Source of the DNA: Kiritimatiellia bacterium
GTDB lineage: Bacteria > Verrucomicrobiota > Kiritimatiellia > UBA8416 > JADHWI01
Direction: 5' to 3'
Length of the DNA: 64,000 nt
Assembly (NCBI GenBank): GCA_030744755.1
Contig: JASLPY010000014.1
Location: 1-64,000, forward strand
Positions within the stretch are counted from its first letter, which is position 1. Each line of letters opens with the position of its first letter. Below, in pieces: positions 1 through 64,000 of the stretch. A program made the position numbers and the translations under genes. The notes under the pieces are model-generated. The model did no database searches. It had not been told where the DNA came from and was given only the letters and a program-made list of their open reading frames with translations.

Positions 1-458
1 TCCGAATGGGGCAGACTCATGACGAAAAAGGTAATCTTCTGCAGGACGCCACTGATCTTCGCCAGGGCAAAGCCGAAATCGACCTGGGCTTCTCCCGGGC
101 GGTGTATCAGGGGAACAAAGACCTCCTTCTTCGTATTCTTGATCTTAGAAACCGCCTCCTTGACCTGGGTATACCCGCCGGTATATCCCTCCTCAAGAAT
201 ACGCTCAAAGATCCTCTTTGCCGTGTGCCGTTGCTTCTTCGGAGCGTGCTTGTCTTTCTCGATGATCTGCTCTATCCGTTCCCTGAATGGCCCGATCTTG
301 GGTTCCGGTCGCGCTTTACTCAGCCGGTAGCCCGGTGGCGTGGAGTTTTCAAGAATCTTTTCCAGTGTCTGCCAGTGAAGCCCAGTCTCCCGAAGCACGG
401 CTCGCTTCTTCTCACCATCCACCAGCACCCGTTTTCGTATATCCGTCCACCATTCCAT
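1..458 (-). CDS. istA: IS21-family transposase IstA, N-terminal part
   Basis: Reading the minus strand from the ATG at 458-456 gives an open frame to the window edge, beginning MEWWTDIRKRVLVDGEKKRA. The first 40 residues look like the helix-turn-helix of IstA. Further on there is a basic EKDKHAPKKQRHTAKRIFER segment, then GEAQVDFGFA and FFVMSLPHSD just before the edge, which correspond to the conserved start of the IS21 DDE catalytic core (VDFG...FFVM.LPHSD). The protein is incomplete only because the window ends, and no frameshift or stop is visible. It would catalyse transposition together with the IstB ATPase. Confidence 0.85.
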   Translation of the reverse strand, partial: MEWWTDIRKRVLVDGEKKRAVLRETGLHWQTLEKILENSTPPGYRLSKARPEPKIGPFRERIEQIIEKDKHAPKKQRHTAKRIFERILEEGYTGGYTQVKEAVSKIKNTKKEVFVPLIHRPGEAQVDFGFALAKISGVLQKITFFVMSLPHS

Positions 459-597
459 CTCTGCGTACACCCTTTCCCCTCCATCCTTAAGCCTGAGAAA
501 ATCAACATCTTCTCAGACCCTCAAATGAAGGTCTACTCAGGGTGCCGCACTTTTAAACCGACCGCCTTAATGCCGCACTTTTCGACCGGCGTTTACA
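1..597 (-). mobile_element. IS21-family insertion sequence, one end
   Basis: This is the istA-proximal end of an IS21-family element that runs off the left edge. Read on the minus strand from 597, the outer end begins TGTAAACGCC. It carries two copies of a motif ending AAAAGTGCGGCA (about 560-585 and 530-550), the multiple terminal repeats typical of IS21 ends. The transposase gene starts at 458. The other end and istB lie outside the window. The exact outer boundary is inferred from the terminal TGT and from an adjacent gene whose reading frame stops two codons into the element. Confidence 0.75.
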
Positions 598-733
598 CGC
601 ACAGCGCTTTTACGTCGGCCCATCTCATATCAGGCATCGGATCAACCACATAGTAGTGTGCCTTCAGCGCACTAATCCCCGCCCATCCTTCGTTTGGAAC
701 GGACCGCGGCTTTCCGAAAAGTCTGGATATCAC
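593..733 (-). pseudogene. small gene truncated by the IS21 insertion
   Basis: A GTG at 733-731 follows an AGGAGGT ribosome-binding site (about 743-749) and opens a frame of 46 codons ending WADVKALCV. The last sense codon and the TAA stop (593-595) are supplied by the IS end, so the original protein was probably longer. It sits 25 bases downstream of the small membrane-protein gene 759-881 on the same strand, suggesting a former two-gene operon. I do not recognise the product. The alternative is that this is a chance frame, but the strong ribosome-binding site argues against that. Confidence 0.4.
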
Positions 734-758
734 TCCCACCGGGACCTCCTGCGCCTTC

Positions 759-881
759 TTAACATGGGATGCCCCACATGTAATCCTCGTCGTCGTGGAT
801 CATGCCCAGGCGCCGCGACAGAAACGGCGCAGCGATGATGGCGGCTATACATGCGCAGCCTGTGACGATCATGTAGGTCAT
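759..881 (-). CDS. 40-residue putative membrane protein
   Basis: The ATG at 881-879 is preceded by GAGGAG with good spacing. The product begins MTYMIVTGCACIAAIIAAPF, one hydrophobic segment (about residues 3-20), followed by an arginine pair and an acidic tail rich in D and E. It is too short for routine gene callers. A second frame with its own ribosome-binding site follows 25 bases later. The function is unknown. Support is the ribosome-binding site plus a clean single transmembrane helix with a positive-inside pattern. Confidence 0.4.
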   Translation of the reverse strand: MTYMIVTGCACIAAIIAAPFLSRRLGMIHDDEDYMWGIPC

Positions 882-1019
882 GCCATTGTTCTCCTCATGC
901 TGTCGGGCGTCTAGACAGCAGGAACTGCCGCCTCCCACCTTACCGTGGGATATTGGTGTCGTTCTTGCATGCTAGCCGAACGCTCACCGTACGCGTCCAG
1001 AGATGTTGGGCTGCGCGGA

Positions 1020-1826
1020 TCAGTCGTCGTTGGCCGGCGCTCCATCATCGAGGAATTTCCAAGTGCACTGTGCGCTAGTCAGGTAGTATCGTCCGGCAAT
1101 CTGCACGAGATCCTTGCGTAGGCTCAATCTGCATCGTCCGATCTCGTTCCGAGAGTTGTGGGCGCCTACGCTCTTGGCGACGAGAGTGAAGACTTGCTCT
1201 GCGGTGGTGAGTGCGCCTCCGGATGTCTCCGTCTTGCCGTCCGCTGACACATCAGCCAAAAGAGAGACTTCTGCCAGCTGCTCATACTTCGAGCTGAGCT
1301 GCTGCCACAATTCGCGGGAATCTCTCTTCAGCGAGTCCACAAAGCCATAGTACCCACCACACGCACGTTTTGCCTGTTCCAGCAGACACTGGTAGGCCTC
1401 TGTATAGGGCGCTACGCCGACCTTTCCACAGTGCCCGAGATACAGGGTCTGAGAAGCTGCTTCGTAGAAGCTTGCAAGGGATTCGTCAATCGTGACTCCC
1501 GCGAGTGGCGGCCCTACCAGGAAGCGCCTTATTCCCCCGATGATAAACGGCATGCCGACAGCCACAACCCCGAATGTAAGGACGATCTGCAGAAGGCTAA
1601 GGTCCGTGAGACGAAATACTTCATATGCGACGGTTGAGCCAGCGAACCAATCGGACCGCATGCCTTCCGCAAGCACGAAGAGAACGAGAAAGACAGCACA
1701 AAAGCCTGACCCGATAAGAACGCTTCGAATTGCTATGCGTTTGTGCTCCTGTTTGACCTCGGCCGACACCGACTCAAGAGCGGCCTGCGTTTCATCTGCA
1801 AGGTCGATGTTGTCTGAATCCGTCAT
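1020..1826 (-). CDS. Hypothetical two-helix membrane protein
   Basis: A 268-residue protein. Its ATG is preceded by AAGGAGAAAT, a good ribosome-binding site. The N-terminal 30 residues are acidic and polar, followed by two hydrophobic segments at about 33-55 and 78-98 and then a soluble C-terminal domain of about 165 residues with several cysteines (YLGHCGK, CLLEQAKRACGG). No family motif is recognisable. The arrangement suggests an inner-membrane protein with a cytoplasmic C-terminal domain, but the role is unknown. Its downstream neighbour on the same strand is the small membrane ORF at 759-881. Confidence 0.7.
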   Translation of the reverse strand: MTDSDNIDLADETQAALESVSAEVKQEHKRIAIRSVLIGSGFCAVFLVLFVLAEGMRSDWFAGSTVAYEVFRLTDLSLLQIVLTFGVVAVGMPFIIGGIRRFLVGPPLAGVTIDESLASFYEAASQTLYLGHCGKVGVAPYTEAYQCLLEQAKRACGGYYGFVDSLKRDSRELWQQLSSKYEQLAEVSLLADVSADGKTETSGGALTTAEQVFTLVAKSVGAHNSRNEIGRCRLSLRKDLVQIAGRYYLTSAQCTWKFLDDGAPANDD

Positions 1827-1945
1827 TACATTTCTCCTTCTCTTGCCCAGAACGTCATGCTGACCGTTTTCTGAGCATCGCGCAAAGCGCGGTGTTCAGA
1901 AATAAGGTTCAGCAAATTGTTCTGTACTCTCATGTCTTCGTGCAA

Positions 1946-2419
1946 TCATGTTGTCTCGTAGGTGTGAGGAAGGACGTATTTTCTCACGACCATGCGAAAC
2001 ACAAAGAACGCAATGATGCAGTGGAGGGCGTGGCTTCCCCATGGAAAGGCAGAGGAGATCTGCCCGAGAAACATGCCTGTGAGCGCAAAAACACCCAGAC
2101 AGATGATGACATAACTCAACCATCCGAATATATACGGTCGGTATGGATGATTATGGATCGAACTAGACCAGGCCTCTCGCGTGACCATAAACTTCAAAAC
2201 AGTAAGGCGATAAAGCAGGACACTGATCGCTAGGTTGAACAGGCCAAAGATGACAACGAACGTGATGGTCCCGGGCGTCCACTCCGAACTCTGGTTGGGC
2301 ACGGAGAGAAGGCGCAACACGTAGTGCGTGACCCAACCCATCAGCATGACGATCATGGTATAAGCCACCCACGCCTTGACGTACTTTGCGTTGTGTTCCC
2401 ACCACTCAGACATTGTCAT
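1946..2419 (-). CDS. Hypothetical 157-residue multi-pass membrane protein
   Basis: The start at 2419 (MTMSEWWEHNAKYVKAWVAY) is chosen because AGGAGA lies just upstream. A longer frame to 2563 would translate part of the GATC-rich inverted repeat and is unlikely. Four hydrophobic segments are visible: around 17-37, 47-70, 94-116 and 125-142. No conserved catalytic motif was found. It resembles small integral membrane proteins of unknown function and may be in a polar group with the membrane protein at 1020-1826, although 119 bases separate them. Confidence 0.65.
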   Translation of the reverse strand: MTMSEWWEHNAKYVKAWVAYTMIVMLMGWVTHYVLRLLSVPNQSSEWTPGTITFVVIFGLFNLAISVLLYRLTVLKFMVTREAWSSSIHNHPYRPYIFGWLSYVIICLGVFALTGMFLGQISSAFPWGSHALHCIIAFFVFRMVVRKYVLPHTYETT

Positions 2420-2498
2420 GGTTTCTCCTGCACAGAACGTGTGCTTCAGGCGCGCCTTCCGAGGCGTCGCCTGGAAGCATTGGTTCGACAATCTGTCT

Positions 2499-2640
2499 TC
2501 GTCCTGATCGTTGTCTCGATCCTTGTCGTTCGCTATCGTCATCTCGATCGTCGTCCCGATCATTGTCGAGGAAGATCAGGACAACGATCGGGACAATGAT
2601 GAAGATCGACGACGATCGCGACAAAGATCGCGACGACGAT
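2499..2640. repeat. Inverted array of short GATCG(A/C/G)GAC units
   Basis: Two arms face each other around position 2570. The right arm repeats variants of GATCGCGACGAC and GATCGGGACAA; the left arm carries the reverse complements. Any translation gives low-complexity R/D/N strings (RDRDNDRDND), so ORFs here are artefacts. The block lies upstream of the membrane-protein gene at 1946-2419 and could form a long imperfect hairpin. Architecturally similar arrays with unrelated units occur near 45311, 60258 and 61440. Confidence 0.75.
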
Positions 2641-2986
2641 CTGTCCGTTCCATCCTTCTATGGAACGATATTCTAGCCTCGTCCCCGAAGCTGTAAAGGA
2701 AAAGTTGCTGTCAGGGCGAGGCCCCATCCCACAGAGCGTGGGAACGCACTGTAAGGCCCCCGGCCCCGCCGGACCGAACCGCTGCGCGGTACAGTCCGGC
2801 CCCCCTTGTGTCGATCGCCCCTCCAGAAATCGCCTCTTTCGTCACGGGATCTCACGGTTTAACTTCCATTGGCTTCCATGTTCTTCCATGTTTTGCCCGG
2901 CCTCCGACTGATGAAGGGCTTTTCGATTCCCCTTTGTTTACAGGGTGTTTACGCGAAAAGTCAATAGATACGGGGGTTTTCGGAGT
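2641..2986. other. Intergenic region with GC-rich hairpins, no gene seen
   Basis: No credible coding frame. The stretch around 2745-2830 is GC-rich and self-complementary (CCCCCGGCCCCGCCGGACCG and CGGTACAGTCCGGCCCCCC). Short frames on both strands lack ribosome-binding sites and coding character. Confidence 0.5.
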
Positions 2987-3060
2987 TGGAGCGGGTGACG
3001 GGAATCGAACCCGTGTAATCAGCTTGGAAGGCTGGAGCTTTACCACTAAGCTACACCCGC
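2987..3060 (-). tRNA. tRNA-Gly (anticodon TCC)
   Basis: Read on the minus strand, the 7-bp acceptor stem GCGGGTG pairs with CACCCGC. The D-arm is GCTTAGTGGTAAAGC, the anticodon loop CTTCCAA gives anticodon TCC, and the T-arm contains GGTTCGATTCC. CCA is encoded in the genome after a T discriminator (2987-2990). All cloverleaf elements are intact. It decodes GGA/GGG glycine codons. Confidence 0.97.
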
Positions 3061-3123
3061 CTTTGGTAGGCAGAAACGCGATACTGTAGTCAGTTTAGGC
3101 GGACAGTCAAGGATTTCGTGGAT

Positions 3124-3147
3124 CTGAATCCTCACGGATTCAGCTAC
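3124..3147. repeat. GTAG-type REP hairpin, family C
   Basis: On the minus strand this reads GTAG followed at once by a perfect hairpin, stem CTGAATCC / GGATTCAG with loop GTGA. The same hairpin recurs exactly at 59113-59136 and in variant form at 37407-37430. It overlaps the stop of the minus-strand glucanase gene (3144). Confidence 0.75.
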
Positions 3148-4559
3148 GGGGAGAGATTGCGATTGCTGTCGTTACCAACATGTTCAAAACCCAGCACCTT
3201 CAGTCCTTTCTGAATGTGTTTGTTCCGGTGCAGGAGTTTCCAGATGAGCTGGGTAGAGTAATTCTCGAACATCAGGGAGACCAGGCCTTTGTCGATGCCC
3301 AGGTAGCTCTTGCCTATCCAGGGCTTGTCACCCTTGTTCTTCGTCATGAAGCTGTACGCATCGTACAGACCGTATTCTCCTGCCAGTCCAGGGATTGTGT
3401 ACATGTGTTCCAGTGCTTCGATGGATTCTTTCGGAGTGAAGACGACAAATGCCGACGATCCGTACGGTGCGACCGTGCCGTCTTCAAGCACCTTGTGGCC
3501 GTTGCCGAAGGGGGCCGAGCCATATGCTCCGCTGTAACGTGTGAGCGGACTGATGCAGGCGGACATGCCCCACGAGTTTGGTCCAAGTCCCTTGATCTCG
3601 CCGGCCCTGTCGATGGCGTATTGTCTCGCAGCGATGGCGGCATGACGTGAATTCTGGAACCAGTTGCGCCCCCGCTTGTCCACCATGTTTCTGAAGTCAA
3701 TGAAGCTGTGCGTCCACTGGTAGGTGAACGCGGCACCCGTTCCGCAGAAGATGAATTCTTCTCCCTTGTAGCGACCGGTGTGAGTCCGCATGTTGTAGTA
3801 CGAGTCGGCACCCGTGGCGAAGTCGGGATCAGGTGCGCCCGCCCCCAGGATATACAGGAAGATGTGTTCTGAATAGGCGCTCCATCCTCCAAAGAAACCC
3901 TCTTTGTTCATACCGCTAGGCGTCTTGCGCGGCTTGTCTTCGGGGAAGCATGCCAGGTAGGGATGCTTGGTCTTCGGGTTCGTGAACCATTTCCAGTTGA
4001 CCTGTGCGTATAGTTTCTCCGCGAGGGCTTTGATCTCGCCACCGAAGTACTCACCAGCGACAAGGGCACCCATGATCATGGTTCCCGTGCTGGCGTTGCT
4101 GAGTTCCACGGCGTGGGAATCGTTCCATGCGCGGAGCCCCGTGTCGCGCTCGATGAAGTGGTAGTAGAAGCCGTTGATGTTCTTGAGCTTCTTGATGCTG
4201 CTGAGCGCGGCCAGGATGCGTTCGCGGCCCTGTTTTCGAGTGATCCAGCCTCGTTCCACACCGAGCACGATGGTCGCAAAATAGAACCCCTGCGACTCTA
4301 TACCCATGGGTGAGTATCCCCGGAGGCCGACATAGTCACCGTCCGTCATGCCGTAAGAAGGGCTTTTGGGATCGGAAACCCATTCCTCCCAGAAGAAATC
4401 GAAACAGCCACGCAGCTCACGCTCCATCAAGGGCGTAAGCGGCTTCGGGTCATCGGCCACGGGATAGGCTGGATCCGTTGAGGGCGCCGCTGCCAACGCC
4501 ACAGGGAGTATGGCAACGGCCATGATAGCAAAGAGAAGTTGGATTACTCGGCTCAACAT
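3144..4559 (-). CDS. Secreted glucoamylase-like / GH144-type beta-1,2-glucanase
   Basis: A 471-residue exported protein with a signal peptide of about 24 residues ending in ALAAA. The body matches the glycoamylase-like (alpha/alpha)6-barrel family PF10091: GMTDGDYVGLRGYSPMGIES near 70-95, GFYYHFIERDTG near 137, GWSAYSEHIFLYILG near 225, then WGMSACISP and an APYGSSAFVVFTPKESI segment near 375. Members include endo-beta-1,2-glucanases (GH144) and related glucan hydrolases, so a periplasmic or secreted glucan hydrolase is likely; substrate specificity cannot be read from sequence. A GTAG-hairpin pair lies just upstream of the start, and no operon partner is evident. Confidence 0.85.
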   Translation of the reverse strand: MLSRVIQLLFAIMAVAILPVALAAAPSTDPAYPVADDPKPLTPLMERELRGCFDFFWEEWVSDPKSPSYGMTDGDYVGLRGYSPMGIESQGFYFATIVLGVERGWITRKQGRERILAALSSIKKLKNINGFYYHFIERDTGLRAWNDSHAVELSNASTGTMIMGALVAGEYFGGEIKALAEKLYAQVNWKWFTNPKTKHPYLACFPEDKPRKTPSGMNKEGFFGGWSAYSEHIFLYILGAGAPDPDFATGADSYYNMRTHTGRYKGEEFIFCGTGAAFTYQWTHSFIDFRNMVDKRGRNWFQNSRHAAIAARQYAIDRAGEIKGLGPNSWGMSACISPLTRYSGAYGSAPFGNGHKVLEDGTVAPYGSSAFVVFTPKESIEALEHMYTIPGLAGEYGLYDAYSFMTKNKGDKPWIGKSYLGIDKGLVSLMFENYSTQLIWKLLHRNKHIQKGLKVLGFEHVGNDSNRNLSP

Positions 4560-4593
4560 AGTTCAATTGTCTGAATGCTGGGGTCCGCTCCCC

Positions 4594-4643
4594 GTAGGTC
4601 CCAATTGCATTGGGACCATGGTCCGAGTGCAACTCGGAGCTAC
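4594..4643. repeat. Inverted pair of GTAG hairpins (BIME-like)
   Basis: On the plus strand, GTAG at 4594 is followed by stem GTCCCAAT / ATTGGGAC with loop TGC. Three bases later the mirror element on the minus strand is GTAG followed by stem CTCCGAGT / ACTCGGAC with loop TGC. Two GTAG hairpins facing each other is the organisation of REP/BIME elements. It lies between two minus-strand genes. Confidence 0.75.
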
Positions 4644-4653
4644 GAAAGTGTGA

Positions 4654-5511
4654 TCAGCGATTGAAGAATGATCCGAATGGGTTGGGTCTCTCATCCGGGT
4701 GGATATCGGTTTCGGAGGCCGGCCCTTTTTCGTAGGGTGGGGGGCTTACGACAACCCTGTCGCTGTCCGCCTCATTGCTCCACCAGGATGTGGGTGGCTG
4801 ATCGGAATCGAAGAATCCTCCTGACAACGGGCCTTGTCTCTTCGCCGCTTCCTGCATCGCTACCATTTTGTACTCATTGCCGGCGATTATGTAAATGAAC
4901 AGGGCTATGGCGAAAAGTGTCCAACTAATCTGCTCACCAAAGAACAATGCGAAGATTCCGAACAGTATTGCCATGAATCTCCCAAGTCGTGCGGCAATGT
5001 AGGTTGCCTTCAGACGGCCGAATTTCGGGGTGAGGATTGCCCGCAATACGCGTCCGCCGTCCATGGGGAAAGAAGGGAGAAGGTTGAAAATGACAAGGCC
5101 TATGTTGATAATGCCCAGAAACTGCAGGACATTAATCCCGTAGTGCGGAACAATTGGGGCAGGCACGTAGCCGCCCCACCTTGTACCCGCGAATCCAAGA
5201 ACAAAGCTGACCGCCGGCCCGGCAATCGCCATCAAGAATTCGTCCAGTGGCCTTGTTGGCATGCTTTCCATTCTGGCCGCGCCACCAATTGGCATTAGTA
5301 GGATTTCACGAACAACGCAACCTTTCTTCAGGGCAACTATAGAATGACCCAGTTCGTGGAGCGCGATGCTGGTCAGGAGTCCAATCTCGATCAGTATGCC
5401 GGCTTTCCATCCAAAGTCATAAACGAGGATGGCGACTAGAATGGCGAGGGACACGTGCAGCCTTATCGGTATACCCCAAACCGTGAGTATTTTGTATGAA
5501 GATCGTAGCAT
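4654..5511 (-). CDS. Site-2-protease-family (M50) intramembrane zinc protease
   Basis: A 285-residue membrane protein with the zinc motif HELGH at residues 52-56 and the third-ligand motif NLLPSFPMDGGRVLRA, with Asp151 as the presumed zinc ligand. Five or six hydrophobic segments fill residues 12-205, and the polar tail (210-285) is probably cytoplasmic. The family cleaves membrane-embedded substrates, for example anti-sigma factors. No PDZ or CBS domain is present, so it belongs to the minimal SpoIVFB/S2P-like branch. It is divergently arranged with pgpA. Its target is not indicated by the context. Confidence 0.88.
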   Translation of the reverse strand: MLRSSYKILTVWGIPIRLHVSLAILVAILVYDFGWKAGILIEIGLLTSIALHELGHSIVALKKGCVVREILLMPIGGAARMESMPTRPLDEFLMAIAGPAVSFVLGFAGTRWGGYVPAPIVPHYGINVLQFLGIINIGLVIFNLLPSFPMDGGRVLRAILTPKFGRLKATYIAARLGRFMAILFGIFALFFGEQISWTLFAIALFIYIIAGNEYKMVAMQEAAKRQGPLSGGFFDSDQPPTSWWSNEADSDRVVVSPPPYEKGPASETDIHPDERPNPFGSFFNR

Positions 5512-5625
5512 TTTGGGTCTTTTCCTTATTTATTGGGGTATTCTACGCGAACGCCGCTGAAGATGACAATCTATTTGGGAATGGTTTCTTGCGGGGAGGT
5601 GGGGTTTGGGATAAGTTCCGCCTGT

Positions 5626-6114
5626 ATGAATTCTTCTGAAAAGAATAGCCGGCTGGCGGTGTTGCTGGCGAATGGGTTTGGGTTGGGGCTTAGTCCTGTG
5701 GCGTCCGGCACGGTTGGGTCGTTGCTTGGCGTTTTGCTGGTTGGTGCCATGTTGCCGCTGGCTGCATTGCCGTACGGCCTTGTTCTGCAATGTGTCGTGG
5801 CATTCGCACTTGCCATGCTGTCTATCCCAATATGTGGAATCGCAGAACAGCACTATGGAAAGAAGGACGACGGCCGAATAGTTGCCGACGAATACCTCAC
5901 GTTTCCAATATGTACATTGGGGTTGCCATGGGTTGAGCACCCCTGGATCCTGCTGCTGGCGTTTGTAACTGCGCGTATCTTTGACATATTCAAGCCGCCA
6001 CCGGCATATCAGTCGCAGGCATTGGGCGGGGGACTTGGAATTGTCGCTGACGATGTGATCGCTTGCCTGTATGCCTTGGGGGTCAACCATCTGGTTGTGC
6101 ACTTTGTGCTGTGA
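5626..6114 (+). CDS. pgpA: Phosphatidylglycerophosphatase A
   Basis: Dephosphorylates phosphatidylglycerol phosphate to phosphatidylglycerol at the inner membrane. Recognised by GLGLSPVASGTVGSLLGV near the N-terminus, the acidic ADEYLTFP motif in the middle, RIFDIFKPPPA, and the C-terminal GGGLGIVADDVIA, all diagnostic of PgpA. The ATG at 5626 (MNSSEKNSRL) gives 162 residues, the usual family length. The frame is open back to a TTG at 5533 but that extension is not family-like. No strong ribosome-binding site is seen at 5626, so the start is uncertain. Divergent from the M50 protease. Confidence 0.88.
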   Translation: MNSSEKNSRLAVLLANGFGLGLSPVASGTVGSLLGVLLVGAMLPLAALPYGLVLQCVVAFALAMLSIPICGIAEQHYGKKDDGRIVADEYLTFPICTLGLPWVEHPWILLLAFVTARIFDIFKPPPAYQSQALGGGLGIVADDVIACLYALGVNHLVVHFVL

Positions 6115-6126
6115 GCGGGAGGAGAA

Positions 6127-6190
6127 GGACCTCTCGGAGATAGGTCCCTACTTTTCCAGAGTACATGCCTATCTCCGAGAGGCATGATCC
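6127..6190. repeat. Family A hairpin repeat, copy 1
   Basis: Contains the perfect 15-bp inverted repeat CCTCTCGGAGATAGG (6130-6144) and CCTATCTCCGAGAGG (6168-6182). On the minus strand the left half reads GTAG then GGGACCT...AGGTCC, a GTAG-led hairpin. Further full copies are at 51874, 59183 and 60310, and a half copy is at 60231. Confidence 0.85.
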
Positions 6191-6242
6191 CCAGTGGAGC
6201 TTCATTGGGACTTGGTTTTTCCACCCTTGGTGAAAGGTGGCA

Positions 6243-6271
6243 TTGACAAAAGGCGTTCAACATCGGATTAT
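6243..6271 (+). promoter_or_regulatory. Predicted sigma-70-type promoter of hppA
   Basis: TTGACA at 6243-6248 (perfect -35 consensus), a 17-base spacer, then GATTAT at 6266-6271 (4 of 6 matches to TATAAT). It lies about 90 bases upstream of the hppA GTG start. Prediction by consensus only. Confidence 0.5.
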
Positions 6272-6359
6272 CTCGCCCGGATTTTGCGGATTTGCCGTCA
6301 AAAGAAGGCGAATCTGTCTTAACTAGCCGTGTAATCAATAGGAAAGGAAGGTACATCGA

Positions 6360-8837
6360 GTGAAGCGTAACTGGTTGGCAGGAGTAGTATTTGCAGTCCT
6401 GGCTTGTGTTGCATCAAATGTTTATGCAGCCGAGGGCACCACTTCAAAGATAGTGGAGATAGCCTGGTGGATTGCCCCCATAGCTTCTGTTCTGTCGCTG
6501 GGTTTTGCAGCTTACTTCTACAAGAAGATGATGGCTGCCGACGAAGGCACCGACAAAATGAAAGAGATTGCGCATCACGTGCGTGAAGGCGCTTACGCTT
6601 ATCTCTTTGCGCAATACAAGGTAGTCGGCATCGTTTTCGCCGTGTTGCTGGTGATATTCTGGGTACTTGCAAAGGCGGGGATTCAGAATCCGTTTGTTCC
6701 CGTAGCATTTCTGACCGGTGGTTTCTTTTCGGGGCTTTGTGGCTTCCTGGGAATGAAGACGGCCACGAACGCTTCCGCACGCACGGCGCAGGGCGCTTCT
6801 GAATCTCTGAACAAGGGGCTACAGGTAGCTTTTCGTTCCGGTGCGGTTATGGGTCTCGTTGTAGTTGGCTTCGGCCTTCTTGACATTTGTCTCTGGTACA
6901 TCGTCCTTAACTACATCTACGACAACAACGTCTGGGGATTTGGTCTTGAGATCGCCAAGGCATGCAACCTTCCCGACGTGGCGGCCGGATGGGACGCCTC
7001 GTTTGCCCTGAGCGCTGACTTCATTCATCACAAGATGGTCCACATTACCACGACGATGCTCACGTTTGGTATGGGCGCATCGACGCAGGCTCTCTTTGCA
7101 CGTGTAGGCGGTGGTATCTACACCAAGGCCGCCGATGTCGGTGCAGACCTTGTCGGCAAAGTTGAGGCCGGAATCCCCGAAGACGATCCCCGCAACCCTG
7201 CGACGATCGCCGACAACGTTGGCGACAACGTGGGTGACGTTGCCGGGATGGGCGCGGACCTCTACGAGAGCTACTGCGGCTCAATTCTTGCCACCGCCGC
7301 CCTCGGCGCGGCCATACCTGCCCTTGGTGTTAGGGGCGTAATGGCTCCGATGATTATTGCCGGTATCGGTATTCTCCTTTCCATTGTTGGATGTCTCATG
7401 GTCCGCTGCGGTGACAAGTCGGACATGAAGACACTGATGAAATCCCTGACGAATCCCCTCTGGTTCAGCACCGGCGCGATCGCGGTGGCCACTGCCTTGA
7501 TGGCTCTGCTCGGAGTAGTTGACTGGGGAGTATTCGGATCGGTTGTGTCAGGTCTGATCGCCGGTTGTGTCATCGGGTTGCTGACTGAGTACTACACATC
7601 CGATGAGTACAAACCCACGCGCGGAATCGCTGAACAGGCAAAGATGGGCCCCGCGACCTTGATCATCGACGGTATTGCGGTGGGCATGTTTTCAACAGGA
7701 TGGTCAACGATCACGATTGTTATCGGCATTCTCTGCGCATTTGGATTTGCAGGTGGGTTCAGTAATTTTGCCATGGGCCTGTATGGCGTCGGGTTCGCAG
7801 CGGTAGGTATGCTGGCAACCCTCGGTTTCTCCCTGGCCACTGATGCGTACGGTCCGATTGCCGACAACGCCGGCGGTAACGCCGAAATGTCGGGTCTTGG
7901 CGAAGAGGTCAGGAAGAGAACTGACGCCCTGGACATGCTCGGAAACACGACTGCGGCCATCGGCAAGGGTTTTGCGATAGGATCCGCTGCACTGACAGCC
8001 ATGGCCCTTCTTGCGGCCTACCTGGAGGAAATCAGGATCTGGATATCAAAGCTTGCCGTTGACGATGGTTACATGGCAGTTGGAAAAGTTACTTTCGTAG
8101 TGGACCAGGCCAAGGCCACTGCAGCCGGTATCACGGATGGTGTGGCCATAGCGACAGCGTCGATGCTGGACTTCGCAGCTGCGTACGACCTCACTGTGAT
8201 GAACCCCAAGCTCCTTGGCGGTATTTTCCTTGGAGCAATGATGGCATTCGTCTTCTGTGCAATGACGATGAAGGCGGTTGGCCGCGCGGCCGGCGCAATG
8301 GTTGAGGAAGTAAGGCGTCAGTTCCGTGAGATCAAGGGCATCATGGAAGGCACCGGTACGCCCGATTACGCGAATTGCGTGGCGATCTCCACGAAGGGCG
8401 CCCAGCGGGAGATGATTGTTCCCAGTATGCTTGCAATCGTTGTGCCGGTTCTTGTCGGCATTGTGCTTGGCGTGTCGGGTGTCATTGGCCTACTCGTTGG
8501 TGGCCTGACCACTGGCTTTACGCTGGCCTGCATGCTCAACAACGCCGGCGGAGCATGGGACAACGCTAAGAAGTCCATCGAGAAGGACGAGAGAACCTAT
8601 CACCCTGACGATACTGACAAGGCGAATCCACTGACAGGCAAGGGTTCTGACGCTCACAAAGCCGGCGTGGTTGGCGACACCGTTGGTGATCCGTTCAAGG
8701 ATACTTCCGGCCCCAGCCTGAACATTCTCATCAAACTGATGACGATGGTCAGCGTTGTGTTCTCCGGCGTCGTGGTTGCATACGGTGACCAGATCATGCG
8801 CCTGGTGGAGATGTTCTCGAAGAAGTGCTGTTGCTAA
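6360..8837 (+). CDS. hppA: K+-dependent membrane ion-translocating pyrophosphatase
   Basis: An 825-residue multi-pass inner-membrane enzyme that couples pyrophosphate hydrolysis to Na+ or H+ export. The catalytic signature [20 protein letters not shown] is present near residues 260-280, followed by [36 protein letters not shown] near 497, and the C-terminal [12 protein letters not shown] and [15 protein letters not shown] motifs. The [14 protein letters not shown] motif has Ala rather than Lys at the position that separates classes, so it belongs to the K+-dependent subfamily. Whether it pumps Na+, H+ or both cannot be read. GTG start with AAGGAAGG upstream; N-terminal hydrophobic segment. 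Likely monocistronic with its own promoter. Confidence 0.95.
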
Positions 8838-8900
8838 GTATCTGCAAAGAACACGGGATGATATGACATGTCGTGGGCTATCCGGAATTCTGAGTTGTTA

Positions 8901-8918
8901 CCCCGTCAGAAGACGGGG
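8901..8918 (+). terminator. Hairpin downstream of hppA
   Basis: Perfect 7-bp stem CCCCGTC / GACGGGG with loop AGAA between hppA and the next gene. There is no following T-tract, so it may be a mRNA-stabilising or weak terminator structure. Confidence 0.35.
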
Positions 8919-8935
8919 CTCCATTCGAGGATACG

Positions 8936-9706
8936 ATGAAAGCCATCTTTCTTGGAACGGGTACCTCTTGCGGTGTTCCGATTATCGGATGCGACTGCTC
9001 CGTATGTACTTCAGCCGACAAGCGGAATGTCCGCCGTCGGAGCAGTCTCTATGTCGAAGCTGCGGGCACCCATATCGTCATTGATACAACTCCTGACTTT
9101 CGGGACCAGGTGCTCACGTTCGGCGTGCCGCGAGTGGATGCAGTGCTGTTCACGCATGCGCACGCGGACCATGTTCTGGGGCTCGACGATATTCGCCGCT
9201 TCAACACAATTCAGAACTGCTCTATCCCTGCGTATGGTTCGGAATCCACGATTGAAGATCTGAACAGAATTTTCAACTACGTCAATCTCCAGGAGGTGCC
9301 TGGTGTGTATCGCCCGCAGGTTAGCTTTGTCAGTATCGATTCCGCTTTCACCTGCGGGGATATATCGGTCGATCCGCTGCCGGTTGCCCATGGCACGATA
9401 GAAACTTTCGGGTACCTTCTTCGGGCCGAAGGGCTTGCCCTGGGATATGTGCCCGACTGCGCCACGATGTCTGACGAGACCGTCAAAATGCTTCAAGGCA
9501 TTGACCTCATGATTCTTGACGGTCTGCGGCACAAGCCCCACGAAACGCACCTGACAGTAAAGGACAGCGTTGCGTTTCTACAGCGAATCGGTGCCGGGCG
9601 TTCCTACATCACTCACATGACCCATGACCTCGACCACGAGGAGACAGAGTCAGCCATGCCCGACGGCATTGCTGTCGCTTATGATGGACTGGTGATTGAT
9701 CTATGA
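8936..9706 (+). CDS. PhnP-like metallo-beta-lactamase-fold phosphodiesterase
   Basis: A 256-residue soluble MBL-fold hydrolase. The N-terminal MKAIFLGTGTSCGVPIIGCD with CDCSVC (a PhnP-type structural zinc site) and the metal motif HAHADH (residues 74-79) are visible, followed by SYITHMTHDL near 222 and a C-terminal AYDGL. The family includes PhnP, a cyclic phosphate phosphodiesterase of phosphonate metabolism, and similar enzymes in genomes without a C-P lyase. No phn genes are nearby, so the substrate is open. The stop overlaps the start of the next gene by the ATGA pattern (9703-9706), indicating translational coupling. Confidence 0.87.
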   Translation: MKAIFLGTGTSCGVPIIGCDCSVCTSADKRNVRRRSSLYVEAAGTHIVIDTTPDFRDQVLTFGVPRVDAVLFTHAHADHVLGLDDIRRFNTIQNCSIPAYGSESTIEDLNRIFNYVNLQEVPGVYRPQVSFVSIDSAFTCGDISVDPLPVAHGTIETFGYLLRAEGLALGYVPDCATMSDETVKMLQGIDLMILDGLRHKPHETHLTVKDSVAFLQRIGAGRSYITHMTHDLDHEETESAMPDGIAVAYDGLVIDL

Positions 9707-10197
9707 GATTCGTCTCTGGTGGGCAGACTGGTGTGGACAGGGGCGTCCTTGACGCATGTATTGCATGCGAATATCCCCACGGCGGCTATTGTCCGAAAGG
9801 CCGCCTTGCCGAAGATGGCCGCATTCCCGACAGGTACAATCTCGAGGAAACCGAGTCGGAACAATACGCCGTCAGAACGAGGCTGAATGTTGCCGGGAGT
9901 GATGCGACCGTGGTGGCATTTGACACCGAACTGACCGGCGGCACGTTGTTCTCCCTCGAAATCGCCAATGAGCTCGGGAGGCAGAGTATCGTTCTGAATA
10001 TGAGGGAGACGGGCAGTTCCTCTGCCGCCGCAATGATTCATTCCTTTATCGTCGAAAACGGTATAACCACACTCAACTGGTCGGGGCCAAGGGCGAGCGG
10101 GTCTGATATTGCGTACGACTGGGCAAGGAAGACGGCAGCGTTGGTTATTGGGTTGCTGGGAGAAGCGGCCCATGGGGATGGGCCGCCCACAAATTAG
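9703..10197 (+). CDS. Circularly permuted YpsA/SLOG-fold protein (putative molybdenum carrier)
   Basis: A 164-residue protein beginning MRFVSGGQTGVDRGVLDACI, with the GGYCPKGRLAEDG segment and FDTELTGGT, diagnostic of the PF12694 family once annotated as molybdenum carrier and later as cpYpsA in the SLOG superfamily of nucleotide or ligand-binding Rossmann-like proteins. The function is not established. It overlaps the PhnP-like gene by 4 bases, so the two are probably co-translated. SLOG proteins bind nucleotide-derived ligands and the MBL partner is a candidate phosphodiesterase. A 9-bp hairpin lies within its last codons. Confidence 0.83.
   Translation: MRFVSGGQTGVDRGVLDACIACEYPHGGYCPKGRLAEDGRIPDRYNLEETESEQYAVRTRLNVAGSDATVVAFDTELTGGTLFSLEIANELGRQSIVLNMRETGSSSAAAMIHSFIVENGITTLNWSGPRASGSDIAYDWARKTAALVIGLLGEAAHGDGPPTN
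10165..10186. terminator. Possible shared hairpin between convergent genes
   Basis: Perfect stem GCGGCCCAT / ATGGGCCGC, loop GGGG, in the last codons of the plus-strand gene and just beyond the stop of the convergent antiporter gene (10205). No T-tract follows in either direction. Confidence 0.3.
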
Positions 10198-10204
10198 GAA
10201 ATGG

Positions 10205-11212
10205 TCAGCCAGTGGGGCGGAAGACGAGGAGGAAGCTGGCCAGGTAGATTATGTAGAGAGCAAAGAGAAGAATCCCGTCACGTCTTGAAAACTGGCTCCT
10301 GCTTTTCAGCACCACGAGTGTTGCTCCCAGGATCACGAACATCGCCGGGAACATGAAGAAGATCTCTCGCGCCCCGAGGGTGAGGCTGTTGACGACAGAT
10401 GACGCACCGGCGACCCAGCAGATATTCATCATGTTGGCACCTAGGATGTTGCCGATGGAAAGATCACCATGGCCTTTTCTGGCCGCAATGATGCTTGTTG
10501 CGACTTCTGGAATCGACGTGCCAAGGGCCACCAGCGTGAGGGCTATTACCGACTCCGGAACGGACATGGTGCGGGCGATGGTTACTGCTGATATGACAAC
10601 GAAGCGGCTGGATAAGAGGATGCCGCCCAGGGCAAGGAGGAAGACCGGCAGCAGCCATGACATGGGTTTTGCCACGTCTTCCTCCAGCGTGTCGAGATCC
10701 ATGTTCTGACGCAGTTTTCCCGATCTGTGCTGCCTGAAGAGCACGCCGAGGTATATGCAGAAGACTGCAAGGAGCGTCAACCCCTCCCATCGGTCAAGGG
10801 AGAGGTCTCTGCATACGAATGCGAACGTGAGTAAGGCGCTGCCTAGAAGAAAGCTGCCGGAGACCTTAAGAACTCCCGTCATCACGGCTATCGGCGCTGC
10901 AGAGAGTGCTCCGCACAGGGCCAGCGCCAGTCCGCAGTTGCAAATGACGGACCCGATGGCGTTGCCGAGAGCCATCTCAGGATTTCCCCGAACGGCCGAC
11001 ATGACCGAGACGCAAAGTTCGGGAGCAGTGGTTGCAAGGGAGACCAGGACAATTCCGATAATGACCTTTGGAACCTTCAGGCGCTCGGCGATCGCCACTG
11101 CTGTCTCAACAAAGAAATCGGCGGCTTTCGCGAGGACTGCGAAAGCGATGACCATGACTACCCACGCGATTAGCGCTGGTCCGCTTTCAATGAATCCGGT
11201 GATGGCAGTCAT
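10205..11212 (-). CDS. Calcium/sodium antiporter (YrbG/CaCA family)
   Basis: Ten or so transmembrane segments in two homologous halves. Each half carries the alpha-repeat signature of the Ca2+:cation antiporter superfamily: TTAPELCVSVMSAVRGNPEM followed by GNAIGSVICNCG in the first half, and LGTSIPEVATSIIAARKGHG then IGNILGANMMNICW in the second, with the conserved acidic residue in each PE. The ATG at 11212 (MTAITGFIESG) gives 335 residues, close to the family norm. A longer frame to a TTG at 11251 is possible. It faces the cpYpsA gene convergently. Confidence 0.88.
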   Translation of the reverse strand: MTAITGFIESGPALIAWVVMVIAFAVLAKAADFFVETAVAIAERLKVPKVIIGIVLVSLATTAPELCVSVMSAVRGNPEMALGNAIGSVICNCGLALALCGALSAAPIAVMTGVLKVSGSFLLGSALLTFAFVCRDLSLDRWEGLTLLAVFCIYLGVLFRQHRSGKLRQNMDLDTLEEDVAKPMSWLLPVFLLALGGILLSSRFVVISAVTIARTMSVPESVIALTLVALGTSIPEVATSIIAARKGHGDLSIGNILGANMMNICWVAGASSVVNSLTLGAREIFFMFPAMFVILGATLVVLKSRSQFSRRDGILLFALYIIYLASFLLVFRPTG

Positions 11213-11257
11213 GACGGACACATATAAGCGGAAAGGGCTCGCCGGCGGCAATGAAAT

Positions 11258-11400
11258 TCGGGATGTGGGATGCGGGGTGGGAGGGAGAGGAACCGCGAAT
11301 TATGCGAATTGTGCGAATTGGGTGGGAGGGGATGTGGGATGCGGGATGTGGTTGGAGAGGAACTACGAAAAGCGCGAAAGACACGAAAGGGGATGGGATT
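11258..11400. repeat. Degenerate direct repeat, about 70 bp period
   Basis: GGGATGTGGGATGCGG followed by a GGGAGAGGAAC block occurs at about 11258-11300 and again, diverged, at about 11328-11372. GCGAATT units sit between them (11295-11320) and AAAGCGCGAAAGACACGAAA follows the second copy. Any coding read-through is low complexity. No gene is supported here. Confidence 0.55.
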
Positions 11401-11576
11401 GGGGGATTTGAGCCTTTTGCGTTGTGATCTGAGCGAATAATAGCAGTACGAAAAGAGGGTCCGAGATTGTCTTTACCCCAAAAAGGGAGGCAGGGGGCGG
11501 CATTTAGGAGTCAGAATGAGAGAAATGTTGCCAGATTGACCCCGCGAACAATGGCAATTTAGATATGGAGATTCAA

Positions 11577-12032
11577 CCACCCGCGCCCCCGCGCTTCCTC
11601 CGACGCCAAGGCTATGGACGACAAGCGAGCTCCCGAGGACACAGAGGTCAGAGCCTCCTTCGCACAAGGCTTCGGAGGCCAAGTGGGGAGGAGTGGAACT
11701 TGGGCTCTGGGGAAGTTGCATGAATCTGGCGGAATGCTCCCCGCTCCCCTTCATTCCTTGATCCAGATTCATGCAACGTTTGCCATTTGAGAGGGATGAG
11801 AGAAAAGCTGAAAGCTGGCTTCAGGGGTCGAGTCCCTCATCCTTCTCTTCTGTCTCAAGAGGCAAACGCGCGATGAATTCAATGATCGTTTTGTGGCCGT
11901 TGTGCAAAATGCTGCAAATGTATAGTGCCAGCAAAACGAGCGTTGAATTCATTGCGCTCTCCATAAGCTGAGTCTCCTCTTCCCTTCTAACCTCTGTGTC
12001 CTCGGGAGCTCTAGCGCGGGGGCGCGGGTGGT
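11577..12032. repeat. Palindromic composite element with long inverted arms
   Basis: The left arm (11577-11649) and right arm (11990-12032) are inverted copies: CCACCCGCGCCCCCGCG ... GAGCTCCCGAGGACACAGAG on the left pairs with CTCTGTGTCCTCGGGAGCTC ... CGCGGGGGCGCGGGTGG on the right. The left arm has about 30 extra bases. Between them lie an internal perfect 15-bp hairpin (GTTGCATGAATCTGG, 11715-11729, with CCAGATTCATGCAAC, 11763-11777) and a small ORF at 11821-11964. The layout resembles a MITE-like element, but no transposase or target-site duplication could be confirmed. Confidence 0.6.
11821..11964 (-). CDS. 47-residue possible membrane peptide inside the palindromic element
   Basis: The ATG at 11964 follows GAGGAG with a 9-base spacer. 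The product begins MESAMNSTLVLLALYICSIL, has one hydrophobic segment (about residues 6-20), and then a charged tail rich in E and K. A longer frame to 12087 reads through the inverted arm and is unlikely. Function unknown. It could equally be a chance ORF, and only the ribosome-binding site and hydrophobicity favour it. Confidence 0.3.
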   Translation of the reverse strand: MESAMNSTLVLLALYICSILHNGHKTIIEFIARLPLETEEKDEGLDP

Positions 12033-12166
12033 TACTTTCTCCCATTCTCATCCGCAAATGCCTGCTGGATCTATTCAACCTGAACACGTTCTACACGCAA
12101 CAGTACAAGAAAGCTCGAACGCGCTAAGGATTGTCTTGAAGTTCACAAACCTGCTAGGGTACGCGC

Positions 12167-13636
12167 ATGAAGAAACCGAACATACTGTTCTTTTTCACTG
12201 ACCAGCAGCGTTTTGACACGATCGCAGCCTTGGGCAACGCTGTCATTAAAACGCCGGCGCTTGACCGTATCTGCAAGGCCGGGGTGGCATTCACAAGCAC
12301 CTACTCCCCCTCCCCCGTTTGCGTACCGGCGCGCTGCAGTATGACATATGGTCAATACCCGATGCACACGAAGTGCTATGATAACGGCGCGGACATGCCG
12401 AAGGATCGCCCTTCCTTCATGCAGGTGCTCACGGATGCAGGCTACCGAACGCACGGGATCGGCAAATGTCACTTCATGCCGGACAAGCATGCGCTTCGCG
12501 GCTTCCAGTCGCGTGAAGTACAGAAAGAAGTACCCGCCCGCAGCAGCGATGACTATACCAGTTTTCTCGAGGAAGAAGGCTGGGGTGATTTGCCTGAACC
12601 GCATGGTGTTCGTGGAGAGATGTACTATGTGCCCCAGGTCTCGCAGCTACCGCAGCACCTGCATCCGACCCAGTGGGTGGGCGACCGTTCTGTCGCCTTT
12701 ATCGAATCACAGGAAGATGTGGAGGAACCCTGGTTCCTACTATCCAGCTACATTCACCCCCATCCGCCCTTTGCACCACCCTCCCCCTGGCACAAACTAT
12801 ATCGCTCGTTCGACATGCCGCTGCCCATGGTGCCCCAGGATCTCGAGAGCCTGCAGACGTTTGCAAACCAACGGCAGAATCGCTACAAGGGCCGTGACCA
12901 GGGTATCGACAATAACCTGATGCGTAACATCAAGGCGCATTACTACGCCTGCATCTCATTCATCGATTACCAGGTGGGACGCGTCCTGGACGCACTCGAG
13001 GCGACCGGGCAGCTTGACAATACGTTGATCCTGCTGACATCCGATCATGGTGAACACCTGGGTGACTACGAGTGCTTCGGCAAGCGCAGCATGCACGACA
13101 GCTGTGCACGCATACCCATGCTTGCGGCTTTACCGGGACGATTCGAGGGAGGAGAACGCTGCGAGAAACTTGCGAACCTGGTCGACGTGATGCCAACTAT
13201 TCTGAGTGCTGCGGGTTGCGACACGAGTGCCCTGACAATGGACGGCATCGATCTCCATGATTTGCTGCAAGGCGTCTCTGACCGCGGAGCCGTGTACTCC
13301 CAGATTGGCGAGAAAGGCGAGGCCATCTATACCGCCGTGACCGAACGCTGGAAATATGCATACAGCGCCCCAGATCAGCAGGAATACCTGTTCGACCGCA
13401 TGGTCGACCCCTTGGAGACACGCAACCGAGCCGGCCTGCCTACGACAGGGGATATCCTCAAGACGTTGCGAGAGCAAACAATCACGTTCTTCGTCGAAGG
13501 TGGCGAGACCTATGCGGCAGAGGGCAACCAGTGGAAGGTATATCCAAAGAAGGATCTCCCCTCAGACCCGGACAGCGGTTACATGACACAAGACCGACCG
13601 GGCTATGTGCTGGATCTACCCGGGTATACGGATTGA
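12167..13636 (+). CDS. Type I sulfatase, no signal peptide
   Basis: A 489-residue alkaline-phosphatase-fold sulfatase. Metal-binding Asp12 is in FFTDQQRFD, and the formylglycine signature CVPAR covers residues 52-56, a cysteine-type site needing FGE or anSME maturation. HGIGKCHF near 102 and TSDHGEHLGDYECFGK near 290-305 complete the metal and sulfate site. The organisation is like choline-sulfatase and other S1-family enzymes. Unlike the neighbouring sulfatase it begins directly at MKKPNILFF without an export signal, so cytoplasmic action on an imported sulfated substrate is implied. Confidence 0.9.
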   Translation: MKKPNILFFFTDQQRFDTIAALGNAVIKTPALDRICKAGVAFTSTYSPSPVCVPARCSMTYGQYPMHTKCYDNGADMPKDRPSFMQVLTDAGYRTHGIGKCHFMPDKHALRGFQSREVQKEVPARSSDDYTSFLEEEGWGDLPEPHGVRGEMYYVPQVSQLPQHLHPTQWVGDRSVAFIESQEDVEEPWFLLSSYIHPHPPFAPPSPWHKLYRSFDMPLPMVPQDLESLQTFANQRQNRYKGRDQGIDNNLMRNIKAHYYACISFIDYQVGRVLDALEATGQLDNTLILLTSDHGEHLGDYECFGKRSMHDSCARIPMLAALPGRFEGGERCEKLANLVDVMPTILSAAGCDTSALTMDGIDLHDLLQGVSDRGAVYSQIGEKGEAIYTAVTERWKYAYSAPDQQEYLFDRMVDPLETRNRAGLPTTGDILKTLREQTITFFVEGGETYAAEGNQWKVYPKKDLPSDPDSGYMTQDRPGYVLDLPGYTD

Positions 13637-13772
13637 GGGGTACCCCTCTTGGAGGGTACCCGGTCACGGGGCCCGTGACCCTCCAGTCCGTCACTCGTGC
13701 ATTTCCGTGGAGGGACGCGGGCTCCGCGTCCGCGGTCACGGGGCCCGTGACCCTCCAGCCCGGCGCTCGTGC
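13637..13772. repeat. GGTCACGGGGCCCGTGACC palindromic repeats
   Basis: The 19-base near-palindrome GGTCACGGGGCCCGTGACC occurs at 13662-13680 and 13734-13752, each followed by CCTCCAG and a diverged CTCGTGC. Between and before them are further hairpins (GGGTACC...GGGTACC; GACGCGG...CCGCGTC). It lies in the convergent gap between two sulfatase genes. Confidence 0.7.
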
Positions 13773-13806
13773 CTTGTGGCTGGGATGTCACTTGACCCGG
13801 CGCTAT

Positions 13807-13865
13807 GGTCCACCTCGTAGCGGTGGACTTACTTCCCCCGTACGTCCGCCGCTACGAGGTGGACG
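13807..13865. repeat. Inverted GTAGCGG hairpin pair
   Basis: GTCCACC-TCGTAGC-GGTGGAC is followed by GTCCGCC-GCTACGA-GGTGGAC, two hairpins whose loops carry GTAGC in opposite orientation. It lies just downstream of the minus-strand sulfatase stop and belongs to the same class of intergenic palindromes, though GTAG is in the loop rather than 5' of the stem. Confidence 0.5.
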
Positions 13866-13887
13866 ATCCCGGAACGCCGACAGCACT

Positions 13888-15255
13888 CTACTTCTTAGAG
13901 CGGATCGCCGCCTGCAGTTCTGCCATCCTCTTCGAGAGTGTATCAACCAGTTCCGGGTTAGTTTCGGCCAGGTTCGTTTTCTCGCTTATGTCTTCCTCAA
14001 GGTTGAAAAGCTCTGCTTTCCTGCCCGCCTTCCGGAGCTTCCATTTACCTGACCGAAAAGCCTGGATTCCGGTACCTTTGAAGTAGCAGAACTCTTCGCG
14101 GGGACTCTTGGTCTTCCCAGTCATGAGTCCGAAAACATCGAGCCCATCGAGTGTCTGACCTTCAGTCGAGATTCCTGCCAGCCCTGCAATGGTCGGATAC
14201 ATATCGATCGTGGAAATCAACTCGTCGCAGACTTTCCCGGCGGGAATCGTGCCTGGCCACTGCATAAGGCATGGAACGCGCATGCCGCCTTCGTATGTGC
14301 CGAATTTGAAGCCGCGCAGCGGGAATGCACATCCGCCACGGCCACCCGGCAGTTGCCAGGGGCCATTGTCCGACGTGTAAACAACCATCGTCTTCTCAGA
14401 GAGCTTCAGCTCGTCGAGCGTTCCGAGAATCTCGCCTACACTCCAGTCGATCTCCTCAATGGTATCACCATAAAGGCCACGTTCACTCTTGCCCTTGAAT
14501 TTCTCCGATGCGAACAGCGGAATGTGCGGCATCGTGTGCGGCAGATAAAGAAAGAAGGGATTCTCCTTGTTCTTGCGGATAAACTTGAGGGCTTCCGCGG
14601 TGTACCTCTGCGTCAGAAGAGTCTGGTCAGCCGGGTATTCAACTACTTCCGAATTCCGCATCAATGGAACCTTGTTCTTGGAGGGCTTAACATTCTTCAT
14701 TTTTTCGAGAGTGAAACCGTCTCTCAGGACGATGTCTTTTGCGAGTGCGGCATTAGGATCAATCGTCATGTCATTGCTGTAGGGGATTCCGTAATACTCA
14801 TCGAACCCCTTATCGGTCGGGAGGTGCCCCGGCAAATGACCAAGGTGCCATTTTCCGATACAAGACGTAGCGTAATCCTTCTGCTTAAGCATTTGGGCGA
14901 TTGTTGTGACGTCCTTGTTCAAGCCGTTCTTGTTCCTTGGAAAGAGGACCGTGGTTACTCCGGTTCGCGGGGGATAGCAGCCTGTCAAGAGTGCCGCACG
15001 GGATGGTGAGCATACGGAATTGGCCGAGTAGAAGCTGGTAAACCGTGTTCCGTTCTCAGCCATCTTATCCAGGTTCGGAGTCTTGATCTTGGGAGAACCA
15101 AAGCAGCCCAGGTCCTGGTACCCCTGGTCATCGGTAAAGATGATGATGAAGTTTGGTTTCGCCCCCTTCTCTGCTTCGGCCATCGAGGCAAAGCAGCACG
15201 CCATCAATACAACACATAGTCCAACAAACAGCTTACGAAGCAACATTCTTCTCAT
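13888..15255 (-). CDS. Exported arylsulfatase (type I)
   Basis: A 455-residue sulfatase with a 28-residue signal peptide (MRRMLLRKLFVGLCVVLMAC onward, cleaved after AEA). FTDDQGYQDLG supplies the paired metal Asp residues, and CSPSR at residues 82-86 is the formylglycine site. KWHLGHLPGHLP near 142 and YTSDNGPW near 295 complete the active site. Length and order fit the arylsulfatase A/heparan-type S1 family. The start follows GGAGGAG. It is convergent with the cytoplasmic-type sulfatase at 12167, and the beta-helix protein lies upstream on the same strand. Periplasmic desulfation of polysaccharide is likely. Confidence 0.92.
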   Translation of the reverse strand: MRRMLLRKLFVGLCVVLMACCFASMAEAEKGAKPNFIIIFTDDQGYQDLGCFGSPKIKTPNLDKMAENGTRFTSFYSANSVCSPSRAALLTGCYPPRTGVTTVLFPRNKNGLNKDVTTIAQMLKQKDYATSCIGKWHLGHLPGHLPTDKGFDEYYGIPYSNDMTIDPNAALAKDIVLRDGFTLEKMKNVKPSKNKVPLMRNSEVVEYPADQTLLTQRYTAEALKFIRKNKENPFFLYLPHTMPHIPLFASEKFKGKSERGLYGDTIEEIDWSVGEILGTLDELKLSEKTMVVYTSDNGPWQLPGGRGGCAFPLRGFKFGTYEGGMRVPCLMQWPGTIPAGKVCDELISTIDMYPTIAGLAGISTEGQTLDGLDVFGLMTGKTKSPREEFCYFKGTGIQAFRSGKWKLRKAGRKAELFNLEEDISEKTNLAETNPELVDTLSKRMAELQAAIRSKK

Positions 15256-15303
15256 ATCTTTCGCTCCTCCTTCGAATATCCCCTAACACGAATTGCACAA
15301 GAG

Positions 15304-15390
15304 ACGCCCCTCACGGGGCTCACTACAAACGTCCTGGATCATCGCCGGGATAAGATCCCAAGGCGTTTGTAGTTAACGCCGTAAGGCGTG
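15304..15390. repeat. Family B REP pair (BIME), copy 1
   Basis: Two inverted REP units. The right unit reads GTAGTTAACGCCGTAAGGCG on the plus strand; the left unit, on the minus strand, is GTAG-TGA then GCCCC-GT(G)A-GGGGC. They are separated by about 40 bases containing GGATCATCGCCGGGATAAGA. It is the same element that surrounds the RAYT gene at 21321. Confidence 0.88.
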
Positions 15391-15424
15391 TTTACGCTTC
15401 GGAAACAAACATGTGATCACTCCC

Positions 15425-17665
15425 CTACTCCTCATCCTGGAACTGCACGATAAAGTTGTCGCCCCAGGCGCTACCGCCTGCTTCTGTTACCTTCTCCAGG
15501 AACACAGTCGCCTCTTCAGCACTCGGACCCACCGTAAAGGTAATGTCCTTCCGTGTCCATCCGAGAGATGAAGAGTCCATGACAATCTCCTTGCCGCCAT
15601 ACTCCTTGATGCCAAGTCTCACTATCTCATCCTCACCAGACACCCTTAGCCATGTCGAAAGAACATACTTCCCTCCGGGCACCAGTCCCATGACCCTTTG
15701 TCGCACCCCGTCTCTGCCGGGGCCCAATTTCAGTTCGTGCTTCATCGTTCCTGTCGGCAGCGGCGTCCCCCTGGCAAAGTTATTGCCCCAACCATTGCCC
15801 CCGACTATCGATGCATTCCCCTCCCCCGTTTTCGTCCAACTTTCCAACGAACCGAATTCAAAGCAACTGTTTCGTATTCTGTTCACAAACGGAAAGTCAG
15901 CCCGTTCATAGACCGGCAGAGGGGTCGGCGGGTTCTCAAGATCGCAACCGGTCTTGAAATGCGTCCCCCCGGCAGCGATTGCCCCTACGCCTCTTCCGCG
16001 TGCCTCCTTCAGACGAAGATCCCCGGCAGCCGCGTCGACATACGGAGGGTCACGCTCAACCACGTTGTTGTATAGCTTCGCGTTCTGCGGCAGTCGGAAC
16101 TTCTCATTGAAGATGTTGTTATAGTAGCGCGAGAATGAAAGATCCCCGCGCTTGGAATGATCAAACGTTCCTATCGAGCCTGTCTTCCATGCCGAATTAT
16201 TGAACACCATCATTCCATAGCTGGGATTGTTGATGCGCACTGGATCACTTCTGCAGTCCCTTATCAGATTGTGATGGATGAGGGCGTTGTTGCTGAGGTG
16301 ATCAAAGTAGATCGCGGGAGCGAATCTGTGTGCCCGGTTATCGTGAACATAGTTGTAGCAAAACTCCGTGTTGGCAAAGTCGGTGTTATGCCCGTAGAAC
16401 ATGCCCAGGTCATCCGTAAGCCAGCCCGCATCGGAAACATCGTTATACTGAACCAGGCTTTCCATGAGTCCATGAGTGTTTATCAGGTCGCGTCCGGCAT
16501 GACGCACGGTGTTGTGGCTGAAGACAACCCTGCGGCCCGTCAACTTGATCGTGCCGTTCCACAGCCCCGCATAGCCACCGTGGTGGATGAAACAGTTGAT
16601 AACCCTGTTATCAAAACCACCGGTCACAAGAACCGATGATGAACTGTACGACAACTCACTGTTCACCAGCAGGTTATTGTATCCTTTCAGCATCACGCCG
16701 TATTGCTTCGAACAGTCTTTGACATAACAGTGCTCTACATAGCTGCCCTTCAGGCCATCGAGCACCAGGTGAGACGACTTCTCGTCGCTACGGAGCCCTG
16801 CACCAACGAAATCTATGTCCTTCAAATGAATGTATGAGCGCCCGGACAGATCGATCGCGTAGTTTCGGCGCTTTGCAGTGACTGTGAACTTCTCCATGCT
16901 TGTCCCGGCAGGCGGAATAACAAACAGACGCTTAGTTCCGGCATCGAAATGCCATTGCCCCGGTTTCTGCAGTGCATACCTCGCACCGCGCAACACAAAG
17001 GCGTTGCCTTTCCTCGGGACGTACCAGTGTCTCGATTGTTTTGGTGAGAACGTAAGCTTATGGGCCGCTGAGTCGTACGATTCAACATTGGCTGTCCAGC
17101 AAATCCAACTTGCACCCCCGGCGCACCACAATTCGGCCCCTTTCCAGTCCTCAGCCGTACCCGGAATCTCGTCGCACAACAGCGTGTTCTCACTGCCGGC
17201 CTTAACAACTGCGCGGATAGGGTGGAAGAGTGGCTTGTCGCCGAGCGCCGGCCAGGTTGCCTCGTGCAGCATCTGCCCATCGGCAAAAAACTGGTTTCTG
17301 TCATCCAGCGACCACGTCATCGCGGCGGAATACACACCCTTGCCTTCATCCTTCCAGCCGTTTACGGCCTCCAGGCCACTGATCACTGCAAGCTCACCCT
17401 TGTAGCTTCTGAAGACGATCGGAGCGCCTTCAGTCCCCGATTTCAGCGGAGCCAGAGTTTCCAGATAATTCCCTTCGCGCAGAAAGCAGGTGTCTCCGGG
17501 TTTGATTTCTATGCAGACCCTGGCAAGCGTCTTGAAGGGTTTGCCCATGCTGCCGGGATTATCGTCCGAACCAGCTGGACTGACATAGAAATCAGCCGCG
17601 TTCAGAAGCGAGGAGGCAAAAACGATGACCGAGAGCGACTGAAACACCTGCCTAGTACATTTCAT
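15425..17665 (-). CDS. Secreted parallel beta-helix protein (possible polysaccharide lyase/hydrolase)
   Basis: A 746-residue exported protein. The signal peptide (about 23 residues) is followed by FYVSPAGSDDNPGSMGKPFK, the DUF1565-like entry to a right-handed parallel beta-helix. Residues about 260-520 repeat beta-helix rungs rich in N, H and Y (HHGGYAGLWNGTIKLTGRRV, YNYVHDNRAHRFAPAIYFDH). The C-terminal 150 residues (FEFGSLESWTKTGEG onward) resemble a carbohydrate-binding beta-sandwich. The fold is shared by lyases, hydrolases and epimerases of polysaccharides; no catalytic residue can be assigned. It lies upstream of the exported sulfatase on the same strand, suggesting joint action on one glycan. 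Confidence 0.82.
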   Translation of the reverse strand: MKCTRQVFQSLSVIVFASSLLNAADFYVSPAGSDDNPGSMGKPFKTLARVCIEIKPGDTCFLREGNYLETLAPLKSGTEGAPIVFRSYKGELAVISGLEAVNGWKDEGKGVYSAAMTWSLDDRNQFFADGQMLHEATWPALGDKPLFHPIRAVVKAGSENTLLCDEIPGTAEDWKGAELWCAGGASWICWTANVESYDSAAHKLTFSPKQSRHWYVPRKGNAFVLRGARYALQKPGQWHFDAGTKRLFVIPPAGTSMEKFTVTAKRRNYAIDLSGRSYIHLKDIDFVGAGLRSDEKSSHLVLDGLKGSYVEHCYVKDCSKQYGVMLKGYNNLLVNSELSYSSSSVLVTGGFDNRVINCFIHHGGYAGLWNGTIKLTGRRVVFSHNTVRHAGRDLINTHGLMESLVQYNDVSDAGWLTDDLGMFYGHNTDFANTEFCYNYVHDNRAHRFAPAIYFDHLSNNALIHHNLIRDCRSDPVRINNPSYGMMVFNNSAWKTGSIGTFDHSKRGDLSFSRYYNNIFNEKFRLPQNAKLYNNVVERDPPYVDAAAGDLRLKEARGRGVGAIAAGGTHFKTGCDLENPPTPLPVYERADFPFVNRIRNSCFEFGSLESWTKTGEGNASIVGGNGWGNNFARGTPLPTGTMKHELKLGPGRDGVRQRVMGLVPGGKYVLSTWLRVSGEDEIVRLGIKEYGGKEIVMDSSSLGWTRKDITFTVGPSAEEATVFLEKVTEAGGSAWGDNFIVQFQDEE

Positions 17666-17800
17666 ACGATTCTCCGATTCATCTGACAGGATATACTATA
17701 GCATCACGTAAGCGCTCACAACCAGCGGGCGGCGCTTTCTACGCAGAGCGGTGTCTCTCTCTCCTATCCCGGCAGATGCATTGCAGCGCACAGGCACCAC

Positions 17801-17876
17801 GGGCAGCGAGGCCGCTGCCCCTCCCGCCGTTGGACTTGCTTTGCACAAGGGAGGGTCCGCGGCCTCGCGGACCGTG
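17801..17876. repeat. Family D double hairpin, copy 1
   Basis: GGGCAGCGAGGCCGCTGCCC hairpin, then CTCCCGCCGTTGGAC...TTGCAC, then GGGAGGGTCCGCGGCCTCGC, whose GGTCCGCG pairs with CGCGGACC. Other copies are at 39235 (partial), 47743 and 55838. This copy lies in the divergent gap between 17665 and 18010. Confidence 0.8.
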
Positions 17877-18009
17877 TGAAGAGGCACGTGAAACGCTCGC
17901 CCAATCCCAATGTCGCCGGAGCATCGCTGCTCCCGCATCCCAGCACCATTTCGTTTGCTTAACCAAGGCCGCAGCGCGTATGCTCCCTTAGCAATCGAAA
18001 GGACTTCAC

Positions 18010-21000
18010 ATGAAATCGCTATCTCTATTCATCTCTGCTCTCATACTGGCAGCAAACTTGACGAGCATCTCTTGCGCGGATGAACTCGATGAGCGAGCCC
18101 GGAAGATCATTACATCAAGCGGCGTCCGGGGCGGAGTGGTTGTGCACCTCGGATGTGGCGACGGCAAGCTGACGGCAAAACTACGGGCAGGCGACGCCTA
18201 TATCGTTCATGGCCTGGATAGCAGCAGGACGAACGTCGAAACAGCCAGGGAGCACATATCCGCGCTCGGGCTGTATGGAAACATCTCCATCGACAGCGTT
18301 GACGGCCCGCACCTTCCATACGCAGAGAACATCGTCAACCTGCTGATTCAGGAAAGCAGCGAAAGCACGTTTTCAAAAGACGAAGTCATGCGAGTCCTGG
18401 TGCCGGGTGGAGCGGCAATCATCGGCGGTAAGAAGATCGTCAAACCGGTACCGTCCGACATTGACTCATGGAGCCACTGGCGACAGGGCCCTGAGAACAA
18501 TCCTGTTGCCGAAGATAACCGCGTGGGACCACCGCGGCACATGCAGTGGGCTGCCGGCCCCCGATGGCTCAGAAGTCACGAGACGCCGGCAGGTATCACC
18601 TCCATGGTTACGGCAGGGGGACGAATCTTCTACACCCTGGACGAAGGCCCCATCGGTATCACCGAAGGTCGGCTGCCTGAGAAATGGGCGCTGATTGCGC
18701 GCGACGCATTCAACGGTAAGCTCCTCTGGAAACTTCCGCTACCCAACTGGGGATGGCAGACCTGGCGCAGTGACCTCAAGCAACGCAAGGCCATGGACTG
18801 GACGCGCATGCGCGGCCTCCGAGTTGCAAACCCAAAGGACTACCCCTTCCGGATGGTGGCAGGCGACCAGCGCCTTTACTTCACTCTCGGACACGGTGCA
18901 CCCGTGAGTATCATCGATGCTGCGACAGGAAAGGTGCTTGCCACGTGTCAGGATTCCAGCAATCCCAGGAAGCTACTACTCAGTGACGGAATCCTCGTGG
19001 TCCTAACAGGCGACAACATTCTTGCTTTCGACTCCACCAACGGCAAGCCGGCCTGGAGCAAGAATGGAGTGAAACCCAGCTCCATAGCAGCCCGTGGTGA
19101 CCGCCTGGTCTATCGCACCGAAAAAGGGCTCCTATGCATCAGCATCAAAACCGGCGATCAAACATGGGAAGCGAAGCCGACGCTTCTCGGCGATCTCATC
19201 ATTTCCGGAGATGTCGTCCTTTGCGCCGAGGGCACTCAAATGCAGACTTTCGAACTCGGGAACGGCAAGAAGCTATGGGATACCGGCAAGGGAAAAGGAG
19301 GAAAGCGTCGAGGCAAACACGAGGGACTCTATATTATTGATGACACGATTTGGGTGGGCTATAGGGGCAACCGCTTCGATCTCAAGACAGGAAAGAACCT
19401 GCCAAACCTGCAGGTTAAAGATCTCTGGAGCCCGCAGCATCATCATCGCTGCTACCAGAACAAAGCCACCAGCCGCTACATTATAGGGGCCATGGAAGGC
19501 ATGGAATTCCTCTCCGTGAAGGGCGACGAGCATTCGCGCAACAACTGGGTGCGGGGTGTTTGCAGGCTGGGCATTATGCCGGCCAACGGCATGAGCTATG
19601 TCCCGACGGACCAGTGTTTCTGTTCTGCAGGCGTGAAGATCCTCGGCTTTACCGCATTGACCGCGGCAATAGATTTACCGGCTGTTCGACCACCTGAAGC
19701 GCGCCTCGAAAAAGGGCCTGCGTTCCGTATGGATTCTGAAAAAGGGAGAACGACCACAGCACCCCCTTCTCAGCAAGACTGGCGATCTTTCCGCCACAAT
19801 TCGCACCGCCACGGATCAAGCTCTACCCAGGTGCCGGCCAATCTCAAACGGGCCTGGCAGCTAGCATTCAATACTGGGGTGACCCAACCAGTTGTTGCGG
19901 GAAATACGCTCTACGTAGCAGAACGCGATGCACACACCGTTCACGCCATCGATGCGGGGACAGGAAAGAAGCTCTGGAACTACATTGCTGGAGGGCGCAT
20001 CGATTCACCGCCAAGCATCGTCGGTGAAGCTGGATCCAACGATGCACTTTGTATTTTCGGAAGCAGGGACGGTTATGTCTACTGCCTGAGAGCGGCTGAT
20101 GGTGTCCTGGCCTGGCGTTTTCGGGCCGCGCCTAATCAGCGCCTTATTGGTTCTTTCGACCAGCTCGAATCCGCATGGCCCCTGCACGGGTCGCCTCTCA
20201 TGCTCGACGGCCTCGTCTATGTCTCGGCAGGACGCTCTACCTACCTCGACGGTGGGATATTCCTATACGCTATTGAACCATATACGGGCAAAGTTATTCA
20301 CCAACACCAAGAACTCGGCCCCTATGAGGATCACACTAAAGATCACGGTCATTCGTTCTGGAGCGAAGGGTCTCGCAATGATGTGCTCGTGACCGATGGC
20401 GAATCTATCTACATCATGCAGCTCAGGTTCAGCAAGGATCTCAGACCTCAGCCCTCAGAAACGGCGTCACTCCTCGGTGACAGAAAGCTTGGGCGCCGTG
20501 TGTTCTCAACGGCCGGTTTTCTTGACGACGAGTGGTATAACCGGACTTTCTGGATGCATAGCAACATCTGGCCAGGTTTCTATCTCGCAAACCAGGCACC
20601 CAAAAGCGGGCAACTGCTGGTCGTCGGCGATGAGAATACGTACGGCGTTAAGGTGTTCTGGACCAGGAATCGCCACAGTCCTATGTTCTTCCCATCAACG
20701 AAGGGCTACCTCCTCTTTGCAGACGAGAATGACAATGAGCCCATTCTTGTGGGCCGTGACAAGGCCGAGGCCATCGAGTGGCTTCCCGAATTTGACCTTA
20801 CCAGGGGCAGTAAACCTGGCGACGGAAAGGCTCCCCCCACGCTCGGAAGCGCGCCGCAGTCCAACAGAGTTAACGCCCAGACTCTCAACAAGGACAAGGG
20901 TGTTGGTTTCACCAGGGCCAAGCCGCCTGTATGGGCGACCTGGGTCCCCGTCAGAATACGTGCAATGGTTAAGACCTCCGACAAGCTCTTCATTGCCGGC

Positions 21001-21213
21001 CCTCCGGATATATTCGACGAAAACGACGCCGATCCCCTGGCCGCATTGGAAGGGCGTAAGGGAGGGCTGCTCTGGGCGGTATCGGCGAAGGACGGCTCGA
21101 AACTGGCCGAGTACGATCTCGATTTCCCACCCGCATTCGACGGAATGATAGCCGCCAGGGGCAGCATCTACATATCCGACATCAACGGAGAATTGTCCTG
21201 CTGGCGACCGTAG
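18010..21213 (+). CDS. Exported methyltransferase-like / PQQ-type beta-propeller fusion
   Basis: A 1,067-residue protein with a signal peptide (about 22 residues). Residues 25-140 look like a class I SAM-methyltransferase fold, including VVHLGCGDGKLTAK (motif I) and VLVPGGAAII (post-motif). From about 180 on, the repeats AGGRIFYTLDEGP, DAFNGKLLWKLPLPNW, IDAGTGKKLWNYIAGG and AADGVLAWRF are PQQ/BamB-type propeller blades. Two propellers or one large one fit the length. SAM is not expected in the periplasm, so the N-terminal domain may be non-catalytic. A paralogue lies at 55971. Good AAAGGA ribosome-binding site. Function unknown. Confidence 0.8.
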   Translation: MKSLSLFISALILAANLTSISCADELDERARKIITSSGVRGGVVVHLGCGDGKLTAKLRAGDAYIVHGLDSSRTNVETAREHISALGLYGNISIDSVDGPHLPYAENIVNLLIQESSESTFSKDEVMRVLVPGGAAIIGGKKIVKPVPSDIDSWSHWRQGPENNPVAEDNRVGPPRHMQWAAGPRWLRSHETPAGITSMVTAGGRIFYTLDEGPIGITEGRLPEKWALIARDAFNGKLLWKLPLPNWGWQTWRSDLKQRKAMDWTRMRGLRVANPKDYPFRMVAGDQRLYFTLGHGAPVSIIDAATGKVLATCQDSSNPRKLLLSDGILVVLTGDNILAFDSTNGKPAWSKNGVKPSSIAARGDRLVYRTEKGLLCISIKTGDQTWEAKPTLLGDLIISGDVVLCAEGTQMQTFELGNGKKLWDTGKGKGGKRRGKHEGLYIIDDTIWVGYRGNRFDLKTGKNLPNLQVKDLWSPQHHHRCYQNKATSRYIIGAMEGMEFLSVKGDEHSRNNWVRGVCRLGIMPANGMSYVPTDQCFCSAGVKILGFTALTAAIDLPAVRPPEARLEKGPAFRMDSEKGRTTTAPPSQQDWRSFRHNSHRHGSSSTQVPANLKRAWQLAFNTGVTQPVVAGNTLYVAERDAHTVHAIDAGTGKKLWNYIAGGRIDSPPSIVGEAGSNDALCIFGSRDGYVYCLRAADGVLAWRFRAAPNQRLIGSFDQLESAWPLHGSPLMLDGLVYVSAGRSTYLDGGIFLYAIEPYTGKVIHQHQELGPYEDHTKDHGHSFWSEGSRNDVLVTDGESIYIMQLRFSKDLRPQPSETASLLGDRKLGRRVFSTAGFLDDEWYNRTFWMHSNIWPGFYLANQAPKSGQLLVVGDENTYGVKVFWTRNRHSPMFFPSTKGYLLFADENDNEPILVGRDKAEAIEWLPEFDLTRGSKPGDGKAPPTLGSAPQSNRVNAQTLNKDKGVGFTRAKPPVWATWVPVRIRAMVKTSDKLFIAGPPDIFDENDADPLAALEGRKGGLLWAVSAKDGSKLAEYDLDFPPAFDGMIAARGSIYISDINGELSCWRP

Positions 21214-21227
21214 GTCCGACAGTTGGC

Positions 21228-21315
21228 CACGCCCCTTACGGGGCTCACTACAAACGTCCTGCATCATCATCGGGATAAGAGCACAAGGCGTTTGTAGTCA
21301 ACGCCGTAAGGCGTG
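21228..21315. repeat. Family B REP pair (BIME), copy 2, 3' of RAYT
   Basis: Begins CACGCCCCTTACGGGGCTCA, has a central spacer, and ends in a GTAGTCAACGCCGTAAGGCG unit. It abuts the stop codon of the RAYT gene (21321). Confidence 0.9.
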
Positions 21316-21320
21316 TCGAA

Positions 21321-21914
21321 CTAATCGTCCCACCCCTTTCCATAGTCGAGCACTGGGTACAATTCCCACAACTCCACCATTTTCGCCCTGCCCAACTCGT
21401 TCATATAGCTGTACAAACTGCTGGCCTCCCAATCATCAGCGCGTGCTGAACATTTGTGATGAACTGGGTTGGCATGTATGTAGTTCACAGTGGCCCAGTA
21501 ATGTGCCGCGTTCCGAATCCTGCGATCAGAAAAACGATGCCAGACTTTTCGGCCAGGCCTCGCATCTTCCCTGTTCCACTGAGTTGCAGTGCCATTATGC
21601 AATCGCCCTATTGCTTTGGCTGCAGGCCCGAGATCTACCCTTGCCAGCAGATGCCAGTGATTAGGCAAAACACACCAAGCAAAGACCTCCGCATCCACCT
21701 TGTTCGCCATTTGGCACAAAAGCTTGTCTTGAAATTCTTTTTGACGGTCCGCTTCACCCATGATTCTTTCATGCATGTAGTTAGCGCCCGACAGGAGGTA
21801 CGTTCTAGCGCAATCGTCGAAGTGGGGAGGAGCATGCAATGGATGCTTCATTGCCAATCTATAAGCAATGGCCTCCTTACGCTCTGCCTTCGTCATCTTT
21901 CGAAAGGAGTACAT
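21321..21914 (-). CDS. REP-associated tyrosine transposase (RAYT, Y1_Tnp family)
   Basis: A 197-residue single-domain HUH nuclease. The HxH motif is in LPNHWHLL (His86, His88), and the catalytic Tyr145 lies in WATVNYIHANPVH, the usual RAYT signature. RAYTs cleave and join single-stranded REP DNA at the GTAG tetranucleotide, and this gene lies between family B REP pairs, one directly downstream and three directly upstream. The ATG at 21914 follows GAGGA. No inverted-repeat-flanked insertion sequence is present, so this is a domesticated-type RAYT rather than IS200/IS605. It appears intact. Confidence 0.93.
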   Translation of the reverse strand: MYSFRKMTKAERKEAIAYRLAMKHPLHAPPHFDDCARTYLLSGANYMHERIMGEADRQKEFQDKLLCQMANKVDAEVFAWCVLPNHWHLLARVDLGPAAKAIGRLHNGTATQWNREDARPGRKVWHRFSDRRIRNAAHYWATVNYIHANPVHHKCSARADDWEASSLYSYMNELGRAKMVELWELYPVLDYGKGWDD

Positions 21915-21926
21915 ACGCCGTCCTCA

Positions 21927-22013
21927 ACGCCCCTTACGGGGCTCACTACAAACGTCCTGGATCATCACCGGGATAAGAGCCCAAGGCGTTTGTAGTTAAC
22001 GCCGTGAGGCGTG
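21927..22013. repeat. Family B REP pair, copy 3
   Basis: Full BIME with left hairpin ACGCCCCTTACGGGGCT and right GTAGTTAACGCCGTGAGGCG, 13 bases from the RAYT start codon. Confidence 0.9.
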
Positions 22014-22035
22014 TTCTTCGTCTGCCTTGCGCAAC

Positions 22036-22122
22036 CAACGCCCCTTACGGGCTCACTACAAACACCCTGGATCATCGCAGGGATAAGACCCCAAACGTTT
22101 GTAGTTAACGCCGTAAGGCGTG
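22036..22122. repeat. Family B REP pair, copy 4 (tandem)
   Basis: Same element. The 23-base linker that precedes it (TGTTCTTCGTCTGCCTTGCG onward) also precedes copy 5, giving a tandem period of about 109 bases. Confidence 0.9.
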
Positions 22123-22144
22123 TTCTTCGTCTGCCTTGCGCAAC

Positions 22145-22233
22145 CAACGCCCCTTACGGGGCTCACTACAAACGTCCTGGATCATCGCAGGGATAAGACC
22201 CCAAACGTTTGTAGTTAACGCCGTAAGGCGTGT
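22145..22233. repeat. Family B REP pair, copy 5 (tandem)
   Basis: Nearly identical to copy 4 and ending 10 bases before the stop of the mutarotase-like lipoprotein gene. Copies 3 to 5 form a tandem array upstream of the RAYT. Confidence 0.9.
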
Positions 22234-22242
22234 CTGTCTCCC

Positions 22243-23439
22243 CTACTCCAATTTTCCGGTCTTCAGAAACTCATGCTGCACCGGTGCAGTGACTTCTTTG
22301 CCGTTCAGCGACACAAAAGTCACTTTCCCGGGGGCAAATCTAGCGTCTTTGACCTTCCCAAACCCCTCAGGAATCTGGAGCACACCCTGTATGTAGTTAA
22401 CCAGCGTGGGTTTCTCCGGAGACAGCTTGACCGACGTGGGAAAACCAGCCTCGTTGATCTTGTTCGCTTCCACCGACGGTCCGAGTCCACCGCCAAAGTA
22501 GGAGCAGCTGTCTTCAATGCCGAGACAACGGTTTCGGCCATCCCAGGGAGGAGCCTGACGCCCGCCGTTGGAAATCCAGAAAAGCGTCGCGGGCAACACC
22601 GCGGTATCTCTCATGCAGAACCAGAGATATCCTTCCTTCTGGCAGACTGCAGCGTTCCAGCCCGGCGTAGCCGCGGGCTTTGAGAACACCTGGACCAGGT
22701 CACTGTATCCTTTGCGTCTCGGAAAGCTCGAACAGTCCGCATCAGGTGTATCCCTGTGCATAACGGGCACCTTGGCGAGGTCCGTAAAGACTGCATCAAC
22801 CGCCAGGGCCTGGTACTCGCGGTTCTTCGGATCGCTGAAGGCTGTAGGAGATGTCCTGCCGAGCTCGAACCTACTCGCGGTCACCTTTATAGCCCCCTCC
22901 TCTTCCGGAAGACGCAGGATGCAATGGTGAGCAATAGGCATGGAGCCTTCGTATCCCACCAGTTTGTGGGTGCTGTAGATGGCATTGGATCCGTCAACCA
23001 GGGACAGCGTCTTTGTGACCTTGCCCTTGCGTACCTCCGTTTCGAGCTCGAGCTTCAGAGAGGTGATTCTCCCCTTCTTGCCTTGCTCAAGCAGCCTCCA
23101 TTTCGAGGAAGATACTTCGCCATGCGGTGGATGCTTCTCTCCCTTGTATGCATCTGAGTTGCCGCCGAAAGGCATGCAGAAGAAATCGCCGCGCAAAGGA
23201 ACGAGGATGGGCGGCAGGTCCTTCACTCCCTCGTTCTGCCAAGGACTGAGATAGTACGGCTGAACAGGTTTGTCAGTATCCTTACAATAGTAGACAGGTG
23301 CAACCTGTCCCCCATTCTCAGTAACAAAGATCTGAACGGTAGACGATTCAAGCCGCCAGCCTTTCTGCGAGTTGTCCACCTGCATCGTCGAACAGCCCGC
23401 GACCGCAACCAGCATCACTACGACTATACACGCCCTCAT
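22243..23439 (-). CDS. Lipoprotein with aldose-epimerase-like (mutarotase) fold
   Basis: A 398-residue protein with a lipobox (VAVAGC, Cys at about 16), so lipid-anchored. GWRLESSTVQIFVTENGGQV, HGEVSSSKWRLLEQ, and ISNGGRQAPPWDGRNRCLGIE resemble the galactose-mutarotase-like beta-sandwich seen in sugar epimerases and in glycoside-hydrolase accessory proteins. I cannot name catalytic residues, so it may bind carbohydrate rather than epimerise it. The ribosome-binding site GGGAGG precedes the ATG. Neighbouring sulfatase and beta-helix genes fit a glycan-processing setting. Confidence 0.65.
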   Translation of the reverse strand: MRACIVVVMLVAVAGCSTMQVDNSQKGWRLESSTVQIFVTENGGQVAPVYYCKDTDKPVQPYYLSPWQNEGVKDLPPILVPLRGDFFCMPFGGNSDAYKGEKHPPHGEVSSSKWRLLEQGKKGRITSLKLELETEVRKGKVTKTLSLVDGSNAIYSTHKLVGYEGSMPIAHHCILRLPEEEGAIKVTASRFELGRTSPTAFSDPKNREYQALAVDAVFTDLAKVPVMHRDTPDADCSSFPRRKGYSDLVQVFSKPAATPGWNAAVCQKEGYLWFCMRDTAVLPATLFWISNGGRQAPPWDGRNRCLGIEDSCSYFGGGLGPSVEANKINEAGFPTSVKLSPEKPTLVNYIQGVLQIPEGFGKVKDARFAPGKVTFVSLNGKEVTAPVQHEFLKTGKLE

Positions 23440-23646
23440 TCAGATCCTCCCAACTCTATCATTACCTTTCACAAACAAACCTCCTTATACCACAAGACTA
23501 CACCTGCGGCACAAGCATCAACAAGACCAGCCAGTGCCGCACCGGCAGCGCAGCCCTGATGCAACCCGTCATCTACTCATGAATCACCTATCGACGCAAT
23601 TGCCGGCATTTGGCATAATCCCCCACATTCTGGAGGGGTTTACGTC
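23440..23646. other. Divergent intergenic region
   Basis: Gap between a minus-strand lipoprotein gene and the giant plus-strand gene. It holds the GGAGGGG ribosome-binding site for the latter (about 23632-23638) but I see no convincing -35/-10 pair or repeat. Confidence 0.4.
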
Positions 23647-26600
23647 GTGTCGGACAAGATTCTGTCATATGCTTCCGCGCGCCCGTACTTGCGCCGTGCG
23701 CGTACAGTCGGACTGTTGTTCGTTCTGTTCGTTGTCACCGCGTTGCCGCTAATAGCCTCCGCAGGCTCGGTCACGCTCGACGAATCAAGCGTATCCTGGG
23801 ACGACCTTGGTGCCGCCAACGTCATCACGGAGGGGGCCGGGGACGCGGAGGGCTGGTCGGCCGCAGGGAGCTTGTGGACCCCAGGGCCTCCTGTTGTTGA
23901 GAATGCGAACGGACCGGCAGATCTCACCGCTTCTTCCGCGAGGCTGACGGGCATGCTAAGCACCGGCGGCGTCGCCACAGCCTATATCTGCTGGCAGGCA
24001 GACAGTCCCGCCGGTACAGATACCGGCGATTGGGAGAACGTCATCGGCATCGGAACGGTAACTCAGAACGTCGAGTTCGTTACCCCAGTCACCGGCCTCC
24101 TCTATGGCGTGACATACTACTATCGCTGCTACGCCACCAATGCGTTCGGCGGGGACTGGGCGGATTCGATCACCAACTTCCTGACGCCGCCGCCGGAGGG
24201 TGGAGCAGCTTCCTACGCCAGGATCGATATCGGCGCGAGCAGTGGCCGCACGGATACCGGCGACGGTTGGCAGCAAATGCCCGGTACACTGGCACATAAT
24301 TCCAGTGGTAACGTCTCCGCGCAGGCGATGAGCTCGGACTCGTCCGACGCATTCACCATCGCGGTAGACAACGTCAACATCAGCGATAATGCGGTCGGAA
24401 CTTGCGAGTGGCGTGACCGCGGCAATTCGAGCAGTTCGGACGACCTGGTTTACGTTGCGGAGGACCTCATCAAGAACGACAACGGGATCATCAGGGTCAC
24501 GCTGGGCAGCATACCTGCCGGCGACTATGATGTAATCTCTTACCACGTTGATCCGGGCAGCGCGCACAGCGATCAGATTGAGGTCAAGGTGAGCACCGAC
24601 GGCGGGACTACGTATTCGGGAGTGTTGTCCACCGGCACCGCAGGCGCCAATATTGCCATCAACAGCCTCACTACGGCCAATATCGACGCATCCAAGGCGA
24701 CTTTCAGCTTCACTGCCGGTGGCAGTGATGAAGTCATGGTTGTCTTCGATGGTACCCCGTCCGGTGACGACGAGACGTCGCTGAATGGCCTGGTCATCTC
24801 CAATATACTCGCCGGCGCAATCAACATCACCAACAGGAGCGAGACAGGGATATCAACTACCGGGGCGACGTTTAACGCCACGCTTTCTGCTCCGGACTCG
24901 CGGTTTGATGTCTACCTGTACTGGGGAACAAACGACGCTGGATCTGCAGAGGGCCTCTGGGGCAACACCAACTACATCGCCTCGCACACCAACGTGGCCT
25001 CTACCAACATCACCTTCGCAACCAACGGCCTGGCGGAAAGTCAGCAGTACTACTACACGTTCAAGGCCCAAAACGACGCCACCAACCTTTGGGCCAGTCC
25101 GAGCATCACGTTTGCGACAATCCACCAGCCCGATGTCAACAATAGCACCGGCGCCACGCCGGCCATAGGCTACGCCACGCTGAACGGTAACCTGAGCAAC
25201 GGCAGCCTGGCAGACGTTCACGTGTACTGGGGAACTTCGGACGGCGAAACCAACACCTCCGCATGGGCGAACACCAACGTAATGGGTGAACTTCACGAAG
25301 GTGACTTTTCCACGAATACAACAACGGACCTCCTTTACGGGATAACCTACTACTACCGCTGCTATGCGACCAATGTGGTGAGCACCGACTGGGCAGACAC
25401 CACCGCCACTTTCCTGACACTCGACCCTGGCGTGAGCATAACCAACAATGCCGAGACGGGGCTCACGACCACGTCCGCCACGTTTAACGCCACGCTGCAT
25501 GCTCCTGGGTCGACGTTTGATGTTCATGTTTACTGGGGAACGAACGACGGCGGGATTGCCGCCGGCGATTGGCGCAACACCAACTACGCAGGCTCATACA
25601 CAGACCTGGCCTCAACCAATCTGAGCTTCACCACCAATGGCCTCGCGCAGGGACAGAGGTATCACTACGCGTTCATGGGGCAAAACGCTGCAACCAACAT
25701 GTGGGCCAGTCCGAGCATTACTTTCAAAACGGTTCACGAGCCCGTCATCAACAACAGCACCGGGGCGGTGCCGGCCATAGGATCTGCCACGCTCAACGGT
25801 GAACTCACGGGCGGAAGCCGGGCCGACGTCTATGTATACTGGGGAACAACGGACGGAGAGACCAACGCAGCTTCGTGGGCAAGCACCAACCTGATGGGTG
25901 AACTCCGCGAAGGCGCTTTCAGCACCAACACCTCGCGCGACCTCCTTTACGGCGTTACATACTACTACCGATCCTACGCTATAAACGCTGTAGATGCGGA
26001 TTGGGCGGACTCCACTGCCGTTTTCCTGACACTCGACCCGGGCGTGAGCATAACCAACAATGCCGAGACAGGCCTCAGCAGCACTTCTGCGGCATTCAAC
26101 GTCACACTCGAGGCCACGGGGTCAGTGTTTCACCTCTACGCGTACTGGGGCACGAATGACGGCGGTGCCGCGGAGGGCATTTGGGGCAACACCAACTACA
26201 TAGGGTCCTACAGCAACGTAGCCTCTAGCAACATCACCTTCGCCACCAACGGCCTGGCCGTGGGCGGGACATACCACTACACGTTTATGGCCCGTAATGA
26301 TGCTACCAACATGTGGGCCACCCCGAGCATCTCGTTTACCACGATCCACCACCCCGCCATAGACAACAGCACCGGTTCAGTCTCCGCCGTGGGCTACGCC
26401 ACACTGAACGGCGAACTGACGGATGGCGTCAGTGCCAATGTCTATGTGTATTGGGGAGCAACGGATGGCGAGACAAACGGGTCCGCATGGGCAAACACCA
26501 ATGAGCTTGGCGAACTGGCTGAGGGCCTTTTCTCCTCCGGCACGACGACCGACCTCCTTTACGGCGTTACACACTACTACCGATGCTACGCCACCAATGA

Positions 26601-29600
26601 ATTAGGTCACGACTGGGCGGACTCGACCGTGGGCCTCACGACACTGCCGCCCGTAGCCGAATCCCACGCGGATGGCCTGGAAGAAACACTTTTCGACAGA
26701 CAGAACATTTCCGGCGCAAATCCACGTAACAACATCCAGGGGTACATTGATGCCATCCTTTCCGGGAATTCTGTTCAGGGCATTCTGACAGCCCATTTGG
26801 ACTACCAGAATGATGCGGCCTTCGATGCTCGTGCTGCAGAACTTGGCTCGCCTGACTGGGATCCGAATAGTGGCCCCGGCAGCGAAGATTTCTCTGGTTT
26901 GTGGGTGTGCGACTTTACCCCCACCGAGGGCGGCGCATGGGGGTTCCGCTTCAATGGTTGCGATGATAACGCGTCCATGTGGATCGACGACGACCAGAAC
27001 GGTGTCTTCGAGTCCACTGCCGACAGGTTTTATGACCGTGGCTGTTGCGGCGGCAGTGGCGACCGGAATACGCCATCGATCACTGCAGGCCAGACATACA
27101 GACTGGGCTTTGTCGTACAGGATACGGGAGGGGGCGGCCATTTTCGGGATTTGGAATTTAAGCCCCCCAGCGGAAGCTGGACAGACCTGGACCCCGGCGA
27201 CCCGGCACAGGCGGGGCTGTGGCAATACTCCCTGGGGGTTGTTTCCCCCGCCCTCGCCATCACCAACCGCCCGGCCACAAGTATACTGGCCTACACAGCA
27301 GAACTGAATGCAGGTTTAGCCGCGTCCGGCGCCGTCTTTGATATCTATGCGTTCTGGGGGCAAACCAACGAGAGCACCAATGCATCTTCCTGGGCCACAA
27401 ATGCTTTCGTGGGATCCTACACCAACTTTAGCGGAAATGTCAGCTATCCCATTGCGGGGCTGCTTGCCAATACAAGCAACTACTTCACGTTCAAGGCCTC
27501 GAACATGCTCGAGGAGATATGGGCCACGAACGTCCTGTCCTTCAAGACATTGGAAGCGCCGCATGATCCCGCAGTGACCAACATCGGTTTCACGGCGGCT
27601 ATAGGGACAGCAACACTCATGGGAGAACTGACCGATGGCAGCGTGGCCGACATCTATCTGTACTGGGGAACGACGGACGTCGGGACCAACGCCACGGCCT
27701 GGGCGCATACGAACTTCGTGGGCGAGTTCGCGGAAGGCACGTTCGAGACAGACACCACCGACAACCTGCTTTTTGGAGTGCAGTACTACTACCGCTGCTA
27801 TGCCACCAACGAGGCCGCTGCAAACTGGGCGGACGCTACGTCCACCTTCTCCGTCGCCGATCCCAGCGGGGACGCCAACCGGTTGAGGCTACGGATCTCG
27901 TTTACCAACCATACCGGCGGCCCGCTCACCAACTTCCCGGCGCTGGTCAGGCTGAGCACCAATATTGCAGAGTTTGCTTACGACGCCTTCCTGTCTGATG
28001 CCGGCAATGACCTGCGCTTCTGGAACGATGATGAATCTACCGAGCTCAACTACGAGATCGAGGACTGGAACACCAACGGCACTTCCTACGTCTGGGTCCA
28101 GATCCGGGAGTTCACCAACAACTGCCACATCTGGGCTTCATGGGGCGATGTGAGCGCGACCAACCAGGAAGCGTACAGCACGGACGGCTCGGTTTGGTCC
28201 GAGGGATTTGGTGCAGTGTGGCACATGAGCGAGGCGCCAGGCACTGCAACAGCTGCCGACTCCACTACGAACGGCCGGAACGGTACGTTGCAGTCAATGG
28301 ACCCACCTAACGATTGGGTTGCCGGCAGCATCAATGGCGCACTCGATTTCGACGGAGGAGATGACTGGGTCTCAACACCCTACAACATTGACGAGACCGA
28401 TGATGGTGGCGGAGCAACTTTCTCGGCATGGGTATATCCCAGGACGGCCGACGGTGATCACGAAGTGGTCTTCAGCACGGATAACGGCGGCTGGGATTGG
28501 ACGCTGGAACTTGATTCCGGCTCGGGAGGTAACTGGGAAGTCTTCAGTGGCGAGAACCAGAGGGGCTCGGGACATCTGGCGGATTTGAACAGATGGCAGC
28601 ATGTCGCCGCCGTATACGATCCGTCTGCCGGCAACATAAAAGTTTACAAGAACGGCCAGCCGAACACGGTGACGTTTCTCAGCTATGACACGAATGACGA
28701 GAACCTTCGTCTTGGGAACGACAGCTTCGGCTCGTTTGACGGCATTATTGATGAAGCTCGTGCCTCCCAGCTCACACGCTCTGCCGATTGGATCATGGCC
28801 TCCTACTCTAACCAGTGCAACGGTTCGACATTTGCAACTTACGAAGCGAGCGCTGGAGCGACCATTCAGAATGGGGGGTACAGGCTGGGCGGAACGACCA
28901 CGGTGATCAATGCAACGCTGTACGCATCGAATGCCACCTACAACGTGATTGCCTACTGGAACACGACCGACGGAGGTACAAATGCCACCGCCTGGACGAA
29001 TTCACACGAAGTGGGAACATTCACGCACATAGAGACCAATCTAAGCACAACGGCCACCGGGCTGACGATGGCCACACCCTACTACTTCACTTTCCGCGCC
29101 ACCAACGTGCTCGGGGCGGATGTCTGGGCAGAACCATCGGTGGCGTTCACCACGTTGGAACAACCCTCGGTGACCAATGCCGGAGCGACTCCGGCCATCG
29201 GGACCGCAGCGCTCAACGGCGAACTGATCGCTGGAACCAAGGCGGATGTCTACGTGTTCTGGGGCACAACCGACGGCGGCACGAACGCTGCCGCCTGGGC
29301 AAATACTAATGCGCTCGGCGAACTTGCCGAAGGCCCATTTGCCGCTAACCAAGCCGGTCTTCTCTATGGGTTAACCTACTACTACCGCTGCTATGCCGCA
29401 AACCTCGTCGGTGAAGATTGGGCGGATTCCACGGAGTGGTTCACCACACCGCCGATGACGGCCACCGGCTTCTACGCGAGGATCGATATCGGGGCAAGCG
29501 GTGGCCGCACGGATACCGACGATGGCTGGCAGCTGATGCCCGGCACCCCGGGACATAATTCCAGTGTGAATGTCTCCGCCCAACCCATGGCCTCGGATTC

Positions 29601-32600
29601 GTCCGATGCGTTCACCATTGCGGTCGACAACGTCAATACCGGCGGCAATGGGATCGGGATTTGCGAGTGGCGTGACCGTGGCAACTCGAGCAGTTCGGAG
29701 GCACTGGTTTACACTGCGGAGGACCTCGTCAAGAACGACAGCGGAATCATCAGAGTCACGCTGGGCAGCATTCCGCGCGGCGAGTACCATGTAACCTCTT
29801 ACCACGTTGATCCGGGCAGCGCACACAGCGATCAGATTGATGTCAGGGTAAGCAGCGATGGTGGGAAGACATATTCGGGCGTCTTGTCGACCGGCACCAC
29901 GGGCGCAAATATCGCGCTCAACAATCTGACGGCAGCCGGAATAGAGGCAACCAGGGCGGAGTTCAGCTTCACCGCCAGCGGCACCGACGATGTCAGAATT
30001 GTTTTCGATGGCACCCCATCAGCTGACGACGAGACACCTCTGAATGGCCTGGTCATCTCGAATGCACTCGCCAACCCTGTCTTCGCTATCTTCAACACCG
30101 CCGTTTCGGATCTATCGACGACTTCCGCAACGCTTAACGCGACGCTTGAAGGTACGGGATCTGTTTTCGACGTTTACGTGTATTGGGGTACGAATGAAGG
30201 CGGTGCCGCGGAGGGCACGTGGGGCAACACTAATTACGTTGGATCCTACTCCAACGCGGCCTCAACCAACGTGGGCTTCAACACGAACGGCCTGGTGTTG
30301 GGAGGCACGTATCACTACACCTTCCAGGCGCAGAACCCGTTCACCAACCTCTGGGCCAGTCCCAGCACGACTTTCAGAACGGTCCACCAGCCGGTTCTCA
30401 ACAACGCCGGCGGGGGCGATCCGGCGGTAGGCTTTGCCACACTGAACGGCGATCTGACGGGCGGAAGTCTGGCCGAGATCAACGTGTACTGGGGAGATGC
30501 CGATGGTGAGACAAACGCAGCAGCATGGGGGAATACCAACGTGGTTGGCGAAATCAGCGAAGGTGCTTTCGCGACGGACACCACGAACGGCCTGCTTTAC
30601 GGCATACAATACTATTACCGATGCTACGCTACAAACGAGGCCGGTGAGGCCTGGGCGGGTTCGACTGCCGGGTTCGTAACGGCGCCACTGAGCCAACTTA
30701 TAACCAACGGGCTTCTGGCCCATTGGGACGCCGGAAGCATCAAGGATCTCGCCGACGGTGCGCAAGTCGAATCGTGGGAGAATTCACAGAATCCCGGAAC
30801 GTACGACCTGACACGAAATAGTGGCGGTCCCACGTACGTCGCGAGCGAAACCGACATCAACGACATGCCTGCCGTCTTTTTCAGCAATGGCGGGAACGAT
30901 TCGTTCAGCTTCTCTAAGATCGATACCATGCGCACGGTCTTCTGGGTGCTGCGGGACTCGAGCCCTGGCGATATACAGTTCCTGTTCGGTGACGGCGGAT
31001 CCTATCACTTCCACGGCGACGACAACGGAGACATCTGGCACCCGACGCATACGCATAATAACATCAAGAACGGTAGCACTGAGCTCAACGGTGTCGCAGT
31101 CAACGGCACGACAACGCCTCACCCAACGGATTTCTCGATCATCTCGGTAGTCACCCTCGGCAATGTCGAAGCCAGCCGTCTCTCTTACGACCGGGGCATA
31201 AGCGGCAGGAGCTGGGAAGGTGAGATCGCCGAGATCCTTGTCTACGATGTTGCTCTTTCCAGCGAGGAAGAGGACGAAGTCGGTGGTTACCTTGCTACCA
31301 AGTACGGATTGACCACGGCGTACCCGCCAGGTGGTGTTTCCATAGGTATCTTCAACGCGGCACAGACGGATCTATCGCACAGATCGGCAACATTCAACGC
31401 TACGCTCGCCGCAACTCAATCGGTCTTTGACGTTTACGTCTACTGGGGCACGAACGACGGCGTCAGCACAACGAGCGGCTGGGACAACACCAATTTCATT
31501 GGCTGGTACACGAATATAGATTCCACGAACCTCGATTTCGAAGCCACTGAACTGACGCATGGCACGCAGTACTACTACACTTTCCTTGCGCAAAACGCGG
31601 CCGTGGATGCCTGGGCCAGTCCAAGCATATCGTTCATGACCGACACGGTGATAACCAACACCGCCGCCACGGATATGACATTCACCTCTGGACTATTCAA
31701 CGCGATGCTGTATGCCCCGAGCAACAGTTACGATCTCAGCGTCTATTGGGGCACCAACGACGGCGGCACGACGGAAGGCGCATGGGGTCACACCAACACG
31801 GTTGGTTCGCTCGGCAACGTGGCCTCAACGAACATCAACTACGCGACCAATGGCATGGAGCACAGCACCCGCTATTACTACACCTTCTGTGCCACCGAGG
31901 GTGCCTACCACGCCTGGGCCAGGCCCAGCACCAGGTTCTTCACTCACGGACGGCCCTTCATCGAGAACATCGGCGCCACAGCGGAGATCGGCTACGCCAC
32001 CATGTCCGGTGAACTGCTTTCTGCCGGTGGGGCGACCACTACTGTTCATGTCTATTGGGGCGAGTCGGATGGCGGTACCAACGCCGCCGATTGGGCACAC
32101 ACCAACATCGTAGGCGAGCGGCCGGAGGGAACGTTCGATTCGGATACTGCGAACGGCTTGATCTACGGAGTGCAGTACTATTATCGCTGTTACGCGATAA
32201 ACTCCAACGGGATGGCATGGGCCGATTCAACCGTAGACTTCTCGACATTGCCGCCCGTGGTCGCCACGGGACCCAATTCCCTCAACTATGCGTTCTACGA
32301 CGGAGCCGCTCCAAGTAGTCTCCAGAATATAGACGACGGCGTCGTCAATGGAGACAATGGCGGCCTGTTCGACTTGCAGCCGTCTCCACAGGGCTCCTGG
32401 CCTACCGATGTCCGGGGCAAGACTAACTGGACGGGTGAAGTCTGGCAGGACGCCAGCATGTCTGAGTCCTATTGCCAGATGTGGTGGGGCGTCTTCCGTC
32501 CACCCCTGGCGGGCACTTACGAGTTCTACATGAGCGGAGATGACTGGGAGATCCTATGGATCGACCGGAATCAGAATTCTGAATTTGAGGCTGCCTCAGG

Positions 32601-34791
32601 CGAGGATATCTCTCGCAATGTCAAAGGAGAGGAGGGCTGGAACACGCCGCACACCGAGACTGTAGGCCTGACAAACCGGCAATACTACGCCATCGCCATT
32701 GCTTTCAACGAGGAGGGAGGCGGTGACATCCTGAACTTGACGATCAAGAAACCTGGCGGCACTGCCGAACGAATCAACCCGAGTGCACCCGGACAGGAGG
32801 GCTGGTGGTATCGCGATCTTGTCGGCATAACGGACATCGGCGTCTTAAACCAGCCCGCTTCACTTGACTATGCGTCCACAACCGCCACTTTCAACGCCAC
32901 GCTCTATGCGACTGGATCGCTGTTCGATGTCAACGTGTATTGGGGGACAAACGATGGTGGAACCGAGGCCGTCGCCTGGACCCATACTAATTACATCGGA
33001 TCATTTACAAACGTGGTATCCACCAACATCAGCTACAGGGCCATCGGTCTCGACCCCAATGTGCTTTACTACTACACGTTCTCTGCCACGAATATCTTCA
33101 CGAATATCTGGGCAAGTCCGAGCGAGATCTTCCAGGCGCTGGGTCCGCCGACCGTAAGCAATAACGCGGCGACAGGTGTTGCCATCACCAATGCCACTGT
33201 GGGCGGAGAGCTTCTGGGAGGCGGCATTGCCCAGGCAAGCATTTACTGGGGGTTGACGGACGGCGGGTCCAATGCGACATCCTGGTTGCAGACCAACGCT
33301 CTCGGCGCTGTGCTCTGGGAAGAGCCCTTCGCCACGGACATAACAACCCTTGCAGGGGGCACCTACTACTACCGCTGTTACATCACGAACTACTACGGAC
33401 ATGATTGGGCTGATTCGTCGCTCATGTTCACCACGCTGCAGGCAACTGTCTCAATTAGAGATCCATCGCCCGTACCCGAAGGAAGCGTCGGCCTGCGGAG
33501 TGTTGACTTCGACGTTTCGCTTTCCCACGCCAGCGCCTCCAACATGCTGGTCTACTACACCGTTTCAAACGGGACGGCCGAAGCCGGCATGGACTACGTC
33601 GAGAGCGCGGGAGTCTTGAGTATTCCGTCAGGCGACACCAACGGCTTGATAACCGTCGACATCAAGGGTGACAGGGTAAACGAATGGCCGTATGAAACCT
33701 TCTACTTGGTAGTCACCAACGTTCGGCATTGTGCAATACAGGACAACTCGGCAGTCGGGATCATTACTGATGATGATATCTCGACAGGCAAATGGAAAAA
33801 CAAGATGAAGATTACCTTCAGCGGATATACTCCGCCCGACCCACCGGACGACAGGTTGACCAACTTCCCGGCTCTGGTTGTTTTCAGCACAAATATGCCT
33901 GACTTTGCCTACGATCAGTTCAGCTCGCAGACCGGTAGCGATCTGCGTTTCAAGGACTCACGAGAATCACAAATGCTGGATTTCGAGATTGAGGAATGGG
34001 ACACAAACGGCAGCTCGTATGTATGGGTACGCGTGCCTGAGATTTCGGGCCCAGACTCCCATGTCTGGGCATTCTGGGGGAATGCTGATGTCACTGACCT
34101 CCCCTCCTCTACCAGCTACGGCACAACGTGGAATCCCGGCTACAGGGGTGTCTGGCACCTGGATCATATCGATGGCTCTGCGGATCTGCGCGATTCGAGC
34201 ACGAACCTTATCCATGGTACGGACGTCAACAATTCGGCAGATATTGAGGGCAAGATATCCCACGCGCAGAACTTCGTGCGCTCGTACGACCAACTGATTG
34301 AGCTTCCCGATGTGGCGGGGCCGTTGGCCTTTACTCTCACCGCTTGGATAAAGAGCCCCGACAGCACCGTGAGACGGGGCATCTTCGGTTGGAACAGCAG
34401 AGCGTTTGCAATCGAGAACGACGGCAAGCTGCTGTACGGCGAGGACGATGGGGGGTGGAAAACTCACGTGAGTACAGATACCGTGGACGACAACACCTTC
34501 AGACATGTAGCCATTACGACGGATGGCGTAACGGCCAGACTGTTCATTGATGGCCTGCAGAATGGCGGAACAGGCCTCGTCGACCTCAACCCACCCACTT
34601 CCAACATGCGCATTGGCAATACCGGACTGAGTTCCGACGACTTTGAGGGCGTCATCGATGAGGTGCGCTTCTCAGATGTGGTCCGTTCCCCCGACTGGAT
34701 CTGGGCATGCTGCATGAACACAGCATCAAACAGCACTTTCAACACTTACGAGATGGCAGCTGAGCCCGGTTTGATGCTGATTGTGAGGTAG
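23647..34791 (+). CDS. Giant secreted surface protein, 3,714 residues, Fn3-like/PA14/LamG/Calx-beta
   Basis: GTG start after GGAGGGG; signal peptide to about residue 40 (ALPLIASAG). About 18 Fn3-like modules recur, mostly in pairs: each has a VYWGTNDGG or similar strand, a GxYYYTF or YYYRCYATN strand, and a WASPS or WADST turn. Interleaved are two copies of a 197-residue domain (24214-24804 and 29473-30063), two PA14-like domains (about 26650-27240 and 32270-32850), two DUF2341 plus LamG blocks (about 27870-28840 and 33790-34740), one further LamG-like block (about 30690-31340) and one Calx-beta domain (about 33440-33780). The C-terminus is EMAAEPGLMLIVR. No enzyme motif is seen. Likely an adhesin or sugar-binding cell-surface protein. 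Confidence 0.88.
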   Translation: MSDKILSYASARPYLRRARTVGLLFVLFVVTALPLIASAGSVTLDESSVSWDDLGAANVITEGAGDAEGWSAAGSLWTPGPPVVENANGPADLTASSARLTGMLSTGGVATAYICWQADSPAGTDTGDWENVIGIGTVTQNVEFVTPVTGLLYGVTYYYRCYATNAFGGDWADSITNFLTPPPEGGAASYARIDIGASSGRTDTGDGWQQMPGTLAHNSSGNVSAQAMSSDSSDAFTIAVDNVNISDNAVGTCEWRDRGNSSSSDDLVYVAEDLIKNDNGIIRVTLGSIPAGDYDVISYHVDPGSAHSDQIEVKVSTDGGTTYSGVLSTGTAGANIAINSLTTANIDASKATFSFTAGGSDEVMVVFDGTPSGDDETSLNGLVISNILAGAINITNRSETGISTTGATFNATLSAPDSRFDVYLYWGTNDAGSAEGLWGNTNYIASHTNVASTNITFATNGLAESQQYYYTFKAQNDATNLWASPSITFATIHQPDVNNSTGATPAIGYATLNGNLSNGSLADVHVYWGTSDGETNTSAWANTNVMGELHEGDFSTNTTTDLLYGITYYYRCYATNVVSTDWADTTATFLTLDPGVSITNNAETGLTTTSATFNATLHAPGSTFDVHVYWGTNDGGIAAGDWRNTNYAGSYTDLASTNLSFTTNGLAQGQRYHYAFMGQNAATNMWASPSITFKTVHEPVINNSTGAVPAIGSATLNGELTGGSRADVYVYWGTTDGETNAASWASTNLMGELREGAFSTNTSRDLLYGVTYYYRSYAINAVDADWADSTAVFLTLDPGVSITNNAETGLSSTSAAFNVTLEATGSVFHLYAYWGTNDGGAAEGIWGNTNYIGSYSNVASSNITFATNGLAVGGTYHYTFMARNDATNMWATPSISFTTIHHPAIDNSTGSVSAVGYATLNGELTDGVSANVYVYWGATDGETNGSAWANTNELGELAEGLFSSGTTTDLLYGVTHYYRCYATNELGHDWADSTVGLTTLPPVAESHADGLEETLFDRQNISGANPRNNIQGYIDAILSGNSVQGILTAHLDYQNDAAFDARAAELGSPDWDPNSGPGSEDFSGLWVCDFTPTEGGAWGFRFNGCDDNASMWIDDDQNGVFESTADRFYDRGCCGGSGDRNTPSITAGQTYRLGFVVQDTGGGGHFRDLEFKPPSGSWTDLDPGDPAQAGLWQYSLGVVSPALAITNRPATSILAYTAELNAGLAASGAVFDIYAFWGQTNESTNASSWATNAFVGSYTNFSGNVSYPIAGLLANTSNYFTFKASNMLEEIWATNVLSFKTLEAPHDPAVTNIGFTAAIGTATLMGELTDGSVADIYLYWGTTDVGTNATAWAHTNFVGEFAEGTFETDTTDNLLFGVQYYYRCYATNEAAANWADATSTFSVADPSGDANRLRLRISFTNHTGGPLTNFPALVRLSTNIAEFAYDAFLSDAGNDLRFWNDDESTELNYEIEDWNTNGTSYVWVQIREFTNNCHIWASWGDVSATNQEAYSTDGSVWSEGFGAVWHMSEAPGTATAADSTTNGRNGTLQSMDPPNDWVAGSINGALDFDGGDDWVSTPYNIDETDDGGGATFSAWVYPRTADGDHEVVFSTDNGGWDWTLELDSGSGGNWEVFSGENQRGSGHLADLNRWQHVAAVYDPSAGNIKVYKNGQPNTVTFLSYDTNDENLRLGNDSFGSFDGIIDEARASQLTRSADWIMASYSNQCNGSTFATYEASAGATIQNGGYRLGGTTTVINATLYASNATYNVIAYWNTTDGGTNATAWTNSHEVGTFTHIETNLSTTATGLTMATPYYFTFRATNVLGADVWAEPSVAFTTLEQPSVTNAGATPAIGTAALNGELIAGTKADVYVFWGTTDGGTNAAAWANTNALGELAEGPFAANQAGLLYGLTYYYRCYAANLVGEDWADSTEWFTTPPMTATGFYARIDIGASGGRTDTDDGWQLMPGTPGHNSSVNVSAQPMASDSSDAFTIAVDNVNTGGNGIGICEWRDRGNSSSSEALVYTAEDLVKNDSGIIRVTLGSIPRGEYHVTSYHVDPGSAHSDQIDVRVSSDGGKTYSGVLSTGTTGANIALNNLTAAGIEATRAEFSFTASGTDDVRIVFDGTPSADDETPLNGLVISNALANPVFAIFNTAVSDLSTTSATLNATLEGTGSVFDVYVYWGTNEGGAAEGTWGNTNYVGSYSNAASTNVGFNTNGLVLGGTYHYTFQAQNPFTNLWASPSTTFRTVHQPVLNNAGGGDPAVGFATLNGDLTGGSLAEINVYWGDADGETNAAAWGNTNVVGEISEGAFATDTTNGLLYGIQYYYRCYATNEAGEAWAGSTAGFVTAPLSQLITNGLLAHWDAGSIKDLADGAQVESWENSQNPGTYDLTRNSGGPTYVASETDINDMPAVFFSNGGNDSFSFSKIDTMRTVFWVLRDSSPGDIQFLFGDGGSYHFHGDDNGDIWHPTHTHNNIKNGSTELNGVAVNGTTTPHPTDFSIISVVTLGNVEASRLSYDRGISGRSWEGEIAEILVYDVALSSEEEDEVGGYLATKYGLTTAYPPGGVSIGIFNAAQTDLSHRSATFNATLAATQSVFDVYVYWGTNDGVSTTSGWDNTNFIGWYTNIDSTNLDFEATELTHGTQYYYTFLAQNAAVDAWASPSISFMTDTVITNTAATDMTFTSGLFNAMLYAPSNSYDLSVYWGTNDGGTTEGAWGHTNTVGSLGNVASTNINYATNGMEHSTRYYYTFCATEGAYHAWARPSTRFFTHGRPFIENIGATAEIGYATMSGELLSAGGATTTVHVYWGESDGGTNAADWAHTNIVGERPEGTFDSDTANGLIYGVQYYYRCYAINSNGMAWADSTVDFSTLPPVVATGPNSLNYAFYDGAAPSSLQNIDDGVVNGDNGGLFDLQPSPQGSWPTDVRGKTNWTGEVWQDASMSESYCQMWWGVFRPPLAGTYEFYMSGDDWEILWIDRNQNSEFEAASGEDISRNVKGEEGWNTPHTETVGLTNRQYYAIAIAFNEEGGGDILNLTIKKPGGTAERINPSAPGQEGWWYRDLVGITDIGVLNQPASLDYASTTATFNATLYATGSLFDVNVYWGTNDGGTEAVAWTHTNYIGSFTNVVSTNISYRAIGLDPNVLYYYTFSATNIFTNIWASPSEIFQALGPPTVSNNAATGVAITNATVGGELLGGGIAQASIYWGLTDGGSNATSWLQTNALGAVLWEEPFATDITTLAGGTYYYRCYITNYYGHDWADSSLMFTTLQATVSIRDPSPVPEGSVGLRSVDFDVSLSHASASNMLVYYTVSNGTAEAGMDYVESAGVLSIPSGDTNGLITVDIKGDRVNEWPYETFYLVVTNVRHCAIQDNSAVGIITDDDISTGKWKNKMKITFSGYTPPDPPDDRLTNFPALVVFSTNMPDFAYDQFSSQTGSDLRFKDSRESQMLDFEIEEWDTNGSSYVWVRVPEISGPDSHVWAFWGNADVTDLPSSTSYGTTWNPGYRGVWHLDHIDGSADLRDSSTNLIHGTDVNNSADIEGKISHAQNFVRSYDQLIELPDVAGPLAFTLTAWIKSPDSTVRRGIFGWNSRAFAIENDGKLLYGEDDGGWKTHVSTDTVDDNTFRHVAITTDGVTARLFIDGLQNGGTGLVDLNPPTSNMRIGNTGLSSDDFEGVIDEVRFSDVVRSPDWIWACCMNTASNSTFNTYEMAAEPGLMLIVR

Positions 34792-34840
34792 ATTGCGGTG
34801 TTCCTTATCCGTAAGTCCCAACGGAAGCTACTCGCCCCAT

Positions 34841-35746
34841 TCACCGCACGAACTGATCATGCTGCGCGGCCAGGACATCCCTTGCCGGGGCTTCTCCCCC
34901 GGTGATACGGATGCGGTACTTCAGGCTCAGTGACTCACCGTCCTTGATCGGTTGCTCGAAGAAAGCGCCGAATCGCCCATAGTCACGGTATGCGGAGTAC
35001 CTGACACCCTTCGGGTTGGCAGGGTGATTCATGTGCTGAACCGTGTACTTACGATCTTTCAGGTCGTAGGTAAGCGCCACCCAGGGAAGGTCTTTGTCCT
35101 TCTGGGCAGTGATGCCTTCTTTGTGGAAGGTGTATTTTGAAGACTTGTTCCTCACAACGTCCTGGTGAGGTCGATACTGGAATCCCGCGTGTTCGGGATC
35201 ACCCTTCAACTGGACATCCCCATTCACAGCCTTCAGCTCCGTTTCGAAATCAAGAAGCAGATGCGCGTCGTCGGCACCATGATGAACTGTTACCGTCCGT
35301 TTCTCTTCGATGCAGACCGTTTTGCCATCGGTGGTCAGCCAATGGATCAGTGTCGAGAGCGTACTCTTCTTATCATCAGCGTCCTGTTTAAGGATCTCTT
35401 TGTGCACTTGGGCGGCACCCCCTTTCATATGCCACAGGTCACTCCCCTTGCCGCCATGTTGAAGCCTGCTCCATCCGATGAAGATCCCGCGATGATGCGT
35501 ATACTTATCGCCCGGCCCCTTGGTTATACTGTCGGTTCCTTCTTCGTTCATTACATGGTAGAACACCTTGTAAGTAGCGTGCTTCTTCTCGGGAGTCGAC
35601 ACATCATACTCATACATGTAGCGAACAAGAGGCCTATCCTTGCTCATAATGTCCAGATGCTTACCTTCCGTGTTCTTGAACGGCTCCGCCGCACCAACCA
35701 TCCCTGCCAACAATGCAAGCACTACTAATGCATCTAAGTACTTCAT
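34841..35746 (-). CDS. Exported DUF6807 (PmoA-like) protein
   Basis: A 301-residue protein with a 19-residue signal peptide. YTHHRGIFIGWSRLQHGGKG, HGADDAHLLLDFETELKAV and HPANPKGVRYSAYRDYGRFG match the family annotated PmoA (PF14100, DUF6807) found widely in PVC genomes. The name comes from a similarity annotation and does not imply methane oxidation; the biochemical role is not established. It lies next to a broken Gfo/Idh/MocA gene on the same strand, a pairing typical of sugar-catabolic loci in this group. Ribosome-binding site AAGGAG. Confidence 0.85.
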   Translation of the reverse strand: MKYLDALVVLALLAGMVGAAEPFKNTEGKHLDIMSKDRPLVRYMYEYDVSTPEKKHATYKVFYHVMNEEGTDSITKGPGDKYTHHRGIFIGWSRLQHGGKGSDLWHMKGGAAQVHKEILKQDADDKKSTLSTLIHWLTTDGKTVCIEEKRTVTVHHGADDAHLLLDFETELKAVNGDVQLKGDPEHAGFQYRPHQDVVRNKSSKYTFHKEGITAQKDKDLPWVALTYDLKDRKYTVQHMNHPANPKGVRYSAYRDYGRFGAFFEQPIKDGESLSLKYRIRITGGEAPARDVLAAQHDQFVR

Positions 35747-35775
35747 GATTTCTCCTTGTTATGAATCGGAAACCT

Positions 35776-35862
35776 GTAGCGCGGCTCTCCAGAGCTGCGT
35801 ATCCCAACGCGCCGCACAGAGGCTCCTTCTATGCTGTGATCACCTCTGGAGAGGCGATCTAC
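35776..35862. repeat. Family F GTAG hairpin pair, copy 1
   Basis: GTAG at 35776 is followed by CGCGGCTCTCCAGAGCTGCG; on the minus strand from 35862 GTAG is followed by ATCGCCTCTCCAGAGGTGAT. The two face each other across 38 bases. It is the same architecture as families B and C with an unrelated stem sequence; copy 2 is at 39163. Confidence 0.75.
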
Positions 35863-35901
35863 CCGGAGTTCCGCATATCTGAACGTCACTTTCGGATTCC
35901 C

Positions 35902-37305
35902 CTACGCCAGCTTGTAGAACTCTTCCCAGCCCTTGCGCGGCTGGTTGCCCTTAAGCAGCTCGTTGGCTCTCTTATTGTCCGTAATCTGCCCGGTCTTCGT
36001 GTCCAGCTTGAACGTTCCACCAATGCGCTGTGCGATGCAGCCGAGGGCGAAGATCTGCGTCAGGGGACCAGCGACTTCGAATGACGAATGACACGTTTCC
36101 TTACCCATCGCGGAAAGCAGGAAGTTATCCATATGATCGGAATGTTTTTCGGTGATCTTGGGCACTTTCGACGCCATTTCTTTCATCTTGCTTTCAGGAA
36201 CGATGCGCAACGTAGCTCCGTGGGTCCCTCCCATGAAGACAAGGTCATCACTGTAAATAATCTTCCCTTTGGACGGAGCCTTGATGCCAAGCTCTTTCGA
36301 TACAGGTGGCGTGTTCCCCGTACCGTCGAACCACCGCAGCGTCATCGCAGGCATGGTCGGGCCACGCTCCGCGAAATCAAAAGCAATGGTCGACTTCATG
36401 GGGTAGATGAATTCGTTCTTCCCTACAAGCTTCTCGGTCCTGATCGTATGCGGCAAACCAAGCTCAAGGAACTGGTGAATAGTATCTATGGTATGCGCCG
36501 CCCAGTCCCCTATGGCGCCACAGCCGTAGTCATGCCATCCGCGCCAGTTGCCGCTGTCGTATTTCTTGCTATAAGGATGCATCGGTGCCGTACCTGCCCA
36601 GACATCCCAGTTCATACCCTCGGGCATGGGTTCTTCGGGTGGGAATGCCTTAACATCGCCTCAGGGATGCCAGCGGCGGCCACCGCACATGCAGGCGTCC
36701 ACTTTTCTGACATTCTTGATGATCCCTGCCTCTACCCATGCCTTGAACTGAAGATAGTTGTTTCCCGAATGACCCTGGTTCCCCATCTGGCAGGCAACCT
36801 TGTACTTCTTTTCGGCGGCCATCATCAGTTCACATTCCTGGAAAGTATGTGCCATTGGCTTCTCTACGTAAACCGATGCACCGTTAGCCATGGCCAGCAT
36901 GGATATCGGAAAGTGAGAGTGGTCAGGAGTGCCGTTGGTGACCGCGTCTATCTTGCCTCCCATTTCGTCGAACATCTTCCTGAAGTCGCTGTAGACCTTG
37001 GCGTCCTTGTTCTTGTTCTTGAATCCGTTAGCGCGAGACGGGACTACGTCGCACAAAGCGACACAGTTCGCCCTCCCTTTGCTCATGGCCCAGCCGCCTA
37101 TGGAGCCACCTCGCTGCGAGCAGCCGATAATGGCCAGGTTCAATTTCTCGCTCGGTGCCTTCTGTGAATTGGGCTTCGAATCCTTGGACTTGGCCACGCA
37201 GTATGATGGGGCAATGTGGAAGGTGGAAGCTGCCAGCGCCCCGGCCATAAACGTGCGACGTTTCATTGCGGGAAGTTTGCCTTCGGATTTCTTCTTGTTT
37301 TTCAT
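35902..37305 (-). pseudogene. Tat-exported Gfo/Idh/MocA oxidoreductase with in-frame TGA
   Basis: Read from the ATG at 37305 the protein begins with a twin-arginine signal (KRRTFMAGALAAS). A Rossmann-like IGCSQRGGSIGG motif and VEKPMAHTFQE (the EKP catalytic motif) follow. The frame reaches RRWHP and meets a TGA at 36661-36663, about codon 215. The same frame then continues for 252 codons (GDVKAFPPEEPMPEGMNWDV) to a normal stop, with the expected C-terminal domain (DYGCGAIGDWAAHTIDTIHQ). A single base change accounts for the stop. No frameshift is present. Either a recent nonsense mutation, a sequencing error, or (less likely) recoding. Confidence 0.85.
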
Positions 37306-37406
37306 GACGCCCTTTCTTTTGTGTGTACTCGTCGAACTCACGCCCGGGACTCTATCATCGAAGCTGAGAGTTATCAATACCGTATGAGGCGTTTCCGATT
37401 GATCCT

Positions 37407-37545
37407 CTGAATCCCAGCGAATTCAGCTACAGGAGAGAGCCGATCCCAAACGTAGCTGGATTCGCCCGCCTACAACGCTATGCGTAGCACCTGCCCGCAT
37501 CACTTCGTGAAGCGATGTAGGCGGGTTGCGGGCAGGTTGGAATTC
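37407..37545. repeat. Family C REP with further hairpins
   Basis: Minus-strand GTAG followed by CTGAAT...ATTCAG at 37407-37430, then a plus-strand GTAGCTGGATTCGC (37452-37465). Further inverted pairs follow (CCCGCCTAC with GTAGGCGGG, CCTGCCCGC with GCGGGCAGG). It lies in the gap between the broken oxidoreductase and the exosortase-rhomboid gene. Confidence 0.65.
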
Positions 37546-37620
37546 AGCTCCCTCCCCTAATTCCTTGACGCGAGATCACCATCCCCACAACATACAGTTC
37601 AACCCCGGGGGCGATTCTCT

Positions 37621-39135
37621 GTGAGACTGCGGCATATAGACAACCCGCTGAGCGAGATAAGGCGCGACTGGTGGCGTTTTCTGCTCTTCTATGCCGGAAT
37701 AGCCTTATTCGTGCCGGTTTGGTTCAACGCCGCTAAGCGTGGCATGCTTTCGGCAGAGTACTCCCACATCACCCTAACCCCCATCCTGGCGGCAGTAGTC
37801 TACCTATGGACAAAACAGAAGGGCGCCGATGCTGCGGCGGAACGCTCATCGTGGATCCTGTGGGCCGCCGGCCTGGGGCTTCATGCAGCCGGCGCCTGGC
37901 TGGACAAAACCTCTCTCTCACAGCTCGGGTTCCCCTTATTGCTAACCGGATCGGCGGGAGCCCTCTTCGGCCGGAACCAAGGAAAGCGCCTGCTGGTTCC
38001 GTCCTTGCTCCTGTTCCTGGGGCTCGGACTGCCGTCCGAACTGATGCTGACCGCATTCAGAGGCCCCCTGCGCCTCTTCGCCGCCGGATTTGCGTTTGAC
38101 TCCATTGGCACCATCATGCCACAGCTCGCGCCATACACGTTGAAAGGATCGGTCATCGTCACACTTCTTGATACATTTGACGTAGCGGCGGAATGTAGCA
38201 GCGTCCGGTCCCTGACCGCCCTGCTCATCCTGGGCACGCTGGTGGGTTGGTATTGCCGGCTCTCCCTTCGCGCCAGGTGCAGTTATGCCATAGGCCTTGT
38301 TATTGCCGGTATCGCCTCCAAGGTTCTACAGATCTGCCTCACTTTCGGTACGGTCGTAGGCAGCGAACAGCTATTCACCCTTCAAGGAGCACACACGTTC
38401 TGGGACCTGTCCATTTTCACTTTGCTCGTCCTGTGCAGTCCTCTCATCGCGCGCGCCGCCAACAAGTGGCATCCACGCCTGAGCATCGTGCGCGCGGTTG
38501 CGCTGGTGCTGGTCCTGTCCTATGCAGTCAGCCTGACACTAATGGCACAGCAAAGCGCCACGACCCCACTCGTGGTCGAGTTCGGCACGCACCTGACAGG
38601 TACCGTACTGGTGGATGGATCCAGAGTGCCGTCGGCCATTCTCCCGTTGGCGACACCAGGCAAGGAGGGGCTCTTGAGGTGGTCCTGGCTCTTTACAAGC
38701 GGACTTTTTCACTGGGATATGGCGCACTTACTGACAAACCTGCTTGTCCTTCTGCTTCTCGGCGAGGCCCTTGGAAACAGACTGGGGCGATGGATGCTTG
38801 TCGTACTGCTTGGCGGGCAGGCGACAGCCTGCGCCGCAGGTCTGCTGGTCCTGCCACCGGGGGCAACCGCGGCCACTACCGTATTCGTCGGTGCCAGCGG
38901 AGCTGTCTCAGCACTTTTTGGAGCCTTTCTTGTGGCTATGCTTACCGGCGGGCGAAAACTTGCGGGAATTATTCTCTGCGCCGTCTACTCCGCAGGCATA
39001 GCCCTGAACGCCGCAACAATAAGGCCGGGACTGAGCTTCTCCGTATCATCACATTTCGCAGCGCTGGCATTCGGACTACTTGCCGGACTCCTGATCCTGC
39101 GCCTACGGGCAAACATCCGCGACGGACAAGCCTAA
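37621..39135 (+). CDS. Exosortase-like / rhomboid protease fusion
   Basis: A 504-residue polytopic membrane protein with GTG start. Residues 20-290 resemble exosortase/EpsH: YSHITLTPILAAVVYLW near 47, then ECSSVRSLTALLILG with candidate active-site Cys192 and Arg196. The usual N-x-x-R arginine is Gln237 (SKVLQI), and a His at 258 (GAHTFWD) could be the third residue. Residues 340-495 form a rhomboid core: HWDMAHLLTN (364-373), the GASGA serine motif with Ser426, and His478 in SSHFAALAFGLLAG. The pairing resembles the exosortase-protease fusion XrtE but with a rhomboid instead of a CAAX protease. I know of no described exosortase-rhomboid fusion. Probably processes C-terminal sorting signals. 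Confidence 0.8.
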   Translation: MRLRHIDNPLSEIRRDWWRFLLFYAGIALFVPVWFNAAKRGMLSAEYSHITLTPILAAVVYLWTKQKGADAAAERSSWILWAAGLGLHAAGAWLDKTSLSQLGFPLLLTGSAGALFGRNQGKRLLVPSLLLFLGLGLPSELMLTAFRGPLRLFAAGFAFDSIGTIMPQLAPYTLKGSVIVTLLDTFDVAAECSSVRSLTALLILGTLVGWYCRLSLRARCSYAIGLVIAGIASKVLQICLTFGTVVGSEQLFTLQGAHTFWDLSIFTLLVLCSPLIARAANKWHPRLSIVRAVALVLVLSYAVSLTLMAQQSATTPLVVEFGTHLTGTVLVDGSRVPSAILPLATPGKEGLLRWSWLFTSGLFHWDMAHLLTNLLVLLLLGEALGNRLGRWMLVVLLGGQATACAAGLLVLPPGATAATTVFVGASGAVSALFGAFLVAMLTGGRKLAGIILCAVYSAGIALNAATIRPGLSFSVSSHFAALAFGLLAGLLILRLRANIRDGQA

Positions 39136-39162
39136 AGACAGCGGCTCCCCCGTTACGCGCTA

Positions 39163-39222
39163 GTAGATCGGCTCTCCATAGCTGATCGACCCCATGGTGC
39201 AGCTCTGGAGAGCCGCACCTAC
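39163..39222. repeat. Family F GTAG hairpin pair, copy 2
   Basis: GTAG at 39163 with stem ATCGGCTCTCC...GCTGATC; on the minus strand, GTAG followed by GTGCGGCTCTCCAGAGCTGC. It lies in the convergent gap after the exosortase-rhomboid gene and shares GGCTCTCCAGAGC with copy 1 at 35776. Confidence 0.75.
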
Positions 39223-39234
39223 TGCCGCCCGACC

Positions 39235-39274
39235 TGCCTTGCACCGGGAGGGTCCGCGGCCCCGCGGACCGTGT
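39235..39274. repeat. Family D hairpin, partial copy
   Basis: Only the right part (GGGAGGGTCCGCGGCCCCGC onward, with the GGTCCGCG / CGCGGACC stem) is present, directly after the family F pair. Confidence 0.65.
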
Positions 39275-39317
39275 CAACCATCAGCCATTCGTTGTTTTGC
39301 CAACAGCAGAACAACGT

Positions 39318-40124
39318 CTATATCTGCGAGCAGTCTGCGGGAACGAGGAAGTAGTTGGTGATCTTCGAGACCGTGTCCTTGTACTTGGGCAGTTTCTTCA
39401 TACGCTGCCACTCAGGATGAACCATAAACGCTTTCCAGTGGGCCTTGTGCTCCTCTTCGTTGGCCGCCGACAGCATGTACGTAAGATTCGGCACATCGGG
39501 TCCGATAAGGGTCTCGCCAAAGAAGACCGGGGCAAGGCCTGTATCCCGCATGACCTGCGTTTCACCGGTGTCGAACATGTCTACCTTGCCAGCGGCGCGC
39601 TCTTCATTGTGAGCTTCGTAAATCCGCACCTCGAACATCCGGGGCTTCTTCCCGGGCGTCTGCTTCGGGAGCTCGATCACTGGTATCGACGTAAAGGCTT
39701 TCATAAACCTGCTCTCGACTCGTGTATACGCCGGATCCTTCTTGGGGCATGCAAAACTCTCGCCAGCGGCCTTCTGGTAAACAGCGTCTGCCTGAAGCTT
39801 CGGGTTCAGATCTGAGAACGCCTGCGTAGTCGCGTAAGGAATGAGCACATGTACCGACAGGTCGTCTGTTTTCTTCATATCCGTGAATACACCGATCGGG
39901 CTGCTACCAATTCGGTTTAGGGCTGGAACCAGCGCCTTGGAGACGTAGTTTAGCACTATCTTCTGCTTTTCGGCATCTTTGACGCGGTAAATGCGGTACT
40001 CGTAGTACTCCTGTTTCTTCTTAGCATCTCCATCCTGTGCACGTACCGTACCGCCGACACCTGTCATGGCCGCCGCTACTAAAGATGTCTTTAAAAAAAC
40101 CCTGCGTGTTGCTGACTTAGTCAT
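39318..40124 (-). CDS. Tat-exported NIPSNAP-domain protein
   Basis: A 268-residue protein with Tat motif (TRRVFLKTSL, residues 6-15). Two ferredoxin-like NIPSNAP repeats follow: YYEYRIYRVKDAEKQKIV near 40 and FEVRIYEAHNEERAAGKVD near 163, the latter with HKAHWKAFMVHPEWQRMKKL. The function of NIPSNAP proteins in bacteria is unknown. The start overlaps the end of the upstream DAHP synthase/chorismate mutase gene by 8 bases and has its own AGGAGG inside that gene's last codons, so the two are translationally coupled. In PVC bacteria exported NIPSNAP genes occur with sugar-degradation loci. Confidence 0.85.
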   Translation of the reverse strand: MTKSATRRVFLKTSLVAAAMTGVGGTVRAQDGDAKKKQEYYEYRIYRVKDAEKQKIVLNYVSKALVPALNRIGSSPIGVFTDMKKTDDLSVHVLIPYATTQAFSDLNPKLQADAVYQKAAGESFACPKKDPAYTRVESRFMKAFTSIPVIELPKQTPGKKPRMFEVRIYEAHNEERAAGKVDMFDTGETQVMRDTGLAPVFFGETLIGPDVPNLTYMLSAANEEEHKAHWKAFMVHPEWQRMKKLPKYKDTVSKITNYFLVPADCSQI

Positions 40125-41193
40125 TTCCTACCTCCTGTTGACGTATTGCTTCTTCATGTATGCTTTCAAAAAGTTCAAAAACAAACTCGGCCGCCAGGCC
40201 CAGTTCACTGCCCGACACCGCGCGGCTGGCAACAATCTCGTTCCAGCGCCCGGGCTGTAGCGTCGATATACCGTTCTTCCGCTTAAGATCGCCCATCTCC
40301 CTGACAATCTCCATGCGTTTTCCTAGTACCTCTATCAGTTGTTTGTCCAGGCTGTCGACCTCGAAACGGAGCTCCTTTATCCTGGCCTGGTATTCCTCGC
40401 ATTGGATCAACTCGCTCTTGACCGTCAGGCGCTCTATGAGCACATGGAATTGCTCAGGGGTAAGCTGCTGCTTGGAATCACTCAATGCATTGGCAGGATC
40501 AACGTGGACCTCAATCATCAGCCCATCATAGAGCAAGTCCAGCGCTTCCTGCGCAATTGAGAAGATCAGGTCGGACTTCCCGCAGATGTGGCTGGGATCG
40601 CATAGAATCGGTACACCGGGCAGGCGCCGCTTGAACTCGATGGGTATCTTCCAGTGAGGTGCAAACCTGTACAGAACCTTCTTCGACGTACTGAATCCCC
40701 TGTGAATGACACCGATCTTGCGTAATCCGGCTCCGTGGAAGCGCTCGAGAGCACCAATCCACAGTTCAAGATCCGGACTGATCGGGTTCTTCACAAACAC
40801 CCGCATGTCGGTTCCCTTCATGGCATCCGCCAGGGACTGGACCGCGAACGGGTTGGGCGTGGTGCGCGCACCAATCCAGACAACATCAATATTGTGCTCC
40901 AGGCAGGCTTCAACGTGCTCCGGCGTCGCTACCTCGACCCCAACCGGAAGACCGTATTCCTCTTTAACCCTGACCAGCCATTCGAACCCTTCTACCCCCA
41001 CTCCCTCAAACGCCCCTGGATGAGTTCTCGGTTTCCACATGCCTGCGCGAAAGAAACCCAGTCCGCAGTCCTTCAGTCCCCGGGCTGTCGCCAGCAGTTG
41101 ATCTTCTGTTTCAGCACTGCAGGGCCCCGCCCCCAGAAATGTATTCCCTATGGGTAATCCCCACTCACTCAAAGGTGTTACAGGCAGATCCAT
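40117..41193 (-). CDS. Bifunctional DAHP synthase / chorismate mutase
   Basis: Start at 41193 (MDLPVTPLSEWGLPIGNTFL) chosen for the AAGGAG just upstream; a frame to 41208 uses TTG. The N-terminal 260 residues are a KDPG-aldolase-like (KDO8P-type) DAHP synthase: GPCSAE, GIGART-like WIGARTTPNPFAVQ, KNPISPD, and CDPSHICGK. The C-terminal 85 residues are an AroQ-type chorismate mutase (ELRFEVDSLDKQLIEVLGKR). Together they catalyse the first step of the shikimate pathway and commit chorismate to prephenate; the fusion order is known from Bacteroidetes and related groups. It stands alone apart from the coupled NIPSNAP gene. Confidence 0.9.
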   Translation of the reverse strand: MDLPVTPLSEWGLPIGNTFLGAGPCSAETEDQLLATARGLKDCGLGFFRAGMWKPRTHPGAFEGVGVEGFEWLVRVKEEYGLPVGVEVATPEHVEACLEHNIDVVWIGARTTPNPFAVQSLADAMKGTDMRVFVKNPISPDLELWIGALERFHGAGLRKIGVIHRGFSTSKKVLYRFAPHWKIPIEFKRRLPGVPILCDPSHICGKSDLIFSIAQEALDLLYDGLMIEVHVDPANALSDSKQQLTPEQFHVLIERLTVKSELIQCEEYQARIKELRFEVDSLDKQLIEVLGKRMEIVREMGDLKRKNGISTLQPGRWNEIVASRAVSGSELGLAAEFVFELFESIHEEAIRQQEVGND

Positions 41194-41249
41194 CGGTCTC
41201 CTTTTCAAGTATTTTAGAGTCGCGCGGACATTAAGACAAGTAGGGCTCC

Positions 41250-44200
41250 CTACTCTTCGCAGACAACCCTGAAGCCCACGCTGAAAACTTTCTGGTAGTC
41301 ATGGTACGCCATACGGTAACTGGACGATGCACGTTCCGGGCGCTCATACCATGACCCTCCACGTACCGCGCGCTTTGGCCCGTGCTCGGCGTTGTTCCTG
41401 CCATCACCGTCAATGTAGGGATAGGGTGCGTAAGCGGAGCGCGTCCATTCCGCAACGTTGCCGTGCATGTTGAAAAGCCCCCATGGATTAGCCGCATACG
41501 TCGCCACGCAATGTTCGATTGTCGCGGAGACCTTTGCCCCGTCATTTACCGTAGCCCGACTGGGCCGCCAGTCGGGTAATGCCCCCGACGGTAAACCCCA
41601 TCCCAGCGTGGGCATCTTCTTCAGATTGATATCGGCCAGGTTGGCCATCTTTCCGAAATCGGCATCTGCAGGACCAAACCACATTGCCGTATCCGTACCA
41701 GCGCGGCACGCCCATTCCCATTGAGCTTCACTTGGCAGGTCAAACTTCTCACCTGTCTTTTCCGAGAGCCATTCGCAGAACGACTTGGCCGCCGCCCACG
41801 ATACACGCGTCACTGGCTGTCGTGGCAGGTTGAGACTGTCTCCCCGCTCCCTGATGCTGAACTGCAGAAAATCACCGTGCTCCAGCCGGCTATCATGCTT
41901 CGGATCAAAACGAGCGAACTGTTCGTTGCTGATCTCGAACGAGCCCATCCAGAATGGTTTGCCGATCCGGACGCTTGCGCAGGGGCCCTCGTCTGGCCAA
42001 GCATCATCATTCCCCATCACGAACTCGCCCGACGGAATCTGCACCAGCTCCAGCGATATCCCCTCGCCCAGGTCAATCGTCCGCTTGTTCTCTTTTTGCA
42101 TGCTCCTGGCGTTCGATGCATTAAACGGCCAATGGCTCGCCTTGAGATCCACCCTTGGGCGTGCCTTACGCGGCCGGGGCATAATGAACTCATTCTTCAC
42201 CATGTCGATCGGCTCTTCGGGATCCTCATTGATCCCTGCATACAGCGCCATCATGGCCCGCCTTCGCTTACTCTGGTTGTCAACCTTGGCCATTCCCACC
42301 ACCTCTTTCCAGGTACCGTGCGCAGGTGCCCCGAGATCAAACCAGGTGATTAGCCTGTCAAGAGATTCGTCGTCCAGCTTCACGTTACTATGCCCCTTGT
42401 TCAGCATCTGGAACAGTTTCGTCGTATCCGCATGCCATTCATAAGGCGCATTCAGATGCATATCCGACTCTATAGTCGGTGTGCGAACGTAACGGCGTAT
42501 AGCCATGTATGACGGGGTGAACTTGGTACCCGACCGGTAGCCCCCTGTGGCACCCTCCGGATGCTCCGCAGGCCTGTGAGTGAAGTTCGGAAGTAGCGCG
42601 CCCTTCTTGTTCTTCTTCTCACCGTTGTGACACCCGACACAGTACCTGTCCAGTACCGGCTGCACCTCGGAAACAAACGAGAACCCACGCGTCTTGCCAA
42701 GCCACGGGGTTATCTCAACAGGCCGTTTCCTTGAAGCTATCGTTCCCTTCGTCGGCGGAACCATATTCTGCGGCTCATGACAACCCACGCATGACACATT
42801 CTCGCCAGGCATGGCCGTGGTCCAGCTCCGCATGATCTGAATCGCCTTGCCTTCGGCGTCCAGCGGTTGAAAGGATATTGGAACGTTCGCCGGCACATTG
42901 AAGAATGCCGACCCGTCCTTTTCAACTGGTACCGTTCCGAGGACACGTTTCACATCCCACGGACCGTCCATGCCGACCCGGTTCTGCTGTCCGCCCATCC
43001 CGTGGTAGGCGTAATGGTAGGTGAAGAGCCTCATCTTCTTGACCGTGCCCCTCGGAACGCCCTGCAATCCAGGGCCTTCATATATGTCCGTGATATAGAC
43101 CGTCGCGTCCTTGCGCGCAAGATCCACCCGGTCTGGAATAACCGGTGGGACCTCCGTTTTCCGCATGGGGATTGGTTCCAGGAGGGCGAATCCGTTCTCC
43201 CGCCTCAGGAGCATCATATTGTCGAACACGTCAACCAGGTACAACCCCCACTTGTCCTTGGAGGACAGCTGGGCCGATACAAGGAAGTACTTGGTGCTAA
43301 GCGGGTACGGATGTAGAAACTTGGGCCAACTCGCGTTAACCAGTCCGTCAAGTATGATCGGTTCAACCTCTTTGCCGTAGCCGGGTATCCTCTGAACGAC
43401 ACCGTCGGCCTCAAAGCGCCCTATGGCGGGATCAAACAGTACCAGCTCGCCGATCCGCTTCACACCATGATGCCCTGTCACGATTCCTGCCACCATCGTG
43501 GGATGCCCTGGAACAGGCCGCGCGTAGAAAATGGCATTGGGCCAGTACGAATTGCTGCCGTAGTACTCTGCCTGGTTCGTGCCGTCGGGGTTCATATGAA
43601 ACAGTATACGCCCGACATAATGCGGGATATCCGAGTATTCCCATCGAAGATACATGACACGGCCATTTGGCAAGACCGTGGGGCACCAGTTATGCTCCTG
43701 GTCGATTGTCAGCCTCCGAATCTTTCCCGTCTTTGTTTCCAGGAGGTAGATGTTGGTGACATGGGATGAACCTTTAACACAGGGCACGCCCACAAATGGC
43801 GCGGTTGACGTGAAGATTATGTTGCCATTGGGCAAGTAACAGGCGTCATAGTTGTCAACGTCTGGTTCTATAATCAGCGGCAGCTCCCGCAGGCCGTCGC
43901 CCCCCACCCCGGCCTCGTACACCTGCCATCGCTTGTTCTTGCCCGGCATTGAGAAGAGCATCCTGTCGCCATTGAAATGCAGGTCCACATCGCCGACAAA
44001 CTTGTCACCTTCCGGCTTGAACACCAGATCCAGGTCACCTTCAAGTTTCCCCAGCGATAATGTGACAATGTCATTCTTGTAACCTGTGTGCCGCAAACTG
44101 GAATTGCTTTGCCAGTTGGCAGGGAGGGCCAGGTTACGCTCCGTTCTGCGTACCAACAGGATCTTCTCGAAATCAAGCAACGGGTTGGACAGTAGCGCCT

Positions 44201-45194
44201 CACGGCGCAAAGCCGTGAGCTCCTTCATAACGGCCTCGCTTGGTTTATCCGCTTCTGCCTTAAGCTTTTCCAACCTCGCTATAAACTCGGCCCCCCTGAC
44301 ATATTTCTTCCCGTACGTCGTCGACAAGTCCTTTATTGCACGCTCCAACGGTACAATCAGTGCATCGAACTGCCCAGCACTGGCCGGCCCCGGAGTTACT
44401 GCCCCACCCGAAGCAATCTTACCTACCGGTGCAGCCACAACCTTCTGCCACTGCTTCTTGTCACCAAGGTAGCCGATGATGTTGGCAGTCAGCTTCTCCA
44501 GGTTGGCTCTATGCGGATTCTCTCCATAACTGTAATGAGGCAGTCGCCAGCCCATGACTATAATGCGCCCCTTGCCAACCGAGTACTCAGCCATGGGTTT
44601 TTCGCCCGCACCAGGCGAGTTTGCGAGCAGCATGCCTCCCGAGATGCTCGTCCCATGGAAATCCGAGTAGGCCGGATAACCCTTGTTGCTTAAGTCAACC
44701 CTGCCGCCGTTGAATCTAAGGCCGTTGAAAACGGGATGCTTCTTATTGACAGGAATCAGCCCGGCGTACCCACTGTCATTCCCCGGACCGCCAAGCCTGG
44801 GTCGAGTTGGTTCAATCCCCAGGTTGTTGACCATCGCCAGCGCTGCACCAGAGAGATACAGACTACCGCCACCATTAACGTATCCCTTCAAAGCCTTCAG
44901 CGTTGGGGCGTCATAGATGGGGCCAGTCTGCGCAATGTCGTCGCCCTGGTGATACCAGATAACACTGAATTCTGAGATCTTCTGCGGTTTTCCTGAGGCG
45001 TTGGCAAATCTGCCGCCGCCCAGCGCGCGAACAGATGCCGCAGAATGCCGCTCCGTTCCGAGTTTGTAGGCAGCCTTACCCTCGGCCCCAAGCCTATCGG
45101 GAGACGCGGTCTTCACAAGGAACCCCACGCTGGCAGCACTTACCGTCCCGGCAATCAGAAACGAGGCCCATGCAACCATACCAAGTTTTCTCAT
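41250..45194 (-). CDS. Exported multidomain heme protein: HzsA-like propeller plus SUMF1-like domain
   Basis: A 1,314-residue protein with a signal peptide and GGAGGAG ribosome-binding site. Order: an N-terminal glutamine-amidotransferase-like domain (residues 20-250, YVNGGGSLYLSGAAL); a hydrazine-synthase-alpha-like propeller (about 360-780, WYxP-type NGRVMYLRWEYSD); two c-type heme motifs CVGCH near 800 and 850; and a SUMF1/FGE-like domain (about 1040-1310, GEFVMGNDDAWPDEG, NMHGNVAEWTRSAYAPYPYI, RAVRGGSWYE). The FGE catalytic cysteine pair is absent (SWYERPERAS), so it should not generate formylglycine. Related to hydrazine synthase subunit alpha, but nothing else suggests anammox. Exact function unknown; likely a periplasmic redox or sugar-interacting protein. 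Confidence 0.82.
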   Translation of the reverse strand: MRKLGMVAWASFLIAGTVSAASVGFLVKTASPDRLGAEGKAAYKLGTERHSAASVRALGGGRFANASGKPQKISEFSVIWYHQGDDIAQTGPIYDAPTLKALKGYVNGGGSLYLSGAALAMVNNLGIEPTRPRLGGPGNDSGYAGLIPVNKKHPVFNGLRFNGGRVDLSNKGYPAYSDFHGTSISGGMLLANSPGAGEKPMAEYSVGKGRIIVMGWRLPHYSYGENPHRANLEKLTANIIGYLGDKKQWQKVVAAPVGKIASGGAVTPGPASAGQFDALIVPLERAIKDLSTTYGKKYVRGAEFIARLEKLKAEADKPSEAVMKELTALRREALLSNPLLDFEKILLVRRTERNLALPANWQSNSSLRHTGYKNDIVTLSLGKLEGDLDLVFKPEGDKFVGDVDLHFNGDRMLFSMPGKNKRWQVYEAGVGGDGLRELPLIIEPDVDNYDACYLPNGNIIFTSTAPFVGVPCVKGSSHVTNIYLLETKTGKIRRLTIDQEHNWCPTVLPNGRVMYLRWEYSDIPHYVGRILFHMNPDGTNQAEYYGSNSYWPNAIFYARPVPGHPTMVAGIVTGHHGVKRIGELVLFDPAIGRFEADGVVQRIPGYGKEVEPIILDGLVNASWPKFLHPYPLSTKYFLVSAQLSSKDKWGLYLVDVFDNMMLLRRENGFALLEPIPMRKTEVPPVIPDRVDLARKDATVYITDIYEGPGLQGVPRGTVKKMRLFTYHYAYHGMGGQQNRVGMDGPWDVKRVLGTVPVEKDGSAFFNVPANVPISFQPLDAEGKAIQIMRSWTTAMPGENVSCVGCHEPQNMVPPTKGTIASRKRPVEITPWLGKTRGFSFVSEVQPVLDRYCVGCHNGEKKNKKGALLPNFTHRPAEHPEGATGGYRSGTKFTPSYMAIRRYVRTPTIESDMHLNAPYEWHADTTKLFQMLNKGHSNVKLDDESLDRLITWFDLGAPAHGTWKEVVGMAKVDNQSKRRRAMMALYAGINEDPEEPIDMVKNEFIMPRPRKARPRVDLKASHWPFNASNARSMQKENKRTIDLGEGISLELVQIPSGEFVMGNDDAWPDEGPCASVRIGKPFWMGSFEISNEQFARFDPKHDSRLEHGDFLQFSIRERGDSLNLPRQPVTRVSWAAAKSFCEWLSEKTGEKFDLPSEAQWEWACRAGTDTAMWFGPADADFGKMANLADINLKKMPTLGWGLPSGALPDWRPSRATVNDGAKVSATIEHCVATYAANPWGLFNMHGNVAEWTRSAYAPYPYIDGDGRNNAEHGPKRAVRGGSWYERPERASSSYRMAYHDYQKVFSVGFRVVCEE

Positions 45195-45310
45195 GAATCT
45201 CCTCCAGCCTTAAGCTTGTAAAATGCAACAAATGATCACGGAATCATAGCACCCAGAGCCAGGGATGAGAAGCCCGGCCTGTGCAATGCAGCGATGAAGA
45301 ATCGCTGCAG

Positions 45311-45409
45311 GGATTAGGCGTTAGGGGTTAGGCGTTAGCGGGAAAGCTCCGCCCTCCGCGTAGCGCCTAACCACTAACCACTGCGTTCTGCGCTCACAGC
45401 GCAGAACGC
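45311..45409. repeat. Inverted short-unit array and perfect hairpin
   Basis: GGATTAGGCGTTAGGGGTTA (45311-45330) and CGCCTAACCACTAACCA (45364-45380) are inverted arrays of a TTAGGCG-type unit. They are followed by a perfect 11-bp hairpin GCGTTCTGCGC / GCGCAGAACGC (45383-45393 and 45399-45409). Intergenic, upstream of the plus-strand heme-protein gene. Confidence 0.7.
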
Positions 45410-45509
45410 TCAACCCAAGAAAACAATTCACAATACCGACAGGAATGTGACATCATTTGTCCGTGCTCCAATAGGGCGACAACAGTCCACAAACCAAGGA
45501 ACGCGACGC

Positions 45510-47681
45510 ATGAAGTTACTGGCCTGCCTCCTGACGCTCGTGATTGCAGCCGGATCTGCGCTCTCTGCTGAGCCGACTCCGGACGATTCCACCAGCCGCA
45601 CAAGATTGCTGGCGCCATTTCGCGACAAGATCGAACGCATCATCTTCACCAAGCACTTTGACATGGGCGGGTCTCACTATGCATACACCGATGCAGTGAG
45701 TGACGAGGATACTCTCAACCCCAGGGGAACCGTGAAGGAGTTCAACTTCAAGGGTGGATCCAGTTTGTGCCTGTTGGAGATTGGTGATGATTATGCCGTC
45801 AAGGAAACCACGCTGCTCCACGATGAAGACGGGGTCTTCCGTGACCCGGACGTGTCGCATGACGGCAAACGCATTCTTTTCGCATGGAAGAAGTCCGCAC
45901 GCGGCGATGACTACCATCTATACGAGATGGAGTTTGAGACGCGCAAAGTCCGCCAGTTGACTCACGGCCTGGGCCTGGCTGATTACGAGGGTATCTACCT
46001 GCCTGATGGAAACATCATGTTCAGTTCCACCCGCTGTTACCAGAACGTCGATTGCTGGCACGTAAGCGTCTGCAACATGTACCTGATGGATGGGGATGGC
46101 AGTTTCATGCGGCGCGTTGGATTCGACCAGGTGCACAGCAACTATCCCCAGGTTCATCCGGAGAGTGGTCTCGTTACCTACACGCGCTGGGAATACAACG
46201 ATCGCGGCCAGATCTATCCGCAGCCCCTGTTTCAAATGTATCCGAATGGAGCACAGCAGACCGAGTTCTACGGAAACAACTCCTACTTTCCAACAACCAT
46301 CCTTCATGCCCGGGGAATTCCGGGCACAGGCAAAGTCCTCGCCGTCCTTTCCGGCCACCACACGAAACAGACCGGAAAACTGGCCATTATCGATCCTGCC
46401 AAGGGGAGGCAGGAAACAAGCGGTGTGACACTTCTCGCTCCGGTCAGCAAACCTACTGGTCTGATAAAGATCGACAGGTACGGCCAGGGCGGAGACCAAT
46501 GGCAGTATCCCTATCCCCTGGATGAAGACAACTACCTGGTGACATTCCGCCCCAACGGGCAACGCCACTTTGGCATCTACTTTATGAACAAGGATGGCAA
46601 GCGAGCGCTCCTCGCGTCAGACCCTGCCATCTCCTGCAACCAGCCCATCCCACTGGCTCCGCGCACTCTTCCCCCAAAGGCCGCCTACCCTGTTGACTGG
46701 CGTAAGAAGACAGGGGTGTTCACTATCCAGGACATCTACCACGGCCCCGGCCTGGCAGGCATCCCACGGGGTACGGTGAAGAAGGTAAGAGTCGTAGCGC
46801 TGGATTTCATGGTCACGGACATCGGGCGAAAGCACGGGCCCTCAACCATCAGCGACCTGGCGGCCTGGGACGTGAAGATCGTTCTTGGCGAAGCACCCGT
46901 TTATGAAGACGGTTCCGCCGCCTTTGAAGTTCCCGCACGCACCCCCGTATACTTCCAGGCCATTGATGCAAAAGGCCACGTTGTACAGACCATGCGTTCG
47001 TGGTCGACACTCATGCCTGGTGAGGTCTTCGGTTGTATAGGATGCCACGAGGATAAGAACGAGGTCGTGCCCAACAAGGCTATAACCATGGCCCAAAAGA
47101 AAGGTGTGAAGCCGTTAGATCCATTCTATGACATCACAGGCAAGGGTTTCAGCTTTCCAAAAATGATTCAGCCGATTCTAGACGCAAGGTGCGTAGAGTG
47201 CCATAAGGGCGATAAAACCGACCCGCCGGACTTACGCGCCACCCCCGTCTGGGACAATCGTGCGCGCAAGTCCTGGAACCAGGCTTACCACGCACTGATT
47301 TCCACAGGCAGGCCCGGTCCTCCCGCCAACGATACGAGTCAACGACTGGGCACCATCGCCGAAAAGTCGAAGTATTTGAACTGGATAGGCCGCTGGTCCG
47401 TACCCGTGATGATTCCGCCATACTCTCACGGCTCATCGCAGAGTCCCTTGATTGCCTTACTGGAGAAGGGACACGAGAAGGTAAAGATGACGCGCGAAGA
47501 AATGGATAAGATAGCCTGCTGGATAGACCTGGCACTTCCGCATTCCGGAGAATGGACCGAAGGTATGAAGCCTGAGGACAAGGCGATCTACATGAACGTC
47601 TACCAGAAACGCATGGAATTGCAGAAGCAGGAAACCGCGAATCTCCATGAATACATCGACAGCATTGGGAAAGTGGAGTGA
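45510..47681 (+). CDS. Exported hydrazine-synthase-alpha-like diheme propeller protein
   Basis: Start at 45510 (MKLLACLLTLVIAAGSALSA) chosen for AAGGA upstream and a clean signal peptide; 723 residues. A propeller with IIFTKHFDMGGSHYAYTD, GIYLPDGNIMFSSTRCYQNV, HPESGLVTYTRWEYNDRGQI and similar blades covers residues 30-440. Then a middle domain (IQDIYHGPGLAGIPRGTVKK, VYEDGSAAFEVPARTPVYFQ) and two heme motifs CIGCH near 508 and CVECH near 560. It resembles the alpha subunit of hydrazine synthase and its many paralogues in planctomycetes and Kiritimatiellota. The other two subunits are absent, so a role in hydrazine synthesis is not implied. Confidence 0.83.
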   Translation: MKLLACLLTLVIAAGSALSAEPTPDDSTSRTRLLAPFRDKIERIIFTKHFDMGGSHYAYTDAVSDEDTLNPRGTVKEFNFKGGSSLCLLEIGDDYAVKETTLLHDEDGVFRDPDVSHDGKRILFAWKKSARGDDYHLYEMEFETRKVRQLTHGLGLADYEGIYLPDGNIMFSSTRCYQNVDCWHVSVCNMYLMDGDGSFMRRVGFDQVHSNYPQVHPESGLVTYTRWEYNDRGQIYPQPLFQMYPNGAQQTEFYGNNSYFPTTILHARGIPGTGKVLAVLSGHHTKQTGKLAIIDPAKGRQETSGVTLLAPVSKPTGLIKIDRYGQGGDQWQYPYPLDEDNYLVTFRPNGQRHFGIYFMNKDGKRALLASDPAISCNQPIPLAPRTLPPKAAYPVDWRKKTGVFTIQDIYHGPGLAGIPRGTVKKVRVVALDFMVTDIGRKHGPSTISDLAAWDVKIVLGEAPVYEDGSAAFEVPARTPVYFQAIDAKGHVVQTMRSWSTLMPGEVFGCIGCHEDKNEVVPNKAITMAQKKGVKPLDPFYDITGKGFSFPKMIQPILDARCVECHKGDKTDPPDLRATPVWDNRARKSWNQAYHALISTGRPGPPANDTSQRLGTIAEKSKYLNWIGRWSVPVMIPPYSHGSSQSPLIALLEKGHEKVKMTREEMDKIACWIDLALPHSGEWTEGMKPEDKAIYMNVYQKRMELQKQETANLHEYIDSIGKVE

Positions 47682-47742
47682 GGTAGAGCGCAAGGGAGAA
47701 CTTCGTGCAAACGCGCGCGTAGACTGCCACCGATAGCCACTG

Positions 47743-47820
47743 CGGGCACCGAGGCCGGTGCCCCTCCCGCCGTTGGTCGTGCTCTGCACTTGGGAGGGTC
47801 GCCGGCCTCGGCGACCGTGC
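47743..47820. repeat. Family D double hairpin, copy 3
   Basis: GGGCACCGAGGCCGGTGCCC hairpin, linker CTCCCGCCGTTGGTC, then GGGAGGGTCGCCGGCCTCGG with stem GTCGCCG / CGGCGAC. The stems differ from copy 1 in compensating positions (GCAGCG/CGCTGC versus GCACCG/CGGTGC), which keeps the pairing. Confidence 0.8.
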
Positions 47821-47933
47821 CAAAAGGAACGCGACGACCTGGCGCCACCCCCTGATCTTTCCCACACTTGATCATTATTCAGGAACATTCCTGTATTGAA
47901 ACGCGCAGTAAGTCGCGCTACTGTTAACTCGTC

Positions 47934-48665
47934 ATGAACAGGCGAAAATACATCCTTCCGTCGATTCTCTGCGTCCTTTTTACGGCACATTCTGCGATGT
48001 GCTCCGGCTTTGTCATTGTCAAGGTAATGGATGCGTTCAAAGAAACAGAAATGAATATCATCACGATGGATGAATACAAGGTTCTGAACAACAGAGTCAT
48101 GGCAGAGCGCATGTACCACATGAGGGCAGTACAATTGGCCGAGGCCAAGTGGAGAGAGACTTATCCCGAACACCGCTACCCGGGCAGACAACTTTCCTCA
48201 AGGACAGTCAAGGTACTCCACCGGGCTCCCACCAGGGAGAGGGCCCAGAAGCAGATCGAGTACATGAAGCAGTTCAAGATCAACATAAACGCCCAGTCGA
48301 ATAACGGAGGCAACTACAACAACGGTAATCGCCACAACAACCGTGGGCACAACAATCGGCAGCAGGAAGAGAAGCGACGCGAAGAGGAACGGAAGAGAAA
48401 GAAAGAGGAGAAGAAGGCATACCTCTCAAGAGCCTTCAACCTGTATGCTGAAGCCATCAACGGTATGATCGCCGAGAAGTACCCCGATATGCAAGCTGCC
48501 CTCGAGCCTGTCGAAACAAAAGGGGGCCTTCCCTCCTCAAGCGCATCGGGCAGAACCATCAAGCGCATCGGATCAGGCGGCACTACCACCCTGATGAAGA
48601 GCGGAAGCCTTACGTCGGGCGGCTCCAGCCTCTCCAAGGGAACCACCAAGCGTTTGGGAGAATAG
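47934..48665 (+). CDS. Secreted hypothetical protein with low-complexity middle
   Basis: A 243-residue protein with a signal peptide (about 24 residues, LCVLFTAHSAMCS). The first third is helical and charged. Residues about 115-145 are Asn/Gly-rich (NNGGNYNNGNRHNNRGHNNR), followed by a strongly charged coiled-coil-like stretch (EEKRREEERKRKKEEKK). The C-terminus is Ser/Gly/Thr-rich and ends with GTTKRLGE. No family is recognised and no good ribosome-binding site is seen before the ATG. Gene calling is supported by the signal peptide and by consistent codon use. Confidence 0.6.
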   Translation: MNRRKYILPSILCVLFTAHSAMCSGFVIVKVMDAFKETEMNIITMDEYKVLNNRVMAERMYHMRAVQLAEAKWRETYPEHRYPGRQLSSRTVKVLHRAPTRERAQKQIEYMKQFKININAQSNNGGNYNNGNRHNNRGHNNRQQEEKRREEERKRKKEEKKAYLSRAFNLYAEAINGMIAEKYPDMQAALEPVETKGGLPSSSASGRTIKRIGSGGTTTLMKSGSLTSGGSSLSKGTTKRLGE

Positions 48666-48710
48666 TCCCGCCACGACATCCCCCCTCCGGGCACTCTAAT
48701 ACCAGTCTCC

Positions 48711-48770
48711 GACTACAAACGAATTCCTGTACACGCTTACGCCGTTTGTAGTTAAGCCCGTAAGGGCTGT
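48711..48770. repeat. Family B REP, diverged copy
   Basis: ACTACAAACG at 48713 and, on the plus strand, GTAG at 48749 with a TTAAGCCCGTAAGGGC-type hairpin (stem GCCC / GGGC, loop GTAA). The left hairpin half is missing, so this is an incomplete BIME. Confidence 0.7.
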
Positions 48771-48815
48771 TCTTCACCGTGCTGCTGCGGCCGCTTGAGT
48801 AAGCGCCATTCGCCC

Positions 48816-49493
48816 CTACGCCCCGCCTTCTTCCCCCTTATCAACTTCCACCCAGAGTGTGGCGCGACGCATGAACTCGGTGGCGTCTTTGATGTCCAGT
48901 TTCTCTTTGATGTGCTGGCGGTGGGCATCAACGGTCTTTACGCTAACTTTGAGACGTTCCGCCACCAGCGTACGTGACAATCCATGCCCGAAAAGCTCAA
49001 ACACTTCGAGTTCCCGATCCCCCAGTGCGTCGACAAGCCGTCCCGGCAATGTGTCTTCGCTCTCTTTCTCTGGTGCTGTCTTCTTCAGGTTGAGCGCCAC
49101 CTGCTCGCTGACATAGCGACGCCCCTGCAGGACGGTGTGAATTGCATTAAGGATTGTTCTGGAGACCTCCTGCTTCATGACGTATCCCAGCGCACCGGCA
49201 CGCAACGCACGCCTGGCATAAACCGCCTCATCATGCATCGAAAGGATCAGTACACGCGTCTGGGGCCAACGGTCACGGATGATCTTGGTCAGATCGATTC
49301 CATTCGAGCCTTCGAGAAAAATGTCAACTATCGCAAGGTCGGGACGCAGCAGCTCCAGGCGTTTAGCCGCATCTTCTACATTCGCCGCCTCGCCGCAAAC
49401 GTTCAGCGAGGGGTCCTCCTCAATAAGCTGCGCCAGCCCGTCACGCAAAATGGGATGGTCATCAACCAGGAACACTCTATGTACTTTGCCCAT
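48816..49493 (-). CDS. NarL/FixJ-family response regulator
   Basis: A 225-residue DNA-binding response regulator. The receiver domain has Asp11-Asp12, phospho-acceptor Asp57 in DLAIVDIFL, and Lys107 in GYVMKQE. A LuxR-type helix-turn-helix covers about 158-215 (LGDRELEVFELFGHGLSRTL, VSVKTVDAHRQHIKEKL). It follows the sensor kinase gene on the same strand after 56 bases, so they form a two-component pair. The targets are unknown. Ribosome-binding site GGGAGTGAG. Confidence 0.92.
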   Translation of the reverse strand: MGKVHRVFLVDDHPILRDGLAQLIEEDPSLNVCGEAANVEDAAKRLELLRPDLAIVDIFLEGSNGIDLTKIIRDRWPQTRVLILSMHDEAVYARRALRAGALGYVMKQEVSRTILNAIHTVLQGRRYVSEQVALNLKKTAPEKESEDTLPGRLVDALGDRELEVFELFGHGLSRTLVAERLKVSVKTVDAHRQHIKEKLDIKDATEFMRRATLWVEVDKGEEGGA

Positions 49494-49549
49494 GTAGATC
49501 TCACTCCCTACCGGGCATATACCCGGAGTTGAATCTCAGAAAGCCCTCA

Positions 49550-51355
49550 TTACCCAGCGACCGGCGCATGATCCACAAAGCTGCAGCAGACCTTCGTTCC
49601 CGCACCAGGCACGCTTTCAATACTCAGCGACCCACCACACATTTCCCCACGGTACCTCATGGTTCTCAGTCCCATGCCCGCGGTGTCATCCGTTGCAGGT
49701 AAGCCGGATCCATTATCCTCAATACGGAGTTCCCCCGCAAGGTCTTCTACCAAGAGACTGACCTTTATAGAATCACCACCACCATGCTTGATTGCATTGG
49801 CAATCGCCTCCTGGGCTATTCGATAAAGATTCGTCGCCACGTCATTGTCATGCACGGGCGATGGCTCGGCACATTCGAACAGGCAATTCATACTGGAGAC
49901 CTCGCTGGTCTCCACCGCGAGACTCCTCAATGCGTGGGAAAGCCCTTCCTCCACAATTTCTACAGGCATCAGGCCCCTGACAATGAACTTGGCGTGTGCG
50001 ATCGCTTCGTTTATCAGCGAGGAAATGCGACTGGCAGAGGTCGAGTCCTTGTGATGATCACTTTCAAGCCTTCTTGAGAGCGATTCCCCCAGGCAGGAAA
50101 TCCCGGCCAGTTCCTGGCCCAGCGAGTCATGCAGGTCCCGGCCAATGCGCTTACGCTCCGCGCTGCTTATCCTCAGCACCTCCTGCTCCGCCTGTCGCCT
50201 CTCGGCGACCTCGCGGCCCAGTTGCATGTTTGCCGCTGCAAGCTCATGAGTACGCTCCGCCACACGCTTCTCCAGTTGTGCATGCGCTTCCTCGAGTTTC
50301 GCTTCGGCACGCTTCCGCTCGGAAAGCTCCACTGTCAGCTCCTGCGTTGTGAGCGCCACCTGCCGCTTGAGCAGTTTGTTCCAAACCAGGATCAGGACAA
50401 ACAGGCCCATGGTCACTGCGGCGACGACAGATACCCATGTCCAGAAGATACGGGTACGGTAGAACGGTACTTGCTCCAGTCGCAGCCACTTGTCGCGCAG
50501 CAATCTCTGCTCTTCCTCCGTGATGCTGTCCAGGCCCCTCTGGAGAATATCACGCAGAATCGGCATGTCCTTCCTGGAAGCCATGCTGAACTCGTAGGCA
50601 GGCCCCACACGGCCCGCGATCTTGAGATTGGTGATGTTGTTCTTCTCAATATGGTAGGTAGCCGTGGCGAGATCGATAACCAGGATATCAACGTCTCCAA
50701 CTGAGAGATCCAACAGGCCGTCCAGGTCCGTCTTGATAGGCACAAGATTCATCTGGGGATAAGTAGAGCGGATGAAGTCAGAAATAGCGTACTTGTGCCC
50801 CGAAGCCATCCGCATGGATTGCATCTTGTCCAGTGTCAGGGAGCCCTTCAAGGTATCGAGCGTGAGTAAAACAACGGGAATCTGCAGATAGGGCTCAGTC
50901 AGCAACCATTTAGCTTGAGCGGACACATCACTGCGCATGGCAGCATGAACGTCTATCTTCCCCGCGCGCTCCGCCACCTGTACTTCTTCCCAGGAACCAG
51001 CGCCCAGTGGATCGAACTTGATTTTGAGTTTCTGCTGAAGAAGCGCCACGTAGTCGGTTTCCAAACCCACGTATGCCGCAGGATCATCCATCGGCTCCTC
51101 AGGAAACCAGCGCGGGTCGTAAGCCAGCACAAGGGGACGGTCCAGCCCCTCCAGCCACTCGCGCTGTTCGGGAAGAAGAACGTCAGGCTGCGCGGTGTCA
51201 GCAGCACCCTCGCCCTCATCCGCGGACACCCCGCCGCAGGTCAGGCCTATCAGAGCATACAGCAGAAACCGGCGCATGACCCAACACCGGGGGCGTTTCT
51301 TTAACTGTGCGTTCATCCTCATAAGCTCAAGCGTCATTGGCAGATGTGCATGCAT
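49550..51355 (-). CDS. Sensor histidine kinase with periplasmic solute-binding domain
   Basis: A 601-residue kinase of the HisKA_3/NarX type. Residues about 60-295 form a family-3 solute-binding-protein domain (DYVALLQQKLKIKFDPLGAG, GDVDILVIDLATATY), then a single transmembrane helix (304-325). A coiled coil with RKRAEAKLEEAHAQLEKRVA (348-395) leads to the H-box ERKRIGRDLHDSLGQEL (His409) and an HATPase with NAIKHGGG (Asn520) and DNGSGLP. A second hydrophobic N-terminal segment near 28-45 is the signal or anchor. The periplasmic domain probably senses an amino-acid- or sugar-like ligand. Paired with the regulator at 48816. Confidence 0.92.
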   Translation of the reverse strand: MHAHLPMTLELMRMNAQLKKRPRCWVMRRFLLYALIGLTCGGVSADEGEGAADTAQPDVLLPEQREWLEGLDRPLVLAYDPRWFPEEPMDDPAAYVGLETDYVALLQQKLKIKFDPLGAGSWEEVQVAERAGKIDVHAAMRSDVSAQAKWLLTEPYLQIPVVLLTLDTLKGSLTLDKMQSMRMASGHKYAISDFIRSTYPQMNLVPIKTDLDGLLDLSVGDVDILVIDLATATYHIEKNNITNLKIAGRVGPAYEFSMASRKDMPILRDILQRGLDSITEEEQRLLRDKWLRLEQVPFYRTRIFWTWVSVVAAVTMGLFVLILVWNKLLKRQVALTTQELTVELSERKRAEAKLEEAHAQLEKRVAERTHELAAANMQLGREVAERRQAEQEVLRISSAERKRIGRDLHDSLGQELAGISCLGESLSRRLESDHHKDSTSASRISSLINEAIAHAKFIVRGLMPVEIVEEGLSHALRSLAVETSEVSSMNCLFECAEPSPVHDNDVATNLYRIAQEAIANAIKHGGGDSIKVSLLVEDLAGELRIEDNGSGLPATDDTAGMGLRTMRYRGEMCGGSLSIESVPGAGTKVCCSFVDHAPVAG

Positions 51356-51654
51356 TCTGCCATAGCTTTCAACGACAACACAACCAGTCAGTCAGGTCGA
51401 GCCTATTGCGCTGTGGCGCAACCAGCGTGGGGTAATGGAGTTATGGAGTGGTGTCAGAATAGCGTTCCCCCAAGCGGTGGTGATATTTCTTAAGCTTTCT
51501 GAGGCATCAAGTGAATTACTGATTGTTTTCTTCATTTTCTTAACCAGAAGGCTACTGACGCGGGGATCGGTTGCGTTGCATAAAGTTCTTCATGATTCTC
51601 CATACGACCGATTCATTGCTTGCACGGAGCATGACCGAACGCATGCTACCGATA

Positions 51655-51790
51655 CGTTCAGGCGGCTCCGCCGGATCGGCGAGCAGGAGAGTGCGAGTAG
51701 GATCGGCGACTGCACCCATTCCCAACCGCAGATCATAATCGCACTCATACCCCTCGCCGTTCCCAGCGGAGCGATCCCCACTCCAATACT
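51655..51790. repeat. ATCATAATCGCACTC / GATCGGCGA element, copy 1
   Basis: GATCGGCGAGCAGGAGAGTG and a diverged GATCGGCGACTGCAC precede ATCATAATCGCACTCATACC and CCTCGCC. The 15-base ATCATAATCGCACTC is shared with the element at 59297-59396. Inverted relationships are visible (GAGTGCGA against TCGCACTC). Confidence 0.55.
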
Positions 51791-51873
51791 CCAGCACTCC
51801 AGCATTCCATCCGAGGGCGCTAACAGCGCCATCGGCTCAGTCAGGTTGAAACGTCCTTCCCGCCAGCACGGGA

Positions 51874-51936
51874 GGGACCTCTCGGAGATAGGTCCCTACT
51901 TCTTAAGTACATACCTATCTCCGAGAGGCATGTCCC
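51874..51936. repeat. Family A hairpin repeat, copy 2
   Basis: CCTCTCGGAGATAGG and CCTATCTCCGAGAGG, with the linker TCCCTACTTCTTAAGTACAT, just 3' of the heme-protein gene ending at 51946. Confidence 0.85.
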
Positions 51937-51945
51937 CTGCTCCGC

Positions 51946-54405
51946 TCACTTCACCTGCCACCAGAACGACTCCCAGTACTTCTGCTCCGTTTCAAATGGA
52001 TCCAGGTCGTCTTTCGCGATATCAAAAGATGGTGGCAGTATGCCGTACCTCTTCATCTCCCTGATGTACTGCCAGTTGGGCTTCCACGCGGGAGTTGAAT
52101 AGCGGGGGATTCCATCCGCCCCCTTCTTGCTTTCCTCGATAGTCTTCAGGAGGAGCTTATAGTCCGGATCTTCCCTGCTTTCAAACACCGTACCGCACCG
52201 CTCCCAGCCACCACCCTTCTTGGCCAGGGGGGCAAGAAGCAGGGGCGATGCCAAAGGTTCTGTCATGTTCACGACAATATGTGAACTGTACCTTGCAAGG
52301 GGATCATTCTCTATAACCAGCCGTTCATGTCGCGCAACCGGGCGCGTTATCCCGCGCTTATCCGGCCAACTCGGGGCATGAAAAGGTATCCGCGGCAGTT
52401 CACCTTTCCCATGACACGTCCCACAACGCCGCCGCAGGATCTCACCGTGCCTGCTAAATACAACTCGCCCATACCCGCGAGCCATCTCGTCATCATTGCG
52501 GAGGGCTGCATATGTTCCCGCGTACGGAGCACCGCTCTCGATCCACAGCCATACCATCCGCCTGTCCCTGGCAGTAACCTTGACCTTCGGTAGCTTGGGC
52601 GCAGACGGATGCGTGCCGTTGATCTTATGCATCAGCCGGCTTGCCGACGAGCCTATGCTGCGCGGAGGCTGATTGCCATAGCCGTTTCTTCCGTCGGCCA
52701 CCTGGAGCCTTGCAATAAGAGCGTAGTAGGCATGCGACCAGATGGGTCCAAGCGCGTATTCCAGAGAGAGGCTGCCCTTGTAGTCTTTGAAGTTGTGGCA
52801 TTTCACGCAGTTCCTGTTCAGAACGGGCTGAATATCCCGGTTGAAATCCAGCACATCCGGAAACTCGGTAAAGGGCTTGATCTTGCTCGGGGCGCGCTTC
52901 ATTGCCATCAGGGCCCCCGGCCGGGGCGAGGCAGGTGCCTTCACACGGTTCTCATGACAACCCACGCAGCTGGTTACTTCACCGGGCGCCACACTCACGA
53001 AACTCTGCATGCGCTTGACCGACATGTCGTTTTCATCCAGCGCTACGAAGAACACTGCCCGGTTTGCCGGCACTTCGAACGATGCCGATCCGTCCTCTTC
53101 AACAGGAACGGTACCCAAAACCCGTTCCAGCGTAAACGTTCCGAGCCACGACATCAGGTCAGGTCCGCCACTGAAACTCACCGGCTGCGGAAGGCTTTCG
53201 AGAATCAGCAGCTTCTTTATGTCGCCACGTTTTACCCCCCCCATGTTGCGTCCGTTGTAAACGTCCGTGAGAATCAGCTGTCCCGTCGCTTTCGCAGGGT
53301 TGGACCTCGGCATGCTAATGTGTTCGCGCTCTCTCCTTGTGATTGGCCGCGGTTCATGACAATCCCTGTCCGATGCGTGAATGGCTTGGGCATCACCCTT
53401 GCTGTTCATCAGCAGAATCTTCTTGTCCTGCGCCACTATGAAGCAGTCATCGGAGAAGGCATACGGGTCAATGTAGTTGCCCTTCCGCACAATCTTCTTC
53501 CCCGCAGGAGAGTCAGGCCCAAACTCATCGGTAAGTAGAATGAGATGCCCGTAATGGTTTCTCCTGCCATGTCCCGGCGATTCTATGGCGATGACCTTTG
53601 AGGAGCCGGGGACAGGCCTGGCGTCGATATAGAGTGGGTAGTGTTCCTGGTTGCCATAATACACCATCTGGCCGGAACCATCGGGATTCATGGTCCAAAG
53701 ATGGTGGTAACCAATCTGGCTTCGGTCAACGTATTCCCAGCGCGTGAACAGGAGTCGTCCGTCGGGAAGAACAGAAGGGGTGTTGTCATGCTCAATGTTT
53801 GCCGAGATCTGAGTGATGTTCTTGCCGTCGGCATCACAGCGGTACAAGATGCCCACCTGTGTCTTCCAGCAGTTTACCCAGCGCTGACAGCGCGTAGAGA
53901 CGAAAGCTATCCCGCCGTCAGGCAGATAGCTCGACTCGAAATCATCATATTTATCGCCGGTTACCTGACGGATGCCACTGCCATCCGTGTTGATCTCGTA
54001 CAGGTGATAGTACTCCGTGCCTTCCTTGCGCCAGGAGAAGAGGATTCTCCTTGCATCGTAATGCACAACCGGGTCACGTATGGATCCCTTACCGGCGTCG
54101 ATAAGAACCGTGACCTTTCTGGACTTAATGTTGTACTTGGACAGGCGTCCCCCTGCCCCTTTCCCATCCCCGGCAAATGCCTTCTTGTTATGATCATTGC
54201 AGTAATAGCCGATATTCGCATACCAGTGGCCATCCGAATAAGAAGCACGGTTCGCGAAAACAATCTCCTCAACACCCTTCATCGGCCCCGCCAACGCCCG
54301 CTGCAACATGGTCGGAGCTGGAGATACTTGTTTCTGGTTCTGGGCTTGAGAGACAGAAGCACTCAAGACAAGGGTCAAGAGGCAGATCTTGCTAAGTCTT
54401 TTCAT
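51946..54405 (-). CDS. Exported triheme hydrazine-synthase-alpha-like protein
   Basis: An 819-residue protein with a signal peptide of about 21 residues. Propeller blades (SSYLPDGGIAFVSTRCQRWV, PSVLPDGRLLFTRWEYVDRS) fill residues 40-440. Three c-type heme motifs follow: CVGCH near 478, CVKCH near 531 and CGTCH near 659. Homologous to the proteins at 41250 and 45510 but longer and with a third heme. The ribosome-binding site is AAGGA. It is on the same strand as the RlmL-like gene but unrelated in function. Role unknown; predicted periplasmic electron carrier or redox enzyme. Confidence 0.82.
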   Translation of the reverse strand: MKRLSKICLLTLVLSASVSQAQNQKQVSPAPTMLQRALAGPMKGVEEIVFANRASYSDGHWYANIGYYCNDHNKKAFAGDGKGAGGRLSKYNIKSRKVTVLIDAGKGSIRDPVVHYDARRILFSWRKEGTEYYHLYEINTDGSGIRQVTGDKYDDFESSYLPDGGIAFVSTRCQRWVNCWKTQVGILYRCDADGKNITQISANIEHDNTPSVLPDGRLLFTRWEYVDRSQIGYHHLWTMNPDGSGQMVYYGNQEHYPLYIDARPVPGSSKVIAIESPGHGRRNHYGHLILLTDEFGPDSPAGKKIVRKGNYIDPYAFSDDCFIVAQDKKILLMNSKGDAQAIHASDRDCHEPRPITRREREHISMPRSNPAKATGQLILTDVYNGRNMGGVKRGDIKKLLILESLPQPVSFSGGPDLMSWLGTFTLERVLGTVPVEEDGSASFEVPANRAVFFVALDENDMSVKRMQSFVSVAPGEVTSCVGCHENRVKAPASPRPGALMAMKRAPSKIKPFTEFPDVLDFNRDIQPVLNRNCVKCHNFKDYKGSLSLEYALGPIWSHAYYALIARLQVADGRNGYGNQPPRSIGSSASRLMHKINGTHPSAPKLPKVKVTARDRRMVWLWIESGAPYAGTYAALRNDDEMARGYGRVVFSRHGEILRRRCGTCHGKGELPRIPFHAPSWPDKRGITRPVARHERLVIENDPLARYSSHIVVNMTEPLASPLLLAPLAKKGGGWERCGTVFESREDPDYKLLLKTIEESKKGADGIPRYSTPAWKPNWQYIREMKRYGILPPSFDIAKDDLDPFETEQKYWESFWWQVK

Positions 54406-54420
54406 CGAGTATTCCTTGGC

Positions 54421-55542
54421 CTACTCTACATCATACACAAGGAAGTCACACTTTATATCACCGTTCGGGATCCGGATCTTGAGCGCCGGCTCTATCGACA
54501 TCGTTTTCTCGTAATCCGGACTGCCTGCAAGAAGCGCGACGCGCCAGCCATGCAACCGGCTGAACGCCGTCGTAATTCCCCTGCAATACTCCAGGTCAGC
54601 ATCCATCCTGGCATCATATGGCGGATTCGTAACAATCGTGGTGTAGTGATCCGAAACCTGCATATCTTCCAGGGCCCTATGCTTAAACGCGAGCTTAACT
54701 CTTGCCGACCTGGCGTTCTTCTTTGCGATTTCCAGAACATCAGCATCAATGTCGCCGGCAACTATTCTCGGGACCTGGCCCATTACGGAACTGCGCAGTT
54801 TCCCCCTCAGTTCGCGCATCAACTGCTCTTCTTCTTTCCCAAAGTTTGCCCACCGTTCAAACCCGAAACGTTCTCGTGCCAGGCCCGGAGCTATGTTCGC
54901 CGCCCATTGGGCCGCCTCGATAGCTATCGTCCCCGAGCCGCACATGGGATCTATCAACGGCGTCTTCCTGTCCCAACCCGAAAGACGCAGCATGGCTGAA
55001 GCCAGTGTTTCTTTCAGAGGAGCTTCCCCTGTCTGAACGCGGTAGCCCCTTCGGTGCAATGCGTCACCCGACATATCCAGATAGACCGCGGCCCTGTCCT
55101 TTAAGATGTAAAGAAACACGCGAACATCAGGATCGTCCTTTGCGACCGATGGACGTCTTCCGCCTTTGGCGCGTATCTGGTCAACAATCGCATCCTTCGT
55201 CTTGAGTGCTGCAAAGCCGCTATGATTGATAGAACTGGCGTTACATACCGACGAAACGGATATTGTTGTTTTGTGTGAAATGTATGGAGTCCAGTCCACC
55301 TTCCGGACTCCATCATACAACGCGTCCTGGTCAGGCGCGGGGAAACGAAGCATCATAGCCTGGATACGAGTGGATATCCGGCTTTCAAGGCAGGCGCGCC
55401 AGCCATCCTCCAATGGGCCGCGAAAAGGAATCCCTCCCCTGTTGAGACGCACGCTCGAAAAGCCCAATTCACGCAGCTCATCATGAAGCGCACGTTCGGT
55501 TCCGGGAATTGCGGCCGCGAAAAGCTCGAATATCTCAGACAT
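54421..55542 (-). CDS. rlmL: THUMP-domain RNA methyltransferase (RlmL-like)
   Basis: A 373-residue enzyme with an N-terminal ferredoxin-like/THUMP region (about 1-160) and a Rossmann methyltransferase domain: DPMCGSGT at 198-205 (motif I region) and NPPY at 306-309, the N2-guanine methyltransferase motif. It matches the N-terminal half of RlmL/RlmKL, which methylates G2445 of 23S rRNA. Gene name by family resemblance only. The start overlaps the small gene at 55535 by 8 bases, suggesting coupling. Cytoplasmic. Confidence 0.88.
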   Translation of the reverse strand: MSEIFELFAAAIPGTERALHDELRELGFSSVRLNRGGIPFRGPLEDGWRACLESRISTRIQAMMLRFPAPDQDALYDGVRKVDWTPYISHKTTISVSSVCNASSINHSGFAALKTKDAIVDQIRAKGGRRPSVAKDDPDVRVFLYILKDRAAVYLDMSGDALHRRGYRVQTGEAPLKETLASAMLRLSGWDRKTPLIDPMCGSGTIAIEAAQWAANIAPGLARERFGFERWANFGKEEEQLMRELRGKLRSSVMGQVPRIVAGDIDADVLEIAKKNARSARVKLAFKHRALEDMQVSDHYTTIVTNPPYDARMDADLEYCRGITTAFSRLHGWRVALLAGSPDYEKTMSIEPALKIRIPNGDIKCDFLVYDVE

Positions 55543-55783
55543 GGAAATCGCGCCTCAGCTTGCGAAGCGCTTCGAGCATGTTACCCGCCTTGCCCCTCCG
55601 GGTACGGCGCTCGAGAATATCCTCCAGTTCATCCCACTCTTCTTTCGTCGCCGCGGAATCGTAATCCCAATGATCCTCATCCTTGCGCTTGAAACTCCAT
55701 TTAACTCCGCCATGGGTTACATTGGCGCGAATCTCACGTTTCACCCCGTCTTCGCATTTGGTAGTCCAGGAGATTCTTCTCAT
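55535..55783 (-). CDS. Small charged conserved-looking protein
   Basis: Start at 55783 (MRRISWTTKCEDGVKREIRA) preferred over an upstream GTG at 55819; 82 residues. Strongly charged and arginine/glutamate-rich, with KWSFKRKDEDHWDYDS and a C-terminal helical region (DELEDILERRTRRGKAGNML). No family name known to me. It overlaps the RlmL-like gene start by 8 bases, so a shared transcript is likely. Confidence 0.65.
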   Translation of the reverse strand: MRRISWTTKCEDGVKREIRANVTHGGVKWSFKRKDEDHWDYDSAATKEEWDELEDILERRTRRGKAGNMLEALRKLRRDFHV

Positions 55784-55837
55784 GATATTGCTTATCTGTT
55801 TTCCGCATTTACCAATCACTCACCGCACTATCACAAC

Positions 55838-55914
55838 GGGCACCGGGGCCGGTGCCCCTCCCGCCGCTGGACGTGCTTTGCACTGGGAGGGTCCGCGGCC
55901 TCGCGGACCGTGCG
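55838..55914. repeat. Family D double hairpin, copy 4
   Basis: GGGCACCGGGGCCGGTGCCC hairpin, CTCCCGCCGCTGGAC linker, then GGGAGGGTCCGCGGCCTCGC with stem GGTCCGCG / CGCGGACC. Lies between the PQQ protein gene and the small gene at 55535. Confidence 0.8.
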
Positions 55915-55970
55915 AAATCACAGCGATACCTAAGCCCAATCCAAAAGTGGACGAAGCATCCCCTACCCAC

Positions 55971-58900
55971 TTACTTCAACATCACAACCGATCCATCGTC
56001 AAACGATGCCACGATCATGCCCTGCTCTACTGCGAGGCCGTTGAATGCCAATTGCGCATCGTAAGTGTTTTCCCAGGTGAGTTTGCCTTCGTTGCAGTCG
56101 ACGATACGTATGTACCCCTTCTTCTCCCCCTTCTCAATGATCTCGCCACCGTACACAATTGAGTTGTTGCACAGGATTATCGAGGTGGTCTGGTATTCCG
56201 CAGGATGCTGGATACCGCAGCCCTTCTTACCCTGACCGTAGGGTGCCCAGGTAACTCCGCCTCGACCCTGGCTGAATGCCTTGCCCTGCTGTGCCCATGC
56301 AACCGCGGTGATTCCGCCGCCGTCATAGGAAAGCGAACCGAACTTCCTGAATCCCAGGTGTCTCCAGTTCCAGCTGTAGATTCCCTCGTTGCCGATTCTC
56401 AGGGGTTTCGGGAGCTCAAGACCTTTGGTTACCTCATTCTTGAGTTTATTCAACTCTCCACCCTTGGGCATGGGAATGTTCAGCTCTTTCACTTTCGCTT
56501 CCATCGCCTTGGCTATGAGCGCCTCCCTGGGATTCTTGAGAAGCTCGCCCGTCTCAGCATCAAGGTATTTGTCCATCAGCCTGAGCGCACCGCATTCCAG
56601 CACCAGCGCATCGTTGCGCTTTCCTTTGCCCCCCGAGAGTTTCGAATTAGCCCATATAGGTGTCCCTGTCTCAGGCTGAAACGCCCGCACCATCACACCG
56701 CCATCGGAGCCTATAGTACGCCCACAAGCGGCATAGGCCTTGCCGTCGTTCACCAGAACGCCGCCGACGATTGGCCATACCGACTCAACTTTGCCGTAAC
56801 TCAGCATTCTCTTCTCTTCAGGAGCAATGCGCAGCTTGTAGATCAACTCGCCGTTCTTGACCTTCAGGGCATAAACATAGCCCGCGTGATCACCTGCCAG
56901 GCATATCCCCTTGTACAGGGTTGGGGACGTGTTCATCCTCCCGGCGGTCATGAAGCGCCAGGCAACTTTTCCGTCCTGTAGATCAAGCGCGATAAGCTCG
57001 TTCTGATCAATATCGGCAACAATCGCGACCTTGTCCGAGATGACCGGAGCTGTAAGACGGCTGTTCAGATAGTCACGCCAATCCCGCAGGACCGTTCCCT
57101 CTTTACAGCCGGCCACCACTTTGACCGACCAGGCCTCGGTGGCCTCCGGATTGATTTCACAATCCACACTGCTGCTACGTATGGCATTACCCCTGAATGT
57201 CGTCCATTTCAAATCACGGGAGGGCCCATCGGCCTTTTCATCGTAGCTCCCGTACGAAACAGGTTCGGCCGGCTGCTCCATCTCTTCCGGAGTCGGCGTC
57301 TTCCCGATGGATGCAATAGCTATAAGACCCTTTATCTGGCCGGGCGTGCAGTTGCACCAGTTCTGGGAGATAAAGCCGGCGCCATATGCCGGTACGGTTC
57401 CCGTGAGGCATGCGGCTCTTGCGCCTCCAAAATCGCCCAGTTTGCCGCCACGATGATTCAGAGAAATGTCGTTGACCCTGAACACGGGAGTGCATACATG
57501 CTGTCTGAAACGGAAGAAGGTATCCTTTACTGTAACCGATTGCTCCGGGCTCAGCGGCAGCCCTGTCTTCGCGGACAGCAGTTCCACTTGATTTCTGTTT
57601 CCCTGTGCAACCGCAACAGCTCCCTTGGCGGCAGCCTCAAGGTTCAACGTCTGCCCCGCCAGCTTCTTGCTCTCCTTCACATCAGTCTGCCAGAGCGGTT
57701 CGCCAGTTTTCAGATCGAATGCCATCACGTAGTTCTGTGGACGGGTATAACTCGTGGGTGCGCCCTTCTCCTCGTCCTTCACCTCACCCTTCTCGAGTCT
57801 CGCCTTCAAGTCCGCCAATTGCTTCTCGTTGGGCTTGCGCCTGAAGTACTCCAGGCCGTCTTTATCTTTCCTGGTGACGATGAATACCCGTCCTCCTTCG
57901 AGAAGGAGCGAGGTGCCAAGATGATCCTGTTTCCAGAGTTGCTTGCCGGTCTCATCGTCATACGCCTCAATTGTCCCAGCTCCGATCTTCCAGTCCATGC
58001 GGCGGCGGTCCCAATTCCTGACGGACCCCATGTGGTAACCGTCTTTCCAGGTCGCTACTACAACAATGCCGTCATCCGCGGCGATCACGCCGGGAATGTG
58101 CGCGGTCGGAAGTTCCTTCAGAGTCTCACCGGTACGGGTATCTACCTTGAGCATCTTGCCCTTTTCACCGGCAAGGTAGATATGGCGGCCCGTAGAGATC
58201 ATCGGGGCCACGTTCTCGACGTAAAGACCACCATAATACGTGGCACCTATGCGTTTTCGCCAGAGAAGACGCCCGTTAAAGGCATCGCGGCAGTTCAGGT
58301 ACTGGTCCGTCCCGAACTTGGCTTTGTAGCCCTCTCCGAGGTTCTCGTATACACCCTCTGAGAAAGTGAAAATGCGGCCGTCATCCACGACAATCGCCCG
58401 GGTGGACGCATAGCGATTGGCGCCGCGTTGAGGGTTGTCGAAATTATTGGGAAGGCCGGCATTCCATTTGAAACCAACAGGAAGCTTGAAGTGCTGATCC
58501 TGTGATGCAGGCAGGCCGTTGGCCTTGTAATACTTGTGGCGCCACACATCCATACCTTCCGGCAGCGCGATCTCCTCTATCTTGTCGAGATTGCCGCCCT
58601 TGCAGGTAACCAGTTTGCCGAACGGGGCTATGCAGCGGCGCGCCTCTTCCATGGTCAACCCTGATTCCGTGGCTTTCGCCACATCCATTATGACCAGCGT
58701 GCTGATGATGCGGTCACGGTAAGGAAGTGTCTTCAACGACAGCTCTTCAACCGTTACGATGCCCTTGAGCCCGGCCTTGTCAATCTGTTGATTGATCTTT
58801 GCGACCTCCGCCATACTCGCTGCGATCACGTGGACCACGGAGTCGCCATTGGCGGCCAATTCCGTTGCCACCCGGCCGCTGTTGGCATCCCCGGAAGAAA

Positions 58901-59009
58901 GCACGGAAATAACAGCACCGTCAACCCCGTCCAATTTACCCCAAGCCCCCGGAAGAAGACTCACCCCTATCAACATAACAGCTACAAAACACCTGGCTCC
59001 ACGACTCAT
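55971..59009 (-). CDS. Second exported methyltransferase-like / PQQ-propeller fusion
   Basis: Start at 59009 (MSRGARCFVAVMLIGVSLLP) chosen for AAAGGA and a proper signal peptide; 1,012 residues. The N-terminal 130 residues repeat the methyltransferase-like fold of the paralogue at 18010, but its glycine motif is degraded (VISVLSSGDANSGRVA in place of LGCGDGK). Then PQQ-type blades follow: DAFNGRLLWRKRIGATYYGG, DDETGKQLWKQDHLGTSLL, DLKTGEPLWQTDVK and LDLQDGKVAWRFMTAGRMNT. Periplasmic or secreted. The duplication of this rare architecture in one window is notable. Confidence 0.8.
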   Translation of the reverse strand: MSRGARCFVAVMLIGVSLLPGAWGKLDGVDGAVISVLSSGDANSGRVATELAANGDSVVHVIAASMAEVAKINQQIDKAGLKGIVTVEELSLKTLPYRDRIISTLVIMDVAKATESGLTMEEARRCIAPFGKLVTCKGGNLDKIEEIALPEGMDVWRHKYYKANGLPASQDQHFKLPVGFKWNAGLPNNFDNPQRGANRYASTRAIVVDDGRIFTFSEGVYENLGEGYKAKFGTDQYLNCRDAFNGRLLWRKRIGATYYGGLYVENVAPMISTGRHIYLAGEKGKMLKVDTRTGETLKELPTAHIPGVIAADDGIVVVATWKDGYHMGSVRNWDRRRMDWKIGAGTIEAYDDETGKQLWKQDHLGTSLLLEGGRVFIVTRKDKDGLEYFRRKPNEKQLADLKARLEKGEVKDEEKGAPTSYTRPQNYVMAFDLKTGEPLWQTDVKESKKLAGQTLNLEAAAKGAVAVAQGNRNQVELLSAKTGLPLSPEQSVTVKDTFFRFRQHVCTPVFRVNDISLNHRGGKLGDFGGARAACLTGTVPAYGAGFISQNWCNCTPGQIKGLIAIASIGKTPTPEEMEQPAEPVSYGSYDEKADGPSRDLKWTTFRGNAIRSSSVDCEINPEATEAWSVKVVAGCKEGTVLRDWRDYLNSRLTAPVISDKVAIVADIDQNELIALDLQDGKVAWRFMTAGRMNTSPTLYKGICLAGDHAGYVYALKVKNGELIYKLRIAPEEKRMLSYGKVESVWPIVGGVLVNDGKAYAACGRTIGSDGGVMVRAFQPETGTPIWANSKLSGGKGKRNDALVLECGALRLMDKYLDAETGELLKNPREALIAKAMEAKVKELNIPMPKGGELNKLKNEVTKGLELPKPLRIGNEGIYSWNWRHLGFRKFGSLSYDGGGITAVAWAQQGKAFSQGRGGVTWAPYGQGKKGCGIQHPAEYQTTSIILCNNSIVYGGEIIEKGEKKGYIRIVDCNEGKLTWENTYDAQLAFNGLAVEQGMIVASFDDGSVVMLK

Positions 59010-59112
59010 AATCAGAATTCCTTTCGTTCTCTGATGCAGTGCAACCCGCATCCTAATCTTATCTCTCCATCAAATCTAGATATTCCCCGCAAAGAGCCCC
59101 CCCTACGCCCCT

Positions 59113-59170
59113 CTGAATCCTCACGGATTCAGCTACAAGAAAGCCCATTCCAAACGTAGCTGGATTCGCT
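59113..59170. repeat. Family C REP pair
   Basis: Minus-strand GTAG with stem CTGAATCC / GGATTCAG and loop GTGA (59113-59136), facing a plus-strand GTAGCTGGATTCGC (59156-59169). The first hairpin is identical to that at 3124-3147. Confidence 0.8.
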
Positions 59171-59182
59171 TGCTCCCGAGAT

Positions 59183-59245
59183 GGGACCTCTCAGAGATAG
59201 GTCCCTACTTCCACAGTACATGCCTATCTCCGAGAGGCATGTCCC
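59183..59245. repeat. Family A hairpin repeat, copy 3
   Basis: CCTCTCAGAGATAGG and CCTATCTCCGAGAGG; one mismatch in the left arm relative to the other copies. It immediately follows the family C pair, so two families are abutted. Confidence 0.8.
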
Positions 59246-59296
59246 GGTCGAGTCCTGATTTGAAGTTGTCACTTTGATCTGATTGTCCCTGTTGAT

Positions 59297-59396
59297 TCTC
59301 CCTCTTCGCCGATCATAATCGCACTCTCTAACTCGCGGGAGCCAGCGGAGCTGCCTCCGGCAAGATCGGCGAGGGGGAGGAGTGCGATTATGATTA
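59297..59396. repeat. ATCATAATCGCACTC inverted element, copy 2
   Basis: ATCATAATCGCACTC at 59311-59325 is inverted as GAGTGCGATTATGAT at 59380-59394. The arms also carry GCCGATC and GATCGGC. Between them are GCCAGCGGAGC and GCTGCCTCCGGC. It could form a long stem-loop; intergenic between two minus-strand genes. Confidence 0.6.
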
Positions 59397-59435
59397 GCGA
59401 TGCATTCTGAATCCCATGTTGGGCGTTGCCCCCCC

Positions 59436-60146
59436 CTAGTCCCCCTTCGCCCCAAGAAGCTTCACCAACTGCGCAGCATACCTTTTACCCAATTCTGCGT
59501 AGCCTTCCTTCGTGTAGTGAAGGTCGTTGCGGTCTCCCTTGTTGTTCAAATCGTCCGTGTCTACCCAACCTACGAGCGGGTCATCCCCGGCGACCTTTAC
59601 CTGTGCGGCTCGAACTGCGTCCCAGCCCTCTTTGCCATTAAGGCAATCGCTGAGCCTGCCGATCGATGCCACCATCCCGGGATGCTTCAGATCGTCGCGA
59701 AGCTGTTTGATAAGGCCGTTCATGCTCTCGGCATAAACCGACTGCCACCCCATCTTCGCGTCGCGCTCGCCCTGCATCCATGCAAACGCCACCGTATCAG
59801 GCTTACGCCCGGCAAGTGCCGCGTTGACCTTTGTCATGAGCACCTTATACAGATCGCCGACTTCCGGCTTCAGATCACGCACGTTCGGATCACCCCCCCC
59901 CGGAAGCTTCCACTTCTTGTACCAGCGCCGGATGGGCTGACCGCCCTGTGCGCTCTTCACAACGATCACCTCGTCGTTCGGATAGGCCGCCTTGACAGCC
60001 GGCGTGAACGAAACCTCCGGTTTCATTCCTGCCATGTTCGACTGGCCGGAGAGGATAAACAGGCGAACTTTCTTCGCGGGTTCAGCCGAAACCCAGCTAG
60101 CAGCAAACAACAGAACCAGCAAACAAACATTCATTCGACGACTCAT
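59436..60146 (-). CDS. Exported sialate-O-acetylesterase-like (SASA) hydrolase
   Basis: Start at 60146 (MSRRMNVCLLVLLFAASWVS) chosen for AAAGGAAGAG upstream; a longer frame to 60290 crosses repeats. 236 residues, signal peptide about 20. The SGNH nucleophile block FILSGQSNMAGMKPE (Ser near 34), AFAWMQGERDA (block III) and the C-terminal GDRNDLHYTKEGYAELGKRY (block V, Asp and His) are all visible. The family removes O-acetyl groups from sugars. Likely part of the same glycan-processing set as the sulfatases. Confidence 0.88.
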   Translation of the reverse strand: MSRRMNVCLLVLLFAASWVSAEPAKKVRLFILSGQSNMAGMKPEVSFTPAVKAAYPNDEVIVVKSAQGGQPIRRWYKKWKLPGGGDPNVRDLKPEVGDLYKVLMTKVNAALAGRKPDTVAFAWMQGERDAKMGWQSVYAESMNGLIKQLRDDLKHPGMVASIGRLSDCLNGKEGWDAVRAAQVKVAGDDPLVGWVDTDDLNNKGDRNDLHYTKEGYAELGKRYAAQLVKLLGAKGD

Positions 60147-60200
60147 CTTACTCTTCCTTTCGCAGTAGAGGCGGCGGAGGCCCGCCGCGCTCCAATTCAC

Positions 60201-60254
60201 TGTAGCTGGATTCGCTTGCCCTACCAGGGAGGGACCTCTCGGAGATAGGTCCTT
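60201..60254. repeat. Family C half unit fused to family A half unit
   Basis: GTAGCTGGATTCGCTTGCCC (60202-60221) followed by GGGACCTCTCGGAGATAGG (60231-60249). Only the left half of the family A repeat is present here. Confidence 0.7.
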
Positions 60255-60257
60255 GTT

Positions 60258-60412
60258 TCCAACGCCCAACGCCCAACAGCCAACGTCCAAGTTGAGATGA
60301 GACTGGGGAGGGACCTCTCGGAGATAGGTCCCTACTTCTTGAGTACATGCCTATCTCCGAGAGGCATGATCCCAACTTGGATGTTGGACGTTGGGCGTTG
60401 GACGTTGGACGT
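60258..60412. repeat. Inverted CCAACGTCCAA arrays around family A copy 5
   Basis: The left array (60258-60295) repeats CCAACGCCCAACGCCCAAC; the right array (60376-60412) repeats TTGGACGTTGGGCGTTGGAC. The family A repeat copy (60310-60373: CCTCTCGGAGATAGG / CCTATCTCCGAGAGG) lies exactly between them. A nested hairpin of about 155 bases results. Confidence 0.8.
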
Positions 60413-60427
60413 TGACCCCCCCTCCCT

Positions 60428-61210
60428 TCACTTCCCCTCAACATTCTTCTCAATAAACTCAACAATCGGCGTCGGATCTTTAAGCGAGTGCGGATGGTGC
60501 CCAACCCCTTCCTTGTGGATCACTCTAAACAGGCCGCCCAGTTCCTTGTAGCGCTTCTCGGCAACCGCAGTATTCTCCGCCACCGGCACTACTTTGTCGG
60601 CATCGCCGACAACATGGATTATCGGAACTTTCGCCTTAGCCAACGGCGCCATGTTGTCCACCGGGTTCCCCTTGTACGCGTTTGCCTCGTCCTCGCTCTT
60701 GAATCCATAAGCCTTGTGTATCCCACCACTCCCCGCGCCCGGCCAGCTCTTAAAATCCATTACCGGAGCATCACCATATATTGCGGCGACCTTCGTGGGG
60801 TTTGCTATACCCCAGTTGTAGATTATTAAGCCACCCCTGCTCATTCCCTCCAGGACGCCCTTCTTCGCAAAACCATGCTCTTCAGTCAGGAACTTGTAGA
60901 ACTCGTCCCAGCGTTTCACGGCCTCCGGAGCTCCGTACAGGCCACCGATATTGCAGTAAACGACGTGGTAGCCCTTGTTCAGCATTGCAAAGTCGAACTG
61001 GGGTTCATGGCCCCAGAACCGGGCACGGATCACCCAGGGTTTCCCATCAGCAACATTCTTTGGAACGACGACCTTCTTGCCCTGCCACGAATACTGATCA
61101 AAACCATGCCATTGGCCCTTCTTGCCTGGAAAAGGCTTCTCCTCCTCGGCAGAAAGAAAACCTACTGACAGGATTAGCAGCATGGCAGACAGCTTCACGA
61201 CATACTTCAT
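60428..61210 (-). CDS. Exported alpha/beta-hydrolase
   Basis: A 260-residue protein with a signal peptide (about 21 residues). The nucleophile elbow GMSRGG (Ser near 124), the acid near GDADKVVP (about 203) and the C-terminal HHPHSL histidine make an alpha/beta-hydrolase catalytic triad. HVVYCNIGGLYGAPEAVKRW is the oxyanion-hole-adjacent segment. Substrate unknown; close relatives annotated as sugar esterase or dienelactone-hydrolase-like occur in PVC genomes. The start is preceded by GAGGAGAG. It lies upstream of the SASA hydrolase on the same strand. Confidence 0.85.
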   Translation of the reverse strand: MKYVVKLSAMLLILSVGFLSAEEEKPFPGKKGQWHGFDQYSWQGKKVVVPKNVADGKPWVIRARFWGHEPQFDFAMLNKGYHVVYCNIGGLYGAPEAVKRWDEFYKFLTEEHGFAKKGVLEGMSRGGLIIYNWGIANPTKVAAIYGDAPVMDFKSWPGAGSGGIHKAYGFKSEDEANAYKGNPVDNMAPLAKAKVPIIHVVGDADKVVPVAENTAVAEKRYKELGGLFRVIHKEGVGHHPHSLKDPTPIVEFIEKNVEGK

Positions 61211-61642
61211 TCAACTCTCCTCTATTCTCAGTGTTCAGACGGCTGAAGGCATGAGCGAGCATACCAGTCGCCGGAGGCAACATGAAATATGTAGCGCGCG
61301 CTGTAAAGCGTCTCAACCCCGGGCGGTGATTTTTCTCGGATTTCTGGAGTTTTCAGGTGAGAAATTGGACCCGTACGGGATGTTCTGCAACTTCCTAGAT
61401 GGGCTCGGACGATAACGCAGAACTTTTTATCTGGAAACCAGAGAGAGATTAAGGAAAAAGATTAGGGCGAAAGATTAGGGTTTGCATGGCTGTCTCCTCC
61501 TTAATCTTTCGCCTTAATCTTTCCCCCTAATCTTCCCCTCTCTGACGGTCGGTCGCTCCTATAGCGCTGAAAGCGCGTTGACGCGTATGCGCGTACGCGG
61601 GACTCTAGTGCCGGGTCCTTCCTCTTGCTTCCCCCTCTACCT
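61211..61642. other. Intergenic region with long inverted array
   Basis: No gene is supported. GATTAAGGAAAAAGATTAGG and AAAGATTAGGG units (61449-61478) are mirrored by CCTTAATCTTTCGCCTTAATC and CCCCCTAATCTTCCC (61500-61545), a long imperfect hairpin of short GATTA(A/G)G units. Confidence 0.6.
61440..61548. repeat. Inverted GATTAGG-unit array
   Basis: Left arm 61440-61480 and right arm 61500-61548 consist of a 10-14-base A/G-rich unit and its complement. It is the same layout as at 2499, 45311 and 60258 with a different unit. Confidence 0.75.
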
Positions 61643-64000
61643 CTACCTCAGCATGAAGATCGCTCCGGGCTCGGTGCCGGCTTCTGTCTTGAAGGTGGCC
61701 GTTGGCGTTGCCCATGCATTCAGTATCACGTTCGAGGCACGGAACCGGTAGTAGTAGTCCGTGAAGCCGATCAGTCCGGCCAGATCGTTGCTGATCACAC
61801 CGGTAACCTGGTTCCCTGCGATGAAGTTCGTATTCTCCCAGGCAGTCTCAACACCCAGCCCGTCTGTTGTACCCCAGTACACCGACACCGTCGTCGGTAT
61901 CCCGCCGGTCGAGGTCAGGTTGCCCACCACTGTTGCCGCATTGTAGGTGATGTTCGTTGCGTACAGGTTTGTGATCGCCGGAGGATCTCCCGCACCGCCC
62001 GTGCTGAAGCTGTACAGCGGCGGCGCACCCCACAGATCCTCCACCGCGTTGGTTGCCCGGAAGGTGAAGAAGTAGGTCGACGCTCCCTGCAGTCCTGCCA
62101 CAGGATGGTCGATCGTAACTGCGGTACCGGTGTAACTTCCCAGGTACGCTGACTCATCGTAGTTGGTGGTGGTCCCTTCGTTGCTCAGACCCCAGTAGGC
62201 CCAGACCTCAAGCACCGCGCCCGTGGGCACCACCAGGTCCGCATGCAGCGTGGCCGTGTTGATCAATACGTCGGTCGCCGGCTGGTTGGTGATGGACATC
62301 GGGTCCAACTCCTCGGGCTCGTATGCCGTGGTCAGACCATACTTGACTTCAAGGTACGCACCCACGATCTCGAGCTCCTCGTCACTCAGCACGCGGTTGT
62401 ACATTATGACCTCGGCGATCTCGCTGTGGCCAACCAGCTGGTTATCCCGGTTGCCGTTCAGCTGAAGTCGACGCGGCTCGTAGTCGGTGTTATGCCCGCT
62501 GGTGTCGGCTGAGGTAATCAGGTTGCCGTCCTTCCAGAACCAAGCCTCGGGATCCGGCAGATCGTTGTGGTGCCCCGCATGTATGTGCCAGTCGTAATTG
62601 AGGCTGCTTCCGCCCTGGTGAATCCAATTTCCTGGAGTGTACCACCTTTCGTCCCTCTGGCCGTCGAACCCGAATCTCCAGTCGTGATCGCGAGACCCAA
62701 TCACCACCTCGTTTTCGCCGCCGCCGTTGTATCGGGCGACGGAGAAGATGGTATAGTTGTGATGGGTGGGCTCGAAGTTGAAGGTGGTGGACAGGCGGTC
62801 ATCGTTATCGAACTTGACCACCGGCTGGCCGTTGGGACCGCCGCTGGTCCAGTACTGCGGATCGCTAACGCGTATATCCGCATCGTTGCCCGATCCGGAT
62901 TTGTCCACCCACGTGTCGGGAATAGGCCAGAGGTTCATGTTCTGGGCATGGGCCGGGTTGTTATCCGGATTGCCGTCGCCGTCGACGTCATCCGCCGCCA
63001 GCCACAGTGTCATCCCGTTGGTCACGGTCATAGGCGCCACCGTGGCCTGCTTCAGCGTAGTGAAGTTGGTCGATGAAGACGCCCAGGCCCCACCCAGGTC
63101 ATTGCTCGCCCAGCTGCGATAGAAGTAGCGCACGCCGTAGTACAGCCCGGTCACGTTCACCGAGAATGCCTCACCCTGCGCAACACCCGGGAAGTTGGTA
63201 GTGCTGTCCCATGCCGACGCGGTCGTACCGCCATCGGTTGCGCCCCAGTAGATCTTCGTGTCGCACGTTCCGCCAGCGACCAGCGTACCACTGATCTCCG
63301 CCTCGCTGAGCTTCGTCAGCACGGGAGCATTGTTGTCGACTTCTACGTTGCCGTAGGTCGTGAAGCTCTCCGATGAGAACGCCCAGCCCTCGTCGCCAAG
63401 CGTATTGCTGCCGTAGGTCGTATACCAGTAGTCCGTATCGATACCGAGACCTTCCACCTTGTTAGAGAACAGCCCCAGGTTCAGGCTGCCCATGTAGACA
63501 TTGGTCTCCCAATTGCCTTTGAGCTGGGCCCCGTCGTTGGTGCCGTAGTAGAACCACACGTAAGTGGGAGACGAACTGGTGTACACCAGGTCGCCCATCA
63601 GCCACACATTTGTTGTGCCGAGATTCGTAACCCCCGCGGCCGTCGTGATCGACACGTCCGCCGGGCTCAGCGCGGCTTCGGCGGTATTACCGTAGGCACC
63701 CATGTTGATACGGTTGCCGTTGGGCGATGGCTCGTTGGAGTAGTCGGCAGTACTACCACCGTCAAGAGCCGCACTATTGGTAGCGTCGAACACGTACCCG
63801 CCGGACGTCCAGCGCCCGTACGGGCTCTTCAGGTGCAGGTCATCAAACTCGGAACCGAAATGCGCATCGCCCGTAACGGTTCCCACCCCGTAGGTCACTG
63901 TGCCCTGGATGTATGGCGTCGTATTCGCCCCGCTCATGGAACTGTAATACACGTACACATTACCGCCCTGCCGATGGATATCGTTGGTCTCGTAGCTGTT
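61643..64000 (-). CDS. Large surface protein, C-terminal part: anchor-Q/Fn3-like/LamG
   Basis: The frame is open to the right edge, so only the last 785 or so residues are seen. The first 100 match the end of a beta-helix with choice-of-anchor-Q domain (DAHFGSEFDDLHLKSPYGRW, NRINMGAYGNTAEAALS). Two Fn3-like modules (YYGTNDGAQLKGNWETN; IYWGATDGGTTASAWDS) precede a LamG-like domain, and two more follow (AYWGLSNEGTTTNYD; VYWGTTDGLGVETAWEN). It ends EPGAIFMLR. Modules and ending mirror the giant protein at 23647, so both are products of the same family and probably share an export or anchoring route. Confidence 0.85.
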   Translation of the reverse strand, partial: NSYETNDIHRQGGNVYVYYSSMSGANTTPYIQGTVTYGVGTVTGDAHFGSEFDDLHLKSPYGRWTSGGYVFDATNSAALDGGSTADYSNEPSPNGNRINMGAYGNTAEAALSPADVSITTAAGVTNLGTTNVWLMGDLVYTSSSPTYVWFYYGTNDGAQLKGNWETNVYMGSLNLGLFSNKVEGLGIDTDYWYTTYGSNTLGDEGWAFSSESFTTYGNVEVDNNAPVLTKLSEAEISGTLVAGGTCDTKIYWGATDGGTTASAWDSTTNFPGVAQGEAFSVNVTGLYYGVRYFYRSWASNDLGGAWASSSTNFTTLKQATVAPMTVTNGMTLWLAADDVDGDGNPDNNPAHAQNMNLWPIPDTWVDKSGSGNDADIRVSDPQYWTSGGPNGQPVVKFDNDDRLSTTFNFEPTHHNYTIFSVARYNGGGENEVVIGSRDHDWRFGFDGQRDERWYTPGNWIHQGGSSLNYDWHIHAGHHNDLPDPEAWFWKDGNLITSADTSGHNTDYEPRRLQLNGNRDNQLVGHSEIAEVIMYNRVLSDEELEIVGAYLEVKYGLTTAYEPEELDPMSITNQPATDVLINTATLHADLVVPTGAVLEVWAYWGLSNEGTTTNYDESAYLGSYTGTAVTIDHPVAGLQGASTYFFTFRATNAVEDLWGAPPLYSFSTGGAGDPPAITNLYATNITYNAATVVGNLTSTGGIPTTVSVYWGTTDGLGVETAWENTNFIAGNQVTGVISNDLAGLIGFTDYYYRFRASNVILNAWATPTATFKTEAGTEPGAIFMLR

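Follow-up and report, generated by a model that had tools for sequence, protein, structure and literature searches.

Exosortases are membrane enzymes unrelated to rhomboids, and both families have been linked to the removal of C-terminal membrane tails from surface proteins. The nearest architectural precedent for an exosortase and a membrane protease in one polypeptide is XrtE (exosortase E/protease, VPEID-CTERM, TIGR04162), whose protease is CAAX-type. Rhombosortases (TIGR03902) are rhomboid-superfamily serine proteases, and GlpG-type rhomboids have a six-TM fold, a Ser/His pair, and a His and an Asn in the oxyanion region. In archaeosortase A, Cys173, Arg214, and Arg253 are critical for activity (PMC9263693). 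The protein described here ties an exosortase physically to a rhomboid, and the question of whether the two share substrates thereby becomes testable. Should its exosortase half prove to be a pseudoenzyme used for docking, the exosortase family would gain an example of this kind.

The gene lies in a 64,000-nucleotide stretch of a Kiritimatiellia genome (contig JASLPY010000014.1), referred to below as the window. Its features are as follows.

37621..39135, + strand: fusion gene, exosortase-like domain plus rhomboid protease (504 aa, GTG start)
37699..38436, + strand: Exosortase_EpsH domain, aa 27-272, eight predicted TM helices (PF09721, E=2.4e-24; AlphaFold; topology)
38194..38196, + strand: Cys192, putative exosortase nucleophile, kept (Cys in 31/31 relatives)
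38320..38322, + strand: Lys234 in place of an invariant Asn (Asn in 31/31 relatives)
38329..38331, + strand: Gln237 in place of the catalytic Arg (Arg in 31/31 relatives)
38392..38394, + strand: His258, retained, with HTFWD replacing HDYSG (His in 29/29 relatives with letters)
38437..38679, + strand: linker, aa 273-353 (end of the last exosortase helix, basic cytoplasmic loop, rhomboid TM1, L1 loop)
38680..39102, + strand: rhomboid domain, aa 354-494 (PF01694, E=7.1e-13; GlpG fold match)
38710..38739, + strand: HWDMAHLLTN motif, aa 364-373, with His364, His369, and Asn373 (alignment, topology)
38896..38898, + strand: rhomboid catalytic Ser426, in GASG (alignment, topology)
39052..39054, + strand: rhomboid catalytic His478 (alignment, topology)

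This 504-residue membrane protein is encoded by a single ORF with no stop between the halves. Codon-based coding signal runs in the ORF's own frame across the junction and linker, weakening near 38581. Because the signal is unbroken in one frame, a frame error does not explain the joining. The junction loop is basic and thus probably cytoplasmic, as the topology requires. The first-pass annotation had proposed an exosortase-like module fused to a rhomboid, and the proposal stands: both Pfam domains are significant and above their curated cut-offs in one frame, and the fusion looks genuine. The ORF, its coordinates, and the residues listed there, namely CSSVRS (Cys192), Gln237, His258, HWDMAHLLTN, GASGA (Ser426), and SSHFAALAFG (His478), are all present.

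The N-terminal half belongs to PF09721 (Exosortase_EpsH), scoring 86.5 bits against a curated cut-off of 25.7 over profile positions 5-246 of 254 (hmmscan); the earlier concern that a profile search might yield no exosortase match did not materialize. Against the named NCBIfam exosortases (XrtA, D, W, E, and others), all matches listed for the fusion are below cut-off, including 8TM_EpsH (60.4 versus 105.55), and no TIGR04162 (XrtE) match was obtained at E<=1. XrtE also differs in protease class, the protease of the fusion being a serine rhomboid. The exosortase tree separates this half from the TPR-fused exosortases and puts it on the side of XrtA/EpsI, with the longest terminal branch (4.17 versus a median of 0.51, about eightfold). 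With PF09721 proteins and XrtA and EpsI-associated exosortases, it shares the near whole-profile match, eight TM helices, and the Cys and His. Unlike the XrtA/EpsI-associated enzymes, it has lost the catalytic Arg, the Asn, and the Gly of CSG, and carries a rhomboid where some relatives carry EpsI.

These losses were defined by comparison with 31 aligned relatives, and a larger alignment agrees by inspection. Val188, Cys192, and Ser193, invariant in the relatives, are all kept in the fusion. Three residues found in 31/31 relatives are replaced (Gly194 by Ser, Asn234 by Lys, and Arg237 by Gln), as are Pro136 by Gly (Pro in 30/31) and Gly262 by Asp (Gly in 28 of the 29 relatives with letters). 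Within the Cys/Arg/His triad of functional exosortases, Cys192 and His258 are present and Gln237 replaces the Arg. The first-pass annotation had remarked on this Gln; the case is stronger than it stated, since every relative has Arg and Asn234, Gly194, Pro136, and Gly262 are also changed.

The TPR-type exosortases include L002 (G000:C33:62321-62965), L004 (G000:C22:14374-15099), and the relatives L040-L042, L046, and L048-L054. These proteins are 1340-1400 aa long; the exosortase domain comes first, and the chain also carries TPR-like repeats (weak PrsT/TPR matches). Most of the 18 listed genomes at order level have exosortase-domain proteins of this size, often two apiece. The 13 TPR-type proteins sampled cluster together (support 100), with the Cys, Asn, Arg, and His conserved.

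Residues 354-494 match PF01694 (Rhomboid) at 49.4 bits against a curated cut-off of 22.6 (hmmscan). The motifs H364-WDMA-H369-LLT-N373, G-A-S426-G, and H478 fall on residues conserved in 16 rhomboid-superfamily proteins of the phylum, and the full catalytic set is kept, comprising Ser426/His478 and the oxyanion residues. The model of this half matches E. coli GlpG (2xow) with E=5.2e-4, probability 1.00, and a TM-score of 0.72 on the target. The PF01694 match and the Ser/His pair in a six-TM fold place it among the rhomboid proteases. The fusion has all the GlpG-type features named above but adds the N-terminal exosortase domain, and its WR motif is altered to WSW. Its rhomboid-half terminal branch is 2.53 (median 0.83), and no other rhomboid was detected in its 90%-complete genome.

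By its motifs and tree position, the rhomboid half is an ordinary rhomboid and not a rhombosortase, and the link to rhombosortases raised in the first-pass annotation was not borne out. The fusion matches TIGR03902 weakly (30.5 bits versus a cut-off of 84). The tree separates four rhombosortases from the fusion, which groups with ordinary rhomboids (support 94). The fusion has HLLTN/GASG (H-x4-H-x3-N), whereas the rhombosortases aligned here have HLLLD-like/GLSG, and a search of the genome for GlyGly-CTERM at E<=1 gave 0 matches. In the same order, L062 (G018:C322:236-706) scores strongly as a rhombosortase (108.5 bits), and its HWD motif resembles that of the fusion's rhomboid.

The whole protein has a predicted topology of 8+6 TM helices with both active sites periplasmic, which fits the positive-inside rule (21 K/R inside, 10 outside). 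Cys192, residues 234/237, and His258 are predicted to be periplasmic, on the same side as the rhomboid catalytic residues. Eight TM helices are predicted for the exosortase half, with both ends cytoplasmic and an extra predicted helix (139-165) taken as interfacial; the choice of eight is an interpretation guided by the known exosortase helix count and the fit of the charge pattern. AlphaFold models, built separately for the two halves, have a pLDDT of 77 for the exosortase half and a mean pLDDT of 77 for the rhomboid half. A PDB fold search with the exosortase half returned no match at E<=0.001.

Protein searches covering 38 relatives, 388 genomes sampled from the phylum, and 346 genomes of the class yielded no fused homologue; the matches inspected were only unfused exosortases or unfused rhomboids. 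Nor was one found by tblastn of plasmids or by pattern scans of genome and viral contigs, which require near-identical short peptides and would let distant fusions escape. The nearest matches are unfused exosortases and unfused rhomboids, each at about 30% identity. Exosortases occur in 221/240 and rhomboids in 190/240 genomes of the class; thus, both components are commonplace, and it is their joining that is rare. The first-pass annotation had reasoned that homologues with the two halves as separate genes would speak against the fusion. Every relative detected for either half is indeed unfused, but none is an orthologue showing the gene split. One lookalike, a 503-aa ORF with a rhomboid (L017:1456-2964, - strand), was rejected because it is without an exosortase domain; it comes from another family of the phylum and combines a C-terminal rhomboid with an N-terminal stretch of about 340 residues that matches nothing in Pfam.

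No exosortase-rhomboid fusion was found in the papers listed by the literature searches, and a full-text search of the same literature pairing 'exosortase' with 'pseudoenzyme' came back empty. The fusion has been seen once, and the roles proposed for it are inferred.

The neighbours of the gene encode a DUF6807 protein, an oxidoreductase, a NIPSNAP protein, and a DAHP synthase/chorismate mutase. EpsI and PEP-CTERM genes were not recognised among them, and there is no sorting operon around the gene. The oxidoreductase (GFO/IDH/MocA; window 35902-37377, - strand) looks split into two ORFs, 36661-37377 and 35902-36627, which may reflect a pseudogene or an error in the assembly. The genome has three further exosortases, one canonical with an adjoining EpsI-like reading frame and two large and TPR-bearing. 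It also has five PEP-CTERM proteins, none adjoining the fusion, and the canonical exosortase sits elsewhere. The first-pass annotation had suggested a search for C-terminal signals that co-occur with such fusions. No CTERM family was found that could pair with this one, and no recognisable sorting substrate or accessory gene is adjacent. A survey of about 610 kb of the genome, window included, found no new abundant C-terminal tail family (TM-plus-basic); its only finds were a known PEP-CTERM protein and a single isolated candidate that was weak.

That the rhomboid site is complete and the exosortase site degenerate leads us to favour a docking role for the exosortase half or, with more reserve, a mere anchor. 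We tentatively put first a reading in which the rhomboid is active and the degenerate exosortase joined to it may serve for docking. The rhomboid would cut transmembrane segments near the outer leaflet. The exosortase half, its transpeptidase chemistry presumably lost or altered, would be a membrane-embedded dock that hands the rhomboid either a C-terminal transmembrane tail or the stub that exosortase cleavage leaves behind. Such docking would parallel XrtE, in which an exosortase is fused with a different membrane protease. Consistent with this proposal are two significant domains in one continuously coding ORF, complete rhomboid motifs on a GlpG-like model, the charge topology, and a sole detected rhomboid versus three other exosortases. 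The R237Q, N234K, and G194S changes at 31/31 sites and the long exosortase branch also point this way. However, Cys192, His258, and the overall domain are retained, which speaks against the exosortase function having simply been lost; the branch of the rhomboid half is long too, so fast evolution is not limited to the exosortase half; and the fusion is known from one genome, outside any sorting operon. Because the exosortase half has lost residues that its relatives keep, the protein is probably a protease carrying a domain repurposed as a helper, and not an entire new sorting system. The first-pass annotation had ranked the locus as its leading candidate for an undescribed system; the unusual architecture survives, but its singleton status in the class and the long exosortase branch lend the idea of a system little weight.

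A plausible competitor is that the fusion is accidental, the exosortase half decaying and serving at most as a membrane anchor while the protein acts as the cell's rhomboid. Its singleton status among 346 class genomes, unrelated metabolic neighbours, five lost near-invariant sites, very long exosortase branch, and position as the only rhomboid detected all suit this account. Yet the open full-length frame, the TM pattern, the Cys and His, and a Pfam score 60 bits over cut-off exceed what free decay would leave.

An unlikely reading is a bifunctional enzyme whose exosortase half is active with altered chemistry and whose rhomboid clears the cleaved C-terminal membrane stub. Cys192 and His258 are kept, and Lys234, one helical turn before Gln237, could supply the positive charge (N-x-x-R to K-x-x-Q). 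Since the two residues are three apart on one helix of the model, the amide and the cation may have exchanged positions without either being lost. Against this, Gly194, Pro136, and Gly262 are changed as well, the swap occurs in no relative, and no cognate CTERM family appeared in the tail survey or two family searches. Its fullest form, in which a relocated-cation exosortase (Lys234 for Arg237) would cleave or transfer the tail and the rhomboid remove the stub, making this the first exosortase-rhomboid sorting enzyme, seems more doubtful still.

An assembly or sequencing artefact merging two genes is very improbable: the draft assembly comprises 530 contigs and the adjoining oxidoreductase is broken into two ORFs, but the junction has no stop or frame change, the coding signal keeps one frame throughout, and the basic loop is probably cytoplasmic, as the topology demands.

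Other C-terminal tails were seen in the genome. Two giant surface-type proteins (3714 aa, and a 6261-aa open frame in L090) terminate in EPG-x-four hydrophobics-R-stop, with the tails EPGLMLIVR (window 34762-34791, + strand) and EPGAIFMLR (61643-61672, - strand). These two occurrences, both within the window, are the only ones of the pattern in the genome; it may represent a C-terminal tail or paralogy. The large proteins at L101:1-2937 (+ strand) and L111:3-5756 (+ strand) have short hydrophobic tails, STVILVR and KAVFIFE, that are perhaps EPG-related.
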